Shown here: positions 1 to 64,000 of the stretch, one piece after another
Numbering within the stretch: position 1 is the first letter of the stretch
How the letters are laid out: each line of letters starts with the position of its first letter
From: Thermodesulfovibrio sp. 3462-1
GTDB taxonomy: Bacteria > Nitrospirota > Thermodesulfovibrionia > Thermodesulfovibrionales > Thermodesulfovibrionaceae
Length of the DNA: 64,000 bases
Direction: 5' to 3'
Assembly (NCBI RefSeq): GCF_040451425.1
Contig: NZ_CP144374.1
Span: 1,280,501-1,344,500 of the forward strand
Position numbers and translations under genes: made by a program
Notes under the pieces: model-generated
Database searches by the model: none
The model's input: only the letters and a program-made list of their open reading frames with translations
What the model was told of the DNA's origin: nothing

Positions 1-618
1 AGCAGCTCCTACGGAATGGCCTATAACCTCTGGAGGCTCCTTCATTTTTCCCATAGTTAAAACAACTCCTAAAACTGCTGCTACAATTCCAAGACCTGGT
101 AAACTGTCAGCAATATTAAGAAGATTTCTTACAGGTCCTGATTCTGTTTCATGGAGTGTTTCAATTTCACTGTCAAGAATGCTTTCAAGTTCATAAGAAG
201 AAACAGTTGTTGTCATAACTGTTCTTAGTGTATCCGTAAGGAGGCTTAAAGCATGATGATTTTTCATAAATTTAGGATATTTAGAAAAAATAGCACTGTT
301 TTCAGGCTCTTCCACATCCTGCTCAATTGAAATCAGTCCTTCTTTTCTGATTTTTGTAAAAAGTTCAGTTAAAAGTAATAATGTATCCATATAATCTCCT
401 TTTGAATATCCGCCACCACCTGTGATTGTTTTAATTGTTCCTTTTATTACCCCCTTTAAAACATGAGGAGGGGAAGCTATTACAAGTGCGCCTATAGCAG
501 CACCAAATATTATTATGACTTCTGCAGGCTGGAATAAAACTGAAAGATTTCCCTTTTCAAGAAGATAACCACCTACTATACTACCTAAGACAACCAGTCC
601 TCCGACTATTACAAGCAT
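1..618 (-). CDS. motA: Flagellar motor stator MotA (partial, 3' end beyond window)
   Basis: This is the N-terminal 206 codons of a MotA/LafT-type stator subunit, which forms the inner-membrane ion channel that drives flagellar rotation. The reverse-strand translation starts MLVIVGGLVVLG, has a second hydrophobic helix (AEVIIIFGAAIGALVIAS), a cytoplasmic loop with SSYELESILDSEIETLHE, and the family-typical DSLPGLGIVAAVLGVVLTMG and EPPEVIGHSVGAA. Full MotA proteins are near 285-295 residues, so about a third lies outside. The ATG shares one base with the TAA of the upstream PilZ gene (TAATG), which implies translational coupling. It is clearly different from the PomA/MotP-like MotA at 1798-2559, so the operon carries two stator types. 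A partner motB probably follows outside the window. Confidence 0.93.
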   Translation of the reverse strand, partial: MLVIVGGLVVLGSIVGGYLLEKGNLSVLFQPAEVIIIFGAAIGALVIASPPHVLKGVIKGTIKTITGGGGYSKGDYMDTLLLLTELFTKIRKEGLISIEQDVEEPENSAIFSKYPKFMKNHHALSLLTDTLRTVMTTTVSSYELESILDSEIETLHETESGPVRNLLNIADSLPGLGIVAAVLGVVLTMGKMKEPPEVIGHSVGAA

Positions 619-1154
619 TATATTTCCCTTTTTTGTCTTATTAGTTGTCTTTGACGATGGAAAACAAATCTTACAATATAGTCTCTGATATCTTCATCTA
701 TATTGATAAATTTTACAGCTATTTTATAGGAATTGTTTATTCTTTCACATTTTACAACTTCTCCGTAAACAAACATTGCAATAGATTGGGGGGACTCAAG
801 AACCATTTTTAATTCAAGAATATCTCCTTTACTGTAGCATTCATGAGAGATAAAACTCATTCCACCTCCACTTATATTTACCTCAGTTAGTGGGAGTTCA
901 CAAAAACCTTCTTGTCTTAAGCTCCATAAACTAATTAGATAATCCAGTTTTGAATTGATTAACTTTATCCATTGAGCCAGTGCCTTATCAGCTGGTTCAT
1001 CGACTGGAGCAGAAAAAAAACTTACTTCTCCAAAGATTCGTGCCTTTATCTTCTGTCTTTCTTCAGGACAAACCAATCTTACTTGAAGAGGTATAACAGC
1101 ATCTACTCTTGAAAATTCTCTCATTTTCTGATATGATTCTTCCATATTTATCAT
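618..1154 (-). CDS. PilZ-domain protein, likely c-di-GMP-responsive flagellar brake
   Basis: This 178-residue soluble protein carries both halves of the PilZ c-di-GMP signature: RxxxR at residues 12-16 (REFSR) and NxSxxG (NISGGG) in the middle of the protein, followed by a beta-barrel-like segment (LELKMVLES, IAMFVYGEVVKCERI). PilZ proteins bind c-di-GMP, and YcgR-like members slow flagellar motors by contacting stator or rotor. Its place between two stator cassettes (motB ends 5 bases upstream, the second motA starts on its stop codon) supports a motor-control role. No YcgR N-terminal domain is obvious, so the target (MotA, FliG or other) is inference. Confidence 0.85.
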   Translation of the reverse strand: MINMEESYQKMREFSRVDAVIPLQVRLVCPEERQKIKARIFGEVSFFSAPVDEPADKALAQWIKLINSKLDYLISLWSLRQEGFCELPLTEVNISGGGMSFISHECYSKGDILELKMVLESPQSIAMFVYGEVVKCERINNSYKIAVKFINIDEDIRDYIVRFVFHRQRQLIRQKREI

Positions 1155-1159
1155 TATAC

Positions 1160-1801
1160 TTATCTCAGTATAATAAGTTCAACCCTTCTGTTTTTTGCCC
1201 TACCCTCTTCAGTATCATTGGAAGCTACAGGTCTGTATTCACCATAACCTGCAATCATGAATCTGTCTGGATTGAGTCCTTTTTGAAGGAGAAAATGAAG
1301 CACCGAGGAAGCTCTTGCTGCAGATAGCTCCCAGTTTGATCTGTAAACAGAAGAACTGATTGGGACATTATCCGTATGTCCTTCTATTGCCACTTTGCCT
1401 GGAATTTCTTTTAATTTTTCAGCAATTCTTGTAAGTGCCTCAGTGGCTTCAGGCTTTAGCTCAGCAGAGCCTGAACTGAACAAAAGAGTATCTGGCAGAG
1501 TTATTACTACACCTCTTGCATCTGACTTTATATTTATTCCTGAAATATCGTTCAAGAGTTTTTTGAGGTCTTCAATAATTGCTTTATTGCGATCTTCTTC
1601 AAAAGATATTGGTTCATCAATAACTTTAAATACTTTTCTTAACGAAGAGGTCATTTTTTCAGCCTTTGTAATGTCAACACTGGACAGAGCATAAAGAGCA
1701 ACGAAAAATGTAAATAAAAGAGTTAAAAAATCAGAATATGATATGAGCCAACGATGAATATTCTCCTCTTCATTGTTATTATTTCTCTTTCTTACTCTCA
1801 T
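1160..1801 (-). CDS. motB: Flagellar motor stator MotB (OmpA-like peptidoglycan anchor)
   Basis: This 213-residue MotB has a basic, Asn/Glu-rich N-terminus and one transmembrane helix at about residues 21-42. The helix begins SYSDFLTLLFTF and carries the ion-binding Asp24. The C-terminal OmpA/MotB peptidoglycan-binding domain is shown by IEGHTDNVPISS, SNWELSAARA and the terminal AKNRRVEL. It pairs with the MotA at 1798-2559, whose stop overlaps its start by 4 bases. The protein is short for the family (often 250-300 residues), with a compact plug/linker. Whether it uses protons or sodium cannot be decided from these residues. Confidence 0.93.
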   Translation of the reverse strand: MRVRKRNNNNEEENIHRWLISYSDFLTLLFTFFVALYALSSVDITKAEKMTSSLRKVFKVIDEPISFEEDRNKAIIEDLKKLLNDISGINIKSDARGVVITLPDTLLFSSGSAELKPEATEALTRIAEKLKEIPGKVAIEGHTDNVPISSSVYRSNWELSAARASSVLHFLLQKGLNPDRFMIAGYGEYRPVASNDTEEGRAKNRRVELIILR

Positions 1802-2559
1802 ATTCTTTCCTTCTGACGTTCTCTAAGGAAAGATTCAAGCTTTGTTCTTAAGAAGTAAGGATTCATTCCAGCTTCTATACCGAGAATTCCTTCCACCATG
1901 AGTTCCATAAGAAGAATTTCATCCTCAAGCTTGTTAATTATTCTTTTTGCTATTGGAATAAATATAAGATTTGCAGAACCAACTCCATAAATAGTTGCTA
2001 CAAAGGCTGTTGCTATTCCTATACCAATTTTTGATGGATCAACAACATTTTTTAAAACATGAATGAGTCCCAAAATAGCTCCAATAATACCAATCGTTGG
2101 TGCATATCCACCAGCAGAATCATAAACTCTGGCAGATCTTCTTATAACTTCTTCATATGCATAAATTTCTTGTTGAAGTGACTCTTTAATAATACCAGGT
2201 GAAATTCCATCAATTACATATGTAATTCCTCTTTTTAGAAAGGGATCATCAATTCTGTCCAGCTCTTCCTGTAAAGCCAACAAACCTCTTTTTCTGGCTA
2301 TAACCAGAAGATCAAGAATATCTTCTATACTTTTTTCAAAATCAATTTTTCTACTAAAAAATACAACCTTTAAACTAACAAAGGCTGTAATAAGGTCCTT
2401 AAAGGGAAAACTTAAGACAGTAGCACCAAAGGTTCCACCAAATACAATAATAGCTGCTGCAGCTTGAACAAGATGAGCTGTTGTGCCTCCTTCAGCAATA
2501 TTTCCAGCAATAACAGCACCAATTCCTATCATTAAACCAAACAAAGCTATTAAGTCCAT
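1798..2559 (-). CDS. motA: Flagellar motor stator MotA, PomA/MotP-like
   Basis: This 253-residue protein has four hydrophobic segments, a cytoplasmic loop after the second, and the MotA/TolQ/ExbB signature GGYAPTIGIIGAILGLI followed by GIATAFVATIYGVGSANL. The short cytoplasmic loop and this wording fit the PomA/MotP branch rather than the E. coli-like MotA that starts at 618. It heads the minus-strand operon motA-motB-PilZ-motA. A sigma70-type promoter lies just upstream: TTGATA at 2590-2595 and TATAAT at 2567-2572, 17 bases apart. The -10 is only 7 bases from the ATG and there is no Shine-Dalgarno, so the mRNA should be leaderless. Confidence 0.93.
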   Translation of the reverse strand: MDLIALFGLMIGIGAVIAGNIAEGGTTAHLVQAAAAIIVFGGTFGATVLSFPFKDLITAFVSLKVVFFSRKIDFEKSIEDILDLLVIARKRGLLALQEELDRIDDPFLKRGITYVIDGISPGIIKESLQQEIYAYEEVIRRSARVYDSAGGYAPTIGIIGAILGLIHVLKNVVDPSKIGIGIATAFVATIYGVGSANLIFIPIAKRIINKLEDEILLMELMVEGILGIEAGMNPYFLRTKLESFLRERQKERI

Positions 2560-2566
2560 TGTTTAA

Positions 2567-2595
2567 ATTATAAAGAGATTAATAAAATTTATCAA
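2567..2595 (-). promoter_or_regulatory. Promoter of the stator operon, predicted leaderless
   Basis: On the minus strand TTGATA (2590-2595) is followed after 17 bases by a perfect TATAAT (2567-2572). The motA ATG is at 2559, leaving 7 bases. Normal start-site spacing would put the transcript 5' end at or next to the start codon. It lies back to back with the miaA promoter. Confidence 0.75.
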
Positions 2596-2607
2596 TGGCT
2601 TTTCAAG

Positions 2608-2613
2608 TATAAT
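2608..2613 (+). promoter_or_regulatory. -10 box of miaA, predicted leaderless
   Basis: A perfect TATAAT ends 7 bases before the miaA ATG at 2621, with no Shine-Dalgarno in between. No convincing -35 hexamer is visible at the expected distance. Confidence 0.6.
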
Positions 2614-2620
2614 AAATCCT

Positions 2621-3559
2621 ATGGAAAGAAAAATTGTAATTCTTTTAGGTCCTACAGGAGTAGGAAAAACAGAAGTCTCAATCAGGCTTGCTAAGCTTTT
2701 AAATGCGGAAATAATAAGCTCGGATTCAATGCAAATTTATAAATATATGGACATTGGAACAGCAAAACCAACATTGGAACAAAGAAAACAAGTAGCTCAT
2801 CATATGATAGATATTGTTAACCCATGGGAGTATTTTAGCACCGGAACGTATATTGAAAAAGTTAAAAAAATTATAGAAGAAGTTTTTCAAAAAGGTAAAA
2901 TTCCATTGATTGTTGGTGGCACTGGGCTTTATCTCAGAGCTATGACAGAGGGAATTTTTGAAGGTCCTCAGGCTGATTGGCACTTAAGAAAAAAACTTTT
3001 ACAGGAAGAAAAGGCACAACCTGGCAAACTTTATAAAATTTTAAAGGAAGTTGATCCTGAGTATGCTCAAAAAATTAATCCTGCTGATTTAAGAAGAACA
3101 GTAAGAGCATTAGAAGTATTTTTAAAAGAGAAAAAAAGCATAACTGAATTTCATAAAAAGTTTACAAAACCTCTGGTGTATGATTTTATAAAAGTTGGAC
3201 TTACAAGAGATCGTAAGGAGCTTTATAAAATGATTGAGCAAAGAGTTGACAAAATGATTGAGGCAGGATTAATTGAGGAAGTGAGAAATGTTTTAAATTT
3301 AATAAAGAAAAATGCCTCTTCAGATATCGCGCTTCCATCGCTACAGGCAATTGGTTATAAGGAAATTGCAGGATATCTTGCTGATTTGTATTGTCTTGAT
3401 GAAGCTATAAGACTTATAAAAAAGAGAACAAAAATGTATGCAAAAAGGCAGTTTACATGGTTTAAAAAAGAAAAGGATGTAAAATGGTTTGACATAACTG
3501 GAATTTATAATTGTCAAAGAATTGCAGAGAAAATTTTTCAATTTTTAAAAAGAGGATAA
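2621..3559 (+). CDS. miaA: tRNA dimethylallyltransferase
   Basis: MiaA transfers a dimethylallyl group to N6 of A37 in tRNAs reading UNN codons. The 312-residue length is normal. The P-loop GPTGVGKT is at residues 10-17. The substrate-binding SSDSMQIYKYMDIGTAKPT follows, then VGGTGLYLRAM, the DLRRTVRALE segment, and the C-terminal AIGYKEIAGYL, KKRTKMYAKRQFTWF block that contacts tRNA. It is transcribed alone, divergently from the stator operon. The start codon is the only ATG in position and follows the -10 box by 7 bases. Confidence 0.97.
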   Translation: MERKIVILLGPTGVGKTEVSIRLAKLLNAEIISSDSMQIYKYMDIGTAKPTLEQRKQVAHHMIDIVNPWEYFSTGTYIEKVKKIIEEVFQKGKIPLIVGGTGLYLRAMTEGIFEGPQADWHLRKKLLQEEKAQPGKLYKILKEVDPEYAQKINPADLRRTVRALEVFLKEKKSITEFHKKFTKPLVYDFIKVGLTRDRKELYKMIEQRVDKMIEAGLIEEVRNVLNLIKKNASSDIALPSLQAIGYKEIAGYLADLYCLDEAIRLIKKRTKMYAKRQFTWFKKEKDVKWFDITGIYNCQRIAEKIFQFLKRG

Positions 3560-3632
3560 AAAGGCAGCATGACATCTACACCTTTAAGCCATGAAAAATG
3601 TCTTAACAAATAGATTGCAGTATAATCACCTC

Positions 3633-6062
3633 CTATTTTGCCTTTGATGGAGCAGGTTTGAACTGTAATTGACCTATTTCAAAGCTAATTCCATGATGTC
3701 TCTCGCCCCAATAGCTTGTATCTCCAACCGATGTGATTTCCTCATCTTCCTTACCAGATTTAGTCCCAATAAAAGTTCTCTTCCCAGGGTCATAACAAAG
3801 TTCAACCTTATTCCAGATTCCTGGGGCAAAATCAAGAGTGTTTTTAAATTCAAGCGTTCCAATTTTATACTTTTCTATCACTTCAATACTAATCGGGACT
3901 TTCTTGTATGATAGGAGCGGAATCTCAAATATTTGATCTTCGTATTCTCCTATTGCATTACCCCATATTCCATCTTTGTTGTAATCTTTCAAGGTTTTTG
4001 TATATGTTCTTCCATCAATATCAACAATAAGATCATAGCTTACGGGTACAATATCCAATTTCTCATTTCTTGCAGTGTAAGGGGTAATTCCGGTAATCTT
4101 GTTGATCTTTAGCCATACTTTATGGTCGCGTTCTGCAGGAACAGATATATTTTTATATGCAAAGCGAGGCTGATCAAATGTGAAGCCATCAAAATTGTAA
4201 AGTTCTATCTCGACTTTTTTTGAATCTATCCAATAATCGATTTCTCCCCAGATATAAAGTCTTCCTGCTAAAAGGGTCATATTGTTTTCCCCTATAACAC
4301 TATATTTGAAATATGGTGGATTTGAATTTGTTAACTCCAACTGTCCAGTTAAACTTGGATTCCACTTAATTAATGTAAGTTCTCCTCCAACGCCTACAGA
4401 AACAATTTCATAACTAGCTCCCAATTCAGCATAGGCGTTTGCAGAAAGAGATGGGCTTAAGATTCCATTAGCATATGGCTCTAAGGAACAGATCCTCCCC
4501 AAAAAGCTAAGTTTAGCTTTCCCTTTAAAACCAATTTCTCCTACAATGTTAATAGGACCTACAGGGAACTCAATCTCTGTTGACCAGGCTACTCCCTTGT
4601 TAAATATTTCTTTATTAATATCAGCACACAAGACAATTTCTTCTTTATCTATTCCGACGGCCTTTAAGATGAGTGTGTCATTTTGTTTATCAATTTTTAA
4701 AACATCAATGTTCTCTCCAAATAGTGTAACCTCTGCATCTAAAAATGGGATAATATCTATCGTATTTTGATTATTCTTGCCTTTGTCTCCTTTAATCTTC
4801 ATACTCGCGGCGAGATTAACCCCAAAATCGTCATTTCCAAAGGAAGCATTCCAATTCTTTTCCCAGTCAAGAGGCACAAAATCTTTTGGACCACTCGATG
4901 AAGCATCATATCCTTCTGAGTAACCTTCACAGGTAACCTGTGGAGGCGAAGGTATTGTTACCTTTTTCAGGAAATCCTTTGAAAGCATCTCTCTCTGAAG
5001 CTTAAACTGTTCTTTTGGATAAACATATTTAATTTTTATAGGTTCTTTATCTTTCAGAGTGTAACCCAATCCATTAAGCCACTCTTCTATAGCGTTTACT
5101 TCCTTTAGAAATTTTTCAACATCTATTGTCTTTGCTTTTCTGACAAGCAAAGGCTTTCCATTAACCATTATCGTTTTTTCTTTTAGAGTAATTGTCTTTT
5201 GCTCTACAGGGATTTTGAAATAGGAACGATCTAATGGGATAAACTTAATTGGAAACTTTTTTTCTATGAAAAATTTTTCAGCGGGTATACGCAGAATCTT
5301 CTTTGAGGAATATGCTGCCTCCGGTAATTTTGGTAGAGTTTTTGTTTCTGCTGGGCTTTCAGATTTTACAGGGGTTTTTGTCTTTTCTACTCCCTCTTTT
5401 ATAGCCCCTTCAGGAATCTTTGGGACTTGGAGGCATTTTGGCTTGAAACTCTTTACATAGTCCCCTGATGGAAAACAACCTTTCTTGAGATAGTCAGGAT
5501 CATTGTCCCCTTTTAAGGCATATCCATTTACATCCAGAGTAGCATAAATCTTAGCATCCCTGCATTGCAAAGGCTCTGTTGATGCCCATCCCCAGACATC
5601 TTTATAGCCCTTTTTTAAATCATTTTCTGTGACTACAAAGCCTATAACTGGAAATCCGCTGTAATCATAGGCACGAAAAGCTGGCGTGGGTCCGTAGTAT
5701 TCAAGGAGATTGGTTTCTGTCTCTGAGTATTTAATACCGATTAGTCTCAAAGACATTGTCTTTGTCCAAACCTTTGCAAGATTGCCAGAAGGTCCTTCAA
5801 AGGCACAGTTGCAGAGTTTTGGACCTGGAGCGCCAGGAATTATGGTCATCTTTCTAAATTTAACCCTCACACCAACAGAGAGCTTTTGCCCCTGTTGAGG
5901 TTCCTTGGAGAAAAGAATGTCTTTTACCTCTGCGCACCAGTAAGTTTTTGATGGAATATTCGGCTTTACCTGGGCTGGAGTCTGTGTTTTCATTTGAGCA
6001 TGGACAGTTGCAAACCCTAAAATTAAAAAGATTGAGATGAGAAAAACTGCTAATTTTTTCAT
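3633..6062 (-). CDS. Large secreted protein of unknown function
   Basis: This 809-residue protein is not recognised. It has a clear Sec signal peptide (lysines 2-3, then a hydrophobic core, cleavage after VHA near residue 22). The N-terminal third has several cysteines (WCAEV, LCNCAF, LQCRD, KKGCF, PKCLQ), followed by a Pro/Lys/Thr-rich linker at roughly 215-245. The middle and C-terminal parts look beta-rich, with Gly/Ser-rich segments (EFPVGPINIVGEIGFKG, YAELGASYEIVSVGVGGEL). A calcium-loop-like DYNKDGIWGN occurs near residue 705. It is preceded by a good Shine-Dalgarno (AGGAGG) and stands alone. Location could be periplasmic, outer membrane or secreted; no function is assigned. Confidence 0.8.
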   Translation of the reverse strand: MKKLAVFLISIFLILGFATVHAQMKTQTPAQVKPNIPSKTYWCAEVKDILFSKEPQQGQKLSVGVRVKFRKMTIIPGAPGPKLCNCAFEGPSGNLAKVWTKTMSLRLIGIKYSETETNLLEYYGPTPAFRAYDYSGFPVIGFVVTENDLKKGYKDVWGWASTEPLQCRDAKIYATLDVNGYALKGDNDPDYLKKGCFPSGDYVKSFKPKCLQVPKIPEGAIKEGVEKTKTPVKSESPAETKTLPKLPEAAYSSKKILRIPAEKFFIEKKFPIKFIPLDRSYFKIPVEQKTITLKEKTIMVNGKPLLVRKAKTIDVEKFLKEVNAIEEWLNGLGYTLKDKEPIKIKYVYPKEQFKLQREMLSKDFLKKVTIPSPPQVTCEGYSEGYDASSSGPKDFVPLDWEKNWNASFGNDDFGVNLAASMKIKGDKGKNNQNTIDIIPFLDAEVTLFGENIDVLKIDKQNDTLILKAVGIDKEEIVLCADINKEIFNKGVAWSTEIEFPVGPINIVGEIGFKGKAKLSFLGRICSLEPYANGILSPSLSANAYAELGASYEIVSVGVGGELTLIKWNPSLTGQLELTNSNPPYFKYSVIGENNMTLLAGRLYIWGEIDYWIDSKKVEIELYNFDGFTFDQPRFAYKNISVPAERDHKVWLKINKITGITPYTARNEKLDIVPVSYDLIVDIDGRTYTKTLKDYNKDGIWGNAIGEYEDQIFEIPLLSYKKVPISIEVIEKYKIGTLEFKNTLDFAPGIWNKVELCYDPGKRTFIGTKSGKEDEEITSVGDTSYWGERHHGISFEIGQLQFKPAPSKAK

Positions 6063-6092
6063 GGCAACCTCCTTAAATTTTTGCCCAAAGTG

Positions 6093-6111
6093 AGTAAATA
6101 GTTTATTTACT
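6093..6111. repeat. Inverted repeat upstream of the 809-residue secreted protein
   Basis: A perfect dyad, AGTAAATA-GTT-TATTTACT, lies about 30-50 bases before the ATG of the minus-strand gene. On that strand TTGTCC and AATAAA/TAAACT boxes overlap it. It could be an operator or a 5'-leader hairpin; the sequence does not decide. Confidence 0.4.
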
Positions 6112-6269
6112 TTCTCATGGAATGGGACAAATTAGAGAGTTTTTAAAGTCAAGCATGCTGTTAGTATTTGTAAATTCTTCAGGAGGGTATTTACAGCAAT
6201 GAAAGAATGAAAGGTCAAAATTATAACAGAAAAAGAGTGAAATTTTGTCTGAATTGTCTTTACTAATCC

Positions 6270-6840
6270 TTATCCCGATTCCATGAAAAATTGTATCAAA
6301 CCTTCTTTAAGTATGTCAATATCGTAGATATCTTTTTGGACATAAATTTTCCCATAACAGAGCATTCTTGAAATGTTTACAAAGTGAAGTAAAGGATTTG
6401 CCTGAGAAAGCTTTATTACAATTTCAGGCATGTCTTCAATGGGAAAAAATCCCTTAGAACAAGAAAAGAGGTGTAGCTGAAGACATTACAATAGCTCTTT
6501 TAAGGGCTTGTTTTTTACCAATGTCAAAGTATCTTGCATAAACAATAAGGTTTTCAAGGACATCAATGTCAGGGTCAAGATTGTTGTCCTGTGGAATAAC
6601 TCCAATTTTTTTCTTAAGTTCTGGAAAAGTTTTTTCATCGGCTTTGATACCAGCTATTTCTATTTCTCCTGAAGAGGGTTTAATAAATCCATAAATCATT
6701 CCCATAAGGGTTGTTTTTCCAGCACCATTTGGTCCAAGAAAGCCAAAACATTCTCCCTGCCTTATTTCAAAACTGGCTGAATCAAGGGCTTTAAACTGTC
6801 TGTAATACTTTGTTAAATTTTTTCCTATAACTTTACCCAC
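6270..6840 (-). pseudogene. Collapsed ABC-2 exporter: ATPase N-terminus joined to permease C-terminus
   Basis: From a GTG at 6838-6840 the reverse strand encodes the first part of a NodI/CcmA-type ABC ATPase: Walker A in GPNGAGKTT and the Q-loop IPQDNNLDPD. It stops making sense after KKQALKRA. The signature motif, Walker B and H-loop are missing. The reading continues as VMSSATPLFLF, typical of an ABC-2 permease, hits a stop, and in the +1 frame resumes with GFFPIEDMPEI and NPLLHFVNISRMLCYG, ending at TAA 6270-6272. The simplest reading is one internal deletion that removed the ATPase C-terminus and the permease N-terminus, plus a frameshift. An intact relative is at 43312-44903. Confidence 0.8.
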
Positions 6841-6849
6841 AATTTTTAG

Positions 6850-6855
6850 TATAAT
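6850..6855 (+). promoter_or_regulatory. -10 box of the 6862 gene, predicted leaderless
   Basis: A perfect TATAAT lies 6 bases before the GTG start at 6862, with no Shine-Dalgarno and no clear -35. Confidence 0.5.
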
Positions 6856-6861
6856 ATTTTT

Positions 6862-7362
6862 GTGAAGCTGCTTAAAGTACTCATAGTTTTGGCACTTCTT
6901 TTTCCATTTAATTTGCATGCAGAAGTTTTACTTAACCAATGCAATGAAAGCGATATCAAAGGCAGTTTCAACTTAATTATATATTCAAACTCATTTATAA
7001 ATGACCCTGAAACATTCATAATTCTTGATAGAGGTGATCAAATTAAAATAATTCCTTATGCGCCAAATTTTAAATACAGAGTAATTGAAAACTTGAATGA
7101 AAAAGAAGCTCTGAAAATCACCAATGAAATTTTAAAAGACAATTCATTTGTCAGTTTTATAAAATGTTCTGAAATATCTTTTAAAGGAAAAAATGTTGGC
7201 TATGAGCTGAAACCAATTTATTTTCCCTGGGTATTTGGACTTCTTGAACCGGTTGAAACAGTCTATAAAAAAGAAGGAGATTCCATCTTAATTTTTATAA
7301 GACTTAATCCAAATGTAGAAAGACAGCTTTACTTTGGTGGAGATACAGAGAGAGATAATTAG
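6862..7362 (+). CDS. Small exported protein of unknown function
   Basis: This 166-residue protein is not recognised. It has a short signal peptide (KLLK, hydrophobic stretch, cleavage after NLHA near residue 20), then a mixed alpha/beta mature region with two cysteines (LNQCNES, FIKCSE) that could form a disulfide. The start is GTG. It directly follows a TATAAT, so translation is probably leaderless. Its 3' end overlaps convergent moaC by 4 bases. It is likely periplasmic; no function is assigned. Confidence 0.7.
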
Positions 7363-7832
7363 GTTCGAATAAATTCTCCGCTTTTTCCTCCTGATTTATA
7401 AATAAGCTTTATTTCTCCAATTACCATCTCTTTGTCAACTGCCTTACACATGTCATAAAATGTAAGAGCAGCTATTGAGGTAGCAACCATTGCCTCCATT
7501 TCAACTCCTGTTTGCGCTGTTGTTTTTACAGTGGTTTTTATTTTTACATGAGAGTTTTCTTCATCAGGTTCAAAATCAATCTCCACTGATGTAATTGGAA
7601 GTGGATGACAGAGCGGTATAAGATGGGGAGTCATCTTTGAAGCCATAATTCCAGCAAGACGGGCAACCTGAAAAACATCACCCTTTGCAATTTCCTTATT
7701 TAAAATCATTTTTAAGGTTTCAGGCTTCATCTTTACAATACCTTCAGTGATAGCAATTCTCTCTGTTACAGGTTTTCCTGTAACATCAACCATCCGTGCT
7801 TGTCCTTTTTCGTCAAAATGAGTAAGTGTCAT
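7359..7832 (-). CDS. moaC: Cyclic pyranopterin monophosphate synthase MoaC
   Basis: MoaC carries out the rearrangement that completes cyclic pyranopterin monophosphate, the first step of molybdenum/tungsten cofactor synthesis. The 157-residue length is typical. Family motifs visible are the N-terminal [10 protein letters not shown], the LCHPLPIT substrate loop near residue 75, [10 protein letters not shown], and [10 protein letters not shown] with the catalytic Asp/Lys near 128-131. Its ATG overlaps the stop of the upstream SDR gene by 4 bases. The partners of this operon (SDR, efflux pump) are not cofactor genes. Confidence 0.97.
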
Positions 7833-8563
7833 CTTTCCTGCTCTGATGGCCTTATAAGTAGTTCATTTACACTGACATGCTCGGGCTGAGTTACCGCATA
7901 ATAGATTGCCTCTGCAATATCGTGAGCTTTTAATGCTTTCATAGCACCTCTACTTTTTATCCATTCCTCTGGCATGTTTTCACCCCATTCAGTTGCAACA
8001 ACACCTGGTTCTATTACTGTAACACGAATATTGTATTTTATCAACTCCTTACGAATTGATTCAGAAAAACCTATAACTGCCCATTTTGTAGCACAGTAAA
8101 CAGACCATCCCGGAATCCCAACTCTTCCAGCTACAGAAGAAATATTCACAATATGACCACTTCTCCTGGGAATCATCATTTTTACAGCTAAATGAGTACA
8201 GTAAATAAGCCCTGTAAGATTCAGATCAATAACTTCTTTCCATTCTTTTGGTGAGCCATTTTCAATGTAATTAAAAATTCCTCTTCCAGCATTGTTAACT
8301 AAAATATCAAGCCTTTGAAAATAATCTTTCAATACTTTAAAAACTCTTTCAACTTCCTCAGGTTTTGTAAGATCAGCAGGAACATTGATCACATTTACTC
8401 CATAAGTTGTCAGCTTCTCAGTTACATTATTCAATAATTCCTTTGACCTAGCTACTAAAACAAGATTAGCTCCCTCATTAGCAAACTTTTCAGCAGTTGC
8501 CAAGCCAATTCCCTTTGATGCACCAGTTATAAGTGCAACTTGCCCTTTAATGGATTGCATCAT
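7829..8563 (-). CDS. Short-chain dehydrogenase/reductase (classical SDR)
   Basis: This 244-residue Rossmann oxidoreductase has the cofactor motif TGASKGIG at residues 13-20, NNAG near 90, the catalytic Ser in NISSVAG, and YxxxK in YCATK near 155-160. Arg rather than Asp follows the second strand (LVARS), which suggests NADP(H) preference. The substrate cannot be told from sequence. A good Shine-Dalgarno (AAAGGAGG) precedes ATG-ATG. It overlaps the upstream MFS gene by 17 bases and moaC by 4. Confidence 0.92.
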
Positions 8564-10073
8564 GGGTACCTCCTTTCTTTTTATAAGTTGGTCTCCGGAA
8601 AAACATAATTGTTACAAGCATTGAAAGCATTCCAACACTGAGTATCCAGAAGGCTTCATTAAAAGCAATTGCCTGAGCCTGCCTTATGAGTTCTCTATAA
8701 ATTGCTCCTTCAGGTGGCAGTAGCGTTCTTGGCTGAAGATACTCATTCAGTTTTTCCACAGCTATCTGATAGGGAATGTCATAGGGAGTGAGATTTTCTA
8801 TAAGTCTGAACTGATGAAACTGAGCTCTCTGAGATACAATTGTTGTAACGATTGCTGTTCCAACAGATCCTCCAATGTTTCTTATCACTGCACTCAATGG
8901 TGTTGCATCCTGCATTTTTTCTTTTGGAATATAGGCTACTGTCATTACTGCCAGAGGAGTTATAACAAAAGCCATACCCAGGGCAAGAACAGCTCTTGGA
9001 TATACAAAATCCCAAAACCCTGCCTGAAGATTGAATAAACTCATAATATGGGTTGAATATGCACACATTATAATTCCAAAGGCAAGAGGAATTTTTGGAT
9101 TGATTTTATCTGATATTTTACCACTTAGTGGAAAAGCTATAAGCTGGACTATTCCTGCTGGTCCTAAAACCAGTCCTGCCAAGAATGCTGTATATCCCAT
9201 TAAATTTTGAACATAAATTGGCAAAAGAATAATGCTTCCAAAAAGATTTACAAAGGTAAAAAACATCACTAAGTTGCCAAAAAAGAAATTTTTATCTTTA
9301 AAAAGCCTGAAATTAACAACAGGATGCTCTGCTTTCTTAAGCTCCCACCAAATTAACAATACTAAGCTTACAAGACTTATGATTGATAAAATGATAATAA
9401 ATTTTGAGTCAAACCAATCTTCTCTTTCACCTTTATCAAGAACTATCTGAAGACATCCAATGCCGAGAGCTAAAAATATAATTCCAGGATAATCAATACG
9501 AAGCTTTTCTCTCTTTAAATATGGAGGATCCTCTATCACAAGATATGTCATCAGAATGGATACAATACCAACTGGAATGTTTATGTAATATATCCACCTC
9601 CATGAAAAATTATCAGCAATCCATCCACCTGCTATTGGACCAAGAATTGGTGCCATAATTATACCCATTCCATAAATTGCCATTGCTGTGCCGTATTTTT
9701 CTTTTGGAAAAATCTCAAGAAGTATGCTCTGACTCAGAGGCTGTAGTCCTCCTCCACCAATTCCTTGAAGAACTCTAAAAAATATAAGAGATGTAAGACT
9801 CCACGATATTCCACATAAAAAGGAAGAAATTGTAAAAAGAGCTATTGAAAAAATAAGATAATTCTTTCTTCCAAAAATCCTGCTTAACCATCCAGCCATT
9901 GGAATAACTATTGCATTTGATACAAGATAGGAAGTGATTATCCATGTTGATTCATCAACGCCTGCTGAGAGGCTTCCCTGAATGTGTCTCAATGCAACAT
10001 TATTTATAGTAGTGTCAAGAATTTCAATAAAAGTTGGCAGCATTACTGTGAGAACTATCCAGAACCGTTTCAT
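8547..10073 (-). CDS. Drug efflux MFS transporter, DHA2 (EmrB/QacA) family
   Basis: This 508-residue protein has about 14 hydrophobic segments, the size and topology of DHA2 proton/drug antiporters. Markers are the N-terminal FIEILDTTINNVALRHI, GWLSRIFGRKN (motif A region), RVLQGIGGGGLQPLSQ and GPIAGGWIADNFSWRWIYYINIP (motif C and family signature). No membrane-fusion partner (EmrA) is next to it. A leaderless-type promoter precedes it (TATAAT 10080-10085, 6 bases from the ATG). Confidence 0.94.
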   Translation of the reverse strand: MKRFWIVLTVMLPTFIEILDTTINNVALRHIQGSLSAGVDESTWIITSYLVSNAIVIPMAGWLSRIFGRKNYLIFSIALFTISSFLCGISWSLTSLIFFRVLQGIGGGGLQPLSQSILLEIFPKEKYGTAMAIYGMGIIMAPILGPIAGGWIADNFSWRWIYYINIPVGIVSILMTYLVIEDPPYLKREKLRIDYPGIIFLALGIGCLQIVLDKGEREDWFDSKFIIILSIISLVSLVLLIWWELKKAEHPVVNFRLFKDKNFFFGNLVMFFTFVNLFGSIILLPIYVQNLMGYTAFLAGLVLGPAGIVQLIAFPLSGKISDKINPKIPLAFGIIMCAYSTHIMSLFNLQAGFWDFVYPRAVLALGMAFVITPLAVMTVAYIPKEKMQDATPLSAVIRNIGGSVGTAIVTTIVSQRAQFHQFRLIENLTPYDIPYQIAVEKLNEYLQPRTLLPPEGAIYRELIRQAQAIAFNEAFWILSVGMLSMLVTIMFFRRPTYKKKGGTHDAIH

Positions 10074-10079
10074 TTGAAT

Positions 10080-10110
10080 ATTATATAAAAAAATGAGTGT
10101 AAGTTAGCAA
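10080..10110 (-). promoter_or_regulatory. Promoter of the MFS-SDR-moaC operon, predicted leaderless
   Basis: On the minus strand TATAAT (10080-10085) ends 6 bases before the ATG at 10073. A possible -35 TTGCTA is at 10105-10110, with long 19-base spacing. No Shine-Dalgarno is present. Confidence 0.55.
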
Positions 10111-10135
10111 TAACTTTATTAAGTCCACGATTGTC

Positions 10136-10160
10136 ATACGGAATTTTCAATTTTTCGTAT
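10136..10160. repeat. Hairpin-forming inverted repeat
   Basis: ATACGGAA and TTCGTAT flank an AT-rich loop, giving a 7-bp stem with one bulge. The loop contains TTTTCAATTTTT, which recurs at about 10304-10315. Function unknown. Confidence 0.35.
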
Positions 10161-10179
10161 TTCTTCTTGTCTCGCTCCC

Positions 10180-10215
10180 GCCGCAATCCCTTTTAAATGA
10201 GGTCATGTTTCCAAC
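10180..10215 (-). CRISPR. Possible orphan CRISPR repeat (relic), low confidence
   Basis: The minus strand reads as a 36-base unit that starts GTTGGAAACATG and ends AAAGGGATTGCGGC. Length, the GTT start and the GGGATTG near the 3' end resemble the CRISPR repeat style of many anaerobes. Upstream on the same strand (10216-10376) is an AT-rich leader-like stretch with short dyads. There is no second copy in the window and no cas gene, so at most this is a leader plus one repeat left from a lost array. Confidence 0.22.
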
Positions 10216-10376
10216 GGTAGCCTTTCTAAGGCTTTGATTTTAAAAGCTTTTAAAGCCCATTTCGCGTTACCCCATTTTGAAGAAGGCAAAATGTAAGCGG
10301 TTATTTTCAATTTTTACCCCTTTTTAAGGGAGAACTTACTGCACAAAAAGTGCATAATTTGTAATTTTAAAGGAGA
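10216..10376. other. Intergenic AT-rich stretch with several small dyads
   Basis: No reading frame of gene quality is seen. It holds AGCCTT-TCT-AAGGCT (10219-10233), the palindrome TTTAAAAGCTTTTAAA inside a larger dyad (10230-10256), and TGCAC-AAAAA-GTGCA (10340-10354). It may be the leader of a lost CRISPR array or a small-RNA region. Confidence 0.35.
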
Positions 10377-10410
10377 GTGTGATGTTTCATAAACCCTTGA
10401 TAATTCTTGA

Positions 10411-10482
10411 TGGGCGATACAGGGATCGAACCTGTGACCTCTTCCGTGTGAAGGAAGCGCTCTCCCACTGAGCTAATCGCCC
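10411..10482 (-). tRNA. tRNA-Val (anticodon CAC)
   Basis: The reverse strand folds as a complete cloverleaf: acceptor GGGCGAT/ATCGCCC, D-arm GCTCAGTGGGAGAGC, anticodon stem CTTCC/GGAAG with loop TTCACAC (anticodon CAC, valine codon GUG), T-arm with GGTTCGATCCC, discriminator A. CCA is not encoded. Confidence 0.95.
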
Positions 10483-10602
10483 AAAACTTTTGAAATATAA
10501 CTGTTTTTATACATCTAAGTCAACTATTTTTTCTCAATTTTAAGAGGCTTCCTAAAATTGTTGATACAAAATTTACTTTCGCTTCGTTAGGAACTGTTAC
10601 CA

Positions 10603-10635
10603 AAAAACGCTGCAGTCGCTTAAGACAGTGATTTT
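10603..10635 (+). repeat. 33-bp dispersed repeat, copy 1
   Basis: The first 18 bases (AAAAACGCTGCAGTCGCT) match 47724-47741 in inverted orientation exactly. Similarity continues to 33 bases with three differences. It sits between tRNA-Val and the methyltransferase gene. No mobile-element gene is nearby. Confidence 0.6.
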
Positions 10636-10656
10636 CTAATGGCAATCTGAAGAGGT

Positions 10657-10686
10657 TTGCAAATATTTGTTGGAATTTGCTATATT
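10657..10686 (+). promoter_or_regulatory. Promoter of the methyltransferase gene
   Basis: TTGCAA (10657-10662) and TATATT (10681-10686) are 18 bases apart. The ATG at 10696 follows after 9 bases, with no Shine-Dalgarno. A longer frame beginning with TTG at 10657 would start inside the -35 box and is unlikely to be the real start. Confidence 0.6.
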
Positions 10687-10695
10687 GCTACACAA

Positions 10696-11421
10696 ATGAA
10701 TAAAAAGCAAAAAGGATATCAGGATCATATTGTAAGTGAGCATAAAGTATTTGAAAGCTTTCTTAAAAGCAAAATAAAATTCAACAGAATTCAAAAGTTT
10801 TATCAGGGAATAAAAGTCAGAATTATCAATCTGAACCTGATTCCTAATATTAAATCTGCAAAGAAAATTTTAGATATCGGATGTGGTGAGGCAGAAACCT
10901 TAAAATTTATAAGACAACATATTAACTCTGATGCTGAGTTTTACGGTGTGGATTTAGAAAAAAACAAGAATCTACCTCCTTTTGTTAACTTTTATGAAGT
11001 TGATATAGAAGAACAAAAACTTCCCTTTGAAGATGATTATTTTGATATAGTTATTTCTACATTTTTATTAGAACATTTACAAAATCCACAACAATTTTTC
11101 TTTGAAACTAATAGAGTTTTAAAAAAGGCAGGTCATTTCTACTGTGTTACTGAAAATTACACTTCAGTTTTTTTACCAGGTAGATTCAATTTTTTCTCTG
11201 ATCCAACCCATGTAAGACCCTGGACAAAAAAAAGTCTAAAAGCTCTTGCTGAGATGTCAGGGTTTAAAGTATTAAAAATTGGTCACTTTAGACCTGTAGA
11301 GTATTTTCTTCTTATTCCATTTGTGCCTATTCTAAGCCTGATTTTTGGTTCAGAATGCTTCATAGTGATTTATGAAGTATTTTTTGGAAAAAGTATTTAT
11401 TGTCTTCTGAGGAAACCTTGA
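10696..11421 (+). CDS. Class I SAM-dependent methyltransferase
   Basis: This 241-residue protein has the class I fold: motif I ILDIGCGEAE at about residues 58-67, an acidic end to the second strand (FYGVDLE), the post-motif LPFEDDYFDIVISTFLLEHL, and RVLKKAGHFYCVTEN. The C-terminus (YFLLIPFVPILSLIFG) is hydrophobic and may touch the membrane. The ATG at 10696 is chosen over an upstream TTG because the promoter lies between them. The next genes are a polysaccharide flippase and a glycosyltransferase, so a surface glycan or lipid-carrier substrate is plausible but inferred. Confidence 0.87.
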   Translation: MNKKQKGYQDHIVSEHKVFESFLKSKIKFNRIQKFYQGIKVRIINLNLIPNIKSAKKILDIGCGEAETLKFIRQHINSDAEFYGVDLEKNKNLPPFVNFYEVDIEEQKLPFEDDYFDIVISTFLLEHLQNPQQFFFETNRVLKKAGHFYCVTENYTSVFLPGRFNFFSDPTHVRPWTKKSLKALAEMSGFKVLKIGHFRPVEYFLLIPFVPILSLIFGSECFIVIYEVFFGKSIYCLLRKP

Positions 11422-11448
11422 AAGTTAAAAATTCATTATTAATTATGT

Positions 11449-12621
11449 ATGTTTAAAGATATATCTTCTGTCACGCTTGCCTTTGTTTATGTGAATATTC
11501 TTGGATATGTTTTTCATTCTGCTGTAAGCCGAAGTCTTGGTCCAGCTGTTTATGGAGAGTTTATGGTTTTGTATTCTTTTATGTTAACAGTGGGAAATAT
11601 TACAGTGCTTCTTGGAACTGTAAGCATCAAAACTATAATTGAAAACTATCAAAGTAGATTTAACTTTTTTAATTCATTAAGATTAATGGGATTTGTAATT
11701 GGTGCAGTATTTGCTCTTTTAGTGTGTGCTTTCTCATCTTATCTTAAGGATTTTCTACATGTAACTGAATACTACTACTTCTTTATAATTGCTTTAGCAT
11801 GGCTTGGAATGTCTTTAGTTGCTGTGGAAAGAAGCTTTCTTCAGGCAACTGGTAAATTCCCTCTCTTTGCCTTCTCTACAGCAATGGAGCTAACACTTAG
11901 ATTAATTGCAGCATTAGTAGCAATTTATGTAGGGTTAAAAGTGGATGGAGTCCTTTTTTCTACAGTTGTTGGAGCATTTGCTGTATTAATAATTCTTCTT
12001 ATAATAAATGGAAATCTTACAGTCAAAAGAGCACAATTAAATATAAAGAAAATGTTAATCATAGCTCTTTATGCTTCTCCTATTGGTTTTTTTATCTATG
12101 CAGATAACATATTTATAAAAAGAATACTTGATGAGCATACTGCAGGAATTTACTCAGCAGTATCAATTGTTGGAAAAGTGCTTGTATGGTTTATTTTAAC
12201 AACTCTTGGCGTTTATTTCCCGAAATTTGTAGAAGCAAAAAAATCAGCATTTTTTAAAAAACTGGTATTTCATATGTTAGCAATAGTAATTGTCTCTGAA
12301 GTAATGGCTCAAATAGCCTGCCTTTTAATTGGTAAACCCTTATTTTTACTGCTTTTTGGAACGAAGTTTGAACCAGCTTTAAAATTCCTTCCCATTTATT
12401 TTATTGCTTTACTACCTCTTCTTTTCAACATAGTTTTTATCAGTATGGCAGTAGCCTTAGAGCGATATTTTTACATGATTTATGCGCATCTTTTTCTATT
12501 TTATGCAGGATTTCTTATGTTTCCCTTGAGAAGCATTTCTGATTATTTAGCTTACATTTTTTGCATAAATGCCTTTTTTGTTTTATTATATTTATTGAGA
12601 TTTAAAAAGGAGTTAAAATGA
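11449..12621 (+). CDS. Polysaccharide flippase-like membrane protein (MOP superfamily)
   Basis: This 390-residue protein has many hydrophobic segments and the N-terminal pattern of Wzx/MurJ-type MOP exporters: YVNILGYVFHSAVSRSLGPAVYGEF, with the typical LGP.xYG. Charged residues are few in the helices. It probably flips an undecaprenyl-linked sugar or other lipid-linked glycan across the inner membrane. It overlaps the downstream glycosyltransferase by 4 bases, so the two are co-translated. It is a little shorter than most Wzx proteins (about 410-480 residues). Confidence 0.82.
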   Translation: MFKDISSVTLAFVYVNILGYVFHSAVSRSLGPAVYGEFMVLYSFMLTVGNITVLLGTVSIKTIIENYQSRFNFFNSLRLMGFVIGAVFALLVCAFSSYLKDFLHVTEYYYFFIIALAWLGMSLVAVERSFLQATGKFPLFAFSTAMELTLRLIAALVAIYVGLKVDGVLFSTVVGAFAVLIILLIINGNLTVKRAQLNIKKMLIIALYASPIGFFIYADNIFIKRILDEHTAGIYSAVSIVGKVLVWFILTTLGVYFPKFVEAKKSAFFKKLVFHMLAIVIVSEVMAQIACLLIGKPLFLLLFGTKFEPALKFLPIYFIALLPLLFNIVFISMAVALERYFYMIYAHLFLFYAGFLMFPLRSISDYLAYIFCINAFFVLLYLLRFKKELK

Positions 12622-13319
12622 ATGTCCTCGTAATTCTGCCAACATACAATGAAGCGGAAAATGTAGAAAAATTGATTCCAAGACTGCTTGAGCATGAAGT
12701 GGATATTCTTTTTATTGATGATGCATCTAAGGATAATACAGCGGAAAAAATAAAAAAGTGGATAAAACAGTCCGAGAGAGTGAACTTAATACAGAGACCT
12801 GCAAAACTCGGACTTGGAACAGCTTATGTAACAGGCTTTAAGTGGGCTTTAAACAGGCATTATGACTGTATATTTGAAATGGATGCAGACCTATCCCATG
12901 ACCCTGGTGATATTCCAAAATTCATAGAAAAATGCAATGAAGGATATGACCTTGTAATTGGCTCAAGATACACTCGTGGTACAATAAGCGTTGTAGGATG
13001 GGATTTTCGAAGGCTGCTGCTTTCAAAATTTGCCAATAAGTATGCCATAACAATATTGGGACTCAAATTTCTCACCGATGTAACAAGCGGATATCGCTGT
13101 TACCAGAGGAGAGTGCTTGAAGTTATAGAGCTTGACAGTATTAAATCAAATGGCTATGCCTTTCAGATAGAAATGATTTATAGAGCCTATAAACTGGGGT
13201 TTAAAATTACCGAAATCCCAATAATTTTTTATGAAAGAAACAGTGGCTCCTCAAAGATGAGTAAAAAAATCGTCAGAGAAGCAGCAATCATGGTGTGGAG
13301 ATTGAGATTTGGTAAATAA
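12618..13319 (+). CDS. Glycosyltransferase family 2, polyprenol-phosphate mannosyltransferase-like
   Basis: This 233-residue enzyme matches the DPM1-type pattern: LPTYNEAENVEKLI, the nucleotide-sugar site FIDDASKDNT near residues 33-41, FEMDADLSHDP near 90 (the metal-binding DxD), IGSRYTRG, and a C-terminal SSKMSKKI. It has no membrane segments, like single-domain dolichol/polyprenol-phosphate mannose synthases. It probably makes a polyprenyl-phosphate sugar donor that the co-translated flippase could move. The sugar is not determinable. Confidence 0.9.
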   Translation: MNVLVILPTYNEAENVEKLIPRLLEHEVDILFIDDASKDNTAEKIKKWIKQSERVNLIQRPAKLGLGTAYVTGFKWALNRHYDCIFEMDADLSHDPGDIPKFIEKCNEGYDLVIGSRYTRGTISVVGWDFRRLLLSKFANKYAITILGLKFLTDVTSGYRCYQRRVLEVIELDSIKSNGYAFQIEMIYRAYKLGFKITEIPIIFYERNSGSSKMSKKIVREAAIMVWRLRFGK

Positions 13320-13327
13320 AAAAGTGT

Positions 13328-13333
13328 TATAAT
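13328..13333 (+). promoter_or_regulatory. -10 box before the MNT-HEPN remnant, predicted leaderless
   Basis: A perfect TATAAT lies 6 bases before the ATG at 13340, with no Shine-Dalgarno. A TTGAGA at 13302-13307 is too far (20 bases) for a good -35. Confidence 0.5.
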
Positions 13334-13339
13334 TCAATT

Positions 13340-13672
13340 ATGTTTAAGTATGAAAAAGATTCCCTTAAAAGAATTACAGAGAAGTTAAAAAATATCTTTT
13401 CCCACAGGCTTAAAGCTGTTGTGGCTTTTGGTTCAAGAATAAGAGGTGATTTTAACAGTGAGCTTGCAAATTATAGAATTAATGTGAAATCTGGACTTGT
13501 TGAGAATAAATATGTTGAATATTTTAAAATTCTGCTTAGCGGAACAACAGATGTAGACTATGGAGATTTTGAAGTTATTGATAAAGAAAGGGCTGAAGAT
13601 TCTTTAAATAAGGCTTATGAATTTTTAATTATGGCAGAGAGCCTTCTGGAAAAATTAATGCCAGATGAGTAA
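13340..13672 (+). CDS. MNT nucleotidyltransferase-HEPN chimera, probably a toxin-antitoxin relic
   Basis: The 110-residue frame starts like an MNT nucleotidyltransferase (LKAVVAFGSRIRGDF at about 24-38). After the GSxxxG turn, the SDxDL metal site is absent. Sequence then switches to what looks like the C-terminal half of a HEPN (HepT) protein: VKSGLVENKYVEYFKILL, DVDYGDFEVIDKERAEDSLNKAYEFL. The HEPN RxxxxxH catalytic motif would lie in the missing part. It looks like an in-frame internal deletion of an MNT-HEPN gene pair that lost both active sites. It still has a promoter and overlaps the next gene by 8 bases. Confidence 0.65.
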   Translation: MFKYEKDSLKRITEKLKNIFSHRLKAVVAFGSRIRGDFNSELANYRINVKSGLVENKYVEYFKILLSGTTDVDYGDFEVIDKERAEDSLNKAYEFLIMAESLLEKLMPDE

Positions 13673-14111
13673 AATTTTAATTGACGGATATAATCTTATC
13701 GGAATTTTTCACAGGGATTTAAAAAAAGCCAGAGATGAACTAATACAGGCACTTATTCAGTATCGCAACAAAAAAGGACATGACATTACCGTTGTCTTTG
13801 ACGGATATAAAGAAGGACCTGGGAAAGAAACTGTGGAGTATCGTGCAGGAGTGAGAATAATTTACTCTGGAGCTAATGAAAAGGCTGATGATATAATAAA
13901 AAGAATACTTAGCACTGAAAAGTTTTCTTGGATTGTGATAACCTCTGATAAAGAAATAGAAAAAGCAGCATGGAAAGAAAACTGCGTTGCTGTTGATTCT
14001 TCAGTTTTTTTTGATATTCTTAATGGTGAAGAGTTTTATTTTGAGCAAAAAAGAGGTATGACTTTATCAAAAAAGCAGAAGGCAATACTAAAGGCAATAT
14101 CAAAACTCTAA
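13665..14111 (+). CDS. NYN-domain (YacP/Rae1-like) putative ribonuclease
   Basis: This 148-residue protein has the NYN/PIN-like fold markers: ILIDGYNLIG at residues 4-13 with catalytic-type Asp7 and Asn10, ITVVFDGY near 40-46, ADDIIKRI, and ITSDKEIEKAA near 97-107. YacP/Rae1 relatives are ribosome-linked endoribonucleases in Bacillus. The basic tail (KRGMTLSKKQKAILKA) could bind RNA. The stop codon overlaps the start of the PAP2 gene. Confidence 0.85.
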   Translation: MSKILIDGYNLIGIFHRDLKKARDELIQALIQYRNKKGHDITVVFDGYKEGPGKETVEYRAGVRIIYSGANEKADDIIKRILSTEKFSWIVITSDKEIEKAAWKENCVAVDSSVFFDILNGEEFYFEQKRGMTLSKKQKAILKAISKL

Positions 14112-14995
14112 TGATAAAGAGACTGTTCAGGCTTCAACCAGCATTTCAACTAAATATTGTTTTTTTTACATTTCTGTGCCTGATCTTGCTTATTTTTTCA
14201 GACAGACTGCCTTCTTTCAATTTTTTTATAATTTATGCCTCCATAGTTATATTCCAGATTTTTCTTTGTAAAGTTCCAGAAAATGCCTTTCTTTCTTTCA
14301 TAAAAAACATCGGATTGCCTGTTTTTTCTGTTTTAATAGCCTTTGATACAATTGGGGAGCTTATTGCTTACATAAATCCAAAAGATATTGATGCAGTATT
14401 GCTTAAATTTGATTATTCAATCTTAGGATTCTATCCCTATGTGTATTTTGATAAAATAGCAAATCCTGCATTAACTGAATTAATGCAGCTTTCCTATTGT
14501 TTTTATTATATTCTGCCCTTTATGATTGGGATTTATCTAATTAAGAACGGAAATAAACAAGAATTTTATAGAGCCCTCTTTCTTGTGCTTTTCTGTTATT
14601 ATCTTTCCTATATTGGATATATGCTATTTCCAGCACTTGGTCCAAGATATAGCATTCCTCATATGTTTCAAAATGAATTAAATGGATTATTTCTGGCTCA
14701 TAAAATTAAAGATTTGCTGAACTCCCTTGAAGGGATAAAAAGAGATGCCTTTCCAAGCGGACATGTGGCTGTGTCATTGGTTGTATTAATTTTAATGTTA
14801 AAATATTCAAAAAAGCTATTCCTGCTGAGTTTTATTCCTGTGATATTTTTGATAATCTCCACAATATACTGTAGATATCACTATTTTACAGATGTTTTAG
14901 GAGGAATTTTACTCACAGTTGTAACTTTGCTTGTAGGTAATTTATACTATAGTTTTTGGTTATCAAAAAATGGAAATACCGTTATCAAAAGATAA
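14111..14995 (+). CDS. PAP2-family membrane phosphatase
   Basis: This 294-residue integral membrane protein has about six hydrophobic segments and the type 2 phosphatidic acid phosphatase motifs. KRDAFPSGHVAVS (near 208-221) carries the SGH signature. CRYHYFTDVLGG (near 255-268) carries the RxxxxHxxxD-type third motif. The layout resembles the AUR1/inositol phosphorylceramide synthase-like branch (long N-terminal membrane part), so transfer rather than simple hydrolysis is possible. It may recycle a lipid carrier for the envelope genes upstream. It overlaps the next gene by 26 bases. Confidence 0.85.
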   Translation: MIKRLFRLQPAFQLNIVFFTFLCLILLIFSDRLPSFNFFIIYASIVIFQIFLCKVPENAFLSFIKNIGLPVFSVLIAFDTIGELIAYINPKDIDAVLLKFDYSILGFYPYVYFDKIANPALTELMQLSYCFYYILPFMIGIYLIKNGNKQEFYRALFLVLFCYYLSYIGYMLFPALGPRYSIPHMFQNELNGLFLAHKIKDLLNSLEGIKRDAFPSGHVAVSLVVLILMLKYSKKLFLLSFIPVIFLIISTIYCRYHYFTDVLGGILLTVVTLLVGNLYYSFWLSKNGNTVIKR

Positions 14996-15227
14996 AGATG
15001 GTTATACATTAAAAGTAATAGTCAAAACAGGAGCCAGAACTGCTGGAATAGAGGGAATTGAAGGAGATGTATTAAAACTGAAAATTAAATCTCAACCTCA
15101 TGATGGATTAGCAAATAAAGAACTTGTTGAAATGCTTTCTGAGATATTGAATGTTCCAAAATCAAAAGTTGAAATAATCAAGGGTAAGACTTCAAAACAT
15201 AAAGTTATTAAAATAAAGGAGAATTAG
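14970..15227 (+). CDS. DUF167/YggU family protein
   Basis: This 85-residue protein has the family pattern: VIVKTGARTAGI, LKLKIKSQPHDGLANKELVEMLSEIL, KVEIIKGKTSKHKVIKI. The biochemical function of YggU proteins is not established. It begins inside the end of the PAP2 gene and is followed after one base by yicC, so it belongs to the same operon. Confidence 0.88.
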   Translation: MEIPLSKDKDGYTLKVIVKTGARTAGIEGIEGDVLKLKIKSQPHDGLANKELVEMLSEILNVPKSKVEIIKGKTSKHKVIKIKEN

Positions 15228-15228
15228 A

Positions 15229-16080
15229 TTGATAGAAAGTCTTACAGGATACGGATTTTCTGAAAAAGGAACATTCAGAGTAGAGGCAAAATCTTTAAAT
15301 CACAGGTTTCTTGAGATAAATTTAAAACTGCCTCAAATACTCTCAAAACATGAAATTGAAATCAGAAATCTTATAATGAAAAAATTTCACAGAGGCAAAA
15401 TAGATGTTACTGTAACGATCAATCAGAAAGAAAAAACAGGCAGGGTTTATCTCAATAAAAATCTTGCAAAGCAGCTTTATGAAGCATTTATTGACTTAAA
15501 AAAAGAGTTAAGCATTTTAGGCTCTATTGATATTTCAATGTTTTCAAACTTCAGAGAACTTTTTATATATGAAGAACAACAGCCTGATGTAAATACCCTT
15601 ATGCTTACCGTATCAGAGGCTCTTGAATCACTTCATGAGATGAGAAAAAAAGAAGGACAGATAATTAAACAAACTTTAACAGAAATTGCTGATAATCTTG
15701 AAAAGGATATAGCAACTTTAGAGAGTTTTGTGGATTTAGGTTATAATAATTATATTAACTCTTTGAAAAATAGAGTAAAACAGTTGATAACTGAAAACAA
15801 CCTTGATGAAAAACGGATCTTAGAGCAGATTATTTTATATGCCCAGAAGACAGATATCAAGGAGGAAGTTGATAGACTTCAGAGTCATATTATTCAGTTT
15901 AAAGAAAATATCATGAAAGGTGGCAATGTGGGGAAAAAACTGGATTTTTTACTTCAGGAAATGAACAGAGAAATAAATACAGTGCTGGCAAAAACAGAAG
16001 ATTTTCAGGTCAAAACTCTTGCGATTGAGATAAAAACAAACATTGAAAGACTTAAAGAACAGATTCAGAATATCCAATGA
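15229..16080 (+). CDS. yicC: YicC-family endoribonuclease
   Basis: The 283-residue protein opens with the family signature IESLTGYG and [20 protein letters not shown]. It ends with the DUF1732 block ([34 protein letters not shown]). YicC/YloC proteins are hexameric endoribonucleases. The start is TTG, one base after the YggU stop and preceded by AAGGAG. It overlaps the RemA-like gene by 4 bases. The order yicC-remA-gmk-rpoZ-coaBC is a common bacterial housekeeping cluster. Confidence 0.95.
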
Positions 16081-16337
16081 GTTTCATAAACATAGGTTTT
16101 GGCAATATAGTGTCTTTATCAAGAATTGTTGCAGTGGTGAATCCTAACTCTTCGCCTATGAAAAGAATGAAAGAGGAAGCAAAAAAAAGAGGGAAACTTA
16201 TTGATGCAACTGAAGGAAGAAAAACCCGTTCAATTATAATTACTGATAGTGACCATATCATACTCAGTGCCTTACAGGTTGAAACAATTTTCCAAAGAAT
16301 TAATGAAGCAAACACGGTGAATGATGGAACTTTATAA
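16077..16337 (+). CDS. RemA-like DUF370 DNA-binding regulator
   Basis: This 86-residue protein matches the DUF370/RemA family: [50 protein letters not shown]. In Bacillus subtilis RemA is a DNA-binding activator of matrix genes; in other phyla its role is unproven. It overlaps yicC by 4 bases and gmk by 17, so it is tightly co-translated. Confidence 0.92.
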
Positions 16338-16938
16338 AAGAGGAAATATTTTTGTTATTTCTGCTCCTTCAGGCACAGGTAAAACAACATTATGTGAGAG
16401 ACTGCTTAAGGCATTGCCTGATTTAAAAATGAGTATATCTCATACAACAAGAAAGCCAAGGCCTGGAGAGACAAATGGAGTTGATTATTTTTTTGTAGAT
16501 AAAAAAACTTTTGAAGAAATGATATCTAAAGAAGAATTTATTGAATGGGCAGAGGTTTACGGAAATTTTTATGGAACATCAAAAAATGTTATATCTCAAC
16601 TAATGAAACAGGGATATGACATACTGCTTGATATTGACACGCAGGGAGCAAAAAATATAAAAAAACTTTATCCTGAAAGTATTCTAATTTTTATTCTTCC
16701 ACCTTCTATGAAAGAACTTGAGAGAAGACTTTTACAGAGAAATGAAGATAAGGATACAATAAAAAAGAGAGTGAGCAAAGCAGGAGAGGAAATCTCACAG
16801 TATAAACTTTATGACTACATTGTAATAAATGATAATCTTGAAAAAGCATTAAATGAACTGCTCTGCATAGTCTGTGCTGAAAGACTTAAAACAAAAAGAA
16901 TAAAACATAATGAAATAGAAAAAATCTTTACAAAATAA
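16321..16938 (+). CDS. gmk: Guanylate kinase
   Basis: Gmk phosphorylates GMP to GDP. The 205-residue protein has the P-loop [10 protein letters not shown] at residues 14-23, the GMP-binding [35 protein letters not shown], and [10 protein letters not shown]. The length is normal. Two ATG codons are adjacent at the start. It is followed 12 bases later by rpoZ. Confidence 0.97.
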
Positions 16939-16950
16939 GGAGGAAATAAA

Positions 16951-17367
16951 ATGGAAAAAAAAGAACAAACTCTTGATATTATCTCTCTACCAATAGAAAT
17001 TGACAGGACAAAAATTGATTCAAGATATCGTCTTGTGCTTATAGCAGCTCAAAGAGCTGCTGAACTTTCTCTTGGTGCTACATCAAAATTAGATAAAAAG
17101 GCAAAAAAAGTTACGACCACAGCAATTCTTGAGGTTTTATTAAACAAAGTAGAGTACATTACAGGTGAAGAAGCGTTGAAAGCCAAAGAAAAGATTAATC
17201 AGATTGATGTTAAAAAACTTCTTGAAGACAAAAGAAAAACAATTCCTGACCTCAGCGAACTTGAAAAGGATCTTAAAGTTTACTTACACGGTAAGGAATC
17301 TGCTGAAAAATTGCTTGAAGAATTATTTTCAGAACAACCAGAACAGCATTCTGATGAACAAGAATGA
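16951..17367 (+). CDS. rpoZ: RNA polymerase omega subunit
   Basis: The 138-residue protein has the omega core: SLPIEIDRTKIDSRYRLVLIAAQRAAEL, then KKVTTTAILEVLLNKV. Omega helps assemble RNA polymerase around beta-prime. It is longer than the E. coli protein (91 residues), with a charged C-terminal extension (residues about 75-138). It has a strong Shine-Dalgarno (AAGGAGG) and follows gmk as in many genomes. Confidence 0.92.
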   Translation: MEKKEQTLDIISLPIEIDRTKIDSRYRLVLIAAQRAAELSLGATSKLDKKAKKVTTTAILEVLLNKVEYITGEEALKAKEKINQIDVKKLLEDKRKTIPDLSELEKDLKVYLHGKESAEKLLEELFSEQPEQHSDEQE

Positions 17368-17373
17368 TTAAAA

Positions 17374-18573
17374 GTGAAGGATCTTTTAAAAAATAAAAAA
17401 ATTCTTATAGGCATAACAGGAAGTATTGCAGCATACAAAGTTTTTGAAATCATCAAGCTTTTAAAAGAAGCAGGAGCAGAAGTCTTTCCTGTTATGACTG
17501 AAAAAGCAACTTATTTTGTTACACCTCTAAGCATTGAAATATCCTGTGGCAACAGAGTTTTGATTGATATGTTTCAGGAACCTCTCTCTCATATTGAGCT
17601 TGCAAAAAAATGCGATCTCTTTTTAATAGCACCAGCCACTGCAAATTTAATCAATAAATATGCCTGTGGAATTGCTGATGATCTTCTTACAACCACTCTT
17701 CTTGCTTTTCGTGGTCCTGTAATTATAGCTCCTGCAATGAACTGGAGAATGTATCAGGCTGCACAGGTTCAAAAAAGCATTGATTACTTAAAAAGCATAG
17801 GAGTTGAATTTATAGGACCTGAACAAGGATCTCTTGCCTGTGGTGAAGAAGGGACAGGAAGGCTTGTAAGAGCAGAAAAAATTTTTGAAGCAGTGGTTTC
17901 AGCTTTAACTGAAAAAGATTTAAAAGGACAGCATGTCCTTGTCACAGCAGGACCTACACGGGGATACCTTGATGTCATAAGATTTATAACGAACAGATCA
18001 TCAGGTAAGATGGGTTATGCCCTGGCAAAAGTTGCAAAAAGAAGAGGTGCAAAAGTAACCCTTATAAGTGGTCCTTCAAATATTGAACCTCCAGAGGTGG
18101 ATAAATTTTTCAAAGTTGAAACAACTGAGGAAATGCTTGAAAAAGTCATGGAAAGTATAAATTCTGCCACAATTCTTTTAATGGCGGCAGCACCAATTGA
18201 TTTTGAACCTGAAAAGATTTTTAATACAAAAATTGAAAAAAACTCAATAAATTCCATATCCCTCAGGCTATGTCCTGATATACTTAAAGAGATTTCAAAG
18301 CTCAAGAAAAAGCCTTTTACAATAGGCTTTTCTGCTGAAGCAGGACTCAATACAGAAAGAGCAAAGATTAAGTTTAAGGAAAAAGCCCTTGATATGATTG
18401 TTTTGAATGATATAATGAAAAAAAACACAGGCATGGAATCTGATACTAATGAAGTAATAATTATTTATAAAAAAAGAAACAAATTTTTTGAAGAAAATAC
18501 ATCCCTGCTTTCAAAAGAAGAAATTGCCAGCCTAATTTTATCCAAAGTTAAGGAGTTAATGCTTGAAAAATAA
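17374..18573 (+). CDS. coaBC: Bifunctional phosphopantothenoylcysteine decarboxylase/synthase
   Basis: This two-domain enzyme makes 4'-phosphopantetheine for coenzyme A. The N-terminal CoaC flavoprotein shows GITGSIAAYK, the catalytic His in PLSHIELAKKCD, APATANLINKYACGIADD, PAMNWRMY and the Cys lid LACGEEGTGRL. The C-terminal CoaB domain shows VTAGPTRGYLD and FITNRSSGKMGYALAKVAKRRGA. The 399-residue length is normal. The start is GTG, 6 bases after the rpoZ stop. Confidence 0.97.
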   Translation: MKDLLKNKKILIGITGSIAAYKVFEIIKLLKEAGAEVFPVMTEKATYFVTPLSIEISCGNRVLIDMFQEPLSHIELAKKCDLFLIAPATANLINKYACGIADDLLTTTLLAFRGPVIIAPAMNWRMYQAAQVQKSIDYLKSIGVEFIGPEQGSLACGEEGTGRLVRAEKIFEAVVSALTEKDLKGQHVLVTAGPTRGYLDVIRFITNRSSGKMGYALAKVAKRRGAKVTLISGPSNIEPPEVDKFFKVETTEEMLEKVMESINSATILLMAAAPIDFEPEKIFNTKIEKNSINSISLRLCPDILKEISKLKKKPFTIGFSAEAGLNTERAKIKFKEKALDMIVLNDIMKKNTGMESDTNEVIIIYKKRNKFFEENTSLLSKEEIASLILSKVKELMLEK

Positions 18574-19624
18574 ATATGAAAATAGGATCAAAAAGGTTTT
18601 TGACAAAATTAGTTCAAACTCTGAGGCATTTTTAATAACCAATCTTAAAAATATAAGATATTTAACTGGCTTCAGAGGAAATTTTGCAGTAACGCTTTTA
18701 ACTCCTCAGGGATGCTTTCTTTTTGTTGACTTTCGGTATGTGGAGCAGGCAAAGAAAGAAGCTGTGGCTGAAGTTGTTTTTTTTAAAGACTCCTGGATTA
18801 ATGCTGTGATGAAATTTATTAAAGATTTCGATATAAAAAGGCTTTCCTTTGAAGTTACCTGTCCCTTCGAGACTTTTCACAAACTAAGCAGCATTAAAAT
18901 TGAAGTTGTTCCCCAGTACTATATTGTTGAGCATTTGAGAGCAGTTAAAGAACAAGAGGAAATTGACAAAATCAAAGTAGCAGTTAAAATTGCTGAAGAA
19001 GCTTTTTTAGAAACTAAACATTTTGTAAGAGAAGGTATTTCAGAAAAAACAATAGCAAGAGCTCTTGAAAATGAGATAAAAAAATACAGTGATACTTTAC
19101 CTTTTCCTGTGATTGTAGCATCTGGAGCCAATTCTTCAATGCCACACTGGCGAAACTCTGACAAAACACTAAATTATGGTGATTTTGTTATAATTGATTG
19201 GGGCGCTGAGTATGAAGGTTATTTTTCTGATATGACAAGAACATTTATAATAGGAAATGCTGATAATAAAAAGAAAGAGATTTATGAAATAGTAAATAAG
19301 GCTAGGCAGGAAGCAATCATGGCATGTAAGGCAGGAATGCTTGCAAAAGATATTGACCATGCAGCAAGAAATCTGATAAAACAATCAGGTTATGAAGAAA
19401 ATTTCGGGCATGCTACAGGTCATGGAGTTGGGCTTGATGTTCATGAATTTCCAAAGATAAATCATCAATCTGAAGAAATAATTGAGCCTGGCATGGTTTT
19501 TACTGTAGAGCCTGGAATTTATATGGAAGGCTTTGGAGGAGTGAGAATAGAAGATATGGTCGTTGTAAAAGGGAATTCAGTAGAAATTTTGACAACACTT
19601 TCAAGAGATTTAGAAATTTTATAG
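18563..19624 (+). CDS. M24 metallopeptidase (Xaa-Pro aminopeptidase type)
   Basis: This 353-residue protein has a creatinase-like N-terminal domain (LITNLKNIRYLTGFRGNFA) and the C-terminal pita-bread domain. Metal ligands are visible in order: Asp in VIIDWGAEYEGYFSDMTRTF, His in GHATGHGVGLDVHE, Glu in FTVEPGIY, Glu in VRIEDMV. It removes N-terminal residues before proline or acts on Xaa-Pro dipeptides. The start is TTG inside the coaBC end (11-base overlap). It lies just before efp, a frequent pairing. Confidence 0.94.
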   Translation: MKNKYENRIKKVFDKISSNSEAFLITNLKNIRYLTGFRGNFAVTLLTPQGCFLFVDFRYVEQAKKEAVAEVVFFKDSWINAVMKFIKDFDIKRLSFEVTCPFETFHKLSSIKIEVVPQYYIVEHLRAVKEQEEIDKIKVAVKIAEEAFLETKHFVREGISEKTIARALENEIKKYSDTLPFPVIVASGANSSMPHWRNSDKTLNYGDFVIIDWGAEYEGYFSDMTRTFIIGNADNKKKEIYEIVNKARQEAIMACKAGMLAKDIDHAARNLIKQSGYEENFGHATGHGVGLDVHEFPKINHQSEEIIEPGMVFTVEPGIYMEGFGGVRIEDMVVVKGNSVEILTTLSRDLEIL

Positions 19625-19634
19625 GAGGTAGAGC

Positions 19635-20198
19635 ATGATTTCAACATCAGAATTTAAAAAAGGCTTAAAAATTGAATACAAAGGAGAACCATATGAAATA
19701 ATTGACTTTCAACATGTAAAAATGCAACAAAGAGCACCAATTGTAAGAACTAAAATAAAAAATCTTAAAACAGGAAGGGTTCTTGAGGAAAATTTCCCTG
19801 CCGGAGAAAAATTTGAAAAACCAGAGCTTGAAGAAAAGCAAATGCAATATCTTTACTCTCAGGGAGACTCTTATGTTTTTATGGATATGGAAACTTATGA
19901 GCAGATTTCTATATCAAAAGATAAAATTGGAGATGCTTTGTATTACATAAAAGAAGAAATGATTGTTGATGTGATTTATTACAAAGGTGAAGTCCTTATT
20001 GTAGAGCCACCGATGTTTGTTGAATTAAGAGTTGTGGATACTGAACCTGCCTTTAAGGGCGATACAGCTTCAGGAGGAACAAAACCTGCCCGCCTTGAGA
20101 CAGGGCTTACAGTAAAGGTGCCTTTTCATATTCAGACAGGTGATTTATTAAAAATTGATACAAGAACAGGAGAATACATTGAAAAGATAAAGGAGTGA
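19635..20198 (+). CDS. efp: Elongation factor P, with Gln at the usual Lys/Arg tip position
   Basis: EF-P relieves ribosome stalling on polyproline. The 187-residue protein has the three-domain layout, including the C-terminal signature ARLETGLTVKVPFHIQTGDLLKIDTRTGEYIEKI. The domain I tip loop reads HVKMQQRAPIVRTK. Aligned without gaps to E. coli EF-P (Lys34) and Pseudomonas EF-P (Arg32), the tip position is Gln32, with Arg33 next to it. The usual PGKG is missing. The factor may therefore work unmodified or be modified on another residue. Good Shine-Dalgarno (AGGAGG). Confidence 0.96.
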   Translation: MISTSEFKKGLKIEYKGEPYEIIDFQHVKMQQRAPIVRTKIKNLKTGRVLEENFPAGEKFEKPELEEKQMQYLYSQGDSYVFMDMETYEQISISKDKIGDALYYIKEEMIVDVIYYKGEVLIVEPPMFVELRVVDTEPAFKGDTASGGTKPARLETGLTVKVPFHIQTGDLLKIDTRTGEYIEKIKE

Positions 20199-20201
20199 AT
20201 A

Positions 20202-20648
20202 ATGGAACTTGAAGAAATAAAAGAAATAATATCTTTTTTGAAAAATACGGATGTAACAGAGTTAAACATTGAAAAAGAAGGTTTTAAAATTAGAATTAAA
20301 AGGGGATATGTCTATGCTCCTGTAGAAATTGCAACCCCCCCCAAACTATCAGCAGAATCTTCACAACCTTCTTATCATGCAGAAGTTTTAAAGGAAGAAG
20401 AAGTTCTTCACACTATTACCTCTCCATTGGTCGGAACATTTTATAGAGCCTCTTCTCCTGATGCTCCAGCATTTGTTGAAGTAGGCACAAAAGTTGAAAA
20501 GGGACAGGTCTTGTGCATAATAGAAGCAATGAAAATTATGAATGAAATTGAAAGTGATGTTTCAGGAATTGTAAGAAAAATACTTGTTGAAAACGGACAG
20601 CCTGTTGAGTATGGAGAGCCATTATTTTTAATTGAGGTAACTAAATAA
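20202..20648 (+). CDS. accB: Acetyl-CoA carboxylase biotin carboxyl carrier protein
   Basis: AccB carries the carboxybiotin for fatty-acid synthesis. The 148-residue protein has a helical N-terminal part, a Pro/Ser/Ala linker near 45-68, and the biotinyl domain with [11 protein letters not shown], whose Lys is biotinylated. The [23 protein letters not shown] segment is the thumb-containing AccB type. It is followed directly by accC with a one-base overlap. Confidence 0.97.
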
Positions 20649-22003
20649 TGGAGTTATTCAAAAAGATTCTTATTGCAAATAGAGGAGAGATAGCTGTAAG
20701 AATTATCCGTGCCTGTAGAGAACTTGGTATAAAAACCGTTGCAGTTTACTCCGAAGCTGATAAAGAATCTTTACATGTGAAACTTGCAGATGAGGCAATA
20801 TGTATAGGACCTGCAAGTCCTGCTCAAAGCTATTTAAATCTCACAGCAATTCTTTCTGCAGCAGACATTACAGATGCTGAAGCAATTCATCCAGGATATG
20901 GATTTTTGTCTGAAAATGCCCAGTTTGCAGAGGCTTGCGTGAACTCTGGAATAGTTTTTATCGGACCAACTCCTGAAAACATCAAAATTGGAGGAGATAA
21001 AGCAAAGGCAAGACAGATACTTAAAAGAAAAGGTATTCCTGTAGTTCCTGGAAGTGATGGACCGGTGAAGGATGAAGAATCCTGTATGAAGATAATCAAA
21101 AAAATTGGACTTCCTATAATATTTAAGGCTTCTGCTGGTGGTGGTGGAAGAGGAATGCGCATAGTAAATGACGAAAAAGATATTGAACAGGCTTTTTTCA
21201 TGGCTCAGAGAGAAGCACTTGCAGCGTTTGGAAACGGAGAGCTTTATATTGAAAAGTATTTCCCGAAAGTAAGGCATATAGAAGTGCAAATACTTGCTGA
21301 TAAACAAGGCAACATTATTCATCTTGGAGAAAGAGACTGCACAATACAGCGTAGACATCAGAAATTGCTTGAAGAAGCTCCTTCTCCAGTTTTAAATGAA
21401 AAACTAAGAAAAAAAATAGGTGAATATGCAGTAAAAGCTGCCAAAGCGTTGAAATTCAGAAATATAGGCACCTTTGAATTCATTGTTGACGATGAATTAA
21501 ATCCCTATTTTATTGAGATAAATACCAGAGTTCAGGTAGAACATCCTGTAACAGAGGAAATTACTGATATTGACATTATCAAAGAGCAAATAAAGCTTGC
21601 GAAAGGATATCCTTTATCTTTCAAACAGCCTCAAATTAAATTTCGTGGACATGCCATTGAATGTAGAATTAATGCAGAAGATCCAGAAAAGTTTATTCCA
21701 TCTCCAGGTACTGTTGAATTTATTCACTTTCCTGGTGGTCCTGGCATAAGAGTGGATAGCTATCTTTATCAGGGATGCAAGGTATCTCCCTACTATGATT
21801 CACTGGTAGCAAAAATCATCGCCAAAGGAGCGAACAGACAAGAAGCAATAGACAGAATGAAAAGAGCTCTTCAAGAGACAGCAATAAAAGGGATACAAAC
21901 AAATATATCTTTATTTCTGAGAGTGCTTGAAAATCCTGATTTTATCAAAGGAAAATTTTTTACAGATTTCATCCAATTAATGAACAATAACAACAAATCC
22001 TGA
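20648..22003 (+). CDS. accC: Acetyl-CoA carboxylase biotin carboxylase
   Basis: AccC carboxylates biotin on AccB using ATP and bicarbonate. The 451-residue protein shows KKILIANRGEIAVRIIRACRELGI at the start, the ATP-grasp glycine loop ASAGGGGRGMR, ERDCTIQRRHQKLLEEAPSP, EINTRVQVEHPVTEEITDID and the C-terminal SYLYQGCKVSPYYDSLVAKI. Length and motifs are standard. It closes the operon; the next gene starts 153 bases later behind its own promoter. Confidence 0.97.
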   Translation: MELFKKILIANRGEIAVRIIRACRELGIKTVAVYSEADKESLHVKLADEAICIGPASPAQSYLNLTAILSAADITDAEAIHPGYGFLSENAQFAEACVNSGIVFIGPTPENIKIGGDKAKARQILKRKGIPVVPGSDGPVKDEESCMKIIKKIGLPIIFKASAGGGGRGMRIVNDEKDIEQAFFMAQREALAAFGNGELYIEKYFPKVRHIEVQILADKQGNIIHLGERDCTIQRRHQKLLEEAPSPVLNEKLRKKIGEYAVKAAKALKFRNIGTFEFIVDDELNPYFIEINTRVQVEHPVTEEITDIDIIKEQIKLAKGYPLSFKQPQIKFRGHAIECRINAEDPEKFIPSPGTVEFIHFPGGPGIRVDSYLYQGCKVSPYYDSLVAKIIAKGANRQEAIDRMKRALQETAIKGIQTNISLFLRVLENPDFIKGKFFTDFIQLMNNNNKS

Positions 22004-22119
22004 TTTAAATAAAAGCTCTATATGGCATTCCTCAGTGCGAGAAATCTCTGACTACCTTCAATGTCAATAAAAAGAAATGGTCATCAAGCTTCTTAAAAAA
22101 TGCTTCAAGGGTCTTGATA

Positions 22120-22149
22120 TTGATAAAAATAATTTGCTATTCTTTTAAT
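22120..22149 (+). promoter_or_regulatory. Promoter of the chemosensory operon, predicted leaderless
   Basis: TTGATA (22120-22125) and TTTAAT (22144-22149) are 18 bases apart. The ATG at 22157 follows after 7 bases, with no Shine-Dalgarno. Confidence 0.55.
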
Positions 22150-22156
22150 AAAGCTT

Positions 22157-22711
22157 ATGAAAAAAAATCTTGCAGATATTATTGACAATTTGTCCCGCAC
22201 AAAAAGCACAGGATTGTTAACTATAAATTTTTCTTCTGAAAAGAATCTATTAAAGTTTTATTTAAAAGATGGAGAGATTTATCACATATCTTTCGGATTC
22301 AAAAAAGGATTGCAATGCCTGGATGATTTAGCTTCAAGACAACCTGTTTCATGCAGTTTTATTCCTCAGATTTCACTTGATATGACAAGCGATGATATCC
22401 CTTCCACTGAAAAATTAATAAAACAGTTAAAGGAGATGAACAAATTTATAGATTCTCAAGACTCAACATCTCTTTCTTCAGATTTTGCAAAAATAAAAGA
22501 TGGCATAAAAACTGCATTAATCAGGCAAATTGGACCAATTGGAGGAAAAATTACAGAAAAATATATAAGTGAAAGATGGGTTCCTTCCAACCCCCCATCA
22601 AAAGAGGATTTTCTCAATTTGATTGATATGTTAAAAGAAGAGATAGAAGATCCCCAATCAAGAAGAGAATTTTTGCAAGAGGTCAATAAATTATTGGAGG
22701 TTTATAAATGA
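22157..22711 (+). CDS. DUF4388/PATAN-like accessory protein of the chemosensory operon
   Basis: The 184-residue protein has an N-terminal DUF4388 (PATAN-like) domain at about 1-70: LADIIDNLSRTKSTGLLTIN, LLKFYLKDGEIYHISFG. A C-terminal helical domain (about 112-184) contains ALIRQIGPIGGKITEKYI and LNLIDMLKEEIEDP, a pattern seen in small two-domain partners of such systems. PATAN domains occur in response regulators of cyanobacterial phototaxis and differentiation, where they act by protein contacts. It heads the operon and overlaps the next gene by 4 bases. Its partner may be the REC-DUF4388 protein at 23850. Confidence 0.75.
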   Translation: MKKNLADIIDNLSRTKSTGLLTINFSSEKNLLKFYLKDGEIYHISFGFKKGLQCLDDLASRQPVSCSFIPQISLDMTSDDIPSTEKLIKQLKEMNKFIDSQDSTSLSSDFAKIKDGIKTALIRQIGPIGGKITEKYISERWVPSNPPSKEDFLNLIDMLKEEIEDPQSRREFLQEVNKLLEVYK

Positions 22712-23838
22712 AAATAGAACTTGGATTAAGAGCAGGAATAGCTTTACCTCTTTTAGCAACTTTAATTATAGGAATGGCTGCTTTAGTTGTTTTCAATTAT
22801 ATCACACAGGTAAATCTTTTAAAGGAAGAAGAAAACCGAAACATTGAGGTATCAATCAATACAGCTCAAATTTTACTTGAAGCATCAACGATTCATTATC
22901 AACAAATGGCTCACTTAGTGGCACAAATGTCAGATGTTCAGGAGGCTGTTAATAAAAAAGACAGAAACCGCTTGATAGATAAATTCCTGCCTGCTTTTAA
23001 TTCTTTAAAAGAAAACTTTGCTCTTGCTCAATTTCACTTTCATATACTTCCTGCGGTTTCTCTTGTAAGGCTTCATGACCTTAGTCATTTTGGTGATGAT
23101 ATCTCAAAGGAGCGTAAAACTGTAGTGCAAGTACAAACAACCCATAAAGGTGTAAGAGGTATTGAAATAGGTATTGGTGGAGTAGGATTAAGAGGTGTTG
23201 AACCAATTTTTTACAGAGGGGAGCTCGTGGGAAGTGTGGATGTTGGTGGTGGGTTAAAACTAATAATTGACCAAATTAAAAAAGCTATAAATACTGATTT
23301 AGGTGTTGTTATTTATAAAGATTTACTATCTGGTTGGCCTGGCTTAAAAGATATAAAACATACTTTTGGACAATGGGTTTCGCTTTATTTTACCCAGCAG
23401 AATCCAAAAATGTTTATATCTGAAGCTTCTTTAAAAAACGCTGCTCAATCAAAACAGAGATACTATACTGAAGTAGTGCCTCAGGCAGGGAAAGAGTATA
23501 TTGTTGCTTATAGCCCTCTTAAGGATTTTTCTGGTCGAACTATAGGTTTTATATATATTGTAAAAGAAAGAATTCTCAATCCTGTTAAAGTTTTTACAAT
23601 TCTTGGCATAAATGTGCTTGTTTATATTATAATGCTTATCATAATAGCTCTTTTAATTGGCTATGGTATGAATAAATATGTAATAAATCCTATAGTTGAA
23701 CTTACAAAAATTACAGATGAAATATCAATGGGTAAAACATCTCAAAAAGTAGAGATCAAAGATGCTCGTGGAGAAATAGCTACACTGGCAAGGGCTGTGG
23801 AAAGAATGCGTATAACCATGAAAAAACTTCTTGAATAA
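22708..23838 (+). CDS. Membrane sensor: periplasmic Cache + HAMP, with no output domain
   Basis: This 376-residue protein has TM1 at about 10-31, a large periplasmic region to about 295 that looks like a dCache_3-type sensor (FHFHILPAVSLVRLHDLSHFGDD, GLRGVEPIFYRGELVGSV), TM2 at about 297-320, and a HAMP domain (NPIVELTKITDEISMGKT ... ARAVERMRITMKKLLE). It ends right after HAMP. No methyl-accepting, kinase or cyclase domain follows, and the stop is followed by a clean Shine-Dalgarno for the next gene. It may signal through HAMP contacts with the MCP at 28145, which lacks a periplasmic sensor; that is inference. Confidence 0.85.
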   Translation: MKIELGLRAGIALPLLATLIIGMAALVVFNYITQVNLLKEEENRNIEVSINTAQILLEASTIHYQQMAHLVAQMSDVQEAVNKKDRNRLIDKFLPAFNSLKENFALAQFHFHILPAVSLVRLHDLSHFGDDISKERKTVVQVQTTHKGVRGIEIGIGGVGLRGVEPIFYRGELVGSVDVGGGLKLIIDQIKKAINTDLGVVIYKDLLSGWPGLKDIKHTFGQWVSLYFTQQNPKMFISEASLKNAAQSKQRYYTEVVPQAGKEYIVAYSPLKDFSGRTIGFIYIVKERILNPVKVFTILGINVLVYIIMLIIIALLIGYGMNKYVINPIVELTKITDEISMGKTSQKVEIKDARGEIATLARAVERMRITMKKLLE

Positions 23839-23849
23839 GGAGTAAAAAA

Positions 23850-25061
23850 ATGGCAGGGGAAAAAATATTAGTAATGGATGATAGCCCACTTGTAAGAAAG
23901 CTTGCAGAGGTTTCTTTACAAGAAGCAGGATATGAAGTCTATACAGCAAGTGATGGAGAAGAAGGACTGAAAATTGCAGAACAAATTAAACCTGATTTAA
24001 TTTTAGTTGACTTTATAATGCCCAAAATGACAGGCTCGCAGGTTTGCAAACTCATAAGGGAGAATGAAACTCTTAAAGATATTCCCATTATTCTAATCAC
24101 TGGAAAAGGTGAGACAGTAGGACAGGCATTGATTGAAAAATATGGAATTCTGGATTATTTTATAAAACCTTTTAAATCAGAAGAACTGGTAGAAAAAATC
24201 AATCAAGTGTTGAGTAAAGCACCGGAAGTTAAAAAAATTCCAGAAGAAATCCCTGTTTTTACTTATGAATCACCGGAAACAGAAATAAAGGAAGTGGAAG
24301 AAATAGAGCCTATTGTATTACCTGAAACAGAAGAAGAAGTATTCTCAGTTGAAGAAAAGGGAATTGAATTAACAAAAGAAATTGAATTAAAGGAAAAAAT
24401 ATTTGAAGAGCCAGAACCAATGCAAAAAACCCAGGATTTATTTGAAACACCAGAAATTGAACTCCCAGAAATGGAACTGCTGGGAAAAGAAGAAAGCTTT
24501 GGAACACAAGAAATTGAATCTATCCAGGACATATTGGAAGAGCCTCCAAAAACAGAAATTGAAGAAATTAAGCCTGCTTTTGATTTAACCATTCTGGAAA
24601 AATTAATAGACAACAAATTTAATAGCTTTTATGAAAAAATTATCCCCTTACTTGACAGCTCTGTTGAAGGAGTATTAAAAAAATACGGTTTGATAAAAGA
24701 TTCTTCTGTGATTCTCTCTGGCAATTTAAATTTCTTTAAAGTTCAGGAAATTTTTACTCTAATTAATTCTAATAGTTTAAATGGTATCTTTTATGCTTAC
24801 AGTAATGCAATAGCATACGAATTTTTATTTATTAGTGGAAAAATCATCTATGGAATCTCAAACCTTCAGAAACAAAAAATTGGTGCTAAACTATTAAATG
24901 AAATGGACCAGGAAGAAATTAAGGATATTACCATTGAAGCATTGAATTCTTTAAAGAATCTTCAAAATGGAAATTTTATTTTTGAAAAGAAAGATTTTTC
25001 AGATAGCTGGTTGCTGAATAAAACAGGCTATAATCCATTAGAGCTTGTTAAAGAAACATGA
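23850..25061 (+). CDS. Response regulator with C-terminal DUF4388/PATAN output domain
   Basis: This 403-residue protein has an N-terminal receiver (1-118): acidic pair at 10-11, phospho-acceptor Asp54 in LVDFIMPKM, Lys in YFIKPF. A long Glu/Ile/Pro-rich linker (about 120-255) is low-complexity and probably disordered. The C-terminal DUF4388 domain (about 282-403) contains LSGNLNFFKVQEIFTLINSNSLNGIFYA and AYEFLFISGKIIYG. The order REC then DUF4388 is reversed compared with cyanobacterial PatA regulators. It is probably a non-DNA-binding output protein of the local CheA. Spacing to its neighbours is 11 and 31 bases. Confidence 0.85.
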   Translation: MAGEKILVMDDSPLVRKLAEVSLQEAGYEVYTASDGEEGLKIAEQIKPDLILVDFIMPKMTGSQVCKLIRENETLKDIPIILITGKGETVGQALIEKYGILDYFIKPFKSEELVEKINQVLSKAPEVKKIPEEIPVFTYESPETEIKEVEEIEPIVLPETEEEVFSVEEKGIELTKEIELKEKIFEEPEPMQKTQDLFETPEIELPEMELLGKEESFGTQEIESIQDILEEPPKTEIEEIKPAFDLTILEKLIDNKFNSFYEKIIPLLDSSVEGVLKKYGLIKDSSVILSGNLNFFKVQEIFTLINSNSLNGIFYAYSNAIAYEFLFISGKIIYGISNLQKQKIGAKLLNEMDQEEIKDITIEALNSLKNLQNGNFIFEKKDFSDSWLLNKTGYNPLELVKET

Positions 25062-25092
25062 AAATGATATAATGTAAAGTTAAGGGAAGTTT

Positions 25093-25458
25093 ATGACTAA
25101 AGTTCTTGTTGCAGAAGATTCAGTTACAGATGCAAAATATATTGAGTCCATTCTTAAAGAAGGTGGATACGAGCTTTTTTTTGCAAAAGATGGTGAAGAA
25201 GCTGAAGAATTGATAAAAAAAGAAACTTTTGATCTTGTTATTTTAGATGTGGTTATGCCTAAAAAAAATGGCTTTCAAATTTGTAGAGAGATAAAGAAAA
25301 ATGAAAAAACTAAAGATATACCTGTAATTCTTGTAACTTCTAAAAAAGAAGAAGCTGATAAATTCTGGGGCAAGACGCAAGGAGCAGATGAATACATTAC
25401 AAAACCTTTTGAACCAATTGATCTTTTGGTGGCTATAAAGAAATGTCTGAAGAAATAA
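25093..25458 (+). CDS. Single-domain response regulator (CheY/PilH-like)
   Basis: This 121-residue receiver has the acidic pair near residues 8-9, phospho-acceptor Asp52 in VILDVVMPKKNG, Thr/Ser in LVTSKKEEADKFW and the conserved Lys in YITKPFEP. The DKFWGKTQGADEYITKPF wording is characteristic of PilH/CheY-like regulators of type IV pilus pathways. An internal promoter is possible (TATAAT 25065-25070), followed by a normal Shine-Dalgarno (AAGGGA). It overlaps cheW by 16 bases. Confidence 0.9.
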   Translation: MTKVLVAEDSVTDAKYIESILKEGGYELFFAKDGEEAEELIKKETFDLVILDVVMPKKNGFQICREIKKNEKTKDIPVILVTSKKEEADKFWGKTQGADEYITKPFEPIDLLVAIKKCLKK

Positions 25459-25892
25459 AAGAAAAAACAGAAAAATCCTATTGTGTCTTAGGCGTAGGAG
25501 AAAGAGAGTTTCTTGTCCCAAAAGAAAGCGTTGTTCAGGTTTTGGATATTACGCGAATATTCCCCATTCCAGGAGCTCCTGATTACATTGTTGGAGCTTT
25601 ACCTGTAAGAGGCAAAATCATTCCTGCTGTGGACCTGGCAAAGATTTACAATATTGAAAGATTAAACTATTCTGATAATAAATTGCTGGTTATTGAAGTA
25701 AAAGGTGAAAAAATAGGAATTTTATCGGATATTTCGCCCTTTTTTGTTAGTTTTGAATCCGATATAGTTGTTGAAGATTTTATTGATCCTGAAAAATTAT
25801 TTGAACAACTTAAAGTGAGTTATCAAAAACCCGCTGAAAATCTAAAGAGTGGTTTTGCTGGTGAAACCAGCACAGGAAAACAGGAAAAATGA
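25443..25892 (+). CDS. cheW: CheW-like coupling protein
   Basis: This 149-residue CheW-domain protein has the typical strands: YCVLGVGEREFLVPKESVVQVLDI, FPIPGAPDYIVGALPVRGKIIPAVDLAKIY, VIEVKGEKIGILSDIS. It links the receptor to the CheA kinase. The C-terminal 25 residues are extended and polar. It lies directly between the CheY-like regulator and CheA, as in Pil-Chp-type operons. Confidence 0.92.
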   Translation: MSEEIKEKTEKSYCVLGVGEREFLVPKESVVQVLDITRIFPIPGAPDYIVGALPVRGKIIPAVDLAKIYNIERLNYSDNKLLVIEVKGEKIGILSDISPFFVSFESDIVVEDFIDPEKLFEQLKVSYQKPAENLKSGFAGETSTGKQEK

Positions 25893-25907
25893 CAAAACTC
25901 AGAAAAG

Positions 25908-28148
25908 ATGATAGACAAATCTGAGCTTATAAAATATTTTTTATTGGAAGCAGAAGAACATGTAAATACCTTAATTGAAGGCACAGAGGAGCTTGAAACT
26001 AAAGGATACAACAAAGAAACAATAGAAAGCCTTTTCAGAGCAACACACACTTTAAAAGGTTCTGCCTCAATCGTTAAATTCAATAAAGTTGCTACACTAT
26101 CCCATCGCCTTGAAGACCTTTTTGAAGCTCTTTTGAATGAAGAAATAAACTATGAAAATTCTCTTATTTATCCCATTAAACAAGTTATTAATGCAATAGT
26201 GGGATTTGTAAATGAAATACACAAGACAGGTGAGGAAAAAAGCGAGCTTGATGAGAAAGTTATAAAATCAATTGAAAATATTCTACATAAAAAACAAGCA
26301 TTTGTTGAAGAATACGAACCTGTAGCTTTTAAAACCTTTCCTGTTAGCAACACTGTCAGAGTTGAGCTTGAAGTAATTGACCATATTCTCACTTCTCTGG
26401 GAGAAACTCTTGTTCAGAAAAATACGATAATGGACAAAGAAAAAGAACTATTAAACATTGTAGAAGAAATACACAACAGTGGAAAAAAACTTCTAAAAGA
26501 AATAACTGATTTTTCAAACAGATACTACTTATCTACGCAAAATAAAGATGAAAAAGTTATAGACAGTTTTTTTGTGGAGTTCAGTGATCTTGAATTTGAC
26601 CGTTATGATGAATACCATATTTTTTTAAGAAAAATTCAGGAGATAACAAATGATATAACAGAGGGTATAAATTCATTGTTTACTTTTTCTGAAAATCTTT
26701 CATATCATTTCAAATCACTCAACAAAGAAATCAATTATTTAAAAGACAGCCTGGTTGAAATAAGAATGATCCCAATTAGCAGGCTTTTACACAGGCTTTC
26801 TGAAGCTGTTAAAGATACAGCAAAAGCTCATGGAAAAATTATTGAAATAGAGATTAAAGGAGCAGAAACAAAAATTGACAAGCCAATTTTTGACTCCCTG
26901 TATGAGCCAATTCTTCATATTCTTCGCAATGCTGTACAACATGGAATTGAGTATCCTGAAGAAAGAATAAGAAAAGGAAAAGACCAGACAGGTCACATAC
27001 AAATTAATTTACAAAAAGAAGGGAGATATATTGTAATAAGTATCAAAGACGATGGTAAAGGGATTGATATTGATAAAGTTAAACAAATAGCTATTCAGAA
27101 AAAATTTATCGCGCCTGAATATGCTCCCTTTGTTTCAAAAGAAGAAATTCTATCTTACATATTTGCTCCTGGCTTTTCCACTGCAGAAGAGGTAGATTTC
27201 CAGAGTGGAAGAGGCATAGGACTTAATATTGTTAAGACAGCCATCTCAAAACTTAAAGGAACAATAGAAGTCTCTTCAAAGCTTGATAAAGAAACGACTT
27301 TTGTAATAAAAATTCCGCAGTCATTAACTATAAGCAATCTTTTAGTATTCAATTCCCATAATCTGGATTTTGCCATACCTATTAACTATATTGAAGAAAT
27401 TTTAACACTGGAGGATTTTCCGCAGGCAATAATAGAAAGAAAAATTAATCATAAAAATAGAATTATTCCTTTGAAAGTATTTTCAGAAGTTTTCTTCTCT
27501 GTCAACGGTAAAAAAATTGAAAAAGGGTTTATAATTGTTTTTAATTTTTCAGGAATAAGAAAGGGACTTATTGTTGAAGAAATTCTGGGACACGAGGAAG
27601 CGACAGTTCATAGTTTTGGAAAATTTCTTGAAGGATTAACTCAATATCTTGGTTATTTTATATGTGGCAAAGGCTCTCCAAGATATGTAATTGATCCATT
27701 AAAACTATTTGAAGAAGAATTTATATTTACAACTACATTGTCTGAGAAAATTAAAGAACCTTTTACGTACAAAGGTTCTGTCCTGATTGTGGATGACTCT
27801 ATAAGTGTAAGAAAGAGCTTACAAAGTATTCTTGAAGATAAAAAACTGAAAGTATATACTGCAAAAGATGGCGCTGAAGCATTAAATTTGATAGAAAAGG
27901 AAAAAATTGACCTTGTAGTAACTGACCTTGAAATGCCTATAATGCATGGCTATGAACTCATCAGCAGAGTAAGAAAAGATCCAAGATTCAAAGATTTACC
28001 AATTATAGTTCTTACTTCAAGAGGGACAAAAAAACATGAAGAAAAAGCCATTGCACTTGGAGCAGATGGCTATATTGTAAAGCCCTTTGACGAAAAAGCC
28101 ATACAGGAACAAATTCTTAATCGCCTTATTTATTCAGAATTGCGTTAA
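25908..28148 (+). CDS. cheA: Hybrid CheA kinase with C-terminal receiver
   Basis: This 746-residue histidine kinase is ordered as follows. The HPt domain is at 1-100, with phospho-acceptor His47 in [12 protein letters not shown] helical linker covers about 120-290. The kinase core has [13 protein letters not shown] (the VRMVPF-like PilL/ChpA signature), N-box [18 protein letters not shown], and G-boxes DDGKGID and [10 protein letters not shown] CheW-like domain is at about 480-620. The receiver is at 628-746 with Asp in [12 protein letters not shown] and Lys in YIVKPFD. A separate P2 domain is not obvious. The receiver may act as a phosphate sink. No cheB or cheR is in the window, so adaptation may be absent or encoded elsewhere. 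Confidence 0.93.
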
Positions 28149-29569
28149 ATTCTAAATTTTTCAGTTACATTAACGAATTCTTTTGAAGTATCTGATAGAG
28201 AACGGGATATATCAATAAGCTCATGGCTTATTTCATAAATATTTTCAGTCACTTCTTTCACTTTTTGAGCTGAACTTACCTGCTTATCGGTTATTTCTTT
28301 TTGTTTCATAGTATATTCATTAATGTCATCTATAACTTGTCCTATTCTTTTTATGATTGAATCAATCTTTTCAAATATTTCTGTTGTTTGATTTACCATA
28401 TTTGTTCCTATCTCAACATAGTTTGTTTCTTCTTCAAGATTTTTTGTAACAGCCGTTGCCTCTTCCTGAATTGCTGTAATAATTTCTGCAATATTCTTAG
28501 ATGACTTAGCTGTTTTTTCAGATAAAGTTCTTATTTCTTCAGCAATAACGACAAATCCTTTACCCTCCTCACCTGCTCTTGCTGCTTCAATTGAAGCATT
28601 AAGTGCGAGAAGATTTGTTCTATTTGCAATATCACTGATTATTGTTGAAATTGTTCCTATCTCCATTAATTTTTCTGAAAAAAGTTTCATTCTTCTATTT
28701 ATTCCCTGAACAGCTGTTCTGATTAATTGCATGCTGCTAATTGTCTCTGTAACAATTTCATTACCCTTCAGGATTGCATCAATGGCTTCTTTTGAAACAT
28801 CTGTTGCAGCAGAGGTTTTATCTTTTGTTTGTAAAGCAATTTCTGAAGCATCTTCAATAAGGGATACTATTTTTTCAATCTCCTGTTTTTGTATTTCTGC
28901 GCCTGTTTGTAATTTTTGAATTATTTCATTGAGAATATTGCTTTTCTGTCCTACATCCTCTGCTGTATTTTTAACTTCTCTGACAAGCTCACTCAATCCA
29001 TCTGTCATGAGATTGAAGGCATCTGCCAGAGAACCAAAAACATCTGGTGTGACTTCTGCTTTCTGCGTGAGGTCTCCTTCAGCTGCCTGAGTCATTATCT
29101 GTAGAAACTTTATAATATTGTTCTGCATCTCTTTTCTCTGTTCTTCTGTCTGAATGAGTGTAGAAAGTTTATCCATCATTTGATTAAAAGCATCTGCAAT
29201 TGTTTCAAATTCATCACCTGTTTTCAACTTTATTCTTTTTTCAAAATTTCCTTTTCTTATAGCTTCTACTACATCTTCAATTATTGAAAGTGGAGATATA
29301 ATCTGTTTTCTAAACCATAAAACATTGGCTGTTGATATCCCTATCAATGCTAAAACAAATATTGCAATAACAGGAGCAAATTTTAAAAGAGTATTTATAA
29401 TTCCCATTTTTTTCATAATAAATTCTTCGCCATAAATTTCATATCCAGTAATAATGAGTCCAGCAATAAGAATAATGGTTGAAAGAACAATGGATAGATT
29501 AAATACAATAAGGAATTTTCTATAAAGACCTTTTGGTTTTTTAATTTTTGATTTAACTACCTCAGGCAT
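28145..29569 (-). CDS. Methyl-accepting chemotaxis protein without a periplasmic sensor domain
   Basis: This 474-residue receptor has two membrane helices (about 20-45 and 60-84) with only a short loop between them, a HAMP ([15 protein letters not shown]...), a second HAMP-like unit near 150-210 ([15 protein letters not shown]), and a full MCP signalling hairpin. The tip is [38 protein letters not shown]. It is convergent with and overlaps cheA by 4 bases. With no ligand domain it resembles PilJ-like layouts, and could take its input from the sensor at 22708. A Shine-Dalgarno (AGGAGG) precedes the ATG. Confidence 0.92.
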
Positions 29570-29601
29570 AATTTCCTCCTATGTAAAAATTAAGTTTATA
29601 C

Positions 29602-29631
29602 AGTATGTAAGAAAAATATAGCAATTGTCAA
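29602..29631 (-). promoter_or_regulatory. Probable promoter of the MCP gene
   Basis: On the minus strand TTGACA (29626-29631) is followed after 18 bases by CATACT (29602-29607), a weak -10. A leader of about 30 bases with a Shine-Dalgarno follows. Confidence 0.4.
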
Positions 29632-29644
29632 TATTTTATTATAG

Positions 29645-31405
29645 CTAAATTCCAATTACTTTACCTGTTTGTAAATCCACATCTATTCTTCTGAAATTTG
29701 GATTTGAGGCAGTTCCAGGCATCAGATTTATCTCACCTGCTACAGGAACAATAAGTTTTGCTCCTGTAAAGATTAAAATATCTCTTACAAATAACTGCCA
29801 TCCTCTTGGAGCACCTCTTAATTCTGGATTATCTGAAAGGCTTAGATGAGTTTTTGCCATACAAATGGAAAACTGAGAGAATTCAGGATTGGAGTTGATA
29901 TTTTTAAGCTTCTCTAAAGCCTCGGAGGACAATTCAATAGAATCCGCTCCATATATCTCTCTTGCAATTAATTCTATCCTTGAAATATGAGGAAGATTGT
30001 TATCATAAAGAAATTTAAACAATGATTTATTTCTGCATGCATCAATAACCATGTCAACAAGTTCCAGAGCTCCAGCACCTCCTTTTTCATAGTGCTCTGA
30101 AATTGCCACTGGAATCCCTATTTCTTCACAGGCTTTTTTAACAAATTCCAGTTCATCATTATCATCTCCATAGAATTTATTTAAACAAACAACAGGATTC
30201 AACCCTGCCTTTTTAACAATATTGATATGATGAAACAGATTTTCAAGACCTTTTTCAAGCCATTTAAGATTTCTTTCAAAATACTTCTCTGGTATAGGAT
30301 TTCCTGAAACAATCTTTGGAGCATCTTTATCTGCTCCATGATATTTTAATGCTCTTAGAGTGGCTACTAAAACTGCTGCATCAGGTTTTAATCCTGAAAT
30401 TCTGCATTTTATGTTCCAGAATTTTTCAAAGCCAATATCTGCACCAAATCCGCTTTCTGTAATGTGATACTCACTGAGTTTGACTCCTATCCAGTCAGCA
30501 ATAATTGAAGATTGTCCTATTGCTATATTAGCAAAAGGTGCGGCATGAACAAACACTGGTTGTCCTTCCATTGTCTGAATTAAATTGGGATTTATTGCAG
30601 GAAGCATAAAAGCTGTCATAGCTCCAGCAACTTCAAGGTCTTCAGTTGTTACAGGATTCCCTGATTTTGAATATGCTACCACAATTCTGCCAATTCGCTC
30701 TCTTAAATCCTTCAAATCTTTTACCAGTGATAAAATAGCCATCAATTCTGAAGAAGTGGCTATATCAAACCTTGATTCCATTGGTATTCCGTCTTTTTTT
30801 CCACCGATTCCAATTACGATTTTCCTCAATGCCTGAGCGCAGAAGTCAATAACCCATCCAATCTGCACTCTTTTTGGATCAATATCAAGCCTTTTTAATC
30901 CTTTTTTATTGAGAATCTCATCTGAATAGTTGGATTCATGAAGCATTCTTGCAGTAAGAGCTACCATTGCAAGATTATGGGCGTTCATAACAGCATTTAT
31001 ATCTCCTGTAAAGCCCAGGGAAAATTCTGTTCTTGGAATGCACTGGGAAAACCCTCCGCCTGCAGCGCTTCCCTTTATGTTCATTAATGGACCCGCTGAA
31101 GGTTGTCTTATAGCACAGCTTACTTTTTTACCTCTTTTCCCTAATCCCTGGGTTAATCCAATAGTTGTTGTTGATTTTCCTTCTCCAAACGGCGTAGGAG
31201 TTATTGCTGTCACAACAATATATTTACCATCAGGATTATTTTTGATTCTTGAGTAAAGTTTTTGATAATCAATTTTTGCCATGTAATAACCATATGGAAT
31301 TAATTCATCCTTTTCAATACCTACTTCATCGGCAAGCTGAAATATTGTTTTCATCTGCTTTTCAGCTTGCTGAGCAATTAACCAGTCTGCAACCTCAGCA
31401 GGCAT
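29645..31405 (-). CDS. fhs: Formate-tetrahydrofolate ligase
   Basis: Fhs activates formate with ATP to 10-formyl-tetrahydrofolate, the entry step of the methyl branch of the Wood-Ljungdahl pathway. The 586-residue protein shows the P-loop-like TPTPFGEGKSTTTIGLTQGL, GSAAGGGFSQCIPR, NLHFTGDINA-type wording (LGFTGDINAVMNAHNLAMVAL) and EFDIATSSE-like RFDIATSSELMAIL. It ends with PGTASNPNFRRIDVD. It is slightly longer than many homologues (about 555-560) because of an N-terminal extension. With acsE/acsD/acsC at the right end of the window it supports a C1 pathway. Confidence 0.97.
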   Translation of the reverse strand: MPAEVADWLIAQQAEKQMKTIFQLADEVGIEKDELIPYGYYMAKIDYQKLYSRIKNNPDGKYIVVTAITPTPFGEGKSTTTIGLTQGLGKRGKKVSCAIRQPSAGPLMNIKGSAAGGGFSQCIPRTEFSLGFTGDINAVMNAHNLAMVALTARMLHESNYSDEILNKKGLKRLDIDPKRVQIGWVIDFCAQALRKIVIGIGGKKDGIPMESRFDIATSSELMAILSLVKDLKDLRERIGRIVVAYSKSGNPVTTEDLEVAGAMTAFMLPAINPNLIQTMEGQPVFVHAAPFANIAIGQSSIIADWIGVKLSEYHITESGFGADIGFEKFWNIKCRISGLKPDAAVLVATLRALKYHGADKDAPKIVSGNPIPEKYFERNLKWLEKGLENLFHHINIVKKAGLNPVVCLNKFYGDDNDELEFVKKACEEIGIPVAISEHYEKGGAGALELVDMVIDACRNKSLFKFLYDNNLPHISRIELIAREIYGADSIELSSEALEKLKNINSNPEFSQFSICMAKTHLSLSDNPELRGAPRGWQLFVRDILIFTGAKLIVPVAGEINLMPGTASNPNFRRIDVDLQTGKVIGI

Positions 31406-31433
31406 AAACTCTCCTGAATTAATTTTTTGGGTT

Positions 31434-31616
31434 TTATTCTGAAGGATTATCTATATCTGCAAGATAATCTTTAAGTTTCTCAATTAATGAATCCGGTAAA
31501 ATCTCATCATAAAGTAAAGCATTCATTTCTTCAATAGTGAGTTTTTCTTTTATATCTCTTGGAAGCATTCTTACAATTGCAATTCTTTCTTTCAAAGGCT
31601 GTTTTTTCTCCTCCAT
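31434..31616 (-). CDS. Small hypothetical protein (60 residues)
   Basis: The gene is not recognised. It encodes a 60-residue charged, helical protein with repeated IEEMNALLYDEILPDSLIEKL-like helices. It has a strong Shine-Dalgarno (AAAGGAG) at proper spacing and sits in line between fhs and the Mth938-like gene, 13 bases after the latter's stop. This supports a real gene; function unknown. Confidence 0.65.
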   Translation of the reverse strand: MEEKKQPLKERIAIVRMLPRDIKEKLTIEEMNALLYDEILPDSLIEKLKDYLADIDNPSE

Positions 31617-31629
31617 TTTTTTCTCCTTT

Positions 31630-31974
31630 CTAACAGGTTAGATGAAAAGCACCTGCTACAGCTTTCCCTTCAGCTAAAAGTTGATTAAATACTGCTACAG
31701 CTTTTTCTGTTTCGTAAACAAAGGTTTCAATTCCCCTTTGTTTGAGCTCTTCTATTAAGCTCTGGGGCACCTGCATTCTTTCATAAGCTCCTGTTCCGAC
31801 AACAAGAATTTTAACATCTTTTTTTAATACTTCTCCGAGGTCTTCTATACAAAGTGAATGTCCCTGTTTTCTCCACCATGATGGGAAAACAGAATCATGA
31901 AAAACAATAATATCCTGAGTGTATTCATTTCCATTAATCACAATTTTTCCAAAGGAATAATGAGTTATTTTCAT
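31630..31974 (-). CDS. Mth938-like (AAMDC/DUF498) domain protein
   Basis: The 114-residue protein has the DUF498/Mth938 pattern: ITHYSFGKIVINGNEY, SWWRKQGHSL, LVVGTGAYERMQVP, GIETFVYETEKAVAVFNQL, AGAFHLTC. The molecular function of the family is not settled. A longer frame runs back to 32088 but would be read through the tRNA-Sec gene. The ATG at 31974 has GGAGGGGA in front and the family-like N-terminus, so it is chosen. Confidence 0.88.
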   Translation of the reverse strand: MKITHYSFGKIVINGNEYTQDIIVFHDSVFPSWWRKQGHSLCIEDLGEVLKKDVKILVVGTGAYERMQVPQSLIEELKQRGIETFVYETEKAVAVFNQLLAEGKAVAGAFHLTC

Positions 31975-32001
31975 TTCTGTCCCCTCCATTACAAAAGCTG
32001 G

Positions 32002-32096
32002 CGGGAGTGTGTGGGAATCGAACCCACCCTGCCTGCTCCTCGCAGGCAACACTGGATTTGAAGTCCAGGAGGGACACCAGAACCCCATACACTCCC
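32002..32096 (-). tRNA. selC: tRNA-Sec (selenocysteine, anticodon TCA)
   Basis: The reverse strand gives a 95-base tRNA with the tRNA-Sec hallmarks: an 8-bp acceptor stem GGGAGTGT/ACACTCCC, anticodon stem CTGGA/TCCAG around CTTCAAA (anticodon TCA), a long variable arm (TTGCCTGC...GCAGGCA) and T-arm GGTTCGATTCC. Discriminator G and an encoded CCA follow (31999-32001). It implies UGA-decoded selenoproteins such as formate dehydrogenase elsewhere in the genome. Confidence 0.96.
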
Positions 32097-32141
32097 AGTT
32101 ATAGAATTTTACAGGATTTTAAGAAATTTTTCAAAACCTTT

Positions 32142-32753
32142 TTAATATGATAAAAACTTATCTCGTAAATATCTAAGAATATCATCATATGCTGAGGGAA
32201 CAACAAGGAAGATTTCTATATCCTTTGAAAGGGAAAGCTTAATTCTGTCCTGATCCCTTAAAATTAAAACTGCTGATTCTCCTTCCTGAAGTTTATCTGA
32301 AATTTTATTGCTTATCTCTTTTATTCGCCTCTCGGTCACTTGATTAAAATAATCAAAAACTTTCTGCATTACGGCATTTGTTTTAACAACTCTGAGGCAA
32401 TTCCCCCAATCAATAAATTCTCCAAATATTTCAGGATCTTCAATCCCTATAACAGTAGCTCCTTCAGAAACTTTCTTCTCTATAAATGGATAAAGATAAG
32501 GATTGGTCTCTCTTATGACATCAATTGCTTCTTGCCCTTCAATGAATATTGTTTCCACAAATATCTTGGTAACAAAGCCTAATTTTTCAAGCTTTTCAAC
32601 ATGAAGACTTGCTTCCTGCCAGTATCTCTCAATTAAATCTTTAAGTTTTTCATCTTCCTCATCAACAACAAAAATATTGGGAACGCAAAAAAGTCTTTTT
32701 TTGCCCTTGAATTCATCTACGCTGAGTCTCTGTATTTTACCTAATTCAGCCAT
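32142..32753 (-). CDS. Conserved-looking protein of unknown function
   Basis: This 203-residue soluble protein is not recognised. It has an N-terminal segment with KKRLFCVPNIFVVDEEDEKLKDLIERYW, a central alternating helix/strand part (GATVIGIEDPEIFGEFIDWGNCL), and a C-terminal helical part with EGESAVLILRDQDRIKLS. No membrane segments or metal motifs are clear. It starts 2 bases after the trpD stop, so it is probably expressed with trpEGD. A link to tryptophan synthesis is not supported by sequence. Confidence 0.75.
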   Translation of the reverse strand: MAELGKIQRLSVDEFKGKKRLFCVPNIFVVDEEDEKLKDLIERYWQEASLHVEKLEKLGFVTKIFVETIFIEGQEAIDVIRETNPYLYPFIEKKVSEGATVIGIEDPEIFGEFIDWGNCLRVVKTNAVMQKVFDYFNQVTERRIKEISNKISDKLQEGESAVLILRDQDRIKLSLSKDIEIFLVVPSAYDDILRYLRDKFLSY

Positions 32754-32755
32754 GC

Positions 32756-33766
32756 TTAATTTAAGTTAGAAAACTTTTTAAATTCCTCAAATTTCCTGTA
32801 AGCTCTGCCGCTGTAAATGGATTCTCTGGCTATTTCAACTCCTTCTTTAAAATCTGATGCAAAGCTGCTCAACTGAAGTGCTCCAGAAGCATTAATTAAA
32901 ACCATATCTAGACATGCAGATTTTTCACCTTTAAGAACACTCAAAAATATTTTGGCGCTCTCTTTTTTATCAAAACTTTTAATGTCCTCGAGGGATGCTT
33001 TTTTTAAACCCGCCTCTTCAGGACAAATCACGGTTGATTTTACCTCTCCGTTTTTAGCTCTTACAATGTATGTCTTCCCTGTAACTGTTATTTCATCAAG
33101 TCCATCTTCACTGTGGACAATCATTACATCCTCGGAGCCAAGTTTTTGTAAAACCTTTGCAATTGTATCCATGTATTGCCTTGAAAAAACGCCTAAAAGC
33201 TGACGTTTAACCTGTGCAGGATTAAGCATTGGACCAAGAATATTAAACATCGTCCTTATTTTAAGCTCTCTTCTTATAGGAGCAACTCTCTTCATAGCAG
33301 GATGATAAAGAGGAGCAAACAGCACCGTAATTGCACACTCAAAAAGACATCTCTCAGCAGTCTCAGGAGGCATATTAACATTTACACCAAGCTCCTCAAG
33401 AACATCAATACATCCACACTGGCTTGAAGCAGAACGATTGCCATGCTTTGCCACAGGCACACCAGCTGCAGCAACAACAAAGCTTGTTGCAGTGGAAACA
33501 TTGAATGTTCCTGAATGGTCTCCCCCTGTTCCAACAATATCAATAGTATTTTCAGGAGCTTTAATTTTTATTGCATATTCTCTAAAAAGCTTTACTGCTT
33601 CAAGAATCTCTTCTTCTGTCTCACCTTTAATAGAAAGCCCCATAAGAAAAGCTGCAATTTGAGCCTCTGATGCCTTACCTTCAATAATTTCAATAAAGCT
33701 TTCTCTTAAGAGCTCAGGCTCTAAGTTTTCTTTTTTGCTTAATCTAAGTATTGCCTCAGCTATCAT
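32756..33766 (-). CDS. trpD: Anthranilate phosphoribosyltransferase
   Basis: TrpD joins anthranilate to PRPP in tryptophan synthesis. The 336-residue protein has an N-terminal helical domain and the PRPP loop [15 protein letters not shown], with [49 protein letters not shown] and [10 protein letters not shown]. Length is standard. It overlaps trpG by 4 bases. The rest of the trp pathway (trpC, F, B, A) is not in the window. Confidence 0.97.
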
Positions 33767-34326
33767 AGTCTTAAAAAATTCTTTAATAAATCCTTTCCAA
33801 CTTTTGTAAGAATACTTTCAGGATGAAACTGCACTCCCTCAATTATGTATTCTTTATGCCTTATACCCATAATTATACCATTTGAGGTCCATGCTGTGAT
33901 AGTAAGACAGTCTGGTAAACTTTCTTTATCAATAATAAGGGAATGATATCTTGTTGCCTCAAATGGATTGGGAAGACCGTTAAAAATCGTTTTACCATCA
34001 TGATAAATGAAAGAGGTCTTACCATGCATTATTTCTGGAGAAAGAACTATTTTTGCACCAAAGGCTGCACCAATTGCCTGATGACCAAGACATACTCCAA
34101 GAATTGGTATTTTACCTGCAAAATGCCTTATTACATCACATGAAACTCCCGCTTCTTTTGGAGTACACGGACCTGGCGAGATTATTATTCTTTCAGGATT
34201 AAGCTGTTCAATCTCTTCTATGGTAATCTGATCATTCCTGTAGACAACAATATCTGGATTAAGCTCCCCAATGTATTGATAAAGATTGTATGTAAATGAG
34301 TCATAGTTATCAATTAAAAGAATCAT
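33763..34326 (-). CDS. trpG: Anthranilate synthase glutamine amidotransferase subunit
   Basis: This 187-residue class I glutamine amidotransferase shows [29 protein letters not shown], the nucleophile Cys in [15 protein letters not shown], and the His/Glu pair in [10 protein letters not shown]. It supplies ammonia to TrpE. PabA has the same family, so dual use in folate synthesis is possible. It overlaps trpE by 17 bases and trpD by 4. Confidence 0.95.
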
Positions 34327-35812
34327 TTTCCTCCTTAAACTCTAAAAAACTTACTGCTTTAAGCATGGCAGTTGCCTTATTAACTGTTTCAGTATATTCC
34401 TTTTCAGTAACTGAATCTGCCACAATACCAGCACCTGCCTGAACGTATACTTTTTTATCCTTTACAACAAGCATTCTTATGCCTATGCACATATCCATAT
34501 TTCCACTGAAACCAAAATAGCCCACTGCTCCAGCATAGGGGCCTCTTCTGGTTGGCTCAAGTTCTTCAATAATTTGCATTGCTCTTACCTTGGGCGCTCC
34601 TGTTACAGTTCCTGCAGGAAAACAGGACATAAAAACATCAAAAATATCAAGCCCTCTTCTCAGCCTGCCTTCAACATTGCTCACAATATGCATAACATGA
34701 CTGTATCTTTCAATTGTCATAAGCTCTGTAACCGTAACACTGCCTATTTCTGCAACCCTGCCAACATCATTTCTTCCAAGATCAACAAGCATAATATGTT
34801 CAGCCTTTTCTTTTTCATCACTGAGAAGCTCTCTTTCAAGAAAGAGATCTTCCTCTTCAGTTCTTCCTCTCGGACGGGTTCCTGCAATGGGTCTTAAAGT
34901 AATTTTTTCATCTTCCACTCTTACAAGAATTTCAGGAGATGAGCCAACAAGATATCCTTCCTCTGTATCAATATAAAACATGTATGGTGAAGGATTTATT
35001 ATTCTCAAAGCCCTGTAAATATCAAAGGGATGAACTTCTGAAGTAGTTTCAAATCTTTGAGAGATAACAACCTGAACAACATCACCTGAAAGAACATAGT
35101 CTCTTGCTTTTTTAACAGCTTCTATAAAATCTTCCTTTTTAAAGTTTGAAGTAAATCCGAGTAATGGTTCTTTAAACTGGCTTTCTGAAACATATAAATA
35201 GGATCTGAATCTTTCATCCTGATGGTTTTTAAGCTCTTTTATTATTGTGTCTATTTTATCCTGAGCTTTTTCATAAGCTTCTGCAGCATCTTCAGAATTA
35301 AGGAAAGCATTGTAAACGATTTTTATTGACTGTTTGAAATTGTCAAAAATTAAAAGGGTTTCTGGAATCATGAGAAATATATCAGGCATATCAAGATCAG
35401 AACGAGCAAGGTCTGGAACTTTTTCAAAAAGTTTTACAGTATCATAAGATATGTAGCCGACCATGCCTCCGAAAAATCTCGGAAGTGATGGTTCTATGTA
35501 TGCTTTAAATTTTTTGAAAAACTCTTTTAAAAAATCAAAGGGATTTACATTATCAATGCGGGTTTGGATTGAACCTTCCAGAGTTATGCTTCTTTCCTTT
35601 GATTTTATTATAAAAGCAGGATTAAATCCAATAAAAGAATACCTTCCCCATTTCTCACCTCCTACAACGCTTTCAAGAAGGAAAGAGGGCTTTTTATCAA
35701 GTTTTAAAAAAGCACTCACAGGAGTATCAAGGTCAGCGATTATTTCTCTGTAAAGGGGAATAACATCGTACTGTCTGGCTAAAGACAGAAATTCCTCACG
35801 CCTCAGATTCAT
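34310..35812 (-). CDS. trpE: Anthranilate synthase component I
   Basis: TrpE converts chorismate to anthranilate. The 500-residue protein has the N-terminal regulatory half ([33 protein letters not shown]; the LLES segment is part of the tryptophan feedback site) and the C-terminal catalytic half with [78 protein letters not shown] and [15 protein letters not shown]. Length is standard. It is first in trpE-trpG-trpD; no leader peptide with a Trp run is evident upstream. Confidence 0.97.
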
Positions 35813-35848
35813 AAAATAGTTTAAATAATTAGCTTCAAAAAAGGCAAA

Positions 35849-37930
35849 CTAAGCATGAATCTGTAAATATCTTCTTTCTCTGAATTCCTCTTTTTTACCA
35901 TCATTCCAGTTATCCACAGGTCTAAGATAGCCAACAACACGAGAGTAAACCTCTGTAGTCTTGCCGCATTTTGGACAAATTTGATGTTGTCCTTCAATGT
36001 ATCCGCACTCGGGACAAATGCTAAATGTAGGAGTAATACTTATGTATGGAAGTTTATATCTTTCAAAGACTGCTTTTATAAAGTTTTTAAGTTTTTCAGG
36101 CTCTGGTTGCTCTCCCAGAAACAGATGAATAACTGTTCCTCCTGTGTACCTACTCTGAAGTTCATCCTGATGGTCAAGTATATAGGAAATAGATTCCGTA
36201 AAATTCACAGGTAACCATGTTGAGTTAGTGTAGTATGGATGCTCAATACCCTGTGTAATTATATCAGGATATTTTTGTTTGTCTGCTCTGGCAAGTCTGT
36301 AACTAGTTCCTTCTGCAGGAGTCGCCTCAAGATTATAGAGATTGCCTGTTTCTTTCTGATATTCCATGAGTTTTTCTCTAATAAAATCCATTACTTTCAA
36401 AGCAAAGGCTTTGCCATGTTCTATCCATATCCCTTTTGCATTGAGCCACTTGGCGTTTGCTACTGCCTCATTCATCCCTATTATGCCAATTGTTGAAAAA
36501 TGATTGCTCCAGTAAGCTCCTGTGCGCTCCTTAACTGCACTAAGATAATGCTTTGAATAAGGATATAACCCTGCCTCAGTAAATTTCTCAAGTGCCTTTC
36601 TTTTTATTTCAAGTGATGTTTTAGCTATATCCATAAGCTTACTTAAACGGTTAAAAAAGTCTTCCTCTGACTCACTTAAATAACCTAACCTTGGCATGTT
36701 AAGTGTAACAACACCAATAGAACCTGTAAGAGGATTTGAACCAAACAGTCCCCCACCTCTGTGTTTAAGCTCACGGGTAGTAAGTCTCAGTCTACAACAC
36801 ATTGAGCGGGCATCCTCAGGTTTCAGGTCAGAGTTTACATAGTTTGCAAAATAAGGAATTCCATATTTTGCTGTCGCCTCCATGATTAAATCAACAATAC
36901 TGCTACTCCAGTCAAAATCCTTTGTTATGTTAATCGTAGGGATAGGAAATGTAAAGACTCTTCCCTTTGCATCTCCTTCACATAAAACCTCAAACAATGC
37001 CTGGTTAAACATATCCATCTCTTTTTGAAATTCACCATAGGTAGCCTCTTGAGGCTTACCACCAATAATAACAGCCTGGTTTTTCAAATGCTCAGGCACT
37101 CTGAGGTCAAGGGTAATGTTAGAAAAAGGTGTCTGAAATCCTACTCTTGTAGGCACATTTAAATTAAAAACCCATTCTTGAACTGCTTGCTTTACCTGTC
37201 TCTGGTTAAGCCCATCATAGGCAATAAAGGGAGCAAGGAGAGTATCTACATTGCTAAATGCCTGTGCACCTGCAGCCTCTCCTTGAAGTGTAAAAAGAAA
37301 GTTTACAGCTTGACCAAGGGCACTACGAAAATGTTTTGCAGGTTTGGATTCCACTTTTCCTGTTACTCCACCAAAACCCCTGATTAACAAATCCATTAAA
37401 TCCCAACCAACACAATATGGTGCTAATACATTTAGGTCATGGATATGTAAGCTTCCATTTATGTGAGCCTCTCTTACCTCAGGTGGATAAATCTTATGAA
37501 GCCAGTAGCTTTTACTTATCTCACTTGATATGTAGTTATTCAATCCCTGAAGAGAAAAGCTCATGTTGGAGTTTTCTCTTACCCGCCAGTCAACCTTGCT
37601 GAGGTAGCTATCAATTAGCTCAAGCCCACCCTGACGGGCAATCTCACGCATACGGGCATGCTGATCACGATAAATAATATATGCTTTTGCAGTCTTACGA
37701 TAAGGACTGCTTAAAAGTATCTCTTCAACAATATCTTGGATTTCTTCTACATGTGGGTCACGATCACGAATCAACTCTTCAGCTAAAAGCAAAACTTTAA
37801 TTGTAAGCCTTTTTGCAGTTTCATAATCAAATTCTCCAGTTGCTTTACCTGCTTTTGATATTGCTATGGTGATTTTTTCAGGATTAAAGGGAGCAACTCT
37901 TCCATCACGCTTTATTATATTTTTGAACAT
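35849..37930 (-). CDS. nrdD: Anaerobic ribonucleoside-triphosphate reductase
   Basis: NrdD is the oxygen-sensitive glycyl-radical reductase. The roughly 693-residue protein has an N-terminal ATP-cone (KRDGRVAPFNPEKITIAISKA), the glycyl-radical enzyme core with SMCCRLRLT, GSIGVVTLNMPRLGYL, and the C-terminal zinc site CPECG...CPKCG followed by the radical loop VVGYLRPVDNW. The ATG at 37930 is chosen because GGAGG (37937-37941) sits 6 bases before it. The gene begins inside the metE 3' end (26-base overlap). The NrdG activase is not in the window. Confidence 0.96.
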   Translation of the reverse strand: MFKNIIKRDGRVAPFNPEKITIAISKAGKATGEFDYETAKRLTIKVLLLAEELIRDRDPHVEEIQDIVEEILLSSPYRKTAKAYIIYRDQHARMREIARQGGLELIDSYLSKVDWRVRENSNMSFSLQGLNNYISSEISKSYWLHKIYPPEVREAHINGSLHIHDLNVLAPYCVGWDLMDLLIRGFGGVTGKVESKPAKHFRSALGQAVNFLFTLQGEAAGAQAFSNVDTLLAPFIAYDGLNQRQVKQAVQEWVFNLNVPTRVGFQTPFSNITLDLRVPEHLKNQAVIIGGKPQEATYGEFQKEMDMFNQALFEVLCEGDAKGRVFTFPIPTINITKDFDWSSSIVDLIMEATAKYGIPYFANYVNSDLKPEDARSMCCRLRLTTRELKHRGGGLFGSNPLTGSIGVVTLNMPRLGYLSESEEDFFNRLSKLMDIAKTSLEIKRKALEKFTEAGLYPYSKHYLSAVKERTGAYWSNHFSTIGIIGMNEAVANAKWLNAKGIWIEHGKAFALKVMDFIREKLMEYQKETGNLYNLEATPAEGTSYRLARADKQKYPDIITQGIEHPYYTNSTWLPVNFTESISYILDHQDELQSRYTGGTVIHLFLGEQPEPEKLKNFIKAVFERYKLPYISITPTFSICPECGYIEGQHQICPKCGKTTEVYSRVVGYLRPVDNWNDGKKEEFRERRYLQIHA

Positions 37931-40151
37931 CCTCAACCTCCTTTCGCATTATTTCTGCAACTTTAACCATGTTTTTAAGTGCGGGAATGGCTTCCTGCCA
38001 CGCTCTTGTTTTAAGTCCGCAATCAGGGTTTATCCAGAAAAGTCTTTTATCAATAAACTTTATTGATCGCTTAACAATTTCTATCATCTCCTGAACAGAA
38101 GGAATTCTTGGGGAGTGAATATCATATATTCCAATTCCAATGCCTCTGTCATATTTAAATCTTTCAAAGGCTTTTAGAATCTCTCCCTTGCTTCTTGATG
38201 CTTCGATTGATATCACATCAGCATCCATTGCATAGATTTTATCAATTATATCATTAAACTCAGAGTAACACATATGAGTATGAATTTGAGTTTCAGGTTT
38301 TACAGCAGAGATAACAATTTTAAAGCTTTTTATAGCCCAGTCAAAGTATTCATCAACCTTTGCTTTTTTAAGAGGCATTCCTTCTCTGAAAGCTGGCTCA
38401 TCAATCTGAATGATTTTTATACCAGCTTTCTCAAGCTCTATTACTTCTTCCTTAAGAGCAAGAGCAATCTGATAGGCAACTTCTTTTTTCGAAATATCCT
38501 TTCTCTGATAGGACCACTGAAGTATTGTAACAGGTCCAGTAAGAATGCCTTTCACTGGCTTTTCAGTGAGAGACTGGGCATAAAGTGTTTCTTTCAGAGT
38601 CAAGGGTTTTTCTCTCCATACATCGCCATAAATTATTGGTGGTCTTACACATCTTGAGCCATAGGATTGAACCCATCCATTTTTTGTTATGGCAAATCCC
38701 TGAAGCTTCTCTGCAAAGAACTCAACCATATCTGTTCTTTCAAACTCTCCATGAACTAAAACATCAAGTCCAATGTCGTGCTGAATCTCAATTGCCCTTT
38801 TGATTTCATTGTTGATAAAGGATTCATACTCCTCAAAAGAGATTCTTCCTGCTTTATAATCTGCCCTTACTTTTCTCAGCTCAGCGGTTTGAGGAAAGCT
38901 TCCTATTGTGGTCGTTGGAAAAAGAGGAAGTTTGAGAATTTCCATCTGTTTTTCATATCGTTCACTGAAAGAGGGTTTTCTGCAAAGAGCATTTTCATCA
39001 ATCTGAGAGATTTTTTTCTGAACTTCAGGATTAGTAAATTTCATGGATAAATTCTGCTCTGGAGGCTCTTTACCTTCATTTATTGCTGTTTTAAGGATTG
39101 TAAGCTCCTCAAGCCTTTCATTTGCAAAGCTTAACAGGCGGAGGATTTCTTCAGGCAGACTTTCATTTTTCACAGTCACTGGAAGATGCATGAGAGGACA
39201 GGAGTTGGAAAGAATTATATGTTTCGTAAACTTTGTAAGAGTCTCAATGAGTTTCAATGCTTCTTTAAAGTCTGTCTTCCATGGATCTCTTCCAGAGACA
39301 ACTCCTGCAATTAATGTTTTATCCTCTGGAAAGCCAAATTTTAATATGTTCTCAAGATTCTCCTTCCCCTCAACAAAATCAAATCCAATGCCATGAACTG
39401 GTAGTTCATAAACTATTTTTTCATACTGTGATAAAGATTCATAGTAAGTTTGGACATAGACTTTTATTTTACTGAGCCCGGTAGTGATTTTTCTGTAACA
39501 ATTTATGATTGTCTGAACATCATTGTCTAATTCAAGAACCATTGCAGGCTCGTCAATCTGGACTTCCTCAACATCAGATTCTTCAAGCTCTTTAAGAAGT
39601 CTTCTGTAAACTGAAACTATACTGTCAGAGAAATAAGTATAATTTTTTACTTTGGCACAGTAAAGATAGGTAAAGGGACCAACTATCACAGGTTTTGTTT
39701 TAAGGTTAAGATTATTTTTCAGAAGTTCAAACTCTTTTAAGGCTTTGTTTTCCCTGAGTTCAAACTCAGTATCAGATTCAATTTCAGGAACAATGTAGTG
39801 ATAGTTTGTGTTAAACCACTTTGTCATCTCTGAAGCAGGAGCATCTGCTGAACCTCTTGCTATTGCAAAGTATCTTTCCAGAGGGTCTTCAATTTTTTTG
39901 AATCTTTTGGGAATAACATTAAACATGAAGGAAAGATCAAGGATAAAATCATAAAGGGAAAACTCATTAGATGGAATAATGTCAATTCCATGCAGGGCAA
40001 TGGTATTTGCATTATTGATGATTAATTTTTCAGCCTCTTCAATTAGCTCCCTTTGAGAGATTTTTCCACTCCAGTAGTGCTCTAAGGCTTTTTTAAGCTC
40101 TCTCTGAGGACCAATCCTGGGATAGCCAAAGACAGTAGTTTTAACGGTCAT
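37905..40151 (-). CDS. metE: Cobalamin-independent methionine synthase
   Basis: MetE methylates homocysteine with methyltetrahydrofolate-polyglutamate without B12. The 748-residue protein has the two barrel halves. The N-terminal one has YPRIGPQRELKKALEHYW. The catalytic half shows TTTIGSFPQTAELRKVRADYK, VHGEFERTDMVEFFAEKLQGF, GPVTILQWSYQR, QIDEPAFREGMP, the zinc-site HMCYSEFNDII and NPDCGLKTRAW. It follows a cobalamin riboswitch, so it should be shut off when B12 is plentiful. nrdD is translationally coupled behind it. Confidence 0.97.
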   Translation of the reverse strand: MTVKTTVFGYPRIGPQRELKKALEHYWSGKISQRELIEEAEKLIINNANTIALHGIDIIPSNEFSLYDFILDLSFMFNVIPKRFKKIEDPLERYFAIARGSADAPASEMTKWFNTNYHYIVPEIESDTEFELRENKALKEFELLKNNLNLKTKPVIVGPFTYLYCAKVKNYTYFSDSIVSVYRRLLKELEESDVEEVQIDEPAMVLELDNDVQTIINCYRKITTGLSKIKVYVQTYYESLSQYEKIVYELPVHGIGFDFVEGKENLENILKFGFPEDKTLIAGVVSGRDPWKTDFKEALKLIETLTKFTKHIILSNSCPLMHLPVTVKNESLPEEILRLLSFANERLEELTILKTAINEGKEPPEQNLSMKFTNPEVQKKISQIDENALCRKPSFSERYEKQMEILKLPLFPTTTIGSFPQTAELRKVRADYKAGRISFEEYESFINNEIKRAIEIQHDIGLDVLVHGEFERTDMVEFFAEKLQGFAITKNGWVQSYGSRCVRPPIIYGDVWREKPLTLKETLYAQSLTEKPVKGILTGPVTILQWSYQRKDISKKEVAYQIALALKEEVIELEKAGIKIIQIDEPAFREGMPLKKAKVDEYFDWAIKSFKIVISAVKPETQIHTHMCYSEFNDIIDKIYAMDADVISIEASRSKGEILKAFERFKYDRGIGIGIYDIHSPRIPSVQEMIEIVKRSIKFIDKRLFWINPDCGLKTRAWQEAIPALKNMVKVAEIMRKEVEDVQKYNKA

Positions 40152-40171
40152 TTAATTCCTCCCACGAGGTA

Positions 40172-40345
40172 TTCTGAAAGCCAAAGGCTTTCAGGCTGGA
40201 TAGGTCTTCCGACTCTGGGCTAACTAACCTACTTGCCCGCCTTCCCAGAGCTATCTCCAGTGGCTTAAATGGGCTTTCGTTCCCAACACGGCTGCGGGGC
40301 AGCGGGGGATTCTCACCCCTCTTCCCTTACATCCAGCAATTTTGA
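40172..40345 (-). promoter_or_regulatory. Cobalamin riboswitch in the metE leader
   Basis: On the minus strand the leader has the B12 riboswitch landmarks in order: GGGAAGAGGGGTGAGAATCC, CCCCGCAGCCGTG, AAGCCACTGG, and the B12 box AGTCGGAAGACCTATCC. It ends with a 9-bp hairpin with a 3-base loop (40174-40194, CTGAAAGCC/GGCTTTCAG) that has no U-tract. Just after it CCTC can pair with the GAGG of the metE Shine-Dalgarno, so control of translation is more likely than termination. Confidence 0.93.
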
Positions 40346-40374
40346 AAATAAAAAAAAAAGAGAGATTTTGTCAA
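40345..40374 (-). promoter_or_regulatory. Promoter of the metE-nrdD operon
   Basis: On the minus strand TTGACA (40369-40374) and TATTTT (40345-40350) are 18 bases apart. The transcript would begin near 40338, directly before the riboswitch. Confidence 0.65.
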
Positions 40375-40454
40375 ACCACATTTTGTAGAGCCTTAAGCTA
40401 ATAAATTTTTGTCCTGGACAAGATCTCAGATTTTTATATGAGGCAATTCAGAGG

Positions 40455-40481
40455 TTGACTTTTTTTTTATTAAATTAGAAT
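40455..40481 (+). promoter_or_regulatory. Possible promoter of the autotransporter gene
   Basis: TTGACT (40455-40460) is followed by TAGAAT (40476-40481), spacing 15 bases, across a T-run. A leader with GGGAGGTG precedes the ATG at 40509. Confidence 0.4.
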
Positions 40482-40508
40482 GAGAAAAATTTTACCGGGA
40501 GGTGTAAT

Positions 40509-42593
40509 ATGAGAGGTAAATTTATTACGGTGGGAAGTCTTTTGGGGTTTTTTCTTTTTTGTCTTTTATTTTTCTTAACAGGCTCTGCGGGGGCGACTCA
40601 GGTAAAAGGAGCTTCTGTTTCTTCAACAACGGACAATTACTCCCAGGATACCGATGTAGATGTTTCAGATAATTCAGGAGGTCGTGTTTATGGGATATTT
40701 GTAGAAAGGAGTTCAAATCCCCTTATTAAATTAACAATCAATGCAAATGTTAAGGGGACTGCAACCAATCCCGCAGGTGGGAGCGGGGCTTATGGGATAT
40801 GCTCCTGGGATAGAGCTATAAACCAGCTAATCATTAATCAAAATGGAACCATTTCAGCAATTGCAACAGGTAATTATGCAGATGCATTTGGAGTTGTTGC
40901 AAACTCCATAGGTAGTTTTACCAATACTGGAAGCATTTCAGCAAATGCAACAGGTGGTAATGCAGAGGCATATGGAGTTCCTGCAGAGTCCATAGGTAAT
41001 TTTAAAAATAATGGCAATATAGAAGTTTATGTGAATAGTAGCTCTCAGAACCCAAGTATTGACGCACTCGCACTTGTAGTATCAAATAGTAACAATGCAA
41101 CAGTTATCAATGACGGAACCATGAAAGTAGTCCTTAGCCTACCTAAAAATGCTGACATGACAAATGTTAATGCTACAGTTTTCTACATTTACGGTTCTAA
41201 TGTAACACTTTCAAACTATGGCTATACCTGGGTTGAAAGTAATGTGCCAGGGCCTAACTTAAGAACACTTTATATTGATAGCAATTCAAATGTTATTTTA
41301 AAAGACAAGTTTGCTATTACCTTTGGAGCACCTGGGGTTAATCCTGATACAAGACCAATTTATGTAGATTCTAATTCGAAACTTAACCTTAATAATGCCA
41401 CTCTTATTGCAAGACTTGATAGTAGAAATTTAAGACTTAATGAACCCTATTACTTAATTGAAAACCACGGAACAGTTAATGGTCAATGGGGTGGGCTTGA
41501 GAGAGGATATCCTAATCCAGATATTCAGGTAGCCTGGTATGATCCACAAAGCCTTGGAGAAAATTCTGCTGTTGTCTTCCGTTATGCTCCAACTACAACC
41601 GCATTAGCACCTGTTACAGGAGGGATGGCAGGAGCTCCAATTATAACTTCAGCTATATCAGCAGCTCTGCTTACTTACTCTCCTACATCTATGACTATGG
41701 TTGTTGGCTATGACAGGCAACCAATTATGTTAGCTTCAGCAGGAGTTAGTGAGGCTGGATATATAGCTCCAGCTTATAGCAAGGGTATTTGGCTTATGCC
41801 TCTTTATACAAGGGTTAATGCTAATGACCTTGGGTTTGATGCAGATTCTTATGGATTTGCCCTTGGAGGAGGTGGAAGATTTGCACCAAATTTTGGGGTA
41901 GAACTCTATGCAGGTTATTTACGCAATAACCTTAATTTTAGCCTTAAAGGAGCAGATAGCGAAGATCAGGACCTTTACTTTGGAGGATTTAATCTGATTT
42001 ATGCACCAAAGCCCTACTTTGCAAAGCTTATGGCAGTTGGATATTATGCCAATCATGACTACAAGGGTTATACAGGACTTTATTATGACCTTGTTGAAAA
42101 AGCAGATTATAACAGTTATGGACTCAGATTTGACCTTATTGGTGGATATATAATAGGTAATAAAACAAGGATTATACCTCAGGTCGGAGTAAGTTATGCA
42201 TACTATAATACTGATAGCTTCTGGACAAAGGTTCCTGACAATCCTAATCTTAGAAGACGCTATGAGCCTGATGATCTTAATGTGTGGAAAGTTATTGCAG
42301 GACTGGATGTTATTTCTGATTTTGAGACTAAAGGAAAAACAAATGTAAGGGCTTTTGGAGGATTAAGGCTTGAGCAGGCAATAACTGATAATGATATTTC
42401 AGCAATTACCTATGCACCAAATCAACCAAAATACAAGCTTGAAAAAAGTATTGCAGATACAACTGGGATATTGCAGGCAGGAATTATTTTAAGCTTCAAT
42501 AAGAGATTAAGCCTTGAGCTTTCTGGAAAAGCCGATCTTAATGCAGATTATCAGGCTTATACAGGAAGAGCTGTATTGAGATATAACTTCTAA
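40509..42593 (+). CDS. Autotransporter with C-terminal outer-membrane beta-barrel
   Basis: This 694-residue type V secretion protein has a long signal peptide (cleavage after GSAGA near 30). The passenger (about 31-380) has repetitive Asn/Gly-rich turns (IGSFTNTGSISANATGG, IGNFKNNGNIEVYV), as in beta-helical autotransporters. The C-terminal barrel (about 425-694) begins KGIWLMPLYTRVNAND and has the alternating aromatic pattern, ending LRYNF with the terminal Phe that BAM recognises. It has its own Shine-Dalgarno. No protease or adhesin motif was recognised. It is direct evidence for an outer membrane. Confidence 0.88.
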   Translation: MRGKFITVGSLLGFFLFCLLFFLTGSAGATQVKGASVSSTTDNYSQDTDVDVSDNSGGRVYGIFVERSSNPLIKLTINANVKGTATNPAGGSGAYGICSWDRAINQLIINQNGTISAIATGNYADAFGVVANSIGSFTNTGSISANATGGNAEAYGVPAESIGNFKNNGNIEVYVNSSSQNPSIDALALVVSNSNNATVINDGTMKVVLSLPKNADMTNVNATVFYIYGSNVTLSNYGYTWVESNVPGPNLRTLYIDSNSNVILKDKFAITFGAPGVNPDTRPIYVDSNSKLNLNNATLIARLDSRNLRLNEPYYLIENHGTVNGQWGGLERGYPNPDIQVAWYDPQSLGENSAVVFRYAPTTTALAPVTGGMAGAPIITSAISAALLTYSPTSMTMVVGYDRQPIMLASAGVSEAGYIAPAYSKGIWLMPLYTRVNANDLGFDADSYGFALGGGGRFAPNFGVELYAGYLRNNLNFSLKGADSEDQDLYFGGFNLIYAPKPYFAKLMAVGYYANHDYKGYTGLYYDLVEKADYNSYGLRFDLIGGYIIGNKTRIIPQVGVSYAYYNTDSFWTKVPDNPNLRRRYEPDDLNVWKVIAGLDVISDFETKGKTNVRAFGGLRLEQAITDNDISAITYAPNQPKYKLEKSIADTTGILQAGIILSFNKRLSLELSGKADLNADYQAYTGRAVLRYNF

Positions 42594-42607
42594 GAGGTTG
42601 CATTGAC

Positions 42608-43269
42608 TCAGGAGGTGTCCATGCACCTCCTGAAAGCATAAGCATTGGTGTAAAAATTACGAGCATGAGCATCATTGTCATCTGTTTTAAGCCTTGCAAG
42701 TGTTTCAAGTTCAACTATTTCAAGTTGTGTTGAAAATATATGGGCAAGTCCTCTTGCCACTTCAAGAGTAACATCTGAATTTCGCCTGTTTTAATTGCGT
42801 GTGCAGACTTTATTATAAACATCTGAATAATTTCTCCAGCAAAGCCTGCTAACCATGCTACATGCCAGGGAATTAATCCCTTCCTCCAGTATTTGTAAAC
42901 AACTCCTCCGAAAAAACCCTCAACAACTGCTGACAATCCGCATGAAAAAGCTGTAAATCCGCCAACAAAGTATCTATGAACACCTGCAATAACTCCAGCT
43001 CCTGCTCCTACTAATGGACCACCAAGAAGCCCTCCTACCATAACACCAACAACTCTTGAATTAGCAAGTGCTCCGTGAATCTCAACTGCTCCAAATGTCC
43101 CAAGTATTCCAAGTCCTCCGCAGACAAATGTAAGAATTAATTTATCTTTAGTTGAAGGTTTCCGGGATAAAACTCTTCCCAAAGCAGGCATTCTTGAAAG
43201 GATAAAAGCTACTGTTGCTATAATACTAAGCCTTTGCGAAAGTATCAAAGTTAATTCAAGAATATCCAT
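42608..43269 (-). pseudogene. Decayed LytS-type sensor histidine kinase
   Basis: From the ATG at 43269 the reverse strand encodes a five-helix LytS membrane sensor (5TMR_LYT; GGLGILGTFGAVEIHGALANSRVVGVMVGGLLGGPLVGAGAGVIAG). After LAGFAGEIIQMFIIKSAHAIK the frame ends at 42715. In the neighbouring frame the text resumes as VTLEVARGLAHIFSTQLEIVELETLARL, the end of the GAF/linker region of LytS kinases, and stops at 42608-42610. The GAF middle and all kinase motifs are gone, so an internal deletion plus frameshift is likely. A TATACT box 7 bases before the ATG remains. No LytR-type regulator is next to it. Confidence 0.8.
42609..42632. repeat. Perfect hairpin between autotransporter and lytS remnant
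   Basis: CAGGAGGTG and CACCTCCTG form a 9-bp stem with a 6-base loop, 16 bases after the autotransporter stop. No T-run follows, so it is not a standard intrinsic terminator. It could stabilise mRNA ends or be an unusual terminator. Confidence 0.5.
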
Positions 43270-43276
43270 TTTTTAA

Positions 43277-43282
43277 AGTATA
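43277..43282 (-). promoter_or_regulatory. -10 box before the lytS remnant, predicted leaderless
   Basis: TATACT on the minus strand ends 7 bases before the ATG at 43269. No clear -35 and no Shine-Dalgarno. Confidence 0.4.
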
Positions 43283-43311
43283 AAATAAAACTAAAAATAT
43301 TGGCTACTGTT

Positions 43312-44055
43312 TCACTCACTGTATTTTTTCATTAAAGTTGAGCCAATGAGAAAAAAACAAAGACAATAAAATAAAATTAAGCTTAAAGAAATCATTGCCT
43401 CTGTATCAATATAACTTTTTCTTATCAGTATATTTGTATGAGTAAGGGGCATTATGTAGATTATTGGCTTAAAAATCAGCGGGATTCTATCAATTGAGAA
43501 AAATGTTCCACTGAAAAAAGCCATTGGCATTATGAAAAAGTTTGAGTAAGTGGCTGTATCTTCGTGTGATTTTGTTATCATTCCTGTTATCACACCAAGA
43601 CAGGCAAACATAAAGCAATTAAGTAAAAGGGTTAAAATAAAAATCAGATTTATAGAAAATTTTGATGGTACTACAAAGCCCACAACAATTATAAGCAGAG
43701 AGGCAAAAAGCCCCTTTACCATTCCAGCCATAACCTCTCCTATCATTATGGAAAAAGGCTTTATGGGTGATTGAATGTAAACCTGAAAAGTCTTGAAATA
43801 GAGTCTGCTGAGATTAAGAGAGCTTGCAACCCATGAGTATGAATTGTTCATTGAGCTCATTGCTACAAGACCTGGCAGCAGAAATGTTAGATAATCAGTT
43901 CCTTCAGAAAGTTTTACTGTTTTTCCAAGCCCAAGCCCGAATGTAACAAGATAAATAATCGGTGCCATCATCGCTGAGAAAATGTATCCCAGTCTCAGAA
44001 GCTTTCGCCTGAACTGAAGCATCTCTTTAAGAAAAACAGGATACCAGCCTGTCAT
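43312..44055 (-). CDS. ABC-2 type transporter permease
   Basis: This 247-residue inner-membrane protein has about six helices and the ABC-2 family text: WYPVFLKEMLQFRRK at the start, PIIYLVTFGLGLG, LLPGLVAMSSMNNSY, and the C-terminal NFFIMPMAFFSGTFFSIDRIP, IIYIMPLTHTNILIR. It is the partner of the ATPase at 44052 (4-base overlap). The exported substrate is unknown; the NodJ/DrrB-like shape suits a lipid, glycan or drug. The remnant at 6270-6840 derives from a related system. Confidence 0.92.
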   Translation of the reverse strand: MTGWYPVFLKEMLQFRRKLLRLGYIFSAMMAPIIYLVTFGLGLGKTVKLSEGTDYLTFLLPGLVAMSSMNNSYSWVASSLNLSRLYFKTFQVYIQSPIKPFSIMIGEVMAGMVKGLFASLLIIVVGFVVPSKFSINLIFILTLLLNCFMFACLGVITGMITKSHEDTATYSNFFIMPMAFFSGTFFSIDRIPLIFKPIIYIMPLTHTNILIRKSYIDTEAMISLSLILFYCLCFFLIGSTLMKKYSE

Positions 44056-44903
44056 GTTGCTTCCCTGATTCCTTTAATTCTTTCTCCAGTTAGCTTTACA
44101 AAAACATCTTCAAGATTGGATCTTCTTATCATTACTCCATCGCCTCTGTGTTTTGCAATCTCATAAGCCTGTTCTCTACTGTGACATATCTCACTTATCA
44201 GCCTTCCCTCTTTATCAGTAAACTCAACCACATACTCACCAACATCTTTTTTAAGTTCTGAAGGGCTGCCAAGGGCAATTAACTTTCCATGTGAAAGAAT
44301 CCCCACCCTGTCACAAAGTGCCTCTGCCTCTTCAATGTAGTGGGTTGTAAGAAGCACAGTTCTGCCCTGAGCCTTGATTTTTCTTATGATTTGCCATAGT
44401 TGTCTTCTTATATGGGGGTCAAGCCCGATTGATGGTTCATCAAGAAATAAAACCTTTGGTTCAGGCAGCAATGCTCGGGCAAGAAGTGTTCTACGCTGAA
44501 GCCCTCCTGAGAGAGTTGATACAACAGAGTGCTTTTTGTCTTTTAGCTCCATTACTTTGAGAATCTCATCAATCTTTATTTTAAGTTCTTTTACTTTGTG
44601 AAGCATTCCATAAATTAAAAGATTTTCGTAAACAGTAAGCTCTCTTTCAAGATTGTTTTCTTGAGGGACAACTCCTATGATTTTTTTTATTTCAAAAGGA
44701 TTTTTTACAACATCAATCCCGTCAATAAAACATTCTCCTTCATCAGGTTTAGTAAGAGTTGTGAGTATTTTTACAGTGGTCGTCTTACCAGCTCCATTGG
44801 GACCGAGAAGTCCAAATATTTCACCTTTCTTTATTTCAAAACTCAGGGACTCAAGTGCCTTTACATTTCCATAACTTTTTGATATATTTTCAAGCTTGAT
44901 CAT
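44052..44903 (-). CDS. ABC transporter ATP-binding protein (NodI/DrrA-like)
   Basis: This 283-residue ATPase is complete: Walker A GPNGAGKTT near residues 35-43, Q-loop VPQENNLERELTVYENL, signature LSGGLQRRTLLARAL, Walker B LFLDEPSIGLD, and H-loop LLTTHYIEEAE. The C-terminal extension (VEFTDKEGRLISEI ... NLEDVFVKLTGERI) is typical of ABC-2 exporter ATPases. It overlaps the permease and the upstream nrdJ by 4 bases each, so the exporter is expressed behind nrdJ. Confidence 0.94.
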   Translation of the reverse strand: MIKLENISKSYGNVKALESLSFEIKKGEIFGLLGPNGAGKTTTVKILTTLTKPDEGECFIDGIDVVKNPFEIKKIIGVVPQENNLERELTVYENLLIYGMLHKVKELKIKIDEILKVMELKDKKHSVVSTLSGGLQRRTLLARALLPEPKVLFLDEPSIGLDPHIRRQLWQIIRKIKAQGRTVLLTTHYIEEAEALCDRVGILSHGKLIALGSPSELKKDVGEYVVEFTDKEGRLISEICHSREQAYEIAKHRGDGVMIRRSNLEDVFVKLTGERIKGIREAT

Positions 44904-46669
44904 ACAGCATCATGAAATTTTGTTACTCTCGGTGTCCTTCCTTTTGTCTCACAGCATTCTGTGAGATGAGCATCACTTACTTTGAGAAGTGTTCCTGTCT
45001 TTGAGCCATATCTGAAAACTGTTATTCCCTTAAGTCCTTTTTTGTATGCAAGAATGAAAATTTTTGCTACTTCTTGCTTTTTTGTTCTCTGTGGTAGATT
45101 TATTGTTTTTGATACCGCATTGTCTGTGTATTTTTGAAAGCAGGCTTGCATTTCAATATGTTGCATAGGAGTAATTTCAAGGGCTGTTTTAAAAAGTTTT
45201 TTAATTTTTAATGGAACGCTTTTTATGCCTCTAAGAGTTCCTTTCTGTCTTAATTCATTAATAAATTCTTCACTGTAAAATCCCTGTTTTTGAGCGAAAT
45301 CTATAAGATATTTATTTATTATCTCAAACTCTGTATCAAGAATTCTTTGTTTGTAGGCAAGTAAAAAATAAGGCTCTATTCCACTTGAACAGTCAGCAAT
45401 TATTGAAATTGTTCCTGTGGGCGCAATGGTTGTTGTGGTGGCATTTCTCATCATGGTGCCTCTTTTATCCCATAAAGAGCCTTTGAAATTTGGAAAAACT
45501 CCTCTTTTTCGTGCAAGCTCCTGAGATGTTTCGTGAGATTTTTCCTTTATAAATTTCATTACTGTTTCAGCCAGTTGGAAGGCTTTTTTATGATTATAGG
45601 GGATTCCAAGCTCCACAAGACAGTCTGCCCAGCCCATTACTCCGAGCCCTATTTTTCTATTTCCCTTGTGCATTTTTTCAACCTCAGGCACAGGATAATG
45701 GGTAACATCAATTGCATCATCAAGAAATCTTGTTGCTATTTTTACATCATGCTCAAGCATCTGAAAATCAATGCTACCACCTTTTACATACTTTGATAGA
45801 TTAATTGAGCCAAGAATGCATGCCTCATATGGTAAAAGAGGTTGCTCACCACAGGGATTTGTGCTTTCTATCTGACCTATATGAGGAGTTGGATTATATC
45901 TGTTTATTGTATCGATGAAAATAACTCCAGGGTCTCCTGTTTCCCATGTTGATTCAACAATTTCATCAAAAACTTCCTTTGCTTTAAGCTTTTTTACAAC
46001 CTCACCATTTCTTGGATTTATCAATGGATAATAATCATCCTTAAAAAGAGCATCCATAAAAGCATCTGTAACAACAACAGAGATATTGAAATTGCTTAAA
46101 TTTTCAAATCTTTTAATTCTTACAAACTCAAGAATATCAGGGTGATCAACTCTCAATATGCCCATATTTGCCCCTCTTCTTGCACCACCCTGCTTTATTA
46201 TGTCAGAAGCTTTATCAAATATTTTCATAAATGAAACAGGTCCGCTTGCAATGCCACCTGTTGAGCGAACAACATCTCCTTTTGGTCTTAAGTGAGAGAA
46301 ATTAAATCCAGTTCCACCGCCACTCTGAAGAATTAACGCAGCATCTTTAAGTGTTTTAAATATTGCCTCAATGGAGTCTTCCACAGGCAGAACAAAACAT
46401 GCTGCCAGCTGAGCCTTTGGTTTACCGGCATTCATCAATGCTGGAGAATTGGGAAGAAATCTTAATGAGCTTATAATTTCATAAAACTTCTCTGCCCATT
46501 CAGAGGGATTTTCTTGATAAAGCTCTTCAGCCTGAGCAACATAATTGGCAACACGATGAAACATCTGCTCAGGTGTTTCAATGACTTCACCCTTTTCATT
46601 TTTAAGTAAATATCTTATTTCAAGAACTGTTTTTGCTCTATCCGTAAACACCATAATATAGTGTATCAC
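44900..46669 (-). CDS. nrdJ: Adenosylcobalamin-dependent (class II) ribonucleotide reductase
   Basis: NrdJ reduces ribonucleotides with a B12 radical, independent of oxygen. The roughly 589-residue protein has the family core: FLPNSPALMNAG, QLAACFVLPVEDS, LQSGGGTGFNFSHLRPKGDVVRSTGGIASGPVSFMKIFD, TNPCGEQPLLPYEACILGSINL, and the C-terminal TITVFRYGS-type GITVFRYGSKTGTLL. The compact size fits short class II enzymes. The exact start is uncertain (M1, M6 or the following GTG). An ABC-2 exporter overlaps its end. Confidence 0.95.
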   Translation of the reverse strand: MIHYIMVFTDRAKTVLEIRYLLKNEKGEVIETPEQMFHRVANYVAQAEELYQENPSEWAEKFYEIISSLRFLPNSPALMNAGKPKAQLAACFVLPVEDSIEAIFKTLKDAALILQSGGGTGFNFSHLRPKGDVVRSTGGIASGPVSFMKIFDKASDIIKQGGARRGANMGILRVDHPDILEFVRIKRFENLSNFNISVVVTDAFMDALFKDDYYPLINPRNGEVVKKLKAKEVFDEIVESTWETGDPGVIFIDTINRYNPTPHIGQIESTNPCGEQPLLPYEACILGSINLSKYVKGGSIDFQMLEHDVKIATRFLDDAIDVTHYPVPEVEKMHKGNRKIGLGVMGWADCLVELGIPYNHKKAFQLAETVMKFIKEKSHETSQELARKRGVFPNFKGSLWDKRGTMMRNATTTTIAPTGTISIIADCSSGIEPYFLLAYKQRILDTEFEIINKYLIDFAQKQGFYSEEFINELRQKGTLRGIKSVPLKIKKLFKTALEITPMQHIEMQACFQKYTDNAVSKTINLPQRTKKQEVAKIFILAYKKGLKGITVFRYGSKTGTLLKVSDAHLTECCETKGRTPRVTKFHDAV

Positions 46670-46674
46670 ATTAG

Positions 46675-46704
46675 TTGCAACTTTAGAAGATGAAAAATTA
46701 AAAT
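46675..46704 (+). promoter_or_regulatory. Promoter of yacG-dapB, predicted leaderless
   Basis: TTGCAA (46675-46680) and TAAAAT (46699-46704) are 18 bases apart; the ATG at 46711 follows after 6 bases with no Shine-Dalgarno. TTGCAA is self-complementary and may also serve divergent nrdJ. Confidence 0.55.
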
Positions 46705-46710
46705 TAAATC

Positions 46711-46929
46711 ATGAAAATTAAATGTCCTATATGTGGTAAAGAAACAACAATTGAGAATAATCCCTGGAGACCCTTTTGTTCTAAAAATTGTAAAATTATT
46801 GACCTCTGGAACTGGTTTCATGAATACTATTCAATAAAAGTTGAAGAAGTAGATGAAACAATAAACATAGAGGAGGAACAAGATGATAAAAGTAACAGTA
46901 TGTGGCGCAGCAGGAAGAATGGGCAGTAG
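46711..46929 (+). CDS. yacG: YacG-like zinc-binding protein
   Basis: This 72-residue protein has the YacG zinc site: Cys5 and Cys8 (CPICGK) with Cys23 and Cys27 (FCSKNC), then DLWNWFHEYYSI. In E. coli YacG binds and inhibits DNA gyrase. The last 47 bases overlap dapB in another frame, and the C-terminal tail after residue 50 is not conserved-looking, which is usual for YacG tails. Predicted leaderless translation. Confidence 0.87.
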   Translation: MKIKCPICGKETTIENNPWRPFCSKNCKIIDLWNWFHEYYSIKVEEVDETINIEEEQDDKSNSMWRSRKNGQ

Positions 46930-47686
46930 GATTATTGCCCTTTCAAAGGATTACCCAGAGATAAAAATTGTTGGAGCTTTAGAATCAAAAAATAATCCAA
47001 AAGTAGGCTCAGATGCTGGAGTAGTTGCTGGAATTGGGGATTTGGGAATAAAAATAGTTGATGATATTGAAAGAGTTATTGATAATACCGATATTGTTGT
47101 TAATTTTACAAATCCAGAAGCTACTTTAGAACATCTTGAAATTGTAAGAAAGTATAAAAAATCAATGGTTATTGGAACAACAGGCTTTAGTAATGAACAA
47201 CTCACCAAAATTCAGGAAATAGCAAAAGAAATCCCTATAGTGCTTTCACCTAATATGAGTATCGGCGTAAACCTTTTATTTAAAATTCTTAAAGATGTGG
47301 CAAAAGTGCTCGGAGATGACTATGATGTGGAAATTGTTGAAGCACATCACAGAATGAAGAAGGATGCACCCAGTGGAACAGCTATAAAAATGGCAAAGGT
47401 TATTGCTGAAGCATTGGAAAGAAATTTTGACGAAGTTGCTGTTTATGCAAGAAAAGGCATCATTGGAGAGAGAACAAAAAAAGAAATAGGAATTCAAACA
47501 ATAAGAGCAGGAGACATAGTTGGTGAGCATACAGTTATTTTTGGTGGATTGGGAGAAAGAATTGAAATAACCCATAAAGCATCAAGCAGAGACACCTTTG
47601 CAAGAGGTGCTTTAAGAGCAGTGCTCTGGCTTTATGGAAAACCTGCGGGACTTTATGATATGGGAGATGTACTCGGAATAAAATAG
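46883..47686 (+). CDS. dapB: 4-hydroxy-tetrahydrodipicolinate reductase
   Basis: DapB reduces the dihydrodipicolinate-pathway intermediate for lysine and diaminopimelate. The 267-residue protein has the nucleotide motif CGAAGRMGS near residues 7-15, VIGTTGFSNEQL, SPNMSIGVNLLF, the catalytic EAHHRMKKDAPSGTAIKMA, and GERIEITHKASSRDTFARGALRA. The ATG has GGAGGA just before it, inside yacG. Length is standard. Confidence 0.97.
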   Translation: MIKVTVCGAAGRMGSRIIALSKDYPEIKIVGALESKNNPKVGSDAGVVAGIGDLGIKIVDDIERVIDNTDIVVNFTNPEATLEHLEIVRKYKKSMVIGTTGFSNEQLTKIQEIAKEIPIVLSPNMSIGVNLLFKILKDVAKVLGDDYDVEIVEAHHRMKKDAPSGTAIKMAKVIAEALERNFDEVAVYARKGIIGERTKKEIGIQTIRAGDIVGEHTVIFGGLGERIEITHKASSRDTFARGALRAVLWLYGKPAGLYDMGDVLGIK

Positions 47687-47708
47687 AGGTTCTTAAAATT
47701 GCCAGTAT

Positions 47709-47741
47709 AAAATTACTGTCGTGAGCGACTGCAGCGTTTTT
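47709..47741 (-). repeat. 33-bp dispersed repeat, copy 2
   Basis: This is the inverted copy of 10603-10635 (30 of 33 positions alike by eye, 18 identical in a row at 47724-47741). It lies between the dapB stop and the 3' side of tRNA-Cys, 25 bases from the latter. In this copy GTCG-TGAG-CGAC can form a short hairpin. Confidence 0.6.
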
Positions 47742-47765
47742 GAAATCATTTTTTTAAAGAATTAA

Positions 47766-47838
47766 AGGCGACGGCCGGATTCGAACCGGCGCATGGCGGT
47801 TTTGCAGACCGCTCCCTTAGCCGCTTGGGTACGTCGCC
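47766..47838 (-). tRNA. tRNA-Cys (anticodon GCA)
   Basis: The reverse strand forms acceptor GGCGACG/CGTCGCC, anticodon stem GCGGT/ACCGC with loop CTGCAAA (anticodon GCA), T-arm GGTTCGAATCC and discriminator T. It is eight bases from tRNA-Gly and probably co-transcribed with it. Confidence 0.95.
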
Positions 47839-47846
47839 AATAAAAA

Positions 47847-47919
47847 AGCGGGTGGCGGGATTTGAACCCGTGACCCCAACCTTGGCAAGGTTGTGCTCTA
47901 CCAGCTGAGCTACACCCGC
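47847..47919 (-). tRNA. tRNA-Gly (anticodon GCC)
   Basis: The reverse strand forms acceptor GCGGGTG with its 3' partner CACCCGC, D-arm GCTCAGCTGGTAGAGC, anticodon stem CAACC/GGTTG with loop TTGCCAA (anticodon GCC), and T-arm GGTTCAAATCC. CCA is not encoded. Confidence 0.95.
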
Positions 47920-47922
47920 ATA

Positions 47923-48225
47923 TTAATTAACTCTTTTTTTGGGATCAAGAGAATCTATAATTTTCTCAAATATCTCTAATTGCTGTTCCATATTATCTAA
48001 TTTTAATTCTAACTCTTTTATCCTTCTATTTGCAAATTCCTCGAGGGACTCAGCTTTTTTCAATAAATTTTCCCGCATTTCTTCAAAATCTCTTATAAGT
48101 TTGTTAATCTTTTTAAGCTCTCTTTTCTTTTTCCATTTTTTAAAAAAGGAAAGCATATAAAAAACTATCATAAAATCTCTCTTTGTGTCAATAATTGAAT
48201 ATTGGAGGCAGTCAGATTCCTCCAT
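47923..48225 (-). CDS. Small coiled-coil protein of unknown function
   Basis: This is up to 100 residues and not recognised. A short hydrophobic start (FYMLSFFKKW) is followed by a highly charged heptad-rich helix (KINKLIRDFEEMRENLLKKAESLEEFANRRIKELELKLDNMEQQL) ending DPKKRVN. The real start may be an internal ATG (MIVFYM or MLSFF) because TTGACA lies inside the longer 5' part. It ends 4 bases before tRNA-Gly, so it may be co-transcribed with the tRNAs. Confidence 0.45.
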   Translation of the reverse strand: MEESDCLQYSIIDTKRDFMIVFYMLSFFKKWKKKRELKKINKLIRDFEEMRENLLKKAESLEEFANRRIKELELKLDNMEQQLEIFEKIIDSLDPKKRVN

Positions 48226-48391
48226 CGATGGTACCGGAATGATAGAAAAGAAACGAAGATGCTCAGAATCACAATAAACAAGGGGTGTACCGGAAATAGC
48301 AAAAAATGATAAAGTTTGGTATGATAATAAAAGAATTTTTAAAATTTTGTAAGTGTTTTAATAGTTTAAAAATTATTCGCAGGAGGCAATT

Positions 48392-49270
48392 GTGAATCAT
48401 GTTATTGTTGAAACAAATTTGAAAGATGTAAAATTACTTCGCAGGGGAAAAGTAAGAGATATTTATGAAGTGAATAATTATTTGCTAATTGTTGCAACAG
48501 ATAGAGTTTCTGCCTTTGATGTGGTGCTTCCAACTGGAATTCCAGGAAAAGGTAAAATTTTAACACAGATTTCTCTTTTCTGGTTTAATCAAGTAAAAGA
48601 TATTATTGAAAATCATGTTGTTTCAGCTGATGTAGCTCAGTTTCCAGAGCCACTAAAAAAATATAAAGATATTTTAGAAGGAAGAAGTATGCTTGTGCGA
48701 AAAGCCAAGCCCCTTGCTGTGGAGTGCATTGTTCGTGGATACATAACTGGTTCTGGATGGAAGGATTATCAAAAAACAGGAATGATCTGCGGAATTAAGC
48801 TTCCAGAAGGACTTGTAGAGTCACAGAAGCTTCCGGAACCTCTTTATACACCAAGCACAAAGGCTCAGCAGGGACATGACATAAACATAAGCTTTGAGGA
48901 GACTGTTAAAATTCTTGGAGAAGAAACAGCTAAAAAAGCAAGAGATTTTTCAGTTGCGATTTATAAAAAGGCATCGGAGATAGCAGAAAAAAAAGGAATT
49001 ATAATTGCTGATACAAAAATGGAATTCGGGTTTTTTAATGGAAAATTGATTATTATTGATGAACTTTTAACCCCTGATTCATCAAGATTTTGGTCAATAA
49101 AGGATTACTCTCCTGGAAAACCTCAGGATAGCTACGACAAACAAATTGTAAGAGATTATCTAATTTCAATAAACTGGAACAAAAAGCCGCCTGCACCTGA
49201 GCTACCAGAGGAAATAGTTAAAAAGACTGCTGAACGGTATGAAGAAATATTCAGGATTCTAACCTCTTGA
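48392..49270 (+). CDS. purC: Phosphoribosylaminoimidazole-succinocarboxamide synthase
   Basis: PurC adds aspartate to CAIR in purine synthesis. The 292-residue protein is the longer SAICAR synthetase type: [88 protein letters not shown] and [12 protein letters not shown]. The start is GTG with GCAGGAGG before it. It overlaps convergent nfo by 20 bases. Confidence 0.97.
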
Positions 49271-50093
49271 GGATTTCTCTTACAGTAGAAAGATTTTTTA
49301 AATCATCATCGAAAGATTTTTTAGGTGTTTCAAGAATAAGTGGCACATGGGAGATTTCTTTTATTTTTAAAAAGTTTTCAAAGCCTTTTATGCCGATATA
49401 GCCTTTTCCAATATGTTCGTGCCTGTCAATACCAGAGCCTGCAGGTGCTTTTGAATCATTGAGATGAATTAATTTAATCAAATCAAAAGAGCCATATTTA
49501 GAAAGCTCTTCAATGAATTTTTTTAATCCGTTTTCATTTGCTATGTCATATCCAGCAGCAAAGAGATGACATGTGTCAATACAGATTCCTCCTATAATTT
49601 CACTCTCAACATTTTTAAATGTTTCAATTAAATCGGGAATTAATGCTGTAATCTTGCTTTTTGCTGTGTTTTCTATGAGGATTTTACATTTCTCAAGCTT
49701 TCCAATTTTGCTGAATCCTTCACGAGTTTTTGCAAAAATTTCTTCTTTTTCCATATCTTTATTGTCCTTTAAATGTATCACGTAGTAGTCTGCACCAAGA
49801 ACATCAGCCATTAAAACTTCTCTTTTTAAAAGATACCGTGATGAAGCAATGGTTTTTGGGTTTGATGAAATGAGATTTATCAGATAAGAGGCATGAACAA
49901 CTAAAGGATTCAACTTGTAAAGCTGCATAAGCTTCTTGAATTCATCAATAACTTCTACGCTAAACTCTGGAATCTGCCATAGCCGTGGACTGTGAAGAAA
50001 TATCTGAAAAGTAGTGCATTGAAGCTCTACTGCTTCATTAATAGAATTAATTAAGCTGTTTTTAACAGAAGTGTGAACTCCAACTGGTCTCAA
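49251..50093 (-). CDS. nfo: Endonuclease IV (AP endonuclease)
   Basis: Nfo cuts DNA at abasic sites using a zinc cluster. The 280-residue protein shows [71 protein letters not shown], and [24 protein letters not shown] with the metal His/Asp residues. The apparent start is TTG, with a weak AAGGAA upstream. Length is standard. Confidence 0.95.
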
Positions 50094-50332
50094 CCGTATA
50101 AAATTTCCTTTTTGAAAAATTCCTCATTTAATTTTTTAAATCTTAACTGATGCCTTGCAATATTGTCAATTTTTTATAGTGTCCTGGTGATATAAAAATT
50201 TTTATATATAAAATTAATAGAGTAATGAAAAGAGGGTATCTTACATTGATTTAACAAAAACCAACATAAAGAAAGAAGAAATACACCAATTTATTATTTT
50301 GCATAATTGACATTGCCAGGAAAAATGAAAAC

Positions 50333-50361
50333 TTGACAAAAATATCAAAATTTATTTATAT
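50333..50361 (+). promoter_or_regulatory. Promoter of the ACR3-USP pair
   Basis: TTGACA (50333-50338) and TTATAT (50356-50361) are 17 bases apart. The leader of about 75 bases contains an imperfect hairpin, CCACTGG/CCGGTGG (50384-50409), and ends with a strong Shine-Dalgarno. The rest of the intergenic stretch (50094-50332) is AT-rich with nothing recognised. Confidence 0.55.
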
Positions 50362-50440
50362 ATGTCTTAAAGATAAAGCGTCTCCACTGGCCCATTGATG
50401 ACCCGGTGGGCACAACTGAAATTCATTGAGGAGGTTAAGG

Positions 50441-51493
50441 ATGTTCAGGAGGGCTCTTGAAAAACTTCACAACTTCAGGTTGCTGCCGGTGTTTGTCATT
50501 GTCAGCATGGCCATTGGCATTGCCATTGGCAAGTGGTATGGTATTTCGAACTTTGAATTGACACCGCCTATTGATGCAATTAAATCCATATTTCACGGCA
50601 CATATGAGTTTAGCATTGGGAATACCCTTGCCCTCGGCGTGGTTGTCGGTCTTTTTATGATGATGTATCCTGCAATGGCAAATATCAGGTTTGAAGATTT
50701 AGGAAAGGCTGCAAAATCTCCAAAACAACTCTTGATAGTCATATTCTTCAACTATGCCATTGCGCCGTTTTTCATGCTCCTGCTTGCAAAGATATTCTTA
50801 AGTGGTGAGCCTGATTTATACACAGGCCTTGTCCTTTATGGCCTCGCCCCTTGTATTGCGATGGTTATTGTATTTACATATCTTTCTGCCGGCAATGGAC
50901 CCCTCGCAATAATCCTTGTTGCATTGAACTCAATCATTCAGATGATTCTGATACCTGTCTATGCAAAACTCCTTCTTGGAGAGATCCAATTCGATGTCTG
51001 GGTCGTTGGCGAGAGCGTGCTTTTGTATTTAGGCATTCCACTTGTTGCGGGGATGCTTACGAGGTTTCTCGGTGTGAGGCGATATGGTGAGGAATGGTTT
51101 AATAGACTGAAGTTCTATCTTGATACCATGTCAATCATAGGGCTTCTATTCACCCTTGTCGTAATGTTTGCATTGAAGGGAGATTTGATATTAGAAAAAC
51201 CCTTCTTCATTGTCCAGATGGCGATACCCATGACACTCTTCTTCTGGACAATGTTTGTAATAGTTTATCTCACAGGATGGAAATTAGGATTGAATTACAG
51301 GGATGCAGTTGCGGTCGCCTTTAACTCAACAGGCAGGGATTTTGAGATAGCAATCGCAATAGCTATTACCGCATTCAATCCAACGGTCGCTTTGGCCACG
51401 GTCATCGGCCCGCTCATCGAAGTGCCTGTGATGCTTGCCCTTGTATGGTTTGCAAAGAAGACAGAGTTTAAACTCTTTAGAGGGAGGGAGTAG
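50441..51493 (+). CDS. ACR3-like arsenite/bile-acid superfamily transporter
   Basis: This 350-residue protein has about ten membrane helices of the BART superfamily. ACR3-like marks are the Cys in LAPCIAMVIVFTYLS (transmembrane helix 4, essential in Acr3), the preceding FFNYAIAPFFM, and GRDFEIAIAIAITAF ... ATVIGPLIEVPVML. ACR3 exports arsenite, but no arsR or arsC is nearby, so the substrate is open. The ATG at 50441 is preceded by GAGGAGG (50429-50435) and is preferred over a TTG at 50426. Codon use is visibly richer in G/C than in flanking genes, suggesting recent acquisition. Confidence 0.85.
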   Translation: MFRRALEKLHNFRLLPVFVIVSMAIGIAIGKWYGISNFELTPPIDAIKSIFHGTYEFSIGNTLALGVVVGLFMMMYPAMANIRFEDLGKAAKSPKQLLIVIFFNYAIAPFFMLLLAKIFLSGEPDLYTGLVLYGLAPCIAMVIVFTYLSAGNGPLAIILVALNSIIQMILIPVYAKLLLGEIQFDVWVVGESVLLYLGIPLVAGMLTRFLGVRRYGEEWFNRLKFYLDTMSIIGLLFTLVVMFALKGDLILEKPFFIVQMAIPMTLFFWTMFVIVYLTGWKLGLNYRDAVAVAFNSTGRDFEIAIAIAITAFNPTVALATVIGPLIEVPVMLALVWFAKKTEFKLFRGRE

Positions 51494-51495
51494 TC

Positions 51496-52298
51496 ATGTA
51501 TAAAAAGATACTTTATCCAATCAAATTTGAGGAATTCTCTCTTGATGTGCTCTCCTGTATATTGAATTTCAAAAAGGTCGGGACAGAGGAGATAATCCTT
51601 CTCCATGTCATAGATTTTGCCAGACTGCCGATGGACAAATACGAGGGCTATCATCCTGAAGATGTAAAGAGGCTCACAGAGATTGCTGACCTGAAGATGG
51701 CTGAGGGAATAAAGATTATAGAGGATGCGGGTATCAGGGCAAAAAAGGTCATAACAGTTGGAATCCCTTACAGAGAGATACTGAGAGTGGCTGATGAAGA
51801 AAAGGTCTCACTCATCGTCTCAGGCAGGCAGAAAAAAGGTGTGCTTGGTGAGATATTTATCGGCTCAAATACAGATAAGATTATTCGTTATGGCAATGTG
51901 CCAGTTTATATACCGAAGTATCCAGCCATATTTGGTGCAGATAAAGAGGCTTGCAGAAGGTTCTGCGAAAACTTTTTTAAGAAAGTCCTCTATCCAACCG
52001 ACTGGTCAGATTGTGCAGAATATGCCCTCCAATACCTTAAAGGTCTAAGAGGTGCTGGTATTGAAGAGGTTATTGTTGCCCATGTGATGGATGAAAAGGC
52101 AATGAGGCTTCAGCCACCAGAAAAGTTCAAGGAGTTTGAAAAGGTTGATAAGGAGAGGCTTGAGAAAGTTAAGGAGGAACTCGAAAAAGGGAGGTAAATG
52201 AGGGTGAAGCGGAAGCTACCATGATGATCATAGTGGGATTGTTCATTCTCGTCTTTGTCTCTGGTATGCTTGGTCACAGAGTGAATTATTTTTATTAA
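51496..52298 (+). pseudogene. Tandem universal stress protein with decayed second domain
   Basis: The open frame (51496-52197, 233 residues) encodes one complete UspA domain with the nucleotide motif GRQKKGVLGEIFIGSNTDK, then the first half of a second (KKVLYPTDWSDCAEYALQYLKGL, EVIVAHVMD), stopping after EELEKGR. In the next frame the DNA continues as EVNEGEAEATMM and then LVFVSGMLGHRV, which resembles the missing USP tail (GSRGxGMLGHRV style), ending at TAA 52296-52298. A frameshift and small deletion seem to have cut domain 2. It lies 2 bases after the transporter and shares its GC-richer composition. The first domain may still work. Confidence 0.7.
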
Positions 52299-52320
52299 AC
52301 AAGCTCTAATCTTGTTGCTT

Positions 52321-53088
52321 TCAATCTATTTTCAATAACCTCATCCCATGACCTAATTTTAATGCATTTTTGATGGCATTTTTAACAAAATTTTTTGTAT
52401 TCATTAAAGCTTCATCTGGTTCATATCCAAGACATAAAAATGAGAGAAAAGCTGAAGAAAAAGCACATCCTGTACCGTGAAATTCACCACAATATTTTTC
52501 ATCTTCTGCTTTATAAAAATTTTCCCCATCATAAAGTATGTCAACTGTTTTTTCTTTAAAATGTCCTCCCTTAACTATTGCAAGGCTTGTTCCCATCTCA
52601 TAAAGTTTCTTTAATGCTTGATAAACATCATCAACTTTTTCAATTTTTACTCCTGTAATTGTTTCTGCCTCTGGAATGTTTGCGGTAACAGCCATTGAAA
52701 GTGGAATGAGCTGTTCTTTGAGAATTTTTAATGCTTCATCCTCTATTAATTTAGCTCCCAGAGTAGAAATAATCACAGGATCAACAACGAATTTTTTTAT
52801 ATTGAATTTTTTAATTTTTTCAATTACGCACAGGAGTGCTTCTTTACTGTAAAACATGCCTGTTTTTGCTCCATCAGGTTTCATATCTCTCAGTAAAGTT
52901 TCAAATTGGGCTTCTATTACTTCCACTGGCATAGGATAAGTTAAAAAAAACTCTGATGTGCTCTGAGCAGTAACAGCAGTTATTATGCTAATTCCATAAA
53001 TTTTTAAAGAATGAAAAACCTTTAAATCCATCTGAATTCCTGCTCCAGATGTTGGATCAGAAGCACCTATGGTTAAAGCTATTTTCAT
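52321..53088 (-). CDS. thiD: Hydroxymethylpyrimidine/phosphomethylpyrimidine kinase
   Basis: ThiD phosphorylates HMP twice for thiamine synthesis. The 255-residue ribokinase-fold protein shows LTIGASDPTSGAGIQMDLKVFHSL, YGISIITAVTAQST, GAKTGMFYS, VDPVIISTLGAKLI, TANIPEAETITG, VKGGHF and the anion-hole FHGTGCAFSSAFLSFL. It overlaps the upstream membrane-protein gene by 4 bases, though a functional link between them is not obvious. Confidence 0.95.
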   Translation of the reverse strand: MKIALTIGASDPTSGAGIQMDLKVFHSLKIYGISIITAVTAQSTSEFFLTYPMPVEVIEAQFETLLRDMKPDGAKTGMFYSKEALLCVIEKIKKFNIKKFVVDPVIISTLGAKLIEDEALKILKEQLIPLSMAVTANIPEAETITGVKIEKVDDVYQALKKLYEMGTSLAIVKGGHFKEKTVDILYDGENFYKAEDEKYCGEFHGTGCAFSSAFLSFLCLGYEPDEALMNTKNFVKNAIKNALKLGHGMRLLKID

Positions 53089-53882
53089 TTATTTTCAATG
53101 TGTTTTATAAATTCTGCACCATAAAGAAAAACTGCCCACCCATAAAACAGCCACATGAGAAGTGCAAGAAAAGTAGATACAGAGCCATAAAGACTGCTTA
53201 TTTTGATTATATGTGTAACATAATAGGCAAAAACATATTTAGCAATTTCTATTAACAAAGTTGTAACTGCAGCTCCTGTTAAAATTGCACTCAGCTTAAT
53301 TTTTTTGCTTGGTAAAATTTTATAAAGTAAAGCAGCAATAACAAACATGATCACAAAAGGAAGGATATATCTTATAAAAAAAATAAGCAGTGTGCTAAGT
53401 GAATAAAATCCAAGAGGTTTAAAAACTCTTATAAGGTAAGTAAGAGCAAAGGATAATGCCACAGTCAGTGTTATTAAAAGAATTATAAAAAAGGACATAA
53501 ATAAGGACATTAGAAAATGTCTTTTTCTGTTGCTTTTGAAAATTTTATTAAGAGAAAATTCAATTGCTGTAAAAAGCTGTAAAGAAAAAATGCCATAAAG
53601 AAGAAGTGAGATACTACTTACCTCCTTTGAAGCTAAAATCTTTCTCAACTCCTTGATCATTTCCAGTTCTACCTCAGGGAAAAAAGAAATTAACCTTAAA
53701 TAAACAAATTTTATAACTCTTTCTTCCTGGATTACATTAACCAAAACATTGACAACAAATATACTTAGAGGAATAATTGATAAAATTGAAAAAAAAGCAA
53801 GGGAAGAACTCAAAAAAACTCCTTCATCCTTATAAAAATCTTTTAAACTTAAGATAAAAACCTTGGGAAGTTTTGTCAGCAT
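53085..53882 (-). CDS. YihY/virulence factor BrkB family membrane protein
   Basis: This 265-residue protein has six hydrophobic segments in the YihY (formerly called RNase BN) pattern: FYKDEGVFLSSSLAFFSILSIIPLSIFV, LLYGIFSLQLFTAIEFSLNKIF, ALLYKILPSKKIKLSAILTGA, HIIKISSLYGSVSTFLALLMWLFYGWAVFLYGAEF. The family's function is not established. It lies between the amidohydrolase (7-base overlap) and thiD (4-base overlap). Confidence 0.9.
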   Translation of the reverse strand: MLTKLPKVFILSLKDFYKDEGVFLSSSLAFFSILSIIPLSIFVVNVLVNVIQEERVIKFVYLRLISFFPEVELEMIKELRKILASKEVSSISLLLYGIFSLQLFTAIEFSLNKIFKSNRKRHFLMSLFMSFFIILLITLTVALSFALTYLIRVFKPLGFYSLSTLLIFFIRYILPFVIMFVIAALLYKILPSKKIKLSAILTGAAVTTLLIEIAKYVFAYYVTHIIKISSLYGSVSTFLALLMWLFYGWAVFLYGAEFIKHIENK

Positions 53883-54667
53883 CTGAGTAGATTTTCTGCA
53901 TTAAGATGGAAAATTTTCTCTAAAAATTCTTGCTCAAGACCGAGTTTTTTTAGATTTTCAATTTCTTTACCCTGGTCAGCCCAAGGAGAATCGGTTCCAA
54001 AAAGCACATAATCTGATGGATGCTTAAGTATCAATTCCTTAATTTTTTCATCAGGCATCCATCCAAAAGAAAAAGAAATTTCCATATATATTGGCTTTCC
54101 AATCATCAACTTTTCCACTTCATCCCATTGTTTCCATGCTCCAAGATGGGTTGCTATAAATTTTAAACCTGGAAATTTATTTATTACATTCATTATTCTC
54201 TGAGGGCAGGCAATGTCCCACTCAGGAAAGGCTATATCATAACCGCAGTGCATCACAACAACCAGATCATTTTCTATCAATGCTTCATAAATGGGATAAA
54301 CCCGCTCATCATCAATTGCAAAGTTTTGATAAAAGGGATGCATTTTTATTCCACAGAATCCCTCTTTTTTTATCAACTTTATATGCGATTTAATTTCTTT
54401 GTCCTCAGGATGAACTGATGGCAGAGGAATGATTCTTTCAGAGCGAATTTTATCACTCCATCTAAGAATTGAATTAAACTGTTCTGGCTTTGTGGCAATA
54501 TTACACAAGACAGATTTTGCTATATGATTTTTATCCATTGAACGAATAAGATCATCAAGGCTTCCATTAAGGCATGCTTTAACATTACTGTTTTGCTCAA
54601 GTTTTTTTATTGCCTTTTCAGCAATTTCCTCTGGAAAAGCATGGGTATGGAAATCAATAATCTGCAT
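53876..54667 (-). CDS. Amidohydrolase family (amidohydrolase_2) metal-dependent hydrolase
   Basis: This 263-residue TIM-barrel hydrolase has the metal-ligand series IDFHTHAFPEE at the N-terminus, GIKMHPFYQNF, VVMHCGYDI, FIATHLGAWKQWDE and the late Asp in LFGTDSPWADQG. This is the amidohydrolase_2 (ACMSD/decarboxylase-like) pattern, so it may be a hydrolase or a decarboxylase. The substrate cannot be predicted. It leads the operon with yihY and thiD, behind a promoter with -10 TAAAAT 7 bases from the ATG. Confidence 0.87.
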   Translation of the reverse strand: MQIIDFHTHAFPEEIAEKAIKKLEQNSNVKACLNGSLDDLIRSMDKNHIAKSVLCNIATKPEQFNSILRWSDKIRSERIIPLPSVHPEDKEIKSHIKLIKKEGFCGIKMHPFYQNFAIDDERVYPIYEALIENDLVVVMHCGYDIAFPEWDIACPQRIMNVINKFPGLKFIATHLGAWKQWDEVEKLMIGKPIYMEISFSFGWMPDEKIKELILKHPSDYVLFGTDSPWADQGKEIENLKKLGLEQEFLEKIFHLNAENLLRC

Positions 54668-54674
54668 GAGTTTT

Positions 54675-54705
54675 ATTTTATCCTTAAAAAATCTTAATTT
54701 GTCAA
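54675..54705 (-). promoter_or_regulatory. Promoter of amidohydrolase-yihY-thiD, predicted leaderless
   Basis: On the minus strand TTGACA (54700-54705) and TAAAAT (54675-54680) are 19 bases apart. The ATG at 54667 follows after 7 bases, without Shine-Dalgarno. Confidence 0.5.
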
Positions 54706-54767
54706 TAAGGTTTTCCTTTTAAACTCTTTTTTGTTATTATTAATTATCCTGATTTAAGAGGTGCTTT

Positions 54768-55970
54768 ATGGATATATCATCTTTAGTCCAAAAAAACAAC
54801 ACGAAAATAGTTTTTGTAATACTTGACGGAGTTGGAGGTCTTCCTATAAATGGGAAAACAGAGCTTGAGGCTGCAAACAAGCCAAATCTTGATGCTCTTG
54901 CAAGGGTTTCAGCTTGCGGGCTTCACATTCCTGTATATTATGGAATAACACCTGGAAGCGGACCCGGACATTTTGGAGTTTTTGGATATGATCCACTTCA
55001 GTATGAAATTGGTAGAGGTGTTCTTGAAGCGCTGGGACTTGGAATAGAACTAAAAAAAACTGATGTTGCATTAAGATGTAATTACGCTACTATTAAAAAT
55101 GGCATAATTGTTGACAGAAGAGCAGGAAGAATTCCTACTGAGAAAAATATAGAGCTCACTGAGAGATTATCAAATCAGATAAAAGAAATTGATGGAGTGG
55201 AAATTATTTTAAAGCCAGGGAAGGAACATAGATTTTGTCTTGTAATGCGTTTTCCAAAAGTTATTAATGAAAACAATGCAATGGTTACTGATACTGATCC
55301 TCAGAAAGAGAGAAAGCCACCAGCAGAGCCTTTAGCATTAAATGAAGAATCAAAAGAAGTTTCAGAGATAGCTAAAAAATTCATTAAAAAAGCAGAAGAA
55401 ATTTTAAAAAATGAAGAAAGAGCAAACTATGTGCTTTTAAGAGGTTTTTCTGCCCTGCCCCACATTCCTTCTTTTGAAGAAAAATACGCACTTAAAGCAT
55501 GCTCCATAGCAGTATATCCAATGTATCGGGGAATTACAAGACTTCTTGGTATGGAAACTTTGCCTGTTGAGGGTGACATCAAGGAAGAAGTAGAAATGCT
55601 CAAAAAAGTCTATAAGGATTATGATTTTATTTTTGTGCACATTAAAAAAACTGATTCATTCGGAGAAGATGGAAACTTTGAAGGTAAAATAAAGAAAATT
55701 GAAGAATTTGACAGCTTTCTTCCTGAAATCATTTCATTAAATCCTGATACAGTGGTTATTACAGGAGATCATAGTACTCCAAGTTTGCTTAAAGCCCACA
55801 GCTGGCATCCTGTTCCTTTACTGATAAAGTCTCCCTATGTTCTTGGCGGCACGGTTAATGCCTTTACAGAAAGAGAATGCCTGAAGGGTGAGCTTGGAAT
55901 AATTCCAGCCACAGCAATTATGCCAATGGTTTTAGCAAATACATTGAGATTGAGGAAGTTTGGAGCATGA
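54768..55970 (+). CDS. apgM: 2,3-bisphosphoglycerate-independent phosphoglycerate mutase, archaeal type
   Basis: This 400-residue enzyme interconverts 3- and 2-phosphoglycerate. It is of the archaeal aPGAM kind, with VFVILDGVGGLP, the phospho-serine region ITPGSGPGHFGVFGYDP, YEIGRGVLEALGLGIEL, RCNYATIKNGIIVDRRAGRIPTE, and metal sites HIKKTDSFGEDGNF and VVITGDHSTPSLLKAHSWHPVP. GAGGTG precedes the ATG. It overlaps the TatD fusion gene by 4 bases. Confidence 0.95.
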   Translation: MDISSLVQKNNTKIVFVILDGVGGLPINGKTELEAANKPNLDALARVSACGLHIPVYYGITPGSGPGHFGVFGYDPLQYEIGRGVLEALGLGIELKKTDVALRCNYATIKNGIIVDRRAGRIPTEKNIELTERLSNQIKEIDGVEIILKPGKEHRFCLVMRFPKVINENNAMVTDTDPQKERKPPAEPLALNEESKEVSEIAKKFIKKAEEILKNEERANYVLLRGFSALPHIPSFEEKYALKACSIAVYPMYRGITRLLGMETLPVEGDIKEEVEMLKKVYKDYDFIFVHIKKTDSFGEDGNFEGKIKKIEEFDSFLPEIISLNPDTVVITGDHSTPSLLKAHSWHPVPLLIKSPYVLGGTVNAFTERECLKGELGIIPATAIMPMVLANTLRLRKFGA

Positions 55971-57316
55971 TTGACAGCCACTGCCATCTTGAAATGTTTA
56001 AGGAAGAAATTCCTGATGTAATTCAGCGTGCCTATGATGCTGGTGTGAATACAATTATTACAATTGGCTCAGATATTGAAAGCCTTGATGAAGCTGTAAA
56101 AATTGCAGAGCAATATCCTATGGTTTATGCAACAGTGGGGATTCATCCTCATGATGCAAAGGATTTTAATGAGGAAGTCTTAAAAAAAATTTTTGAATTA
56201 AGCAGACGCCCAAAGGTTGTGGGTATTGGAGAAATAGGTCTTGACTACCACTATGAGCATTCTCCAAGAGATGTTCAAAGGTATGCTTTTATTCAGCAAC
56301 TTGAGCTTGCCCGTCAAATAGGCCTTCCAGTAGTAATTCACTCAAGAGAAGCCTTTGATGATACTGTAGCTATTTTAAAAGAGCAAAATGTCCACAAGGC
56401 AGTTATGCATTGTTTTAGTGGCAGTCTTTCTCAGGCAAAAAAAGCCATTGAAATGGGATTTTTTATATCAATTTCTGGAGTTGTTACTTTTAAAAATGCA
56501 AAAAAGATTAAAGAAGTTGCTCAGTTTATTCCAGATGATTACTTAATGATTGAAACAGACGCACCATATCTTGCTCCTGAACCAAAGAGAGGCAGAAGAA
56601 ATGAACCAGCTTTTTTAATTTATACAGCAAAAGCATTGGCAGAATTAAGAGCAGTAACAGTTGAAGATATTGACAGAATAACTACTGTAAATGTGAACAA
56701 ACTTTTTCGCATTGGAGAGCTTCCTAAAGGAGAGATTGCTTATAAAATCAGAAATACTCTTTATTTAAATGTGACAAACAGATGTACAAATATATGCCGA
56801 TTCTGCGTAAGATTTCACACTGACTATGTAAAAGGACACAATTTAAGGCTTGAAAGAGAACCATCAGCTCGGGAACTTATTGAAGCAATAGGAGATCCAA
56901 AGCAATATAAAGAAATTGTTTTTTGTGGTTATGGTGAGCCTTTTTTAAGACTTGATCTAATTAAGGAAGTTGCAAAATGGATAAAAGACAATGGAGGTAA
57001 AGTAAGAGTAAATACAAATGGACAGGGAAATCTTATTCATGGAAGAAAGATTTTACCTGAACTTGCAGGATTGATTGATTCAATTTCAATAAGTCTAAAT
57101 GCACAGGATAAAGAAACTTATAACAGGATTTGTAATCCTTCAAATCCTGATGCCTATGAAGCAGTTATAGAATTTATAAAAGATGCAAAAAAATATGTTC
57201 CAAATGTTCAGGTAACAGTTGTTGATCTTAAGGAAGTGGATATTAGAAAATGTGAAGAGATTGCAAATTCTATGGGTGTTAAGCTTAAAATAAGACATCT
57301 TGATCAGGTGGGCTGA
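55967..57316 (+). CDS. TatD-type deoxyribonuclease fused to a radical SAM domain
   Basis: The 449-residue protein joins two enzymes. Residues 1-255 are a TatD metal-dependent nuclease: IDSHCHLEMF with HxH at 5-7, GIHPHDAKDF, IGEIGLDYHYEHSP, VIHSREAFDDT, HCFSGSL, ETDAPYLAPEPKRGRRNEP. Residues about 262-449 are a radical SAM domain with CTNICRFC (CxxxCxxC near 272-279), VFCGYGEPFLRLDLIKEV, RVNTNGQGNLIHGRKI, SISISLNAQDKETYNRIC. This matches a known but uncharacterised TatD-linked radical SAM group. The radical substrate is unknown. It lies between apgM and a coiled-coil gene in one operon. Confidence 0.93.
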   Translation: MIDSHCHLEMFKEEIPDVIQRAYDAGVNTIITIGSDIESLDEAVKIAEQYPMVYATVGIHPHDAKDFNEEVLKKIFELSRRPKVVGIGEIGLDYHYEHSPRDVQRYAFIQQLELARQIGLPVVIHSREAFDDTVAILKEQNVHKAVMHCFSGSLSQAKKAIEMGFFISISGVVTFKNAKKIKEVAQFIPDDYLMIETDAPYLAPEPKRGRRNEPAFLIYTAKALAELRAVTVEDIDRITTVNVNKLFRIGELPKGEIAYKIRNTLYLNVTNRCTNICRFCVRFHTDYVKGHNLRLEREPSARELIEAIGDPKQYKEIVFCGYGEPFLRLDLIKEVAKWIKDNGGKVRVNTNGQGNLIHGRKILPELAGLIDSISISLNAQDKETYNRICNPSNPDAYEAVIEFIKDAKKYVPNVQVTVVDLKEVDIRKCEEIANSMGVKLKIRHLDQVG

Positions 57317-57319
57317 AAA

Positions 57320-57640
57320 TTGCTTGAAATAATTAAAAGAGATTTTTTACAGGGGCTTAAAACATTTAAGTTCTGGGCAGAGGTGCTTTCTCAGAGAGTA
57401 AAAATTGAGCTAAATGTTTTGAAACTCATTAGTGAAATAAATAAATTAAGCTTGAAAAGAGATTTATTCCTTAAATCTATTGGCAAAGAAATATATGAAT
57501 CATGGAATGAGAATTTAAATATTAAAGAAAGTGAAAACATATCAAGTCTAATAAGACAAATAAGAGAAATTGAAGCTCAGATAGAGGATAGAAAGAAAAA
57601 ATTAAGTGAACTTGAGGACCTCAGCAGGTGGAAATTCTGA
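57320..57640 (+). CDS. Small coiled-coil protein of unknown function
   Basis: The 106-residue protein is not recognised. It is almost entirely helical and charged, with heptad-like stretches (VLKLISEINKLSLKRDLFLKSIGKEIYESW, SSLIRQIREIEAQIEDRKKKLSELEDL). The start is TTG, 3 bases after the TatD fusion stop. It overlaps pilD by 13 bases. The tight operon placement supports a real gene. Confidence 0.7.
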   Translation: MLEIIKRDFLQGLKTFKFWAEVLSQRVKIELNVLKLISEINKLSLKRDLFLKSIGKEIYESWNENLNIKESENISSLIRQIREIEAQIEDRKKKLSELEDLSRWKF

Positions 57641-58368
57641 TATTGATTTTTGGGCTTGTGGTTGGCTCTTTTGTTAATGTATGTATTTATAGAATTCCAA
57701 GAAAAATATCATTGCTAAAACCTTCTTCTTACTGTCCTTCCTGTGGGAATTCAATCAAGCCGTGGCATAATATTCCTGTTTTTAGCTTTTTGTTTCTTAG
57801 AGGTAGATGCGCCTATTGTGGAGCAAAAATATCTTTAAGATATCCTTTTGTGGAATTATTAAATGGTATTTTTTATTTGTTAGCATATTTGAAATTTGGT
57901 TTAAATCCTTCTCTACCTTTTGTTTTGATTTTTATCTCAGCTCTGATAGTTATCTCATTTATTGACTTTGATTTTCAAATTATTCCAGATCAGATTTCAA
58001 TTCCTTTGATTTTTCTTGGACTTATTTTATCTTTTCTGCCCCATAATTCATTAAACCTCACTCAACACATTAAAGATTCCTTAATTGGCATAGGTGTTGG
58101 AGGAGGGAGTCTTTTAGTTGTTTCTTTAATAAGCAGAGGAGGGATGGGAGGAGGAGACATAAAGCTTAATAGTGCAGTGGGAGCCTTTCTTGGATGGAAG
58201 GCAGCATTGCTTACAATTTTTATAGGAAGTTTTATAGGTTCAATAGTTGGCATAATAATGTTAAAAAAAACAGGAAACCGAAAAATTCCCTTTGGACCAT
58301 TTCTTTCACTTGGTGCATTGACATGTCTGTTTTTAGGTGAAAAGATATTAAAGTGGTATTTTGGATAG
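57628..58368 (+). CDS. pilD: Prepilin leader peptidase/N-methyltransferase (A24A)
   Basis: This 246-residue membrane enzyme cuts and N-methylates type IV prepilins and pseudopilins. It has the N-terminal methyltransferase-type segment with GSFVNVCIYRIPR, two zinc CxxC pairs (Cys36/39 and Cys61/64), and the peptidase aspartates in IDFDFQIIPD and GGGDIKLNSAVGAFLGWK. It implies a type IV pilus or type II secretion system elsewhere, which matches the Pil-Chp-like chemosensory genes at 22-29 kb. The start is GTG inside the upstream gene. Confidence 0.95.
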   Translation: MEILILIFGLVVGSFVNVCIYRIPRKISLLKPSSYCPSCGNSIKPWHNIPVFSFLFLRGRCAYCGAKISLRYPFVELLNGIFYLLAYLKFGLNPSLPFVLIFISALIVISFIDFDFQIIPDQISIPLIFLGLILSFLPHNSLNLTQHIKDSLIGIGVGGGSLLVVSLISRGGMGGGDIKLNSAVGAFLGWKAALLTIFIGSFIGSIVGIIMLKKTGNRKIPFGPFLSLGALTCLFLGEKILKWYFG

Positions 58369-58371
58369 AGC

Positions 58372-60066
58372 TTATCTTATATAAGCTTCAGTTACATAAA
58401 ATCTGACCATTCTATGCGTGTTAAAATAATAGGCGTTTAAAGCTATTGCATTTTTCATTATCTTTATCCATATATGACGGTTTTCATAAAATAAAGGTAA
58501 AATTTCATTTGCGAGTTTGTAATATAAATCTTCAGCGTCTCTTTTTGGGTCAGAACTTTCTTCAAGAGTTCCAATAGCCCATCCAGTATAACCTTCAATC
58601 CAGCCTTCAATCCACCATCCATCAAGCACACTTAAGTTGGGAACGCCATTGTGGGATGCTTTCATTCCAGAAGTGCCTGATGCTTCATAGGGTTTCTGAG
58701 GAGTATTAAGCCATATATCAACTCCTGCAACAAGTTTCATTGCCATTGCCATATCATAATTTGGGAGATAGACTATTTTGAGCTTGTCTTTCAATCTCTC
58801 TTTTACTTCAAAAATTTTTTGTATAAGCTTTTTTCCACCTTCATCTTTTGGGTGTGCTTTTCCAGCATATATAATCTGAATTCTTCCTTCTCCAATAATT
58901 GCAAGGCGCTCGGGATCTGAAATTAACAAGTCAGCTCTTTTGTAAGGTGTTGCCCTTCTTGCAAATCCTATTGTAAAGGTATCGTAGTTTAAATTTGCAC
59001 CTGTGAGTCTATTTACATAGTCAATTAAATGTTTTTTTGCCTGCATATGGGCATCCCATAATTCTTCTTCAGGAATTCTCCATGCTCGCACAAATATTTC
59101 AGGTTCATTTGCCCATCCAGGAAGATATTTATTGTAAAGTTTTTTAAACGGCTCTGACACCCATGTATATGAATGAACACCATTTGTTATTGCATGTATC
59201 TCATAACCAGGAAACATTTTTTCTGAGACTTCTTCATGTTTTTTTGAAACACCATTTATAAACTCGCTAAGATTAAATCCAAGCAAAGTCATATTAAGCA
59301 TTCCATCTCCTGCAAGTTTTTTTAATAACCATAATGGAACTACTTCTCCCATTATTTTTTGAACCACTTCATATGGGAATCTGTCATGTCCTGCAGCAAC
59401 AGGAGTATGGGTTGTAAAGACACACAGGTCTTTTACTTTTTCAGTATCCCATACAAGCTCATCAGACCATACTTCTTCAATGGGTCTTTTAAATCTCTGA
59501 AGAAGTTCCAATGTTAAAAAGCTTGAATGTCCCTCATTCATATGATATTTTTTAATTTCAAAACCAAGCTCATCAAGAATCTTTATTCCTCCTATGCCAA
59601 GAATTATTTCTTGCTTAAGACGATACTGCAGATCTCCTCCATAAAGATAGTGTGTGAGAGTTCTTGATTGAGGGTCGTTTTCTGAGATATCTGTATCCAG
59701 AAAAAGCACTGGCACTTTTCCACCAGTTCCACTTTCTATAACATAAAGCCATGCAGTTATATAAACTGGTCTGTTTTCTATTGTCACTGTAACAATTACA
59801 TCAAGTTTAGTTAAATATTTTTCAATATCCCATGGATCAGGATGTTCAATCTGCCTTCCAAAGGGATCGAGTTCCTGTTTGAAATATCCCATTCTGTGAA
59901 TAAGAGTAATGCCTACCATAGGAATTCTTAAATCAGCAGCTGATTTTAAAGTATCTCCGGCTAAAATGCCAAGTCCGCCGCTATAAGTATGCATCTCTGG
60001 CCTTATTCCGATTTCCATTGAAAAATAAGCAATTCTTGGTTCTCTGGTAAATTCATCTATGACCAT
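58372..60066 (-). CDS. glgP: Alpha-glucan phosphorylase (short type)
   Basis: This 564-residue enzyme releases glucose-1-phosphate from glycogen or maltodextrin. It is the short alpha-glucan phosphorylase type: IAYFSMEIGIRPEMHTYSGGLGILAGDTLKSAADL, MNEGHSSFLTLEL, VFTTHTPVAAGHDRFP, AITNGVHSYTWVSEPF, FARRATPYKRADLL, and the PLP-lysine segment EASGTSGMKASHNGVPNLSVLDGWWIEG. It overlaps mqnD by 10 bases. It is convergent with pilD, and a small dyad (58369-58387) lies at the junction. Confidence 0.95.
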   Translation of the reverse strand: MVIDEFTREPRIAYFSMEIGIRPEMHTYSGGLGILAGDTLKSAADLRIPMVGITLIHRMGYFKQELDPFGRQIEHPDPWDIEKYLTKLDVIVTVTIENRPVYITAWLYVIESGTGGKVPVLFLDTDISENDPQSRTLTHYLYGGDLQYRLKQEIILGIGGIKILDELGFEIKKYHMNEGHSSFLTLELLQRFKRPIEEVWSDELVWDTEKVKDLCVFTTHTPVAAGHDRFPYEVVQKIMGEVVPLWLLKKLAGDGMLNMTLLGFNLSEFINGVSKKHEEVSEKMFPGYEIHAITNGVHSYTWVSEPFKKLYNKYLPGWANEPEIFVRAWRIPEEELWDAHMQAKKHLIDYVNRLTGANLNYDTFTIGFARRATPYKRADLLISDPERLAIIGEGRIQIIYAGKAHPKDEGGKKLIQKIFEVKERLKDKLKIVYLPNYDMAMAMKLVAGVDIWLNTPQKPYEASGTSGMKASHNGVPNLSVLDGWWIEGWIEGYTGWAIGTLEESSDPKRDAEDLYYKLANEILPLFYENRHIWIKIMKNAIALNAYYFNTHRMVRFYVTEAYIR

Positions 60067-60863
60067 ATTCCATCCTCGGGTATTTTTTTGATTAATTCAT
60101 TTATTGCCATTATACCTTTTTGTCCCATATCAAAACTAAATTCATTTACATATGTTTGAATATGCATTTTTATTACCTCTTCATTAAGTTCCTGAGAATA
60201 TTTTTTAGTAAATTTTACAGCTTCATCAAAATGACAGTAAGCGTAATGTAAGCTTTCTTTAATAATTCTGTTAACAGTTTCTTTTATACTCAATGATTTC
60301 TTGCAGACAATACAACCCAGAGGGATTGGCAAAGAACACTCCTTTATCCAGAACTCTCCGAGATCAGCAACTAAATGTAGTCCTTTCAAAGAGTATATAA
60401 ATCTTCCTTCATGAATTAAAACTCCTAAGTCTGCTTTTTGTTCAGTTACTTTATCAATGATTTCATAAAAAGGCATGAATTCCACCATATATTTCTTGTC
60501 AGTAAAATTTTTTTGCCAGTAAAACCACATAAGCAAAGAGGCAGTTGTAAACCTTCCTGGAAGAGCGAGTTTAATAGTGGAAAGATTTTTAAGTTTTTCA
60601 GGATTTTTTGTAATCACTACAGGACCCTGCTCTGATAAAGCTCCACCTGATGGAATAACTTCATAATCTTCTTTAAGATAATAAAAGGCATGGGATGAAA
60701 TCTTTGAAATATCAAGAGCTTTTTCAAGGCAGAGAGAATTTAAAGTTTCCACATCTTCAATAACAAAATCAAAATTAAGTCCCTGGGTGTTTACTTTTTT
60801 TTCAATTATTCCAAAAAATATGAAAGTATCATTTGGACAGGGCGATATCCCAAATTTTAACAT
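60057..60863 (-). CDS. mqnD: 1,4-dihydroxy-6-naphthoate synthase
   Basis: MqnD acts in the futalosine route to menaquinone. The 268-residue periplasmic-binding-fold protein shows FGISPCPNDTFIFFGII, ALDISKISSHAFYYL, VIPSGGALSEQGPVV, LALPGRFTTASLLMWFYW, ADLGVLIHEGRFIY, and the late PLGCIVCKKSL. It means menaquinone is made without the classical MenFDHCEB pathway, as in many anaerobes. A leaderless-type promoter (TAAAAT 60870-60875) precedes it; glgP follows with overlap. Confidence 0.94.
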   Translation of the reverse strand: MLKFGISPCPNDTFIFFGIIEKKVNTQGLNFDFVIEDVETLNSLCLEKALDISKISSHAFYYLKEDYEVIPSGGALSEQGPVVITKNPEKLKNLSTIKLALPGRFTTASLLMWFYWQKNFTDKKYMVEFMPFYEIIDKVTEQKADLGVLIHEGRFIYSLKGLHLVADLGEFWIKECSLPIPLGCIVCKKSLSIKETVNRIIKESLHYAYCHFDEAVKFTKKYSQELNEEVIKMHIQTYVNEFSFDMGQKGIMAINELIKKIPEDGIWS

Positions 60864-60869
60864 GAAATA

Positions 60870-60898
60870 ATTTTAACAGATATTGAAACAATTATGAA
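60870..60898 (-). promoter_or_regulatory. Promoter of mqnD-glgP, predicted leaderless
   Basis: On the minus strand TAAAAT (60870-60875) ends 6 bases before the ATG at 60863. A weak -35 TTCATA (60893-60898) has 17-base spacing. No Shine-Dalgarno. Confidence 0.4.
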
Positions 60899-60942
60899 AA
60901 CTATGCTAATTTAAAAAATTAATACTCATATAGGAGGGGAAT

Positions 60943-61251
60943 TTGGCAACCAAAAGATCAACGATTAAGAAAAGAAGCAAGTCAGTATTAAAAAGAATAA
61001 GACAGAATGAAAAAAGAAGATTAAGAAATCAGGCATGGAGGACAAGAATTAAAACCTCCATTAAAAAGGTTGAAGAAGCAATTGCGCAGAAAAATCAAGA
61101 AACAATTCAGACTTTACTGAAGGAAGCAATAAAAATTATCAACAAAGCTGCTTCAAAAGGCGTAATTCATAAAAATACAGCATCAAGAAAAATATCAAGA
61201 TTGATGAAAAAAATTAATAGTGCTTTAGTTTCTTTAGAATCTGCAAACTAA
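60943..61251 (+). CDS. rpsT: 30S ribosomal protein S20
   Basis: This 102-residue, very basic helical protein matches S20: ATKRSTIKKRSKSVLKRIRQNEKRRLRNQAWRTRIKT near the start and KAASKGVIHKNTASRKISRLMKKI. The start is TTG with a strong AGGAGGGG 3 bases earlier. Many S20 genes use UUG, which allows autoregulation in E. coli. It is slightly longer than the usual 85-90 residues. An intrinsic terminator follows. Confidence 0.96.
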   Translation: MATKRSTIKKRSKSVLKRIRQNEKRRLRNQAWRTRIKTSIKKVEEAIAQKNQETIQTLLKEAIKIINKAASKGVIHKNTASRKISRLMKKINSALVSLESAN

Positions 61252-61257
61252 TTAAAT

Positions 61258-61288
61258 TTCCCCAAAAAGTTTCCGACTTTTTGGGGAA
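61258..61288 (+). terminator. Intrinsic terminator after rpsT
   Basis: TTCCCCAAAAAGT and ACTTTTTGGGGAA form a perfect 13-bp stem around TTCCG, just after the rpsT stop. A T-run (61294-61299) follows a few bases later. Confidence 0.85.
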
Positions 61289-61508
61289 TCACTTTTTTGT
61301 CTACAGCCTCTGTTTAATTTAGATATTCCTCAGGGATATTCCTTACTACCACCTGTAAGAAATCTCTCTGGAATAACACAGAAAGCATCACTTTATCTTT
61401 TTTGATTTTGTCATCCCATAACTTTTTTTATTTCAACAGAAAAATCGAAAACTCCAAAAATTTCTGTTTAATTGTGTTAAAATTTTTTATTAAACTTTTG
61501 TTGGAGGA

Positions 61509-62294
61509 ATGATGCTGATTATCGGAGAAAGATTAACTATTATATCAAAAAGAGTTCGTGAAGCAATTTTAAAGAGAGACAAACTACCCATTCAGCAGAT
61601 TGCCATTGAGCAGTGGAAGGCTGGAGCTCACATGATAGAGGCAAACATTGGTCCTGCTGAGGACGATGGAGAGGCTCTTATGGAGTGGATGGTTACAACT
61701 ATTCAGGAAGCAGTGCCGCTTCCTGTATCTCTTGATACAACAAATCCAGAGGCAATGGAGGCAGGATTAAGAATTCACAACAATAAATGGGGAAAGCCTT
61801 TAATAAATTCAGCATCCCTTGATCCTGAGAGATTCATAATGTTTGAACTTGCAGCAAAATACAATGCTCCCATAATTGCCCTTACTGTTGGCAAGGGTGG
61901 ACTTCCAAGAGATGCTGAAGAAAGGGTTGAAATAGCTGTTCAGCTTATGGAAAAGGCAGCGGAATACGAGATTCCTTTAGAAGATATATATCTTGACCCA
62001 CTGGTTCTACAGATATCAACATCTCAAAATCAGGCAAAGGAAGTACTCCGTGCTATAAAGCTTTTTCAGGAGCTCAATGACCCTCCTATGAAGACAATTG
62101 TAGGACTTAGTAATCTTTCAAATGGATGTCCCAGAGAGGTAAGACCTATTCTAAACAGATATTTTTTAGCCCTTCTTATGTATGAAGGTCTTTCCGCTGC
62201 AATTGTAAATCCATCTGAAGTTATTGATGCGATAAAAACAGTGGATGTCATAATGGGCAAAACCCTTTATGCCCATTCTTATCTTGAAATTTAG
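61509..62294 (+). CDS. acsE: Methyltetrahydrofolate:corrinoid/iron-sulfur protein methyltransferase
   Basis: AcsE moves the methyl group between methyl-tetrahydrofolate and the cobalt of the corrinoid iron-sulfur protein (Wood-Ljungdahl pathway). The 261-residue TIM barrel shows LIIGERLTIISKRVREAI, GAHMIEANIGPAEDDGEALMEWM, PVSLDTTNPEAMEAGL, LINSASLDPERF, IYLDPLVLQISTSQNQA and IVGLSNLSNGCPREVRPILNRYFL. Two ATGs are adjacent; GGAGG precedes. It heads acsE-acsD-acsC. Confidence 0.96.
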   Translation: MMLIIGERLTIISKRVREAILKRDKLPIQQIAIEQWKAGAHMIEANIGPAEDDGEALMEWMVTTIQEAVPLPVSLDTTNPEAMEAGLRIHNNKWGKPLINSASLDPERFIMFELAAKYNAPIIALTVGKGGLPRDAEERVEIAVQLMEKAAEYEIPLEDIYLDPLVLQISTSQNQAKEVLRAIKLFQELNDPPMKTIVGLSNLSNGCPREVRPILNRYFLALLMYEGLSAAIVNPSEVIDAIKTVDVIMGKTLYAHSYLEI

Positions 62295-62303
62295 AGGTGT
62301 TAA

Positions 62304-63263
62304 ATGAGCTTTTCAATCCCAAAGGAAACATATTCAGGAAAACTTCCTGAAATTACTTTTGGCAGAGAAAAAAAAGCTTTTTTTGGTGGAGAATCTGCAC
62401 TGCCCTTTCATTTTTTTGAAGGGGAGTTTCCTCATAAGCCTTTGATCGCATTTGAAATTCAGGATGATGTGCCTGAGGACTATCCAGATGAACTTGCCAG
62501 GGTTTACTTTTCAGTATGGGAAGACCCTGTAAGATGGGCAAAATTCTGTGAATCTCTTGGTGCAGAAGCAATTGCTTTAAGGCTTATGAGTACTCATCCA
62601 GACAGCAGAGATTCCAAACCTGACAAGGCTGCCCAGACAGTAAAAAAGCTTATATCTGAGATAGACTTGCCAATGATTATTCTTGGAAGCAATCATATAG
62701 AAAAAGACGCTGAGGTTTTACCTGTTGTTGCTGAGGCTTCACGGGGATATAACTGCATAGTGGGAAAGGCACAGGAAGGAAATTATAAAACCATTGCTGC
62801 ATCTGCAATGGCAGGAGGTCATAGTCTTATTGCCATGTCTGAGCTTGATGTAAATCTTGCAAAGCAGTTAAATATTTTAATTACGCAAATAGGATTTCCA
62901 AGAGAAAAGATAATTATAGATCCAATGTGTTCTGCTTTGGGATACGGATTTGAGTATACCTATTCAGTGATGGAAAGAATAAGAATTGCAGGACTTCTTC
63001 AGGGAGACAGTATGCTTTGTGTTCCAATGGTTGCTGATGTTGGCTTTTATGTATGGAAAACAAAAGAAACTCAAGCGACTGAGGAAGAGATTCCTGAATG
63101 GGGAAGCCTTCATGAAAGAGCTATTATGTGGGAAGCTGTAACAGCCTGTTCATTTCTGCTTTCAGGAGCAGAGCTTTTGATAATGAGACATCCTGAGGCA
63201 ATAAAAATTACAAAAAAATTTATTGAGGACTTATATGGCACTTACTGGAATAGAAATATTTAA
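62304..63263 (+). CDS. acsD: Corrinoid/iron-sulfur protein small subunit
   Basis: This 319-residue subunit of the CFeSP matches CdhD/AcsD: FSIPKETYSGKLPEITFG, ALPFHFFEGEFPHKPLIAFEIQDDVPEDYPDELARVYF, DPVRWAKFCESLGAEAIALRL, IDPMCSALGYGFEYTYSVMERIRIAGL and VADVGFYVWKTKET. With AcsC it carries the corrinoid cofactor that delivers the methyl group to acetyl-CoA synthase. The 3' end overlaps acsC by 29 bases. Confidence 0.95.
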   Translation: MSFSIPKETYSGKLPEITFGREKKAFFGGESALPFHFFEGEFPHKPLIAFEIQDDVPEDYPDELARVYFSVWEDPVRWAKFCESLGAEAIALRLMSTHPDSRDSKPDKAAQTVKKLISEIDLPMIILGSNHIEKDAEVLPVVAEASRGYNCIVGKAQEGNYKTIAASAMAGGHSLIAMSELDVNLAKQLNILITQIGFPREKIIIDPMCSALGYGFEYTYSVMERIRIAGLLQGDSMLCVPMVADVGFYVWKTKETQATEEEIPEWGSLHERAIMWEAVTACSFLLSGAELLIMRHPEAIKITKKFIEDLYGTYWNRNI

Positions 63264-64000
63264 GCTTCTTCCAAAGATAAACTGTAAAAAATGCGGATTT
63301 CCCACATGCCTTGCCTTTGCAATGAAGGTTGCCCAGGGTCAGGCAGACATTGAACAATGTCCTGAGGCATCCGAGCAGGTGAAGGCAAAGCTCAAAGAAG
63401 CTGCAACTCCTCCAATAAGGGGATTTGTTTTTGGACCTCAAAATAAATCCATAAAAATCGGCGAAGAACAGTGTCTTTTCAGGCATGAAAAAAAGTTTTT
63501 CAATCCTACAGTGCTTGCATTAAAAATAAAAGACACTGATAGCAACATAGATGAAAAAGTGAATACAGTTTTGAATTCTCAAATAGAAAGAGTTGGCGAA
63601 ATACTTAAAATTGATGCAATTTTTCTTGAAAATGAATCAAATGACCCTTCAAGATTTAAAGAAGCAGCTGAAAAAATTGTAAAAGCTCAGATACCTTTAA
63701 TTCTTGGAACCTTTACCCCTAACTCTGCAGATCTGGTTTTAAATGATTTATCAGAGATAAGAGCAGTTATTTATGGAGCCAATGAATTAAACATTGATGA
63801 AATGGTAAGTATAGCAAAAAAATACAATGTTCCATTAACAGTTACAGCAAAGGGGATAGAAAAAGTTATTCCATTGGTTGAAAAAATTCAGAGCCTTGGA
63901 TTTGAAGAAATACTCATTGATACAAAACCCGAGACAGCCATAGAACTTCTTACTGACAACACATTAATAAGACGAGCGTCATTGAAAAAGAGAGTTAAAT
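63235..64000 (+). CDS. acsC: Corrinoid/iron-sulfur protein large subunit (partial)
   Basis: The ATG at 63235 opens a frame that runs off the window. The protein starts MALTGIEIFKLLPKINCKK and has the N-terminal 4Fe-4S domain with Cys17, Cys20, Cys25 and Cys42 (CKKCGFPTC, then EQC). The beginning of the corrinoid-binding TIM barrel follows (VLALKIKDTDSNIDEKV, GFEEILIDTKPE). About 255 of the usual roughly 440-450 residues are present. GAGGAC lies before the start, inside acsD. More acs genes (acsB, cooS) are expected beyond the edge. Confidence 0.94.
   Translation, partial: MALTGIEIFKLLPKINCKKCGFPTCLAFAMKVAQGQADIEQCPEASEQVKAKLKEAATPPIRGFVFGPQNKSIKIGEEQCLFRHEKKFFNPTVLALKIKDTDSNIDEKVNTVLNSQIERVGEILKIDAIFLENESNDPSRFKEAAEKIVKAQIPLILGTFTPNSADLVLNDLSEIRAVIYGANELNIDEMVSIAKKYNVPLTVTAKGIEKVIPLVEKIQSLGFEEILIDTKPETAIELLTDNTLIRRASLKKRVK

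Follow-up and report, generated by a model that had tools for sequence, protein, structure and literature searches.

A HAMP-ended Cache sensor and its PATAN-STAC-like neighbour as a candidate two-protein receptor in a type-IV-pilus-type chemosensory operon of Thermodesulfovibrio

In this study we describe a chemosensory operon from a 64,000-nucleotide stretch of the Thermodesulfovibrio sp. 3462-1 genome (the window), whose first two genes probably encode a two-protein receptor of the type IV pilus pathway, made up of a membrane sensor that ends in HAMP and a PATAN-STAC adaptor. Judged by its sequence and that of its relatives, the HAMP-ended protein, a conserved receptor without an output of its own, requires a partner. 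The candidate for this role is a small protein that combines a divergent PATAN/DUF4388 domain with a STAC-like four-helix domain, and whose gene appears to travel with HAMP-ended sensors, a pairing that is well supported by gene conservation. As the sensor is paired across many genomes with this small cytoplasmic protein, it is probably not just the front half that the neighbouring chemoreceptor (MCP) lacks.

Results

The operon consists of six plus-strand genes (22157-28148) with intergenic gaps of -4, 11, 31, -16 and 15 bp. It opens with the gene of a 184-aa protein (22157..22711), hereafter PATAN-STAC, with a predicted PATAN/DUF4388-like N-half (residues ~1-100) and a STAC-like four-helix C-half (~105-184, with IGPIG at 125-129). 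Its stop codon is overlapped by 4 bp by the start codon of the 376-aa membrane sensor (22708..23838), which is composed of TM1, dCache_3, TM2 and HAMP (~322-375), and then stops. These two are followed by a response regulator of REC-linker-PATAN/DUF4388 layout (23850..25061; REC 90 bits, DUF4388 27.6 bits and above the cut-off) that is PixG/PilG-like in role, a single-domain CheY (25093..25458) that is PilH/PixH-like in role, CheW (25443..25892), and a hybrid CheA (25908..28148) carrying Hpt, HATPase, CheW and a C-terminal receiver (REC). A hybrid CheA with REC, CheW, two regulators of which one carries PATAN, and motor-like ATPases in the genome together place the locus in the type-IV-pilus chemosensory class. 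These ATPases are PilB/GspE-like and PilT-like, an assignment at family level, where PilB and PilT are not separable from secretion ATPases. The genome holding the window measures 1.82 Mb.

The sensor matches dCache_3 over residues 41-287 (E 1.6e-26) and HAMP over residues 322-368 (28.2 bits), with no domain after HAMP. In its AlphaFold model, a TM1 helix and two Cache units lead to a TM2 that continues into HAMP AS1 up to residue 340, while AS2 spans residues 356-375 of 376; the preliminary description of this DNA, which had read the gene as a Cache/TM/HAMP protein stopping straight after HAMP, is thereby borne out. With an extracytoplasmic sensor, TM helices and HAMP as the sole cytosolic part, the protein has the composition of AF1503-like receptors. 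It ends in '..RITMKKLLE', with the identical stop residue in all 16 Thermodesulfovibrio genomes sampled, and its HAMP and tail share a mean pairwise identity of ~74% within the genus. The membrane-distal Cache unit is deleted in 5/16 species of the genus, which keep the HAMP end, and four further HAMP-ended homologues (35-40% identity) occur in Nitrospirota genomes outside it. Because the end point is constant across the genus, and is found in more distant relatives as well, we rejected a local truncation, which the preliminary description had named as one of two findings that would count against its reading. A broken MCP was rejected likewise: those relatives that do have an MCP output are distant, single-chain dCache-HAMP-MCP receptors with 22-32% identity to the sensor, and therefore the domain is common and the lineage separate.

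What, then, is the small protein encoded directly upstream? Against DUF4388/PATAN (PF14332) it scores 22 bits (E 1.8e-4) where the Pfam cut-off is 25 bits, and 15 of the 24 family members match DUF4388 at E<=0.01. Aligned with the REC-PATAN regulators of the operon by hhalign, its PATAN half reaches 65% (P 6e-5, over 45 columns). For the C-terminal half, four helices are predicted (h1 108-125, h2 128-139, h3 149-160, h4 166-181) with a linker of nine residues, which on these predicted helices corresponds to the STAC layout of two hairpins joined by about nine residues. Between h1 and h2 lies the turn motif [IV]GP[IV][GA], of which the G and P are present in 24/24 members, the first position is I, V, A or M, and position five is G in 20/24 and A in 3. 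AF1502, a STAC protein translationally coupled to AF1503, an archaeal receptor with HAMP as its sole cytosolic part, consists in its crystal structure of two helical hairpins with a nine-residue joint and an LGPx(x)A turn between h1 and h2 (PMC4834066). AF1502 itself reads IGPIA at this turn. Moreover, among 177,635 PDB sequences AF1502 is the best match to the partner profile, with an E-value of 0.01 that is weak when taken alone; the next match, for the STAC-half profile, lies at 0.43, and hhalign of the AF1502 segment with the PATAN-STAC profile gives 77%. It is not the E-value that carries the STAC assignment, but the top PDB sequence being the partner of the prototype HAMP-ended receptor. 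A fold search in the PDB with the model of PATAN-STAC gave no significant match, and a second structural comparison picked out helical bundles with Z scores of at most 6.7, with 5a1q not listed.

Within the genus, the PATAN-STAC gene lies directly upstream of the sensor in 15/16 loci; the exception (G008) has kept the sensor and the MCP, with no PATAN-STAC at the locus. Outside the genus, searching by the sensor sequence led to loci with an adjacent PATAN-STAC in G174:C57, G170, G203/L113 (with CheY only, and no CheA, CheW or MCP at the locus), G135:C33 and Desulfogranum (L119), where the neighbour is a dCache_1/HAMP protein found only via its HAMP end; for the sensor of G057, PATAN-STAC lies in the same cluster, which leaves none of the sensors reached in this way without it. 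Searching 246 Nitrospirota genomes with a profile of the small protein (A4) added 20 full-length loci, and in 18 of these, counts that are not independent since the genomes are related, a HAMP-ended TM protein is the immediate neighbour of PATAN-STAC. Most of these 18 carry Tll0287/sCache_heme (CxxCH) as the sensor domain, two of which were tested against PF11845 (E 1.5e-35 and 5e-33). Eight of the pairs reside in che operons of the window type, one has only CheY, and nine have no che gene nearby. Of 13 genomes tested that have isolated or extra pairs, 12 also encode a related CheA, so that a chemosensory pathway could still be the target of isolated pairs.

The heme-type HAMP-ended sensors form a discrete set, with 17 matches at E<=6e-119 (ORFs of 293-337 aa) separated by a gap from output-bearing proteins at 4.8e-80; 13 of the 17 had built the profile. 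Of the four that had not, three adjoin PATAN-STAC (G030, G061:C84 and G135:C8, the last adjoining a frameshifted copy of it), and one (G109:C124) has none beside it. L181 is a HAMP-ended sensor without PATAN-STAC, and G174:C23 combines a sensor with a che operon that has no MCP beside cheA. Conversely, two genomes of one genus (G131 and G158) have the che operon and PATAN-STAC with no HAMP-ended sensor; here the MCP of G131 bears a Tll0287-like domain itself, as does, by sequence, its near-identical relative in G158, which hints at a heme signal feeding the same pathway by either route. We also rejected the idea that the HAMP-ended heme sensor and the MCP were recently fused to, or split from, each other, as the heme domains are only 25-40% identical. 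On the Desulfobacterota side, pairs were found in L119 and in L189, where a small gene for a c-type cytochrome accompanies the pair. Only 3/394 genomes from Desulfogranum's phylum match the PATAN-STAC profile at E<=1e-12, and therefore the module is mainly one of Nitrospirota at this sensitivity. Our literature search found no description of a PATAN-HAMP or PATAN-STAC pair.

As a control for the STAC half, we used PATAN proteins of ~105-160 aa from the same search that lack it, several of whose loci are cut by contig ends that hide some neighbours on one side. None of these 14 STAC-less loci has a HAMP-ended neighbour, although for several of them a STAC-bearing pair is present elsewhere in the genome. 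The only STAC-bearing protein in this batch (L202) adjoins a 447-aa membrane protein ending in HAMP, in a pair that lies among roadblock-like and small-GTPase genes. HAMP-ended neighbours thus accompany 19/21 STAC-bearing versus 0/14 STAC-less proteins (Fisher p 5e-8, or 1e-7 if the PATAN fragment L204 is dropped, both uncorrected for relatedness), which links the STAC half to HAMP-ended neighbours. Furthermore, trees of PATAN and of TM2-HAMP split identically into a dCache and a heme type (support 100/99 and 98/96), and partner and sensor tree distances correlate with r 0.68, a value reached in 0/5000 permutations. While the Thermodesulfovibrio pair takes the place in the che operon that heme-type pairs fill elsewhere, it clusters with dCache-type pairs located away from such operons, and in G174 there is one pair of either type. 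As such, the pair behaves as one unit, moving separately from the che genes.

The 474-aa MCP (28145..29569) matches MCPsignal with 125 bits and contains two HAMP stretches, the best at residues 85-136, followed by the signalling hairpin. Its two TM helices start near residues 21 and 60, leaving a periplasmic loop of ~20 residues, and with a TM hairpin, HAMP, a signalling domain and no periplasmic sensor it is of CetA-like composition. The preliminary description had recognised this build correctly, as well as the position next to cheA; it had, however, counted the gene to the operon, whereas it is read from the minus strand, runs towards cheA with a 4-bp overlap, and so falls outside. Upstream of this MCP is a formate–tetrahydrofolate ligase gene. 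It had furthermore put forward this MCP as the sensor's partner in a two-protein receptor, and proposed to survey whether the two co-occur, a lack of co-occurrence being the second finding that would speak against it. Both are present at one locus, with an unchanged gene order, in 16/16 Thermodesulfovibrio genomes; outside the genus the pattern fails, as HAMP-ended sensors are found with no such MCP, or with no MCP adjacent at all. What is left of the proposal is an output-less sensor that requires a partner, with the MCP not holding up in that role beyond the genus. In nine other genomes, the MCPs that likewise follow cheA in convergent orientation are 42-46% identical to that of the window, with which they form one clade (100/100) separate from other MCPs sampled, and all nine have a periplasmic domain of their own (TM near 14 and near 161-226). 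Since a HAMP-ended sensor is also present in seven of these nine che operons, the two proteins do not, as a rule, complement each other as halves. The short loop is peculiar to Thermodesulfovibrio and appears derived, loss of the sensor domain in this genus being the parsimonious reading; as the tree gives sister groups, this polarity is a matter of parsimony and not of proof.

Discussion

How might such a pair signal? The double-Cache sensor would read a periplasmic signal and end in a HAMP dimer, which in turn would be read by PATAN-STAC, its STAC-like four-helix half docking on the receptor. For CbrA, in which STAC is packed under the membrane domain, a relay of membrane-domain motions to the kinase has been proposed (PMC13022988). 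The PATAN half would then relay the signal, with the type IV pilus machinery as the most likely recipient, in parallel to the MCP-CheA route that would end in the REC-PATAN regulator. In Thermodesulfovibrio, the locus has no recognisable periplasmic sensor besides the HAMP-ended one. PATAN regulators of Synechocystis bind the extension motor PilB (PMC10519157, PMC7690835), and by analogy with these, and given the PilB/GspE-like and PilT-like ATPases in the genome, the pilus is the presumed output; what is known of PilB binding concerns the cyanobacterial PATAN regulators, not the PATAN-STAC family. We infer the contact between sensor and PATAN-STAC, the direction of signalling and PilB as the target. 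An effect of the pair on the MCP-CheA array, direct or through an adaptor, is possible. More tentatively, and as a proposal that we would not yet favour, an output-less HAMP receptor could act through a PATAN-fused STAC to control the pilus motor directly, bypassing CheA, with dCache_3, dCache_1 and heme-Cache domains interchangeable and the interface between HAMP and PATAN-STAC co-evolving.

Other explanations have to be weighed against the two-protein receptor of sensor and PATAN-STAC. PATAN-STAC might couple the sensor to the MCP-CheW-CheA array instead of to the pilus motor, making the sensor a second input of CheA. In many genera the pair is part of the che operon, where pairs are isolated a related CheA is generally encoded elsewhere in the genome, and PATAN-STAC is retained in G131 and G158, where only the MCP bears a sensor, all of which would suit such an adaptor. 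Against this, 10/18 surveyed pairs are away from che operons, the STAC-bearing pair of L202 resides in a roadblock/small-GTPase cluster instead, and PATAN domains are known as binders of the pilus motor, not as array components (PMC10519157), so that we regard this coupling as unlikely. We consider it quite improbable that the HAMP-ended sensor drives the short-loop MCP through HAMP-HAMP contacts in a heterocomplex, PATAN-STAC being an accessory. The constant company of the two within the genus, the absence from the window MCP of the periplasmic domain that its relatives have, and the retention of sensor and MCP, not PATAN-STAC, in G008 do speak for it, as does the alternation seen in G131 and G158, where the sensor-domain family of the missing HAMP-ended sensor is found on the MCP. 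This MCP-borne heme domain is, however, not a recent fusion, and such a complex does not account for HAMP-ended sensors that occur with PATAN-STAC and no MCP adjacent, for the seven che operons that pair the sensor with an MCP having its own periplasmic domain, or for the operon of G174:C23 without an MCP beside cheA. We give next to no credence to the HAMP-ended protein being a degenerate or truncated, non-signalling receptor kept by chance. While it has no recognisable output domain and several species have lost the membrane-distal Cache unit, this is hard to reconcile with the constant end point, the conservation of HAMP and tail, a separate heme-type set of HAMP-ended proteins, and a conserved partner.

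HAMP-ended receptors with a STAC partner are already known from archaea; what is new, as far as the literature we found shows, is the bacterial set, the PATAN-STAC fusion, and the link with chemosensory operons of the pilus type. How HAMP-ended receptors such as the much-studied AF1503 deliver their signal is an open question. A STAC partner with a candidate output domain of its own, encoded in an operon whose kind of readout, pilus control, is known, makes this question testable, both for the HAMP surface that is read by STAC and for what PATAN does next. At the same time, these findings caution against assuming from adjacency that a sensorless MCP is the partner of a HAMP-ended sensor.

The closest parallel is AF1503/AF1502 of Archaeoglobus fulgidus, likewise an output-less, HAMP-ended receptor coupled to a small gene for a four-helix domain in which helices 1 and 2 flank a GP motif (PMC4834066). 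The genomic coupling to a small STAC protein is shared as well (4-bp overlap; 15/16 in the genus and 18/20 outside), on condition that the STAC assignment is correct. However, AF1502 is a 68-residue stand-alone STAC, whereas here STAC appears fused to PATAN; the archaeal order is receptor then STAC, whereas the PATAN-STAC gene precedes the sensor; and AF1503 receptors have been described as an archaeal family linked to transporters, in contrast to the bacterial, pilus-type chemosensory operon presented here. A receptor split over two proteins is also found in CetA/CetB of Campylobacter, and in CetBA pairs of Magnetospirillum, with CetA resembling the window MCP in its TM hairpin, HAMP and lack of a periplasmic sensor (PMC2628428, PMC12442639). 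Unlike CetB, a PAS protein of the cytoplasm whose presumed target is the MCP, the sensor described here is a periplasmic Cache sensor that has a HAMP of its own and PATAN-STAC, not the MCP, as conserved partner.

NO-binding sCache_heme (DUF3365/Tll0287) sensors include a TM-HAMP protein of Pseudomonas azotoformans, and the portion of that account available to us treats no PATAN or STAC partner (PMC12889525). This is the sensor domain (CxxCH, PF11845) of most HAMP-ended relatives in other Nitrospirota; the window sensor, being dCache_3, is outside the sCache_heme family. Finally, the Pix/Tax and Pil-Chp systems share with the window operon a hybrid CheA, CheW, two response regulators (one with PATAN) and an MCP (PMC10519157), yet the latter is headed by an extra PATAN-STAC gene and a HAMP-ended sensor. 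Moreover, PATAN is N-terminal in PixG, whereas in the window regulator REC comes before PATAN.

The MCP encoded convergently with the hybrid cheA has a short periplasmic loop (residues about 43-63; window 29380-29440, minus strand) whose motif, Y-x-IYGEEFI-x-K-x-xGI, is shared by most of Thermodesulfovibrio; this conservation makes the loop a possible site of contact or sensing. The HAMP-ended sensor varies in length within the genus: five genomes (loci L071, L072, L074, L075 and L076) encode versions of 274-276 aa, versus 376 aa, that are missing the membrane-distal Cache unit and retain the TM helices, the proximal Cache unit and the HAMP end.

Locus L070 of genome G008 (11035-11700) has no PATAN-STAC gene, and a thiamine-phosphate-synthase-like gene immediately precedes the sensor gene; the sensor, che genes and short-loop MCP are all kept. 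Locus L069 of G007 (7930-10069) encodes a CheA without its C-terminal receiver and no stand-alone CheY, and with both missing, the phosphorelay of this species is, judging from gene content, a simplified one.

At three loci, genes for small c-type cytochromes or a hemerythrin lie directly 3' of HAMP-ended sensors (L189, 6633-6947; L181, 4676-5032; L105, 4743-5219), pointing to redox or gas as the type of signal for these sensors. The che operons of G131 (L157 and L171) and G158 (L159 and L173) have no HAMP-ended sensor, and the MCP in the usual position itself bears the Tll0287-like heme domain. Finally, a PATAN-STAC protein is paired with a 447-aa HAMP-ended sensor in L202 (G027, contig C109; 1002-6790), where the surrounding genes encode REC, PATAN, roadblock-like and small GTPase proteins; this setting suggests that the pair is linked to polarity GTPases.
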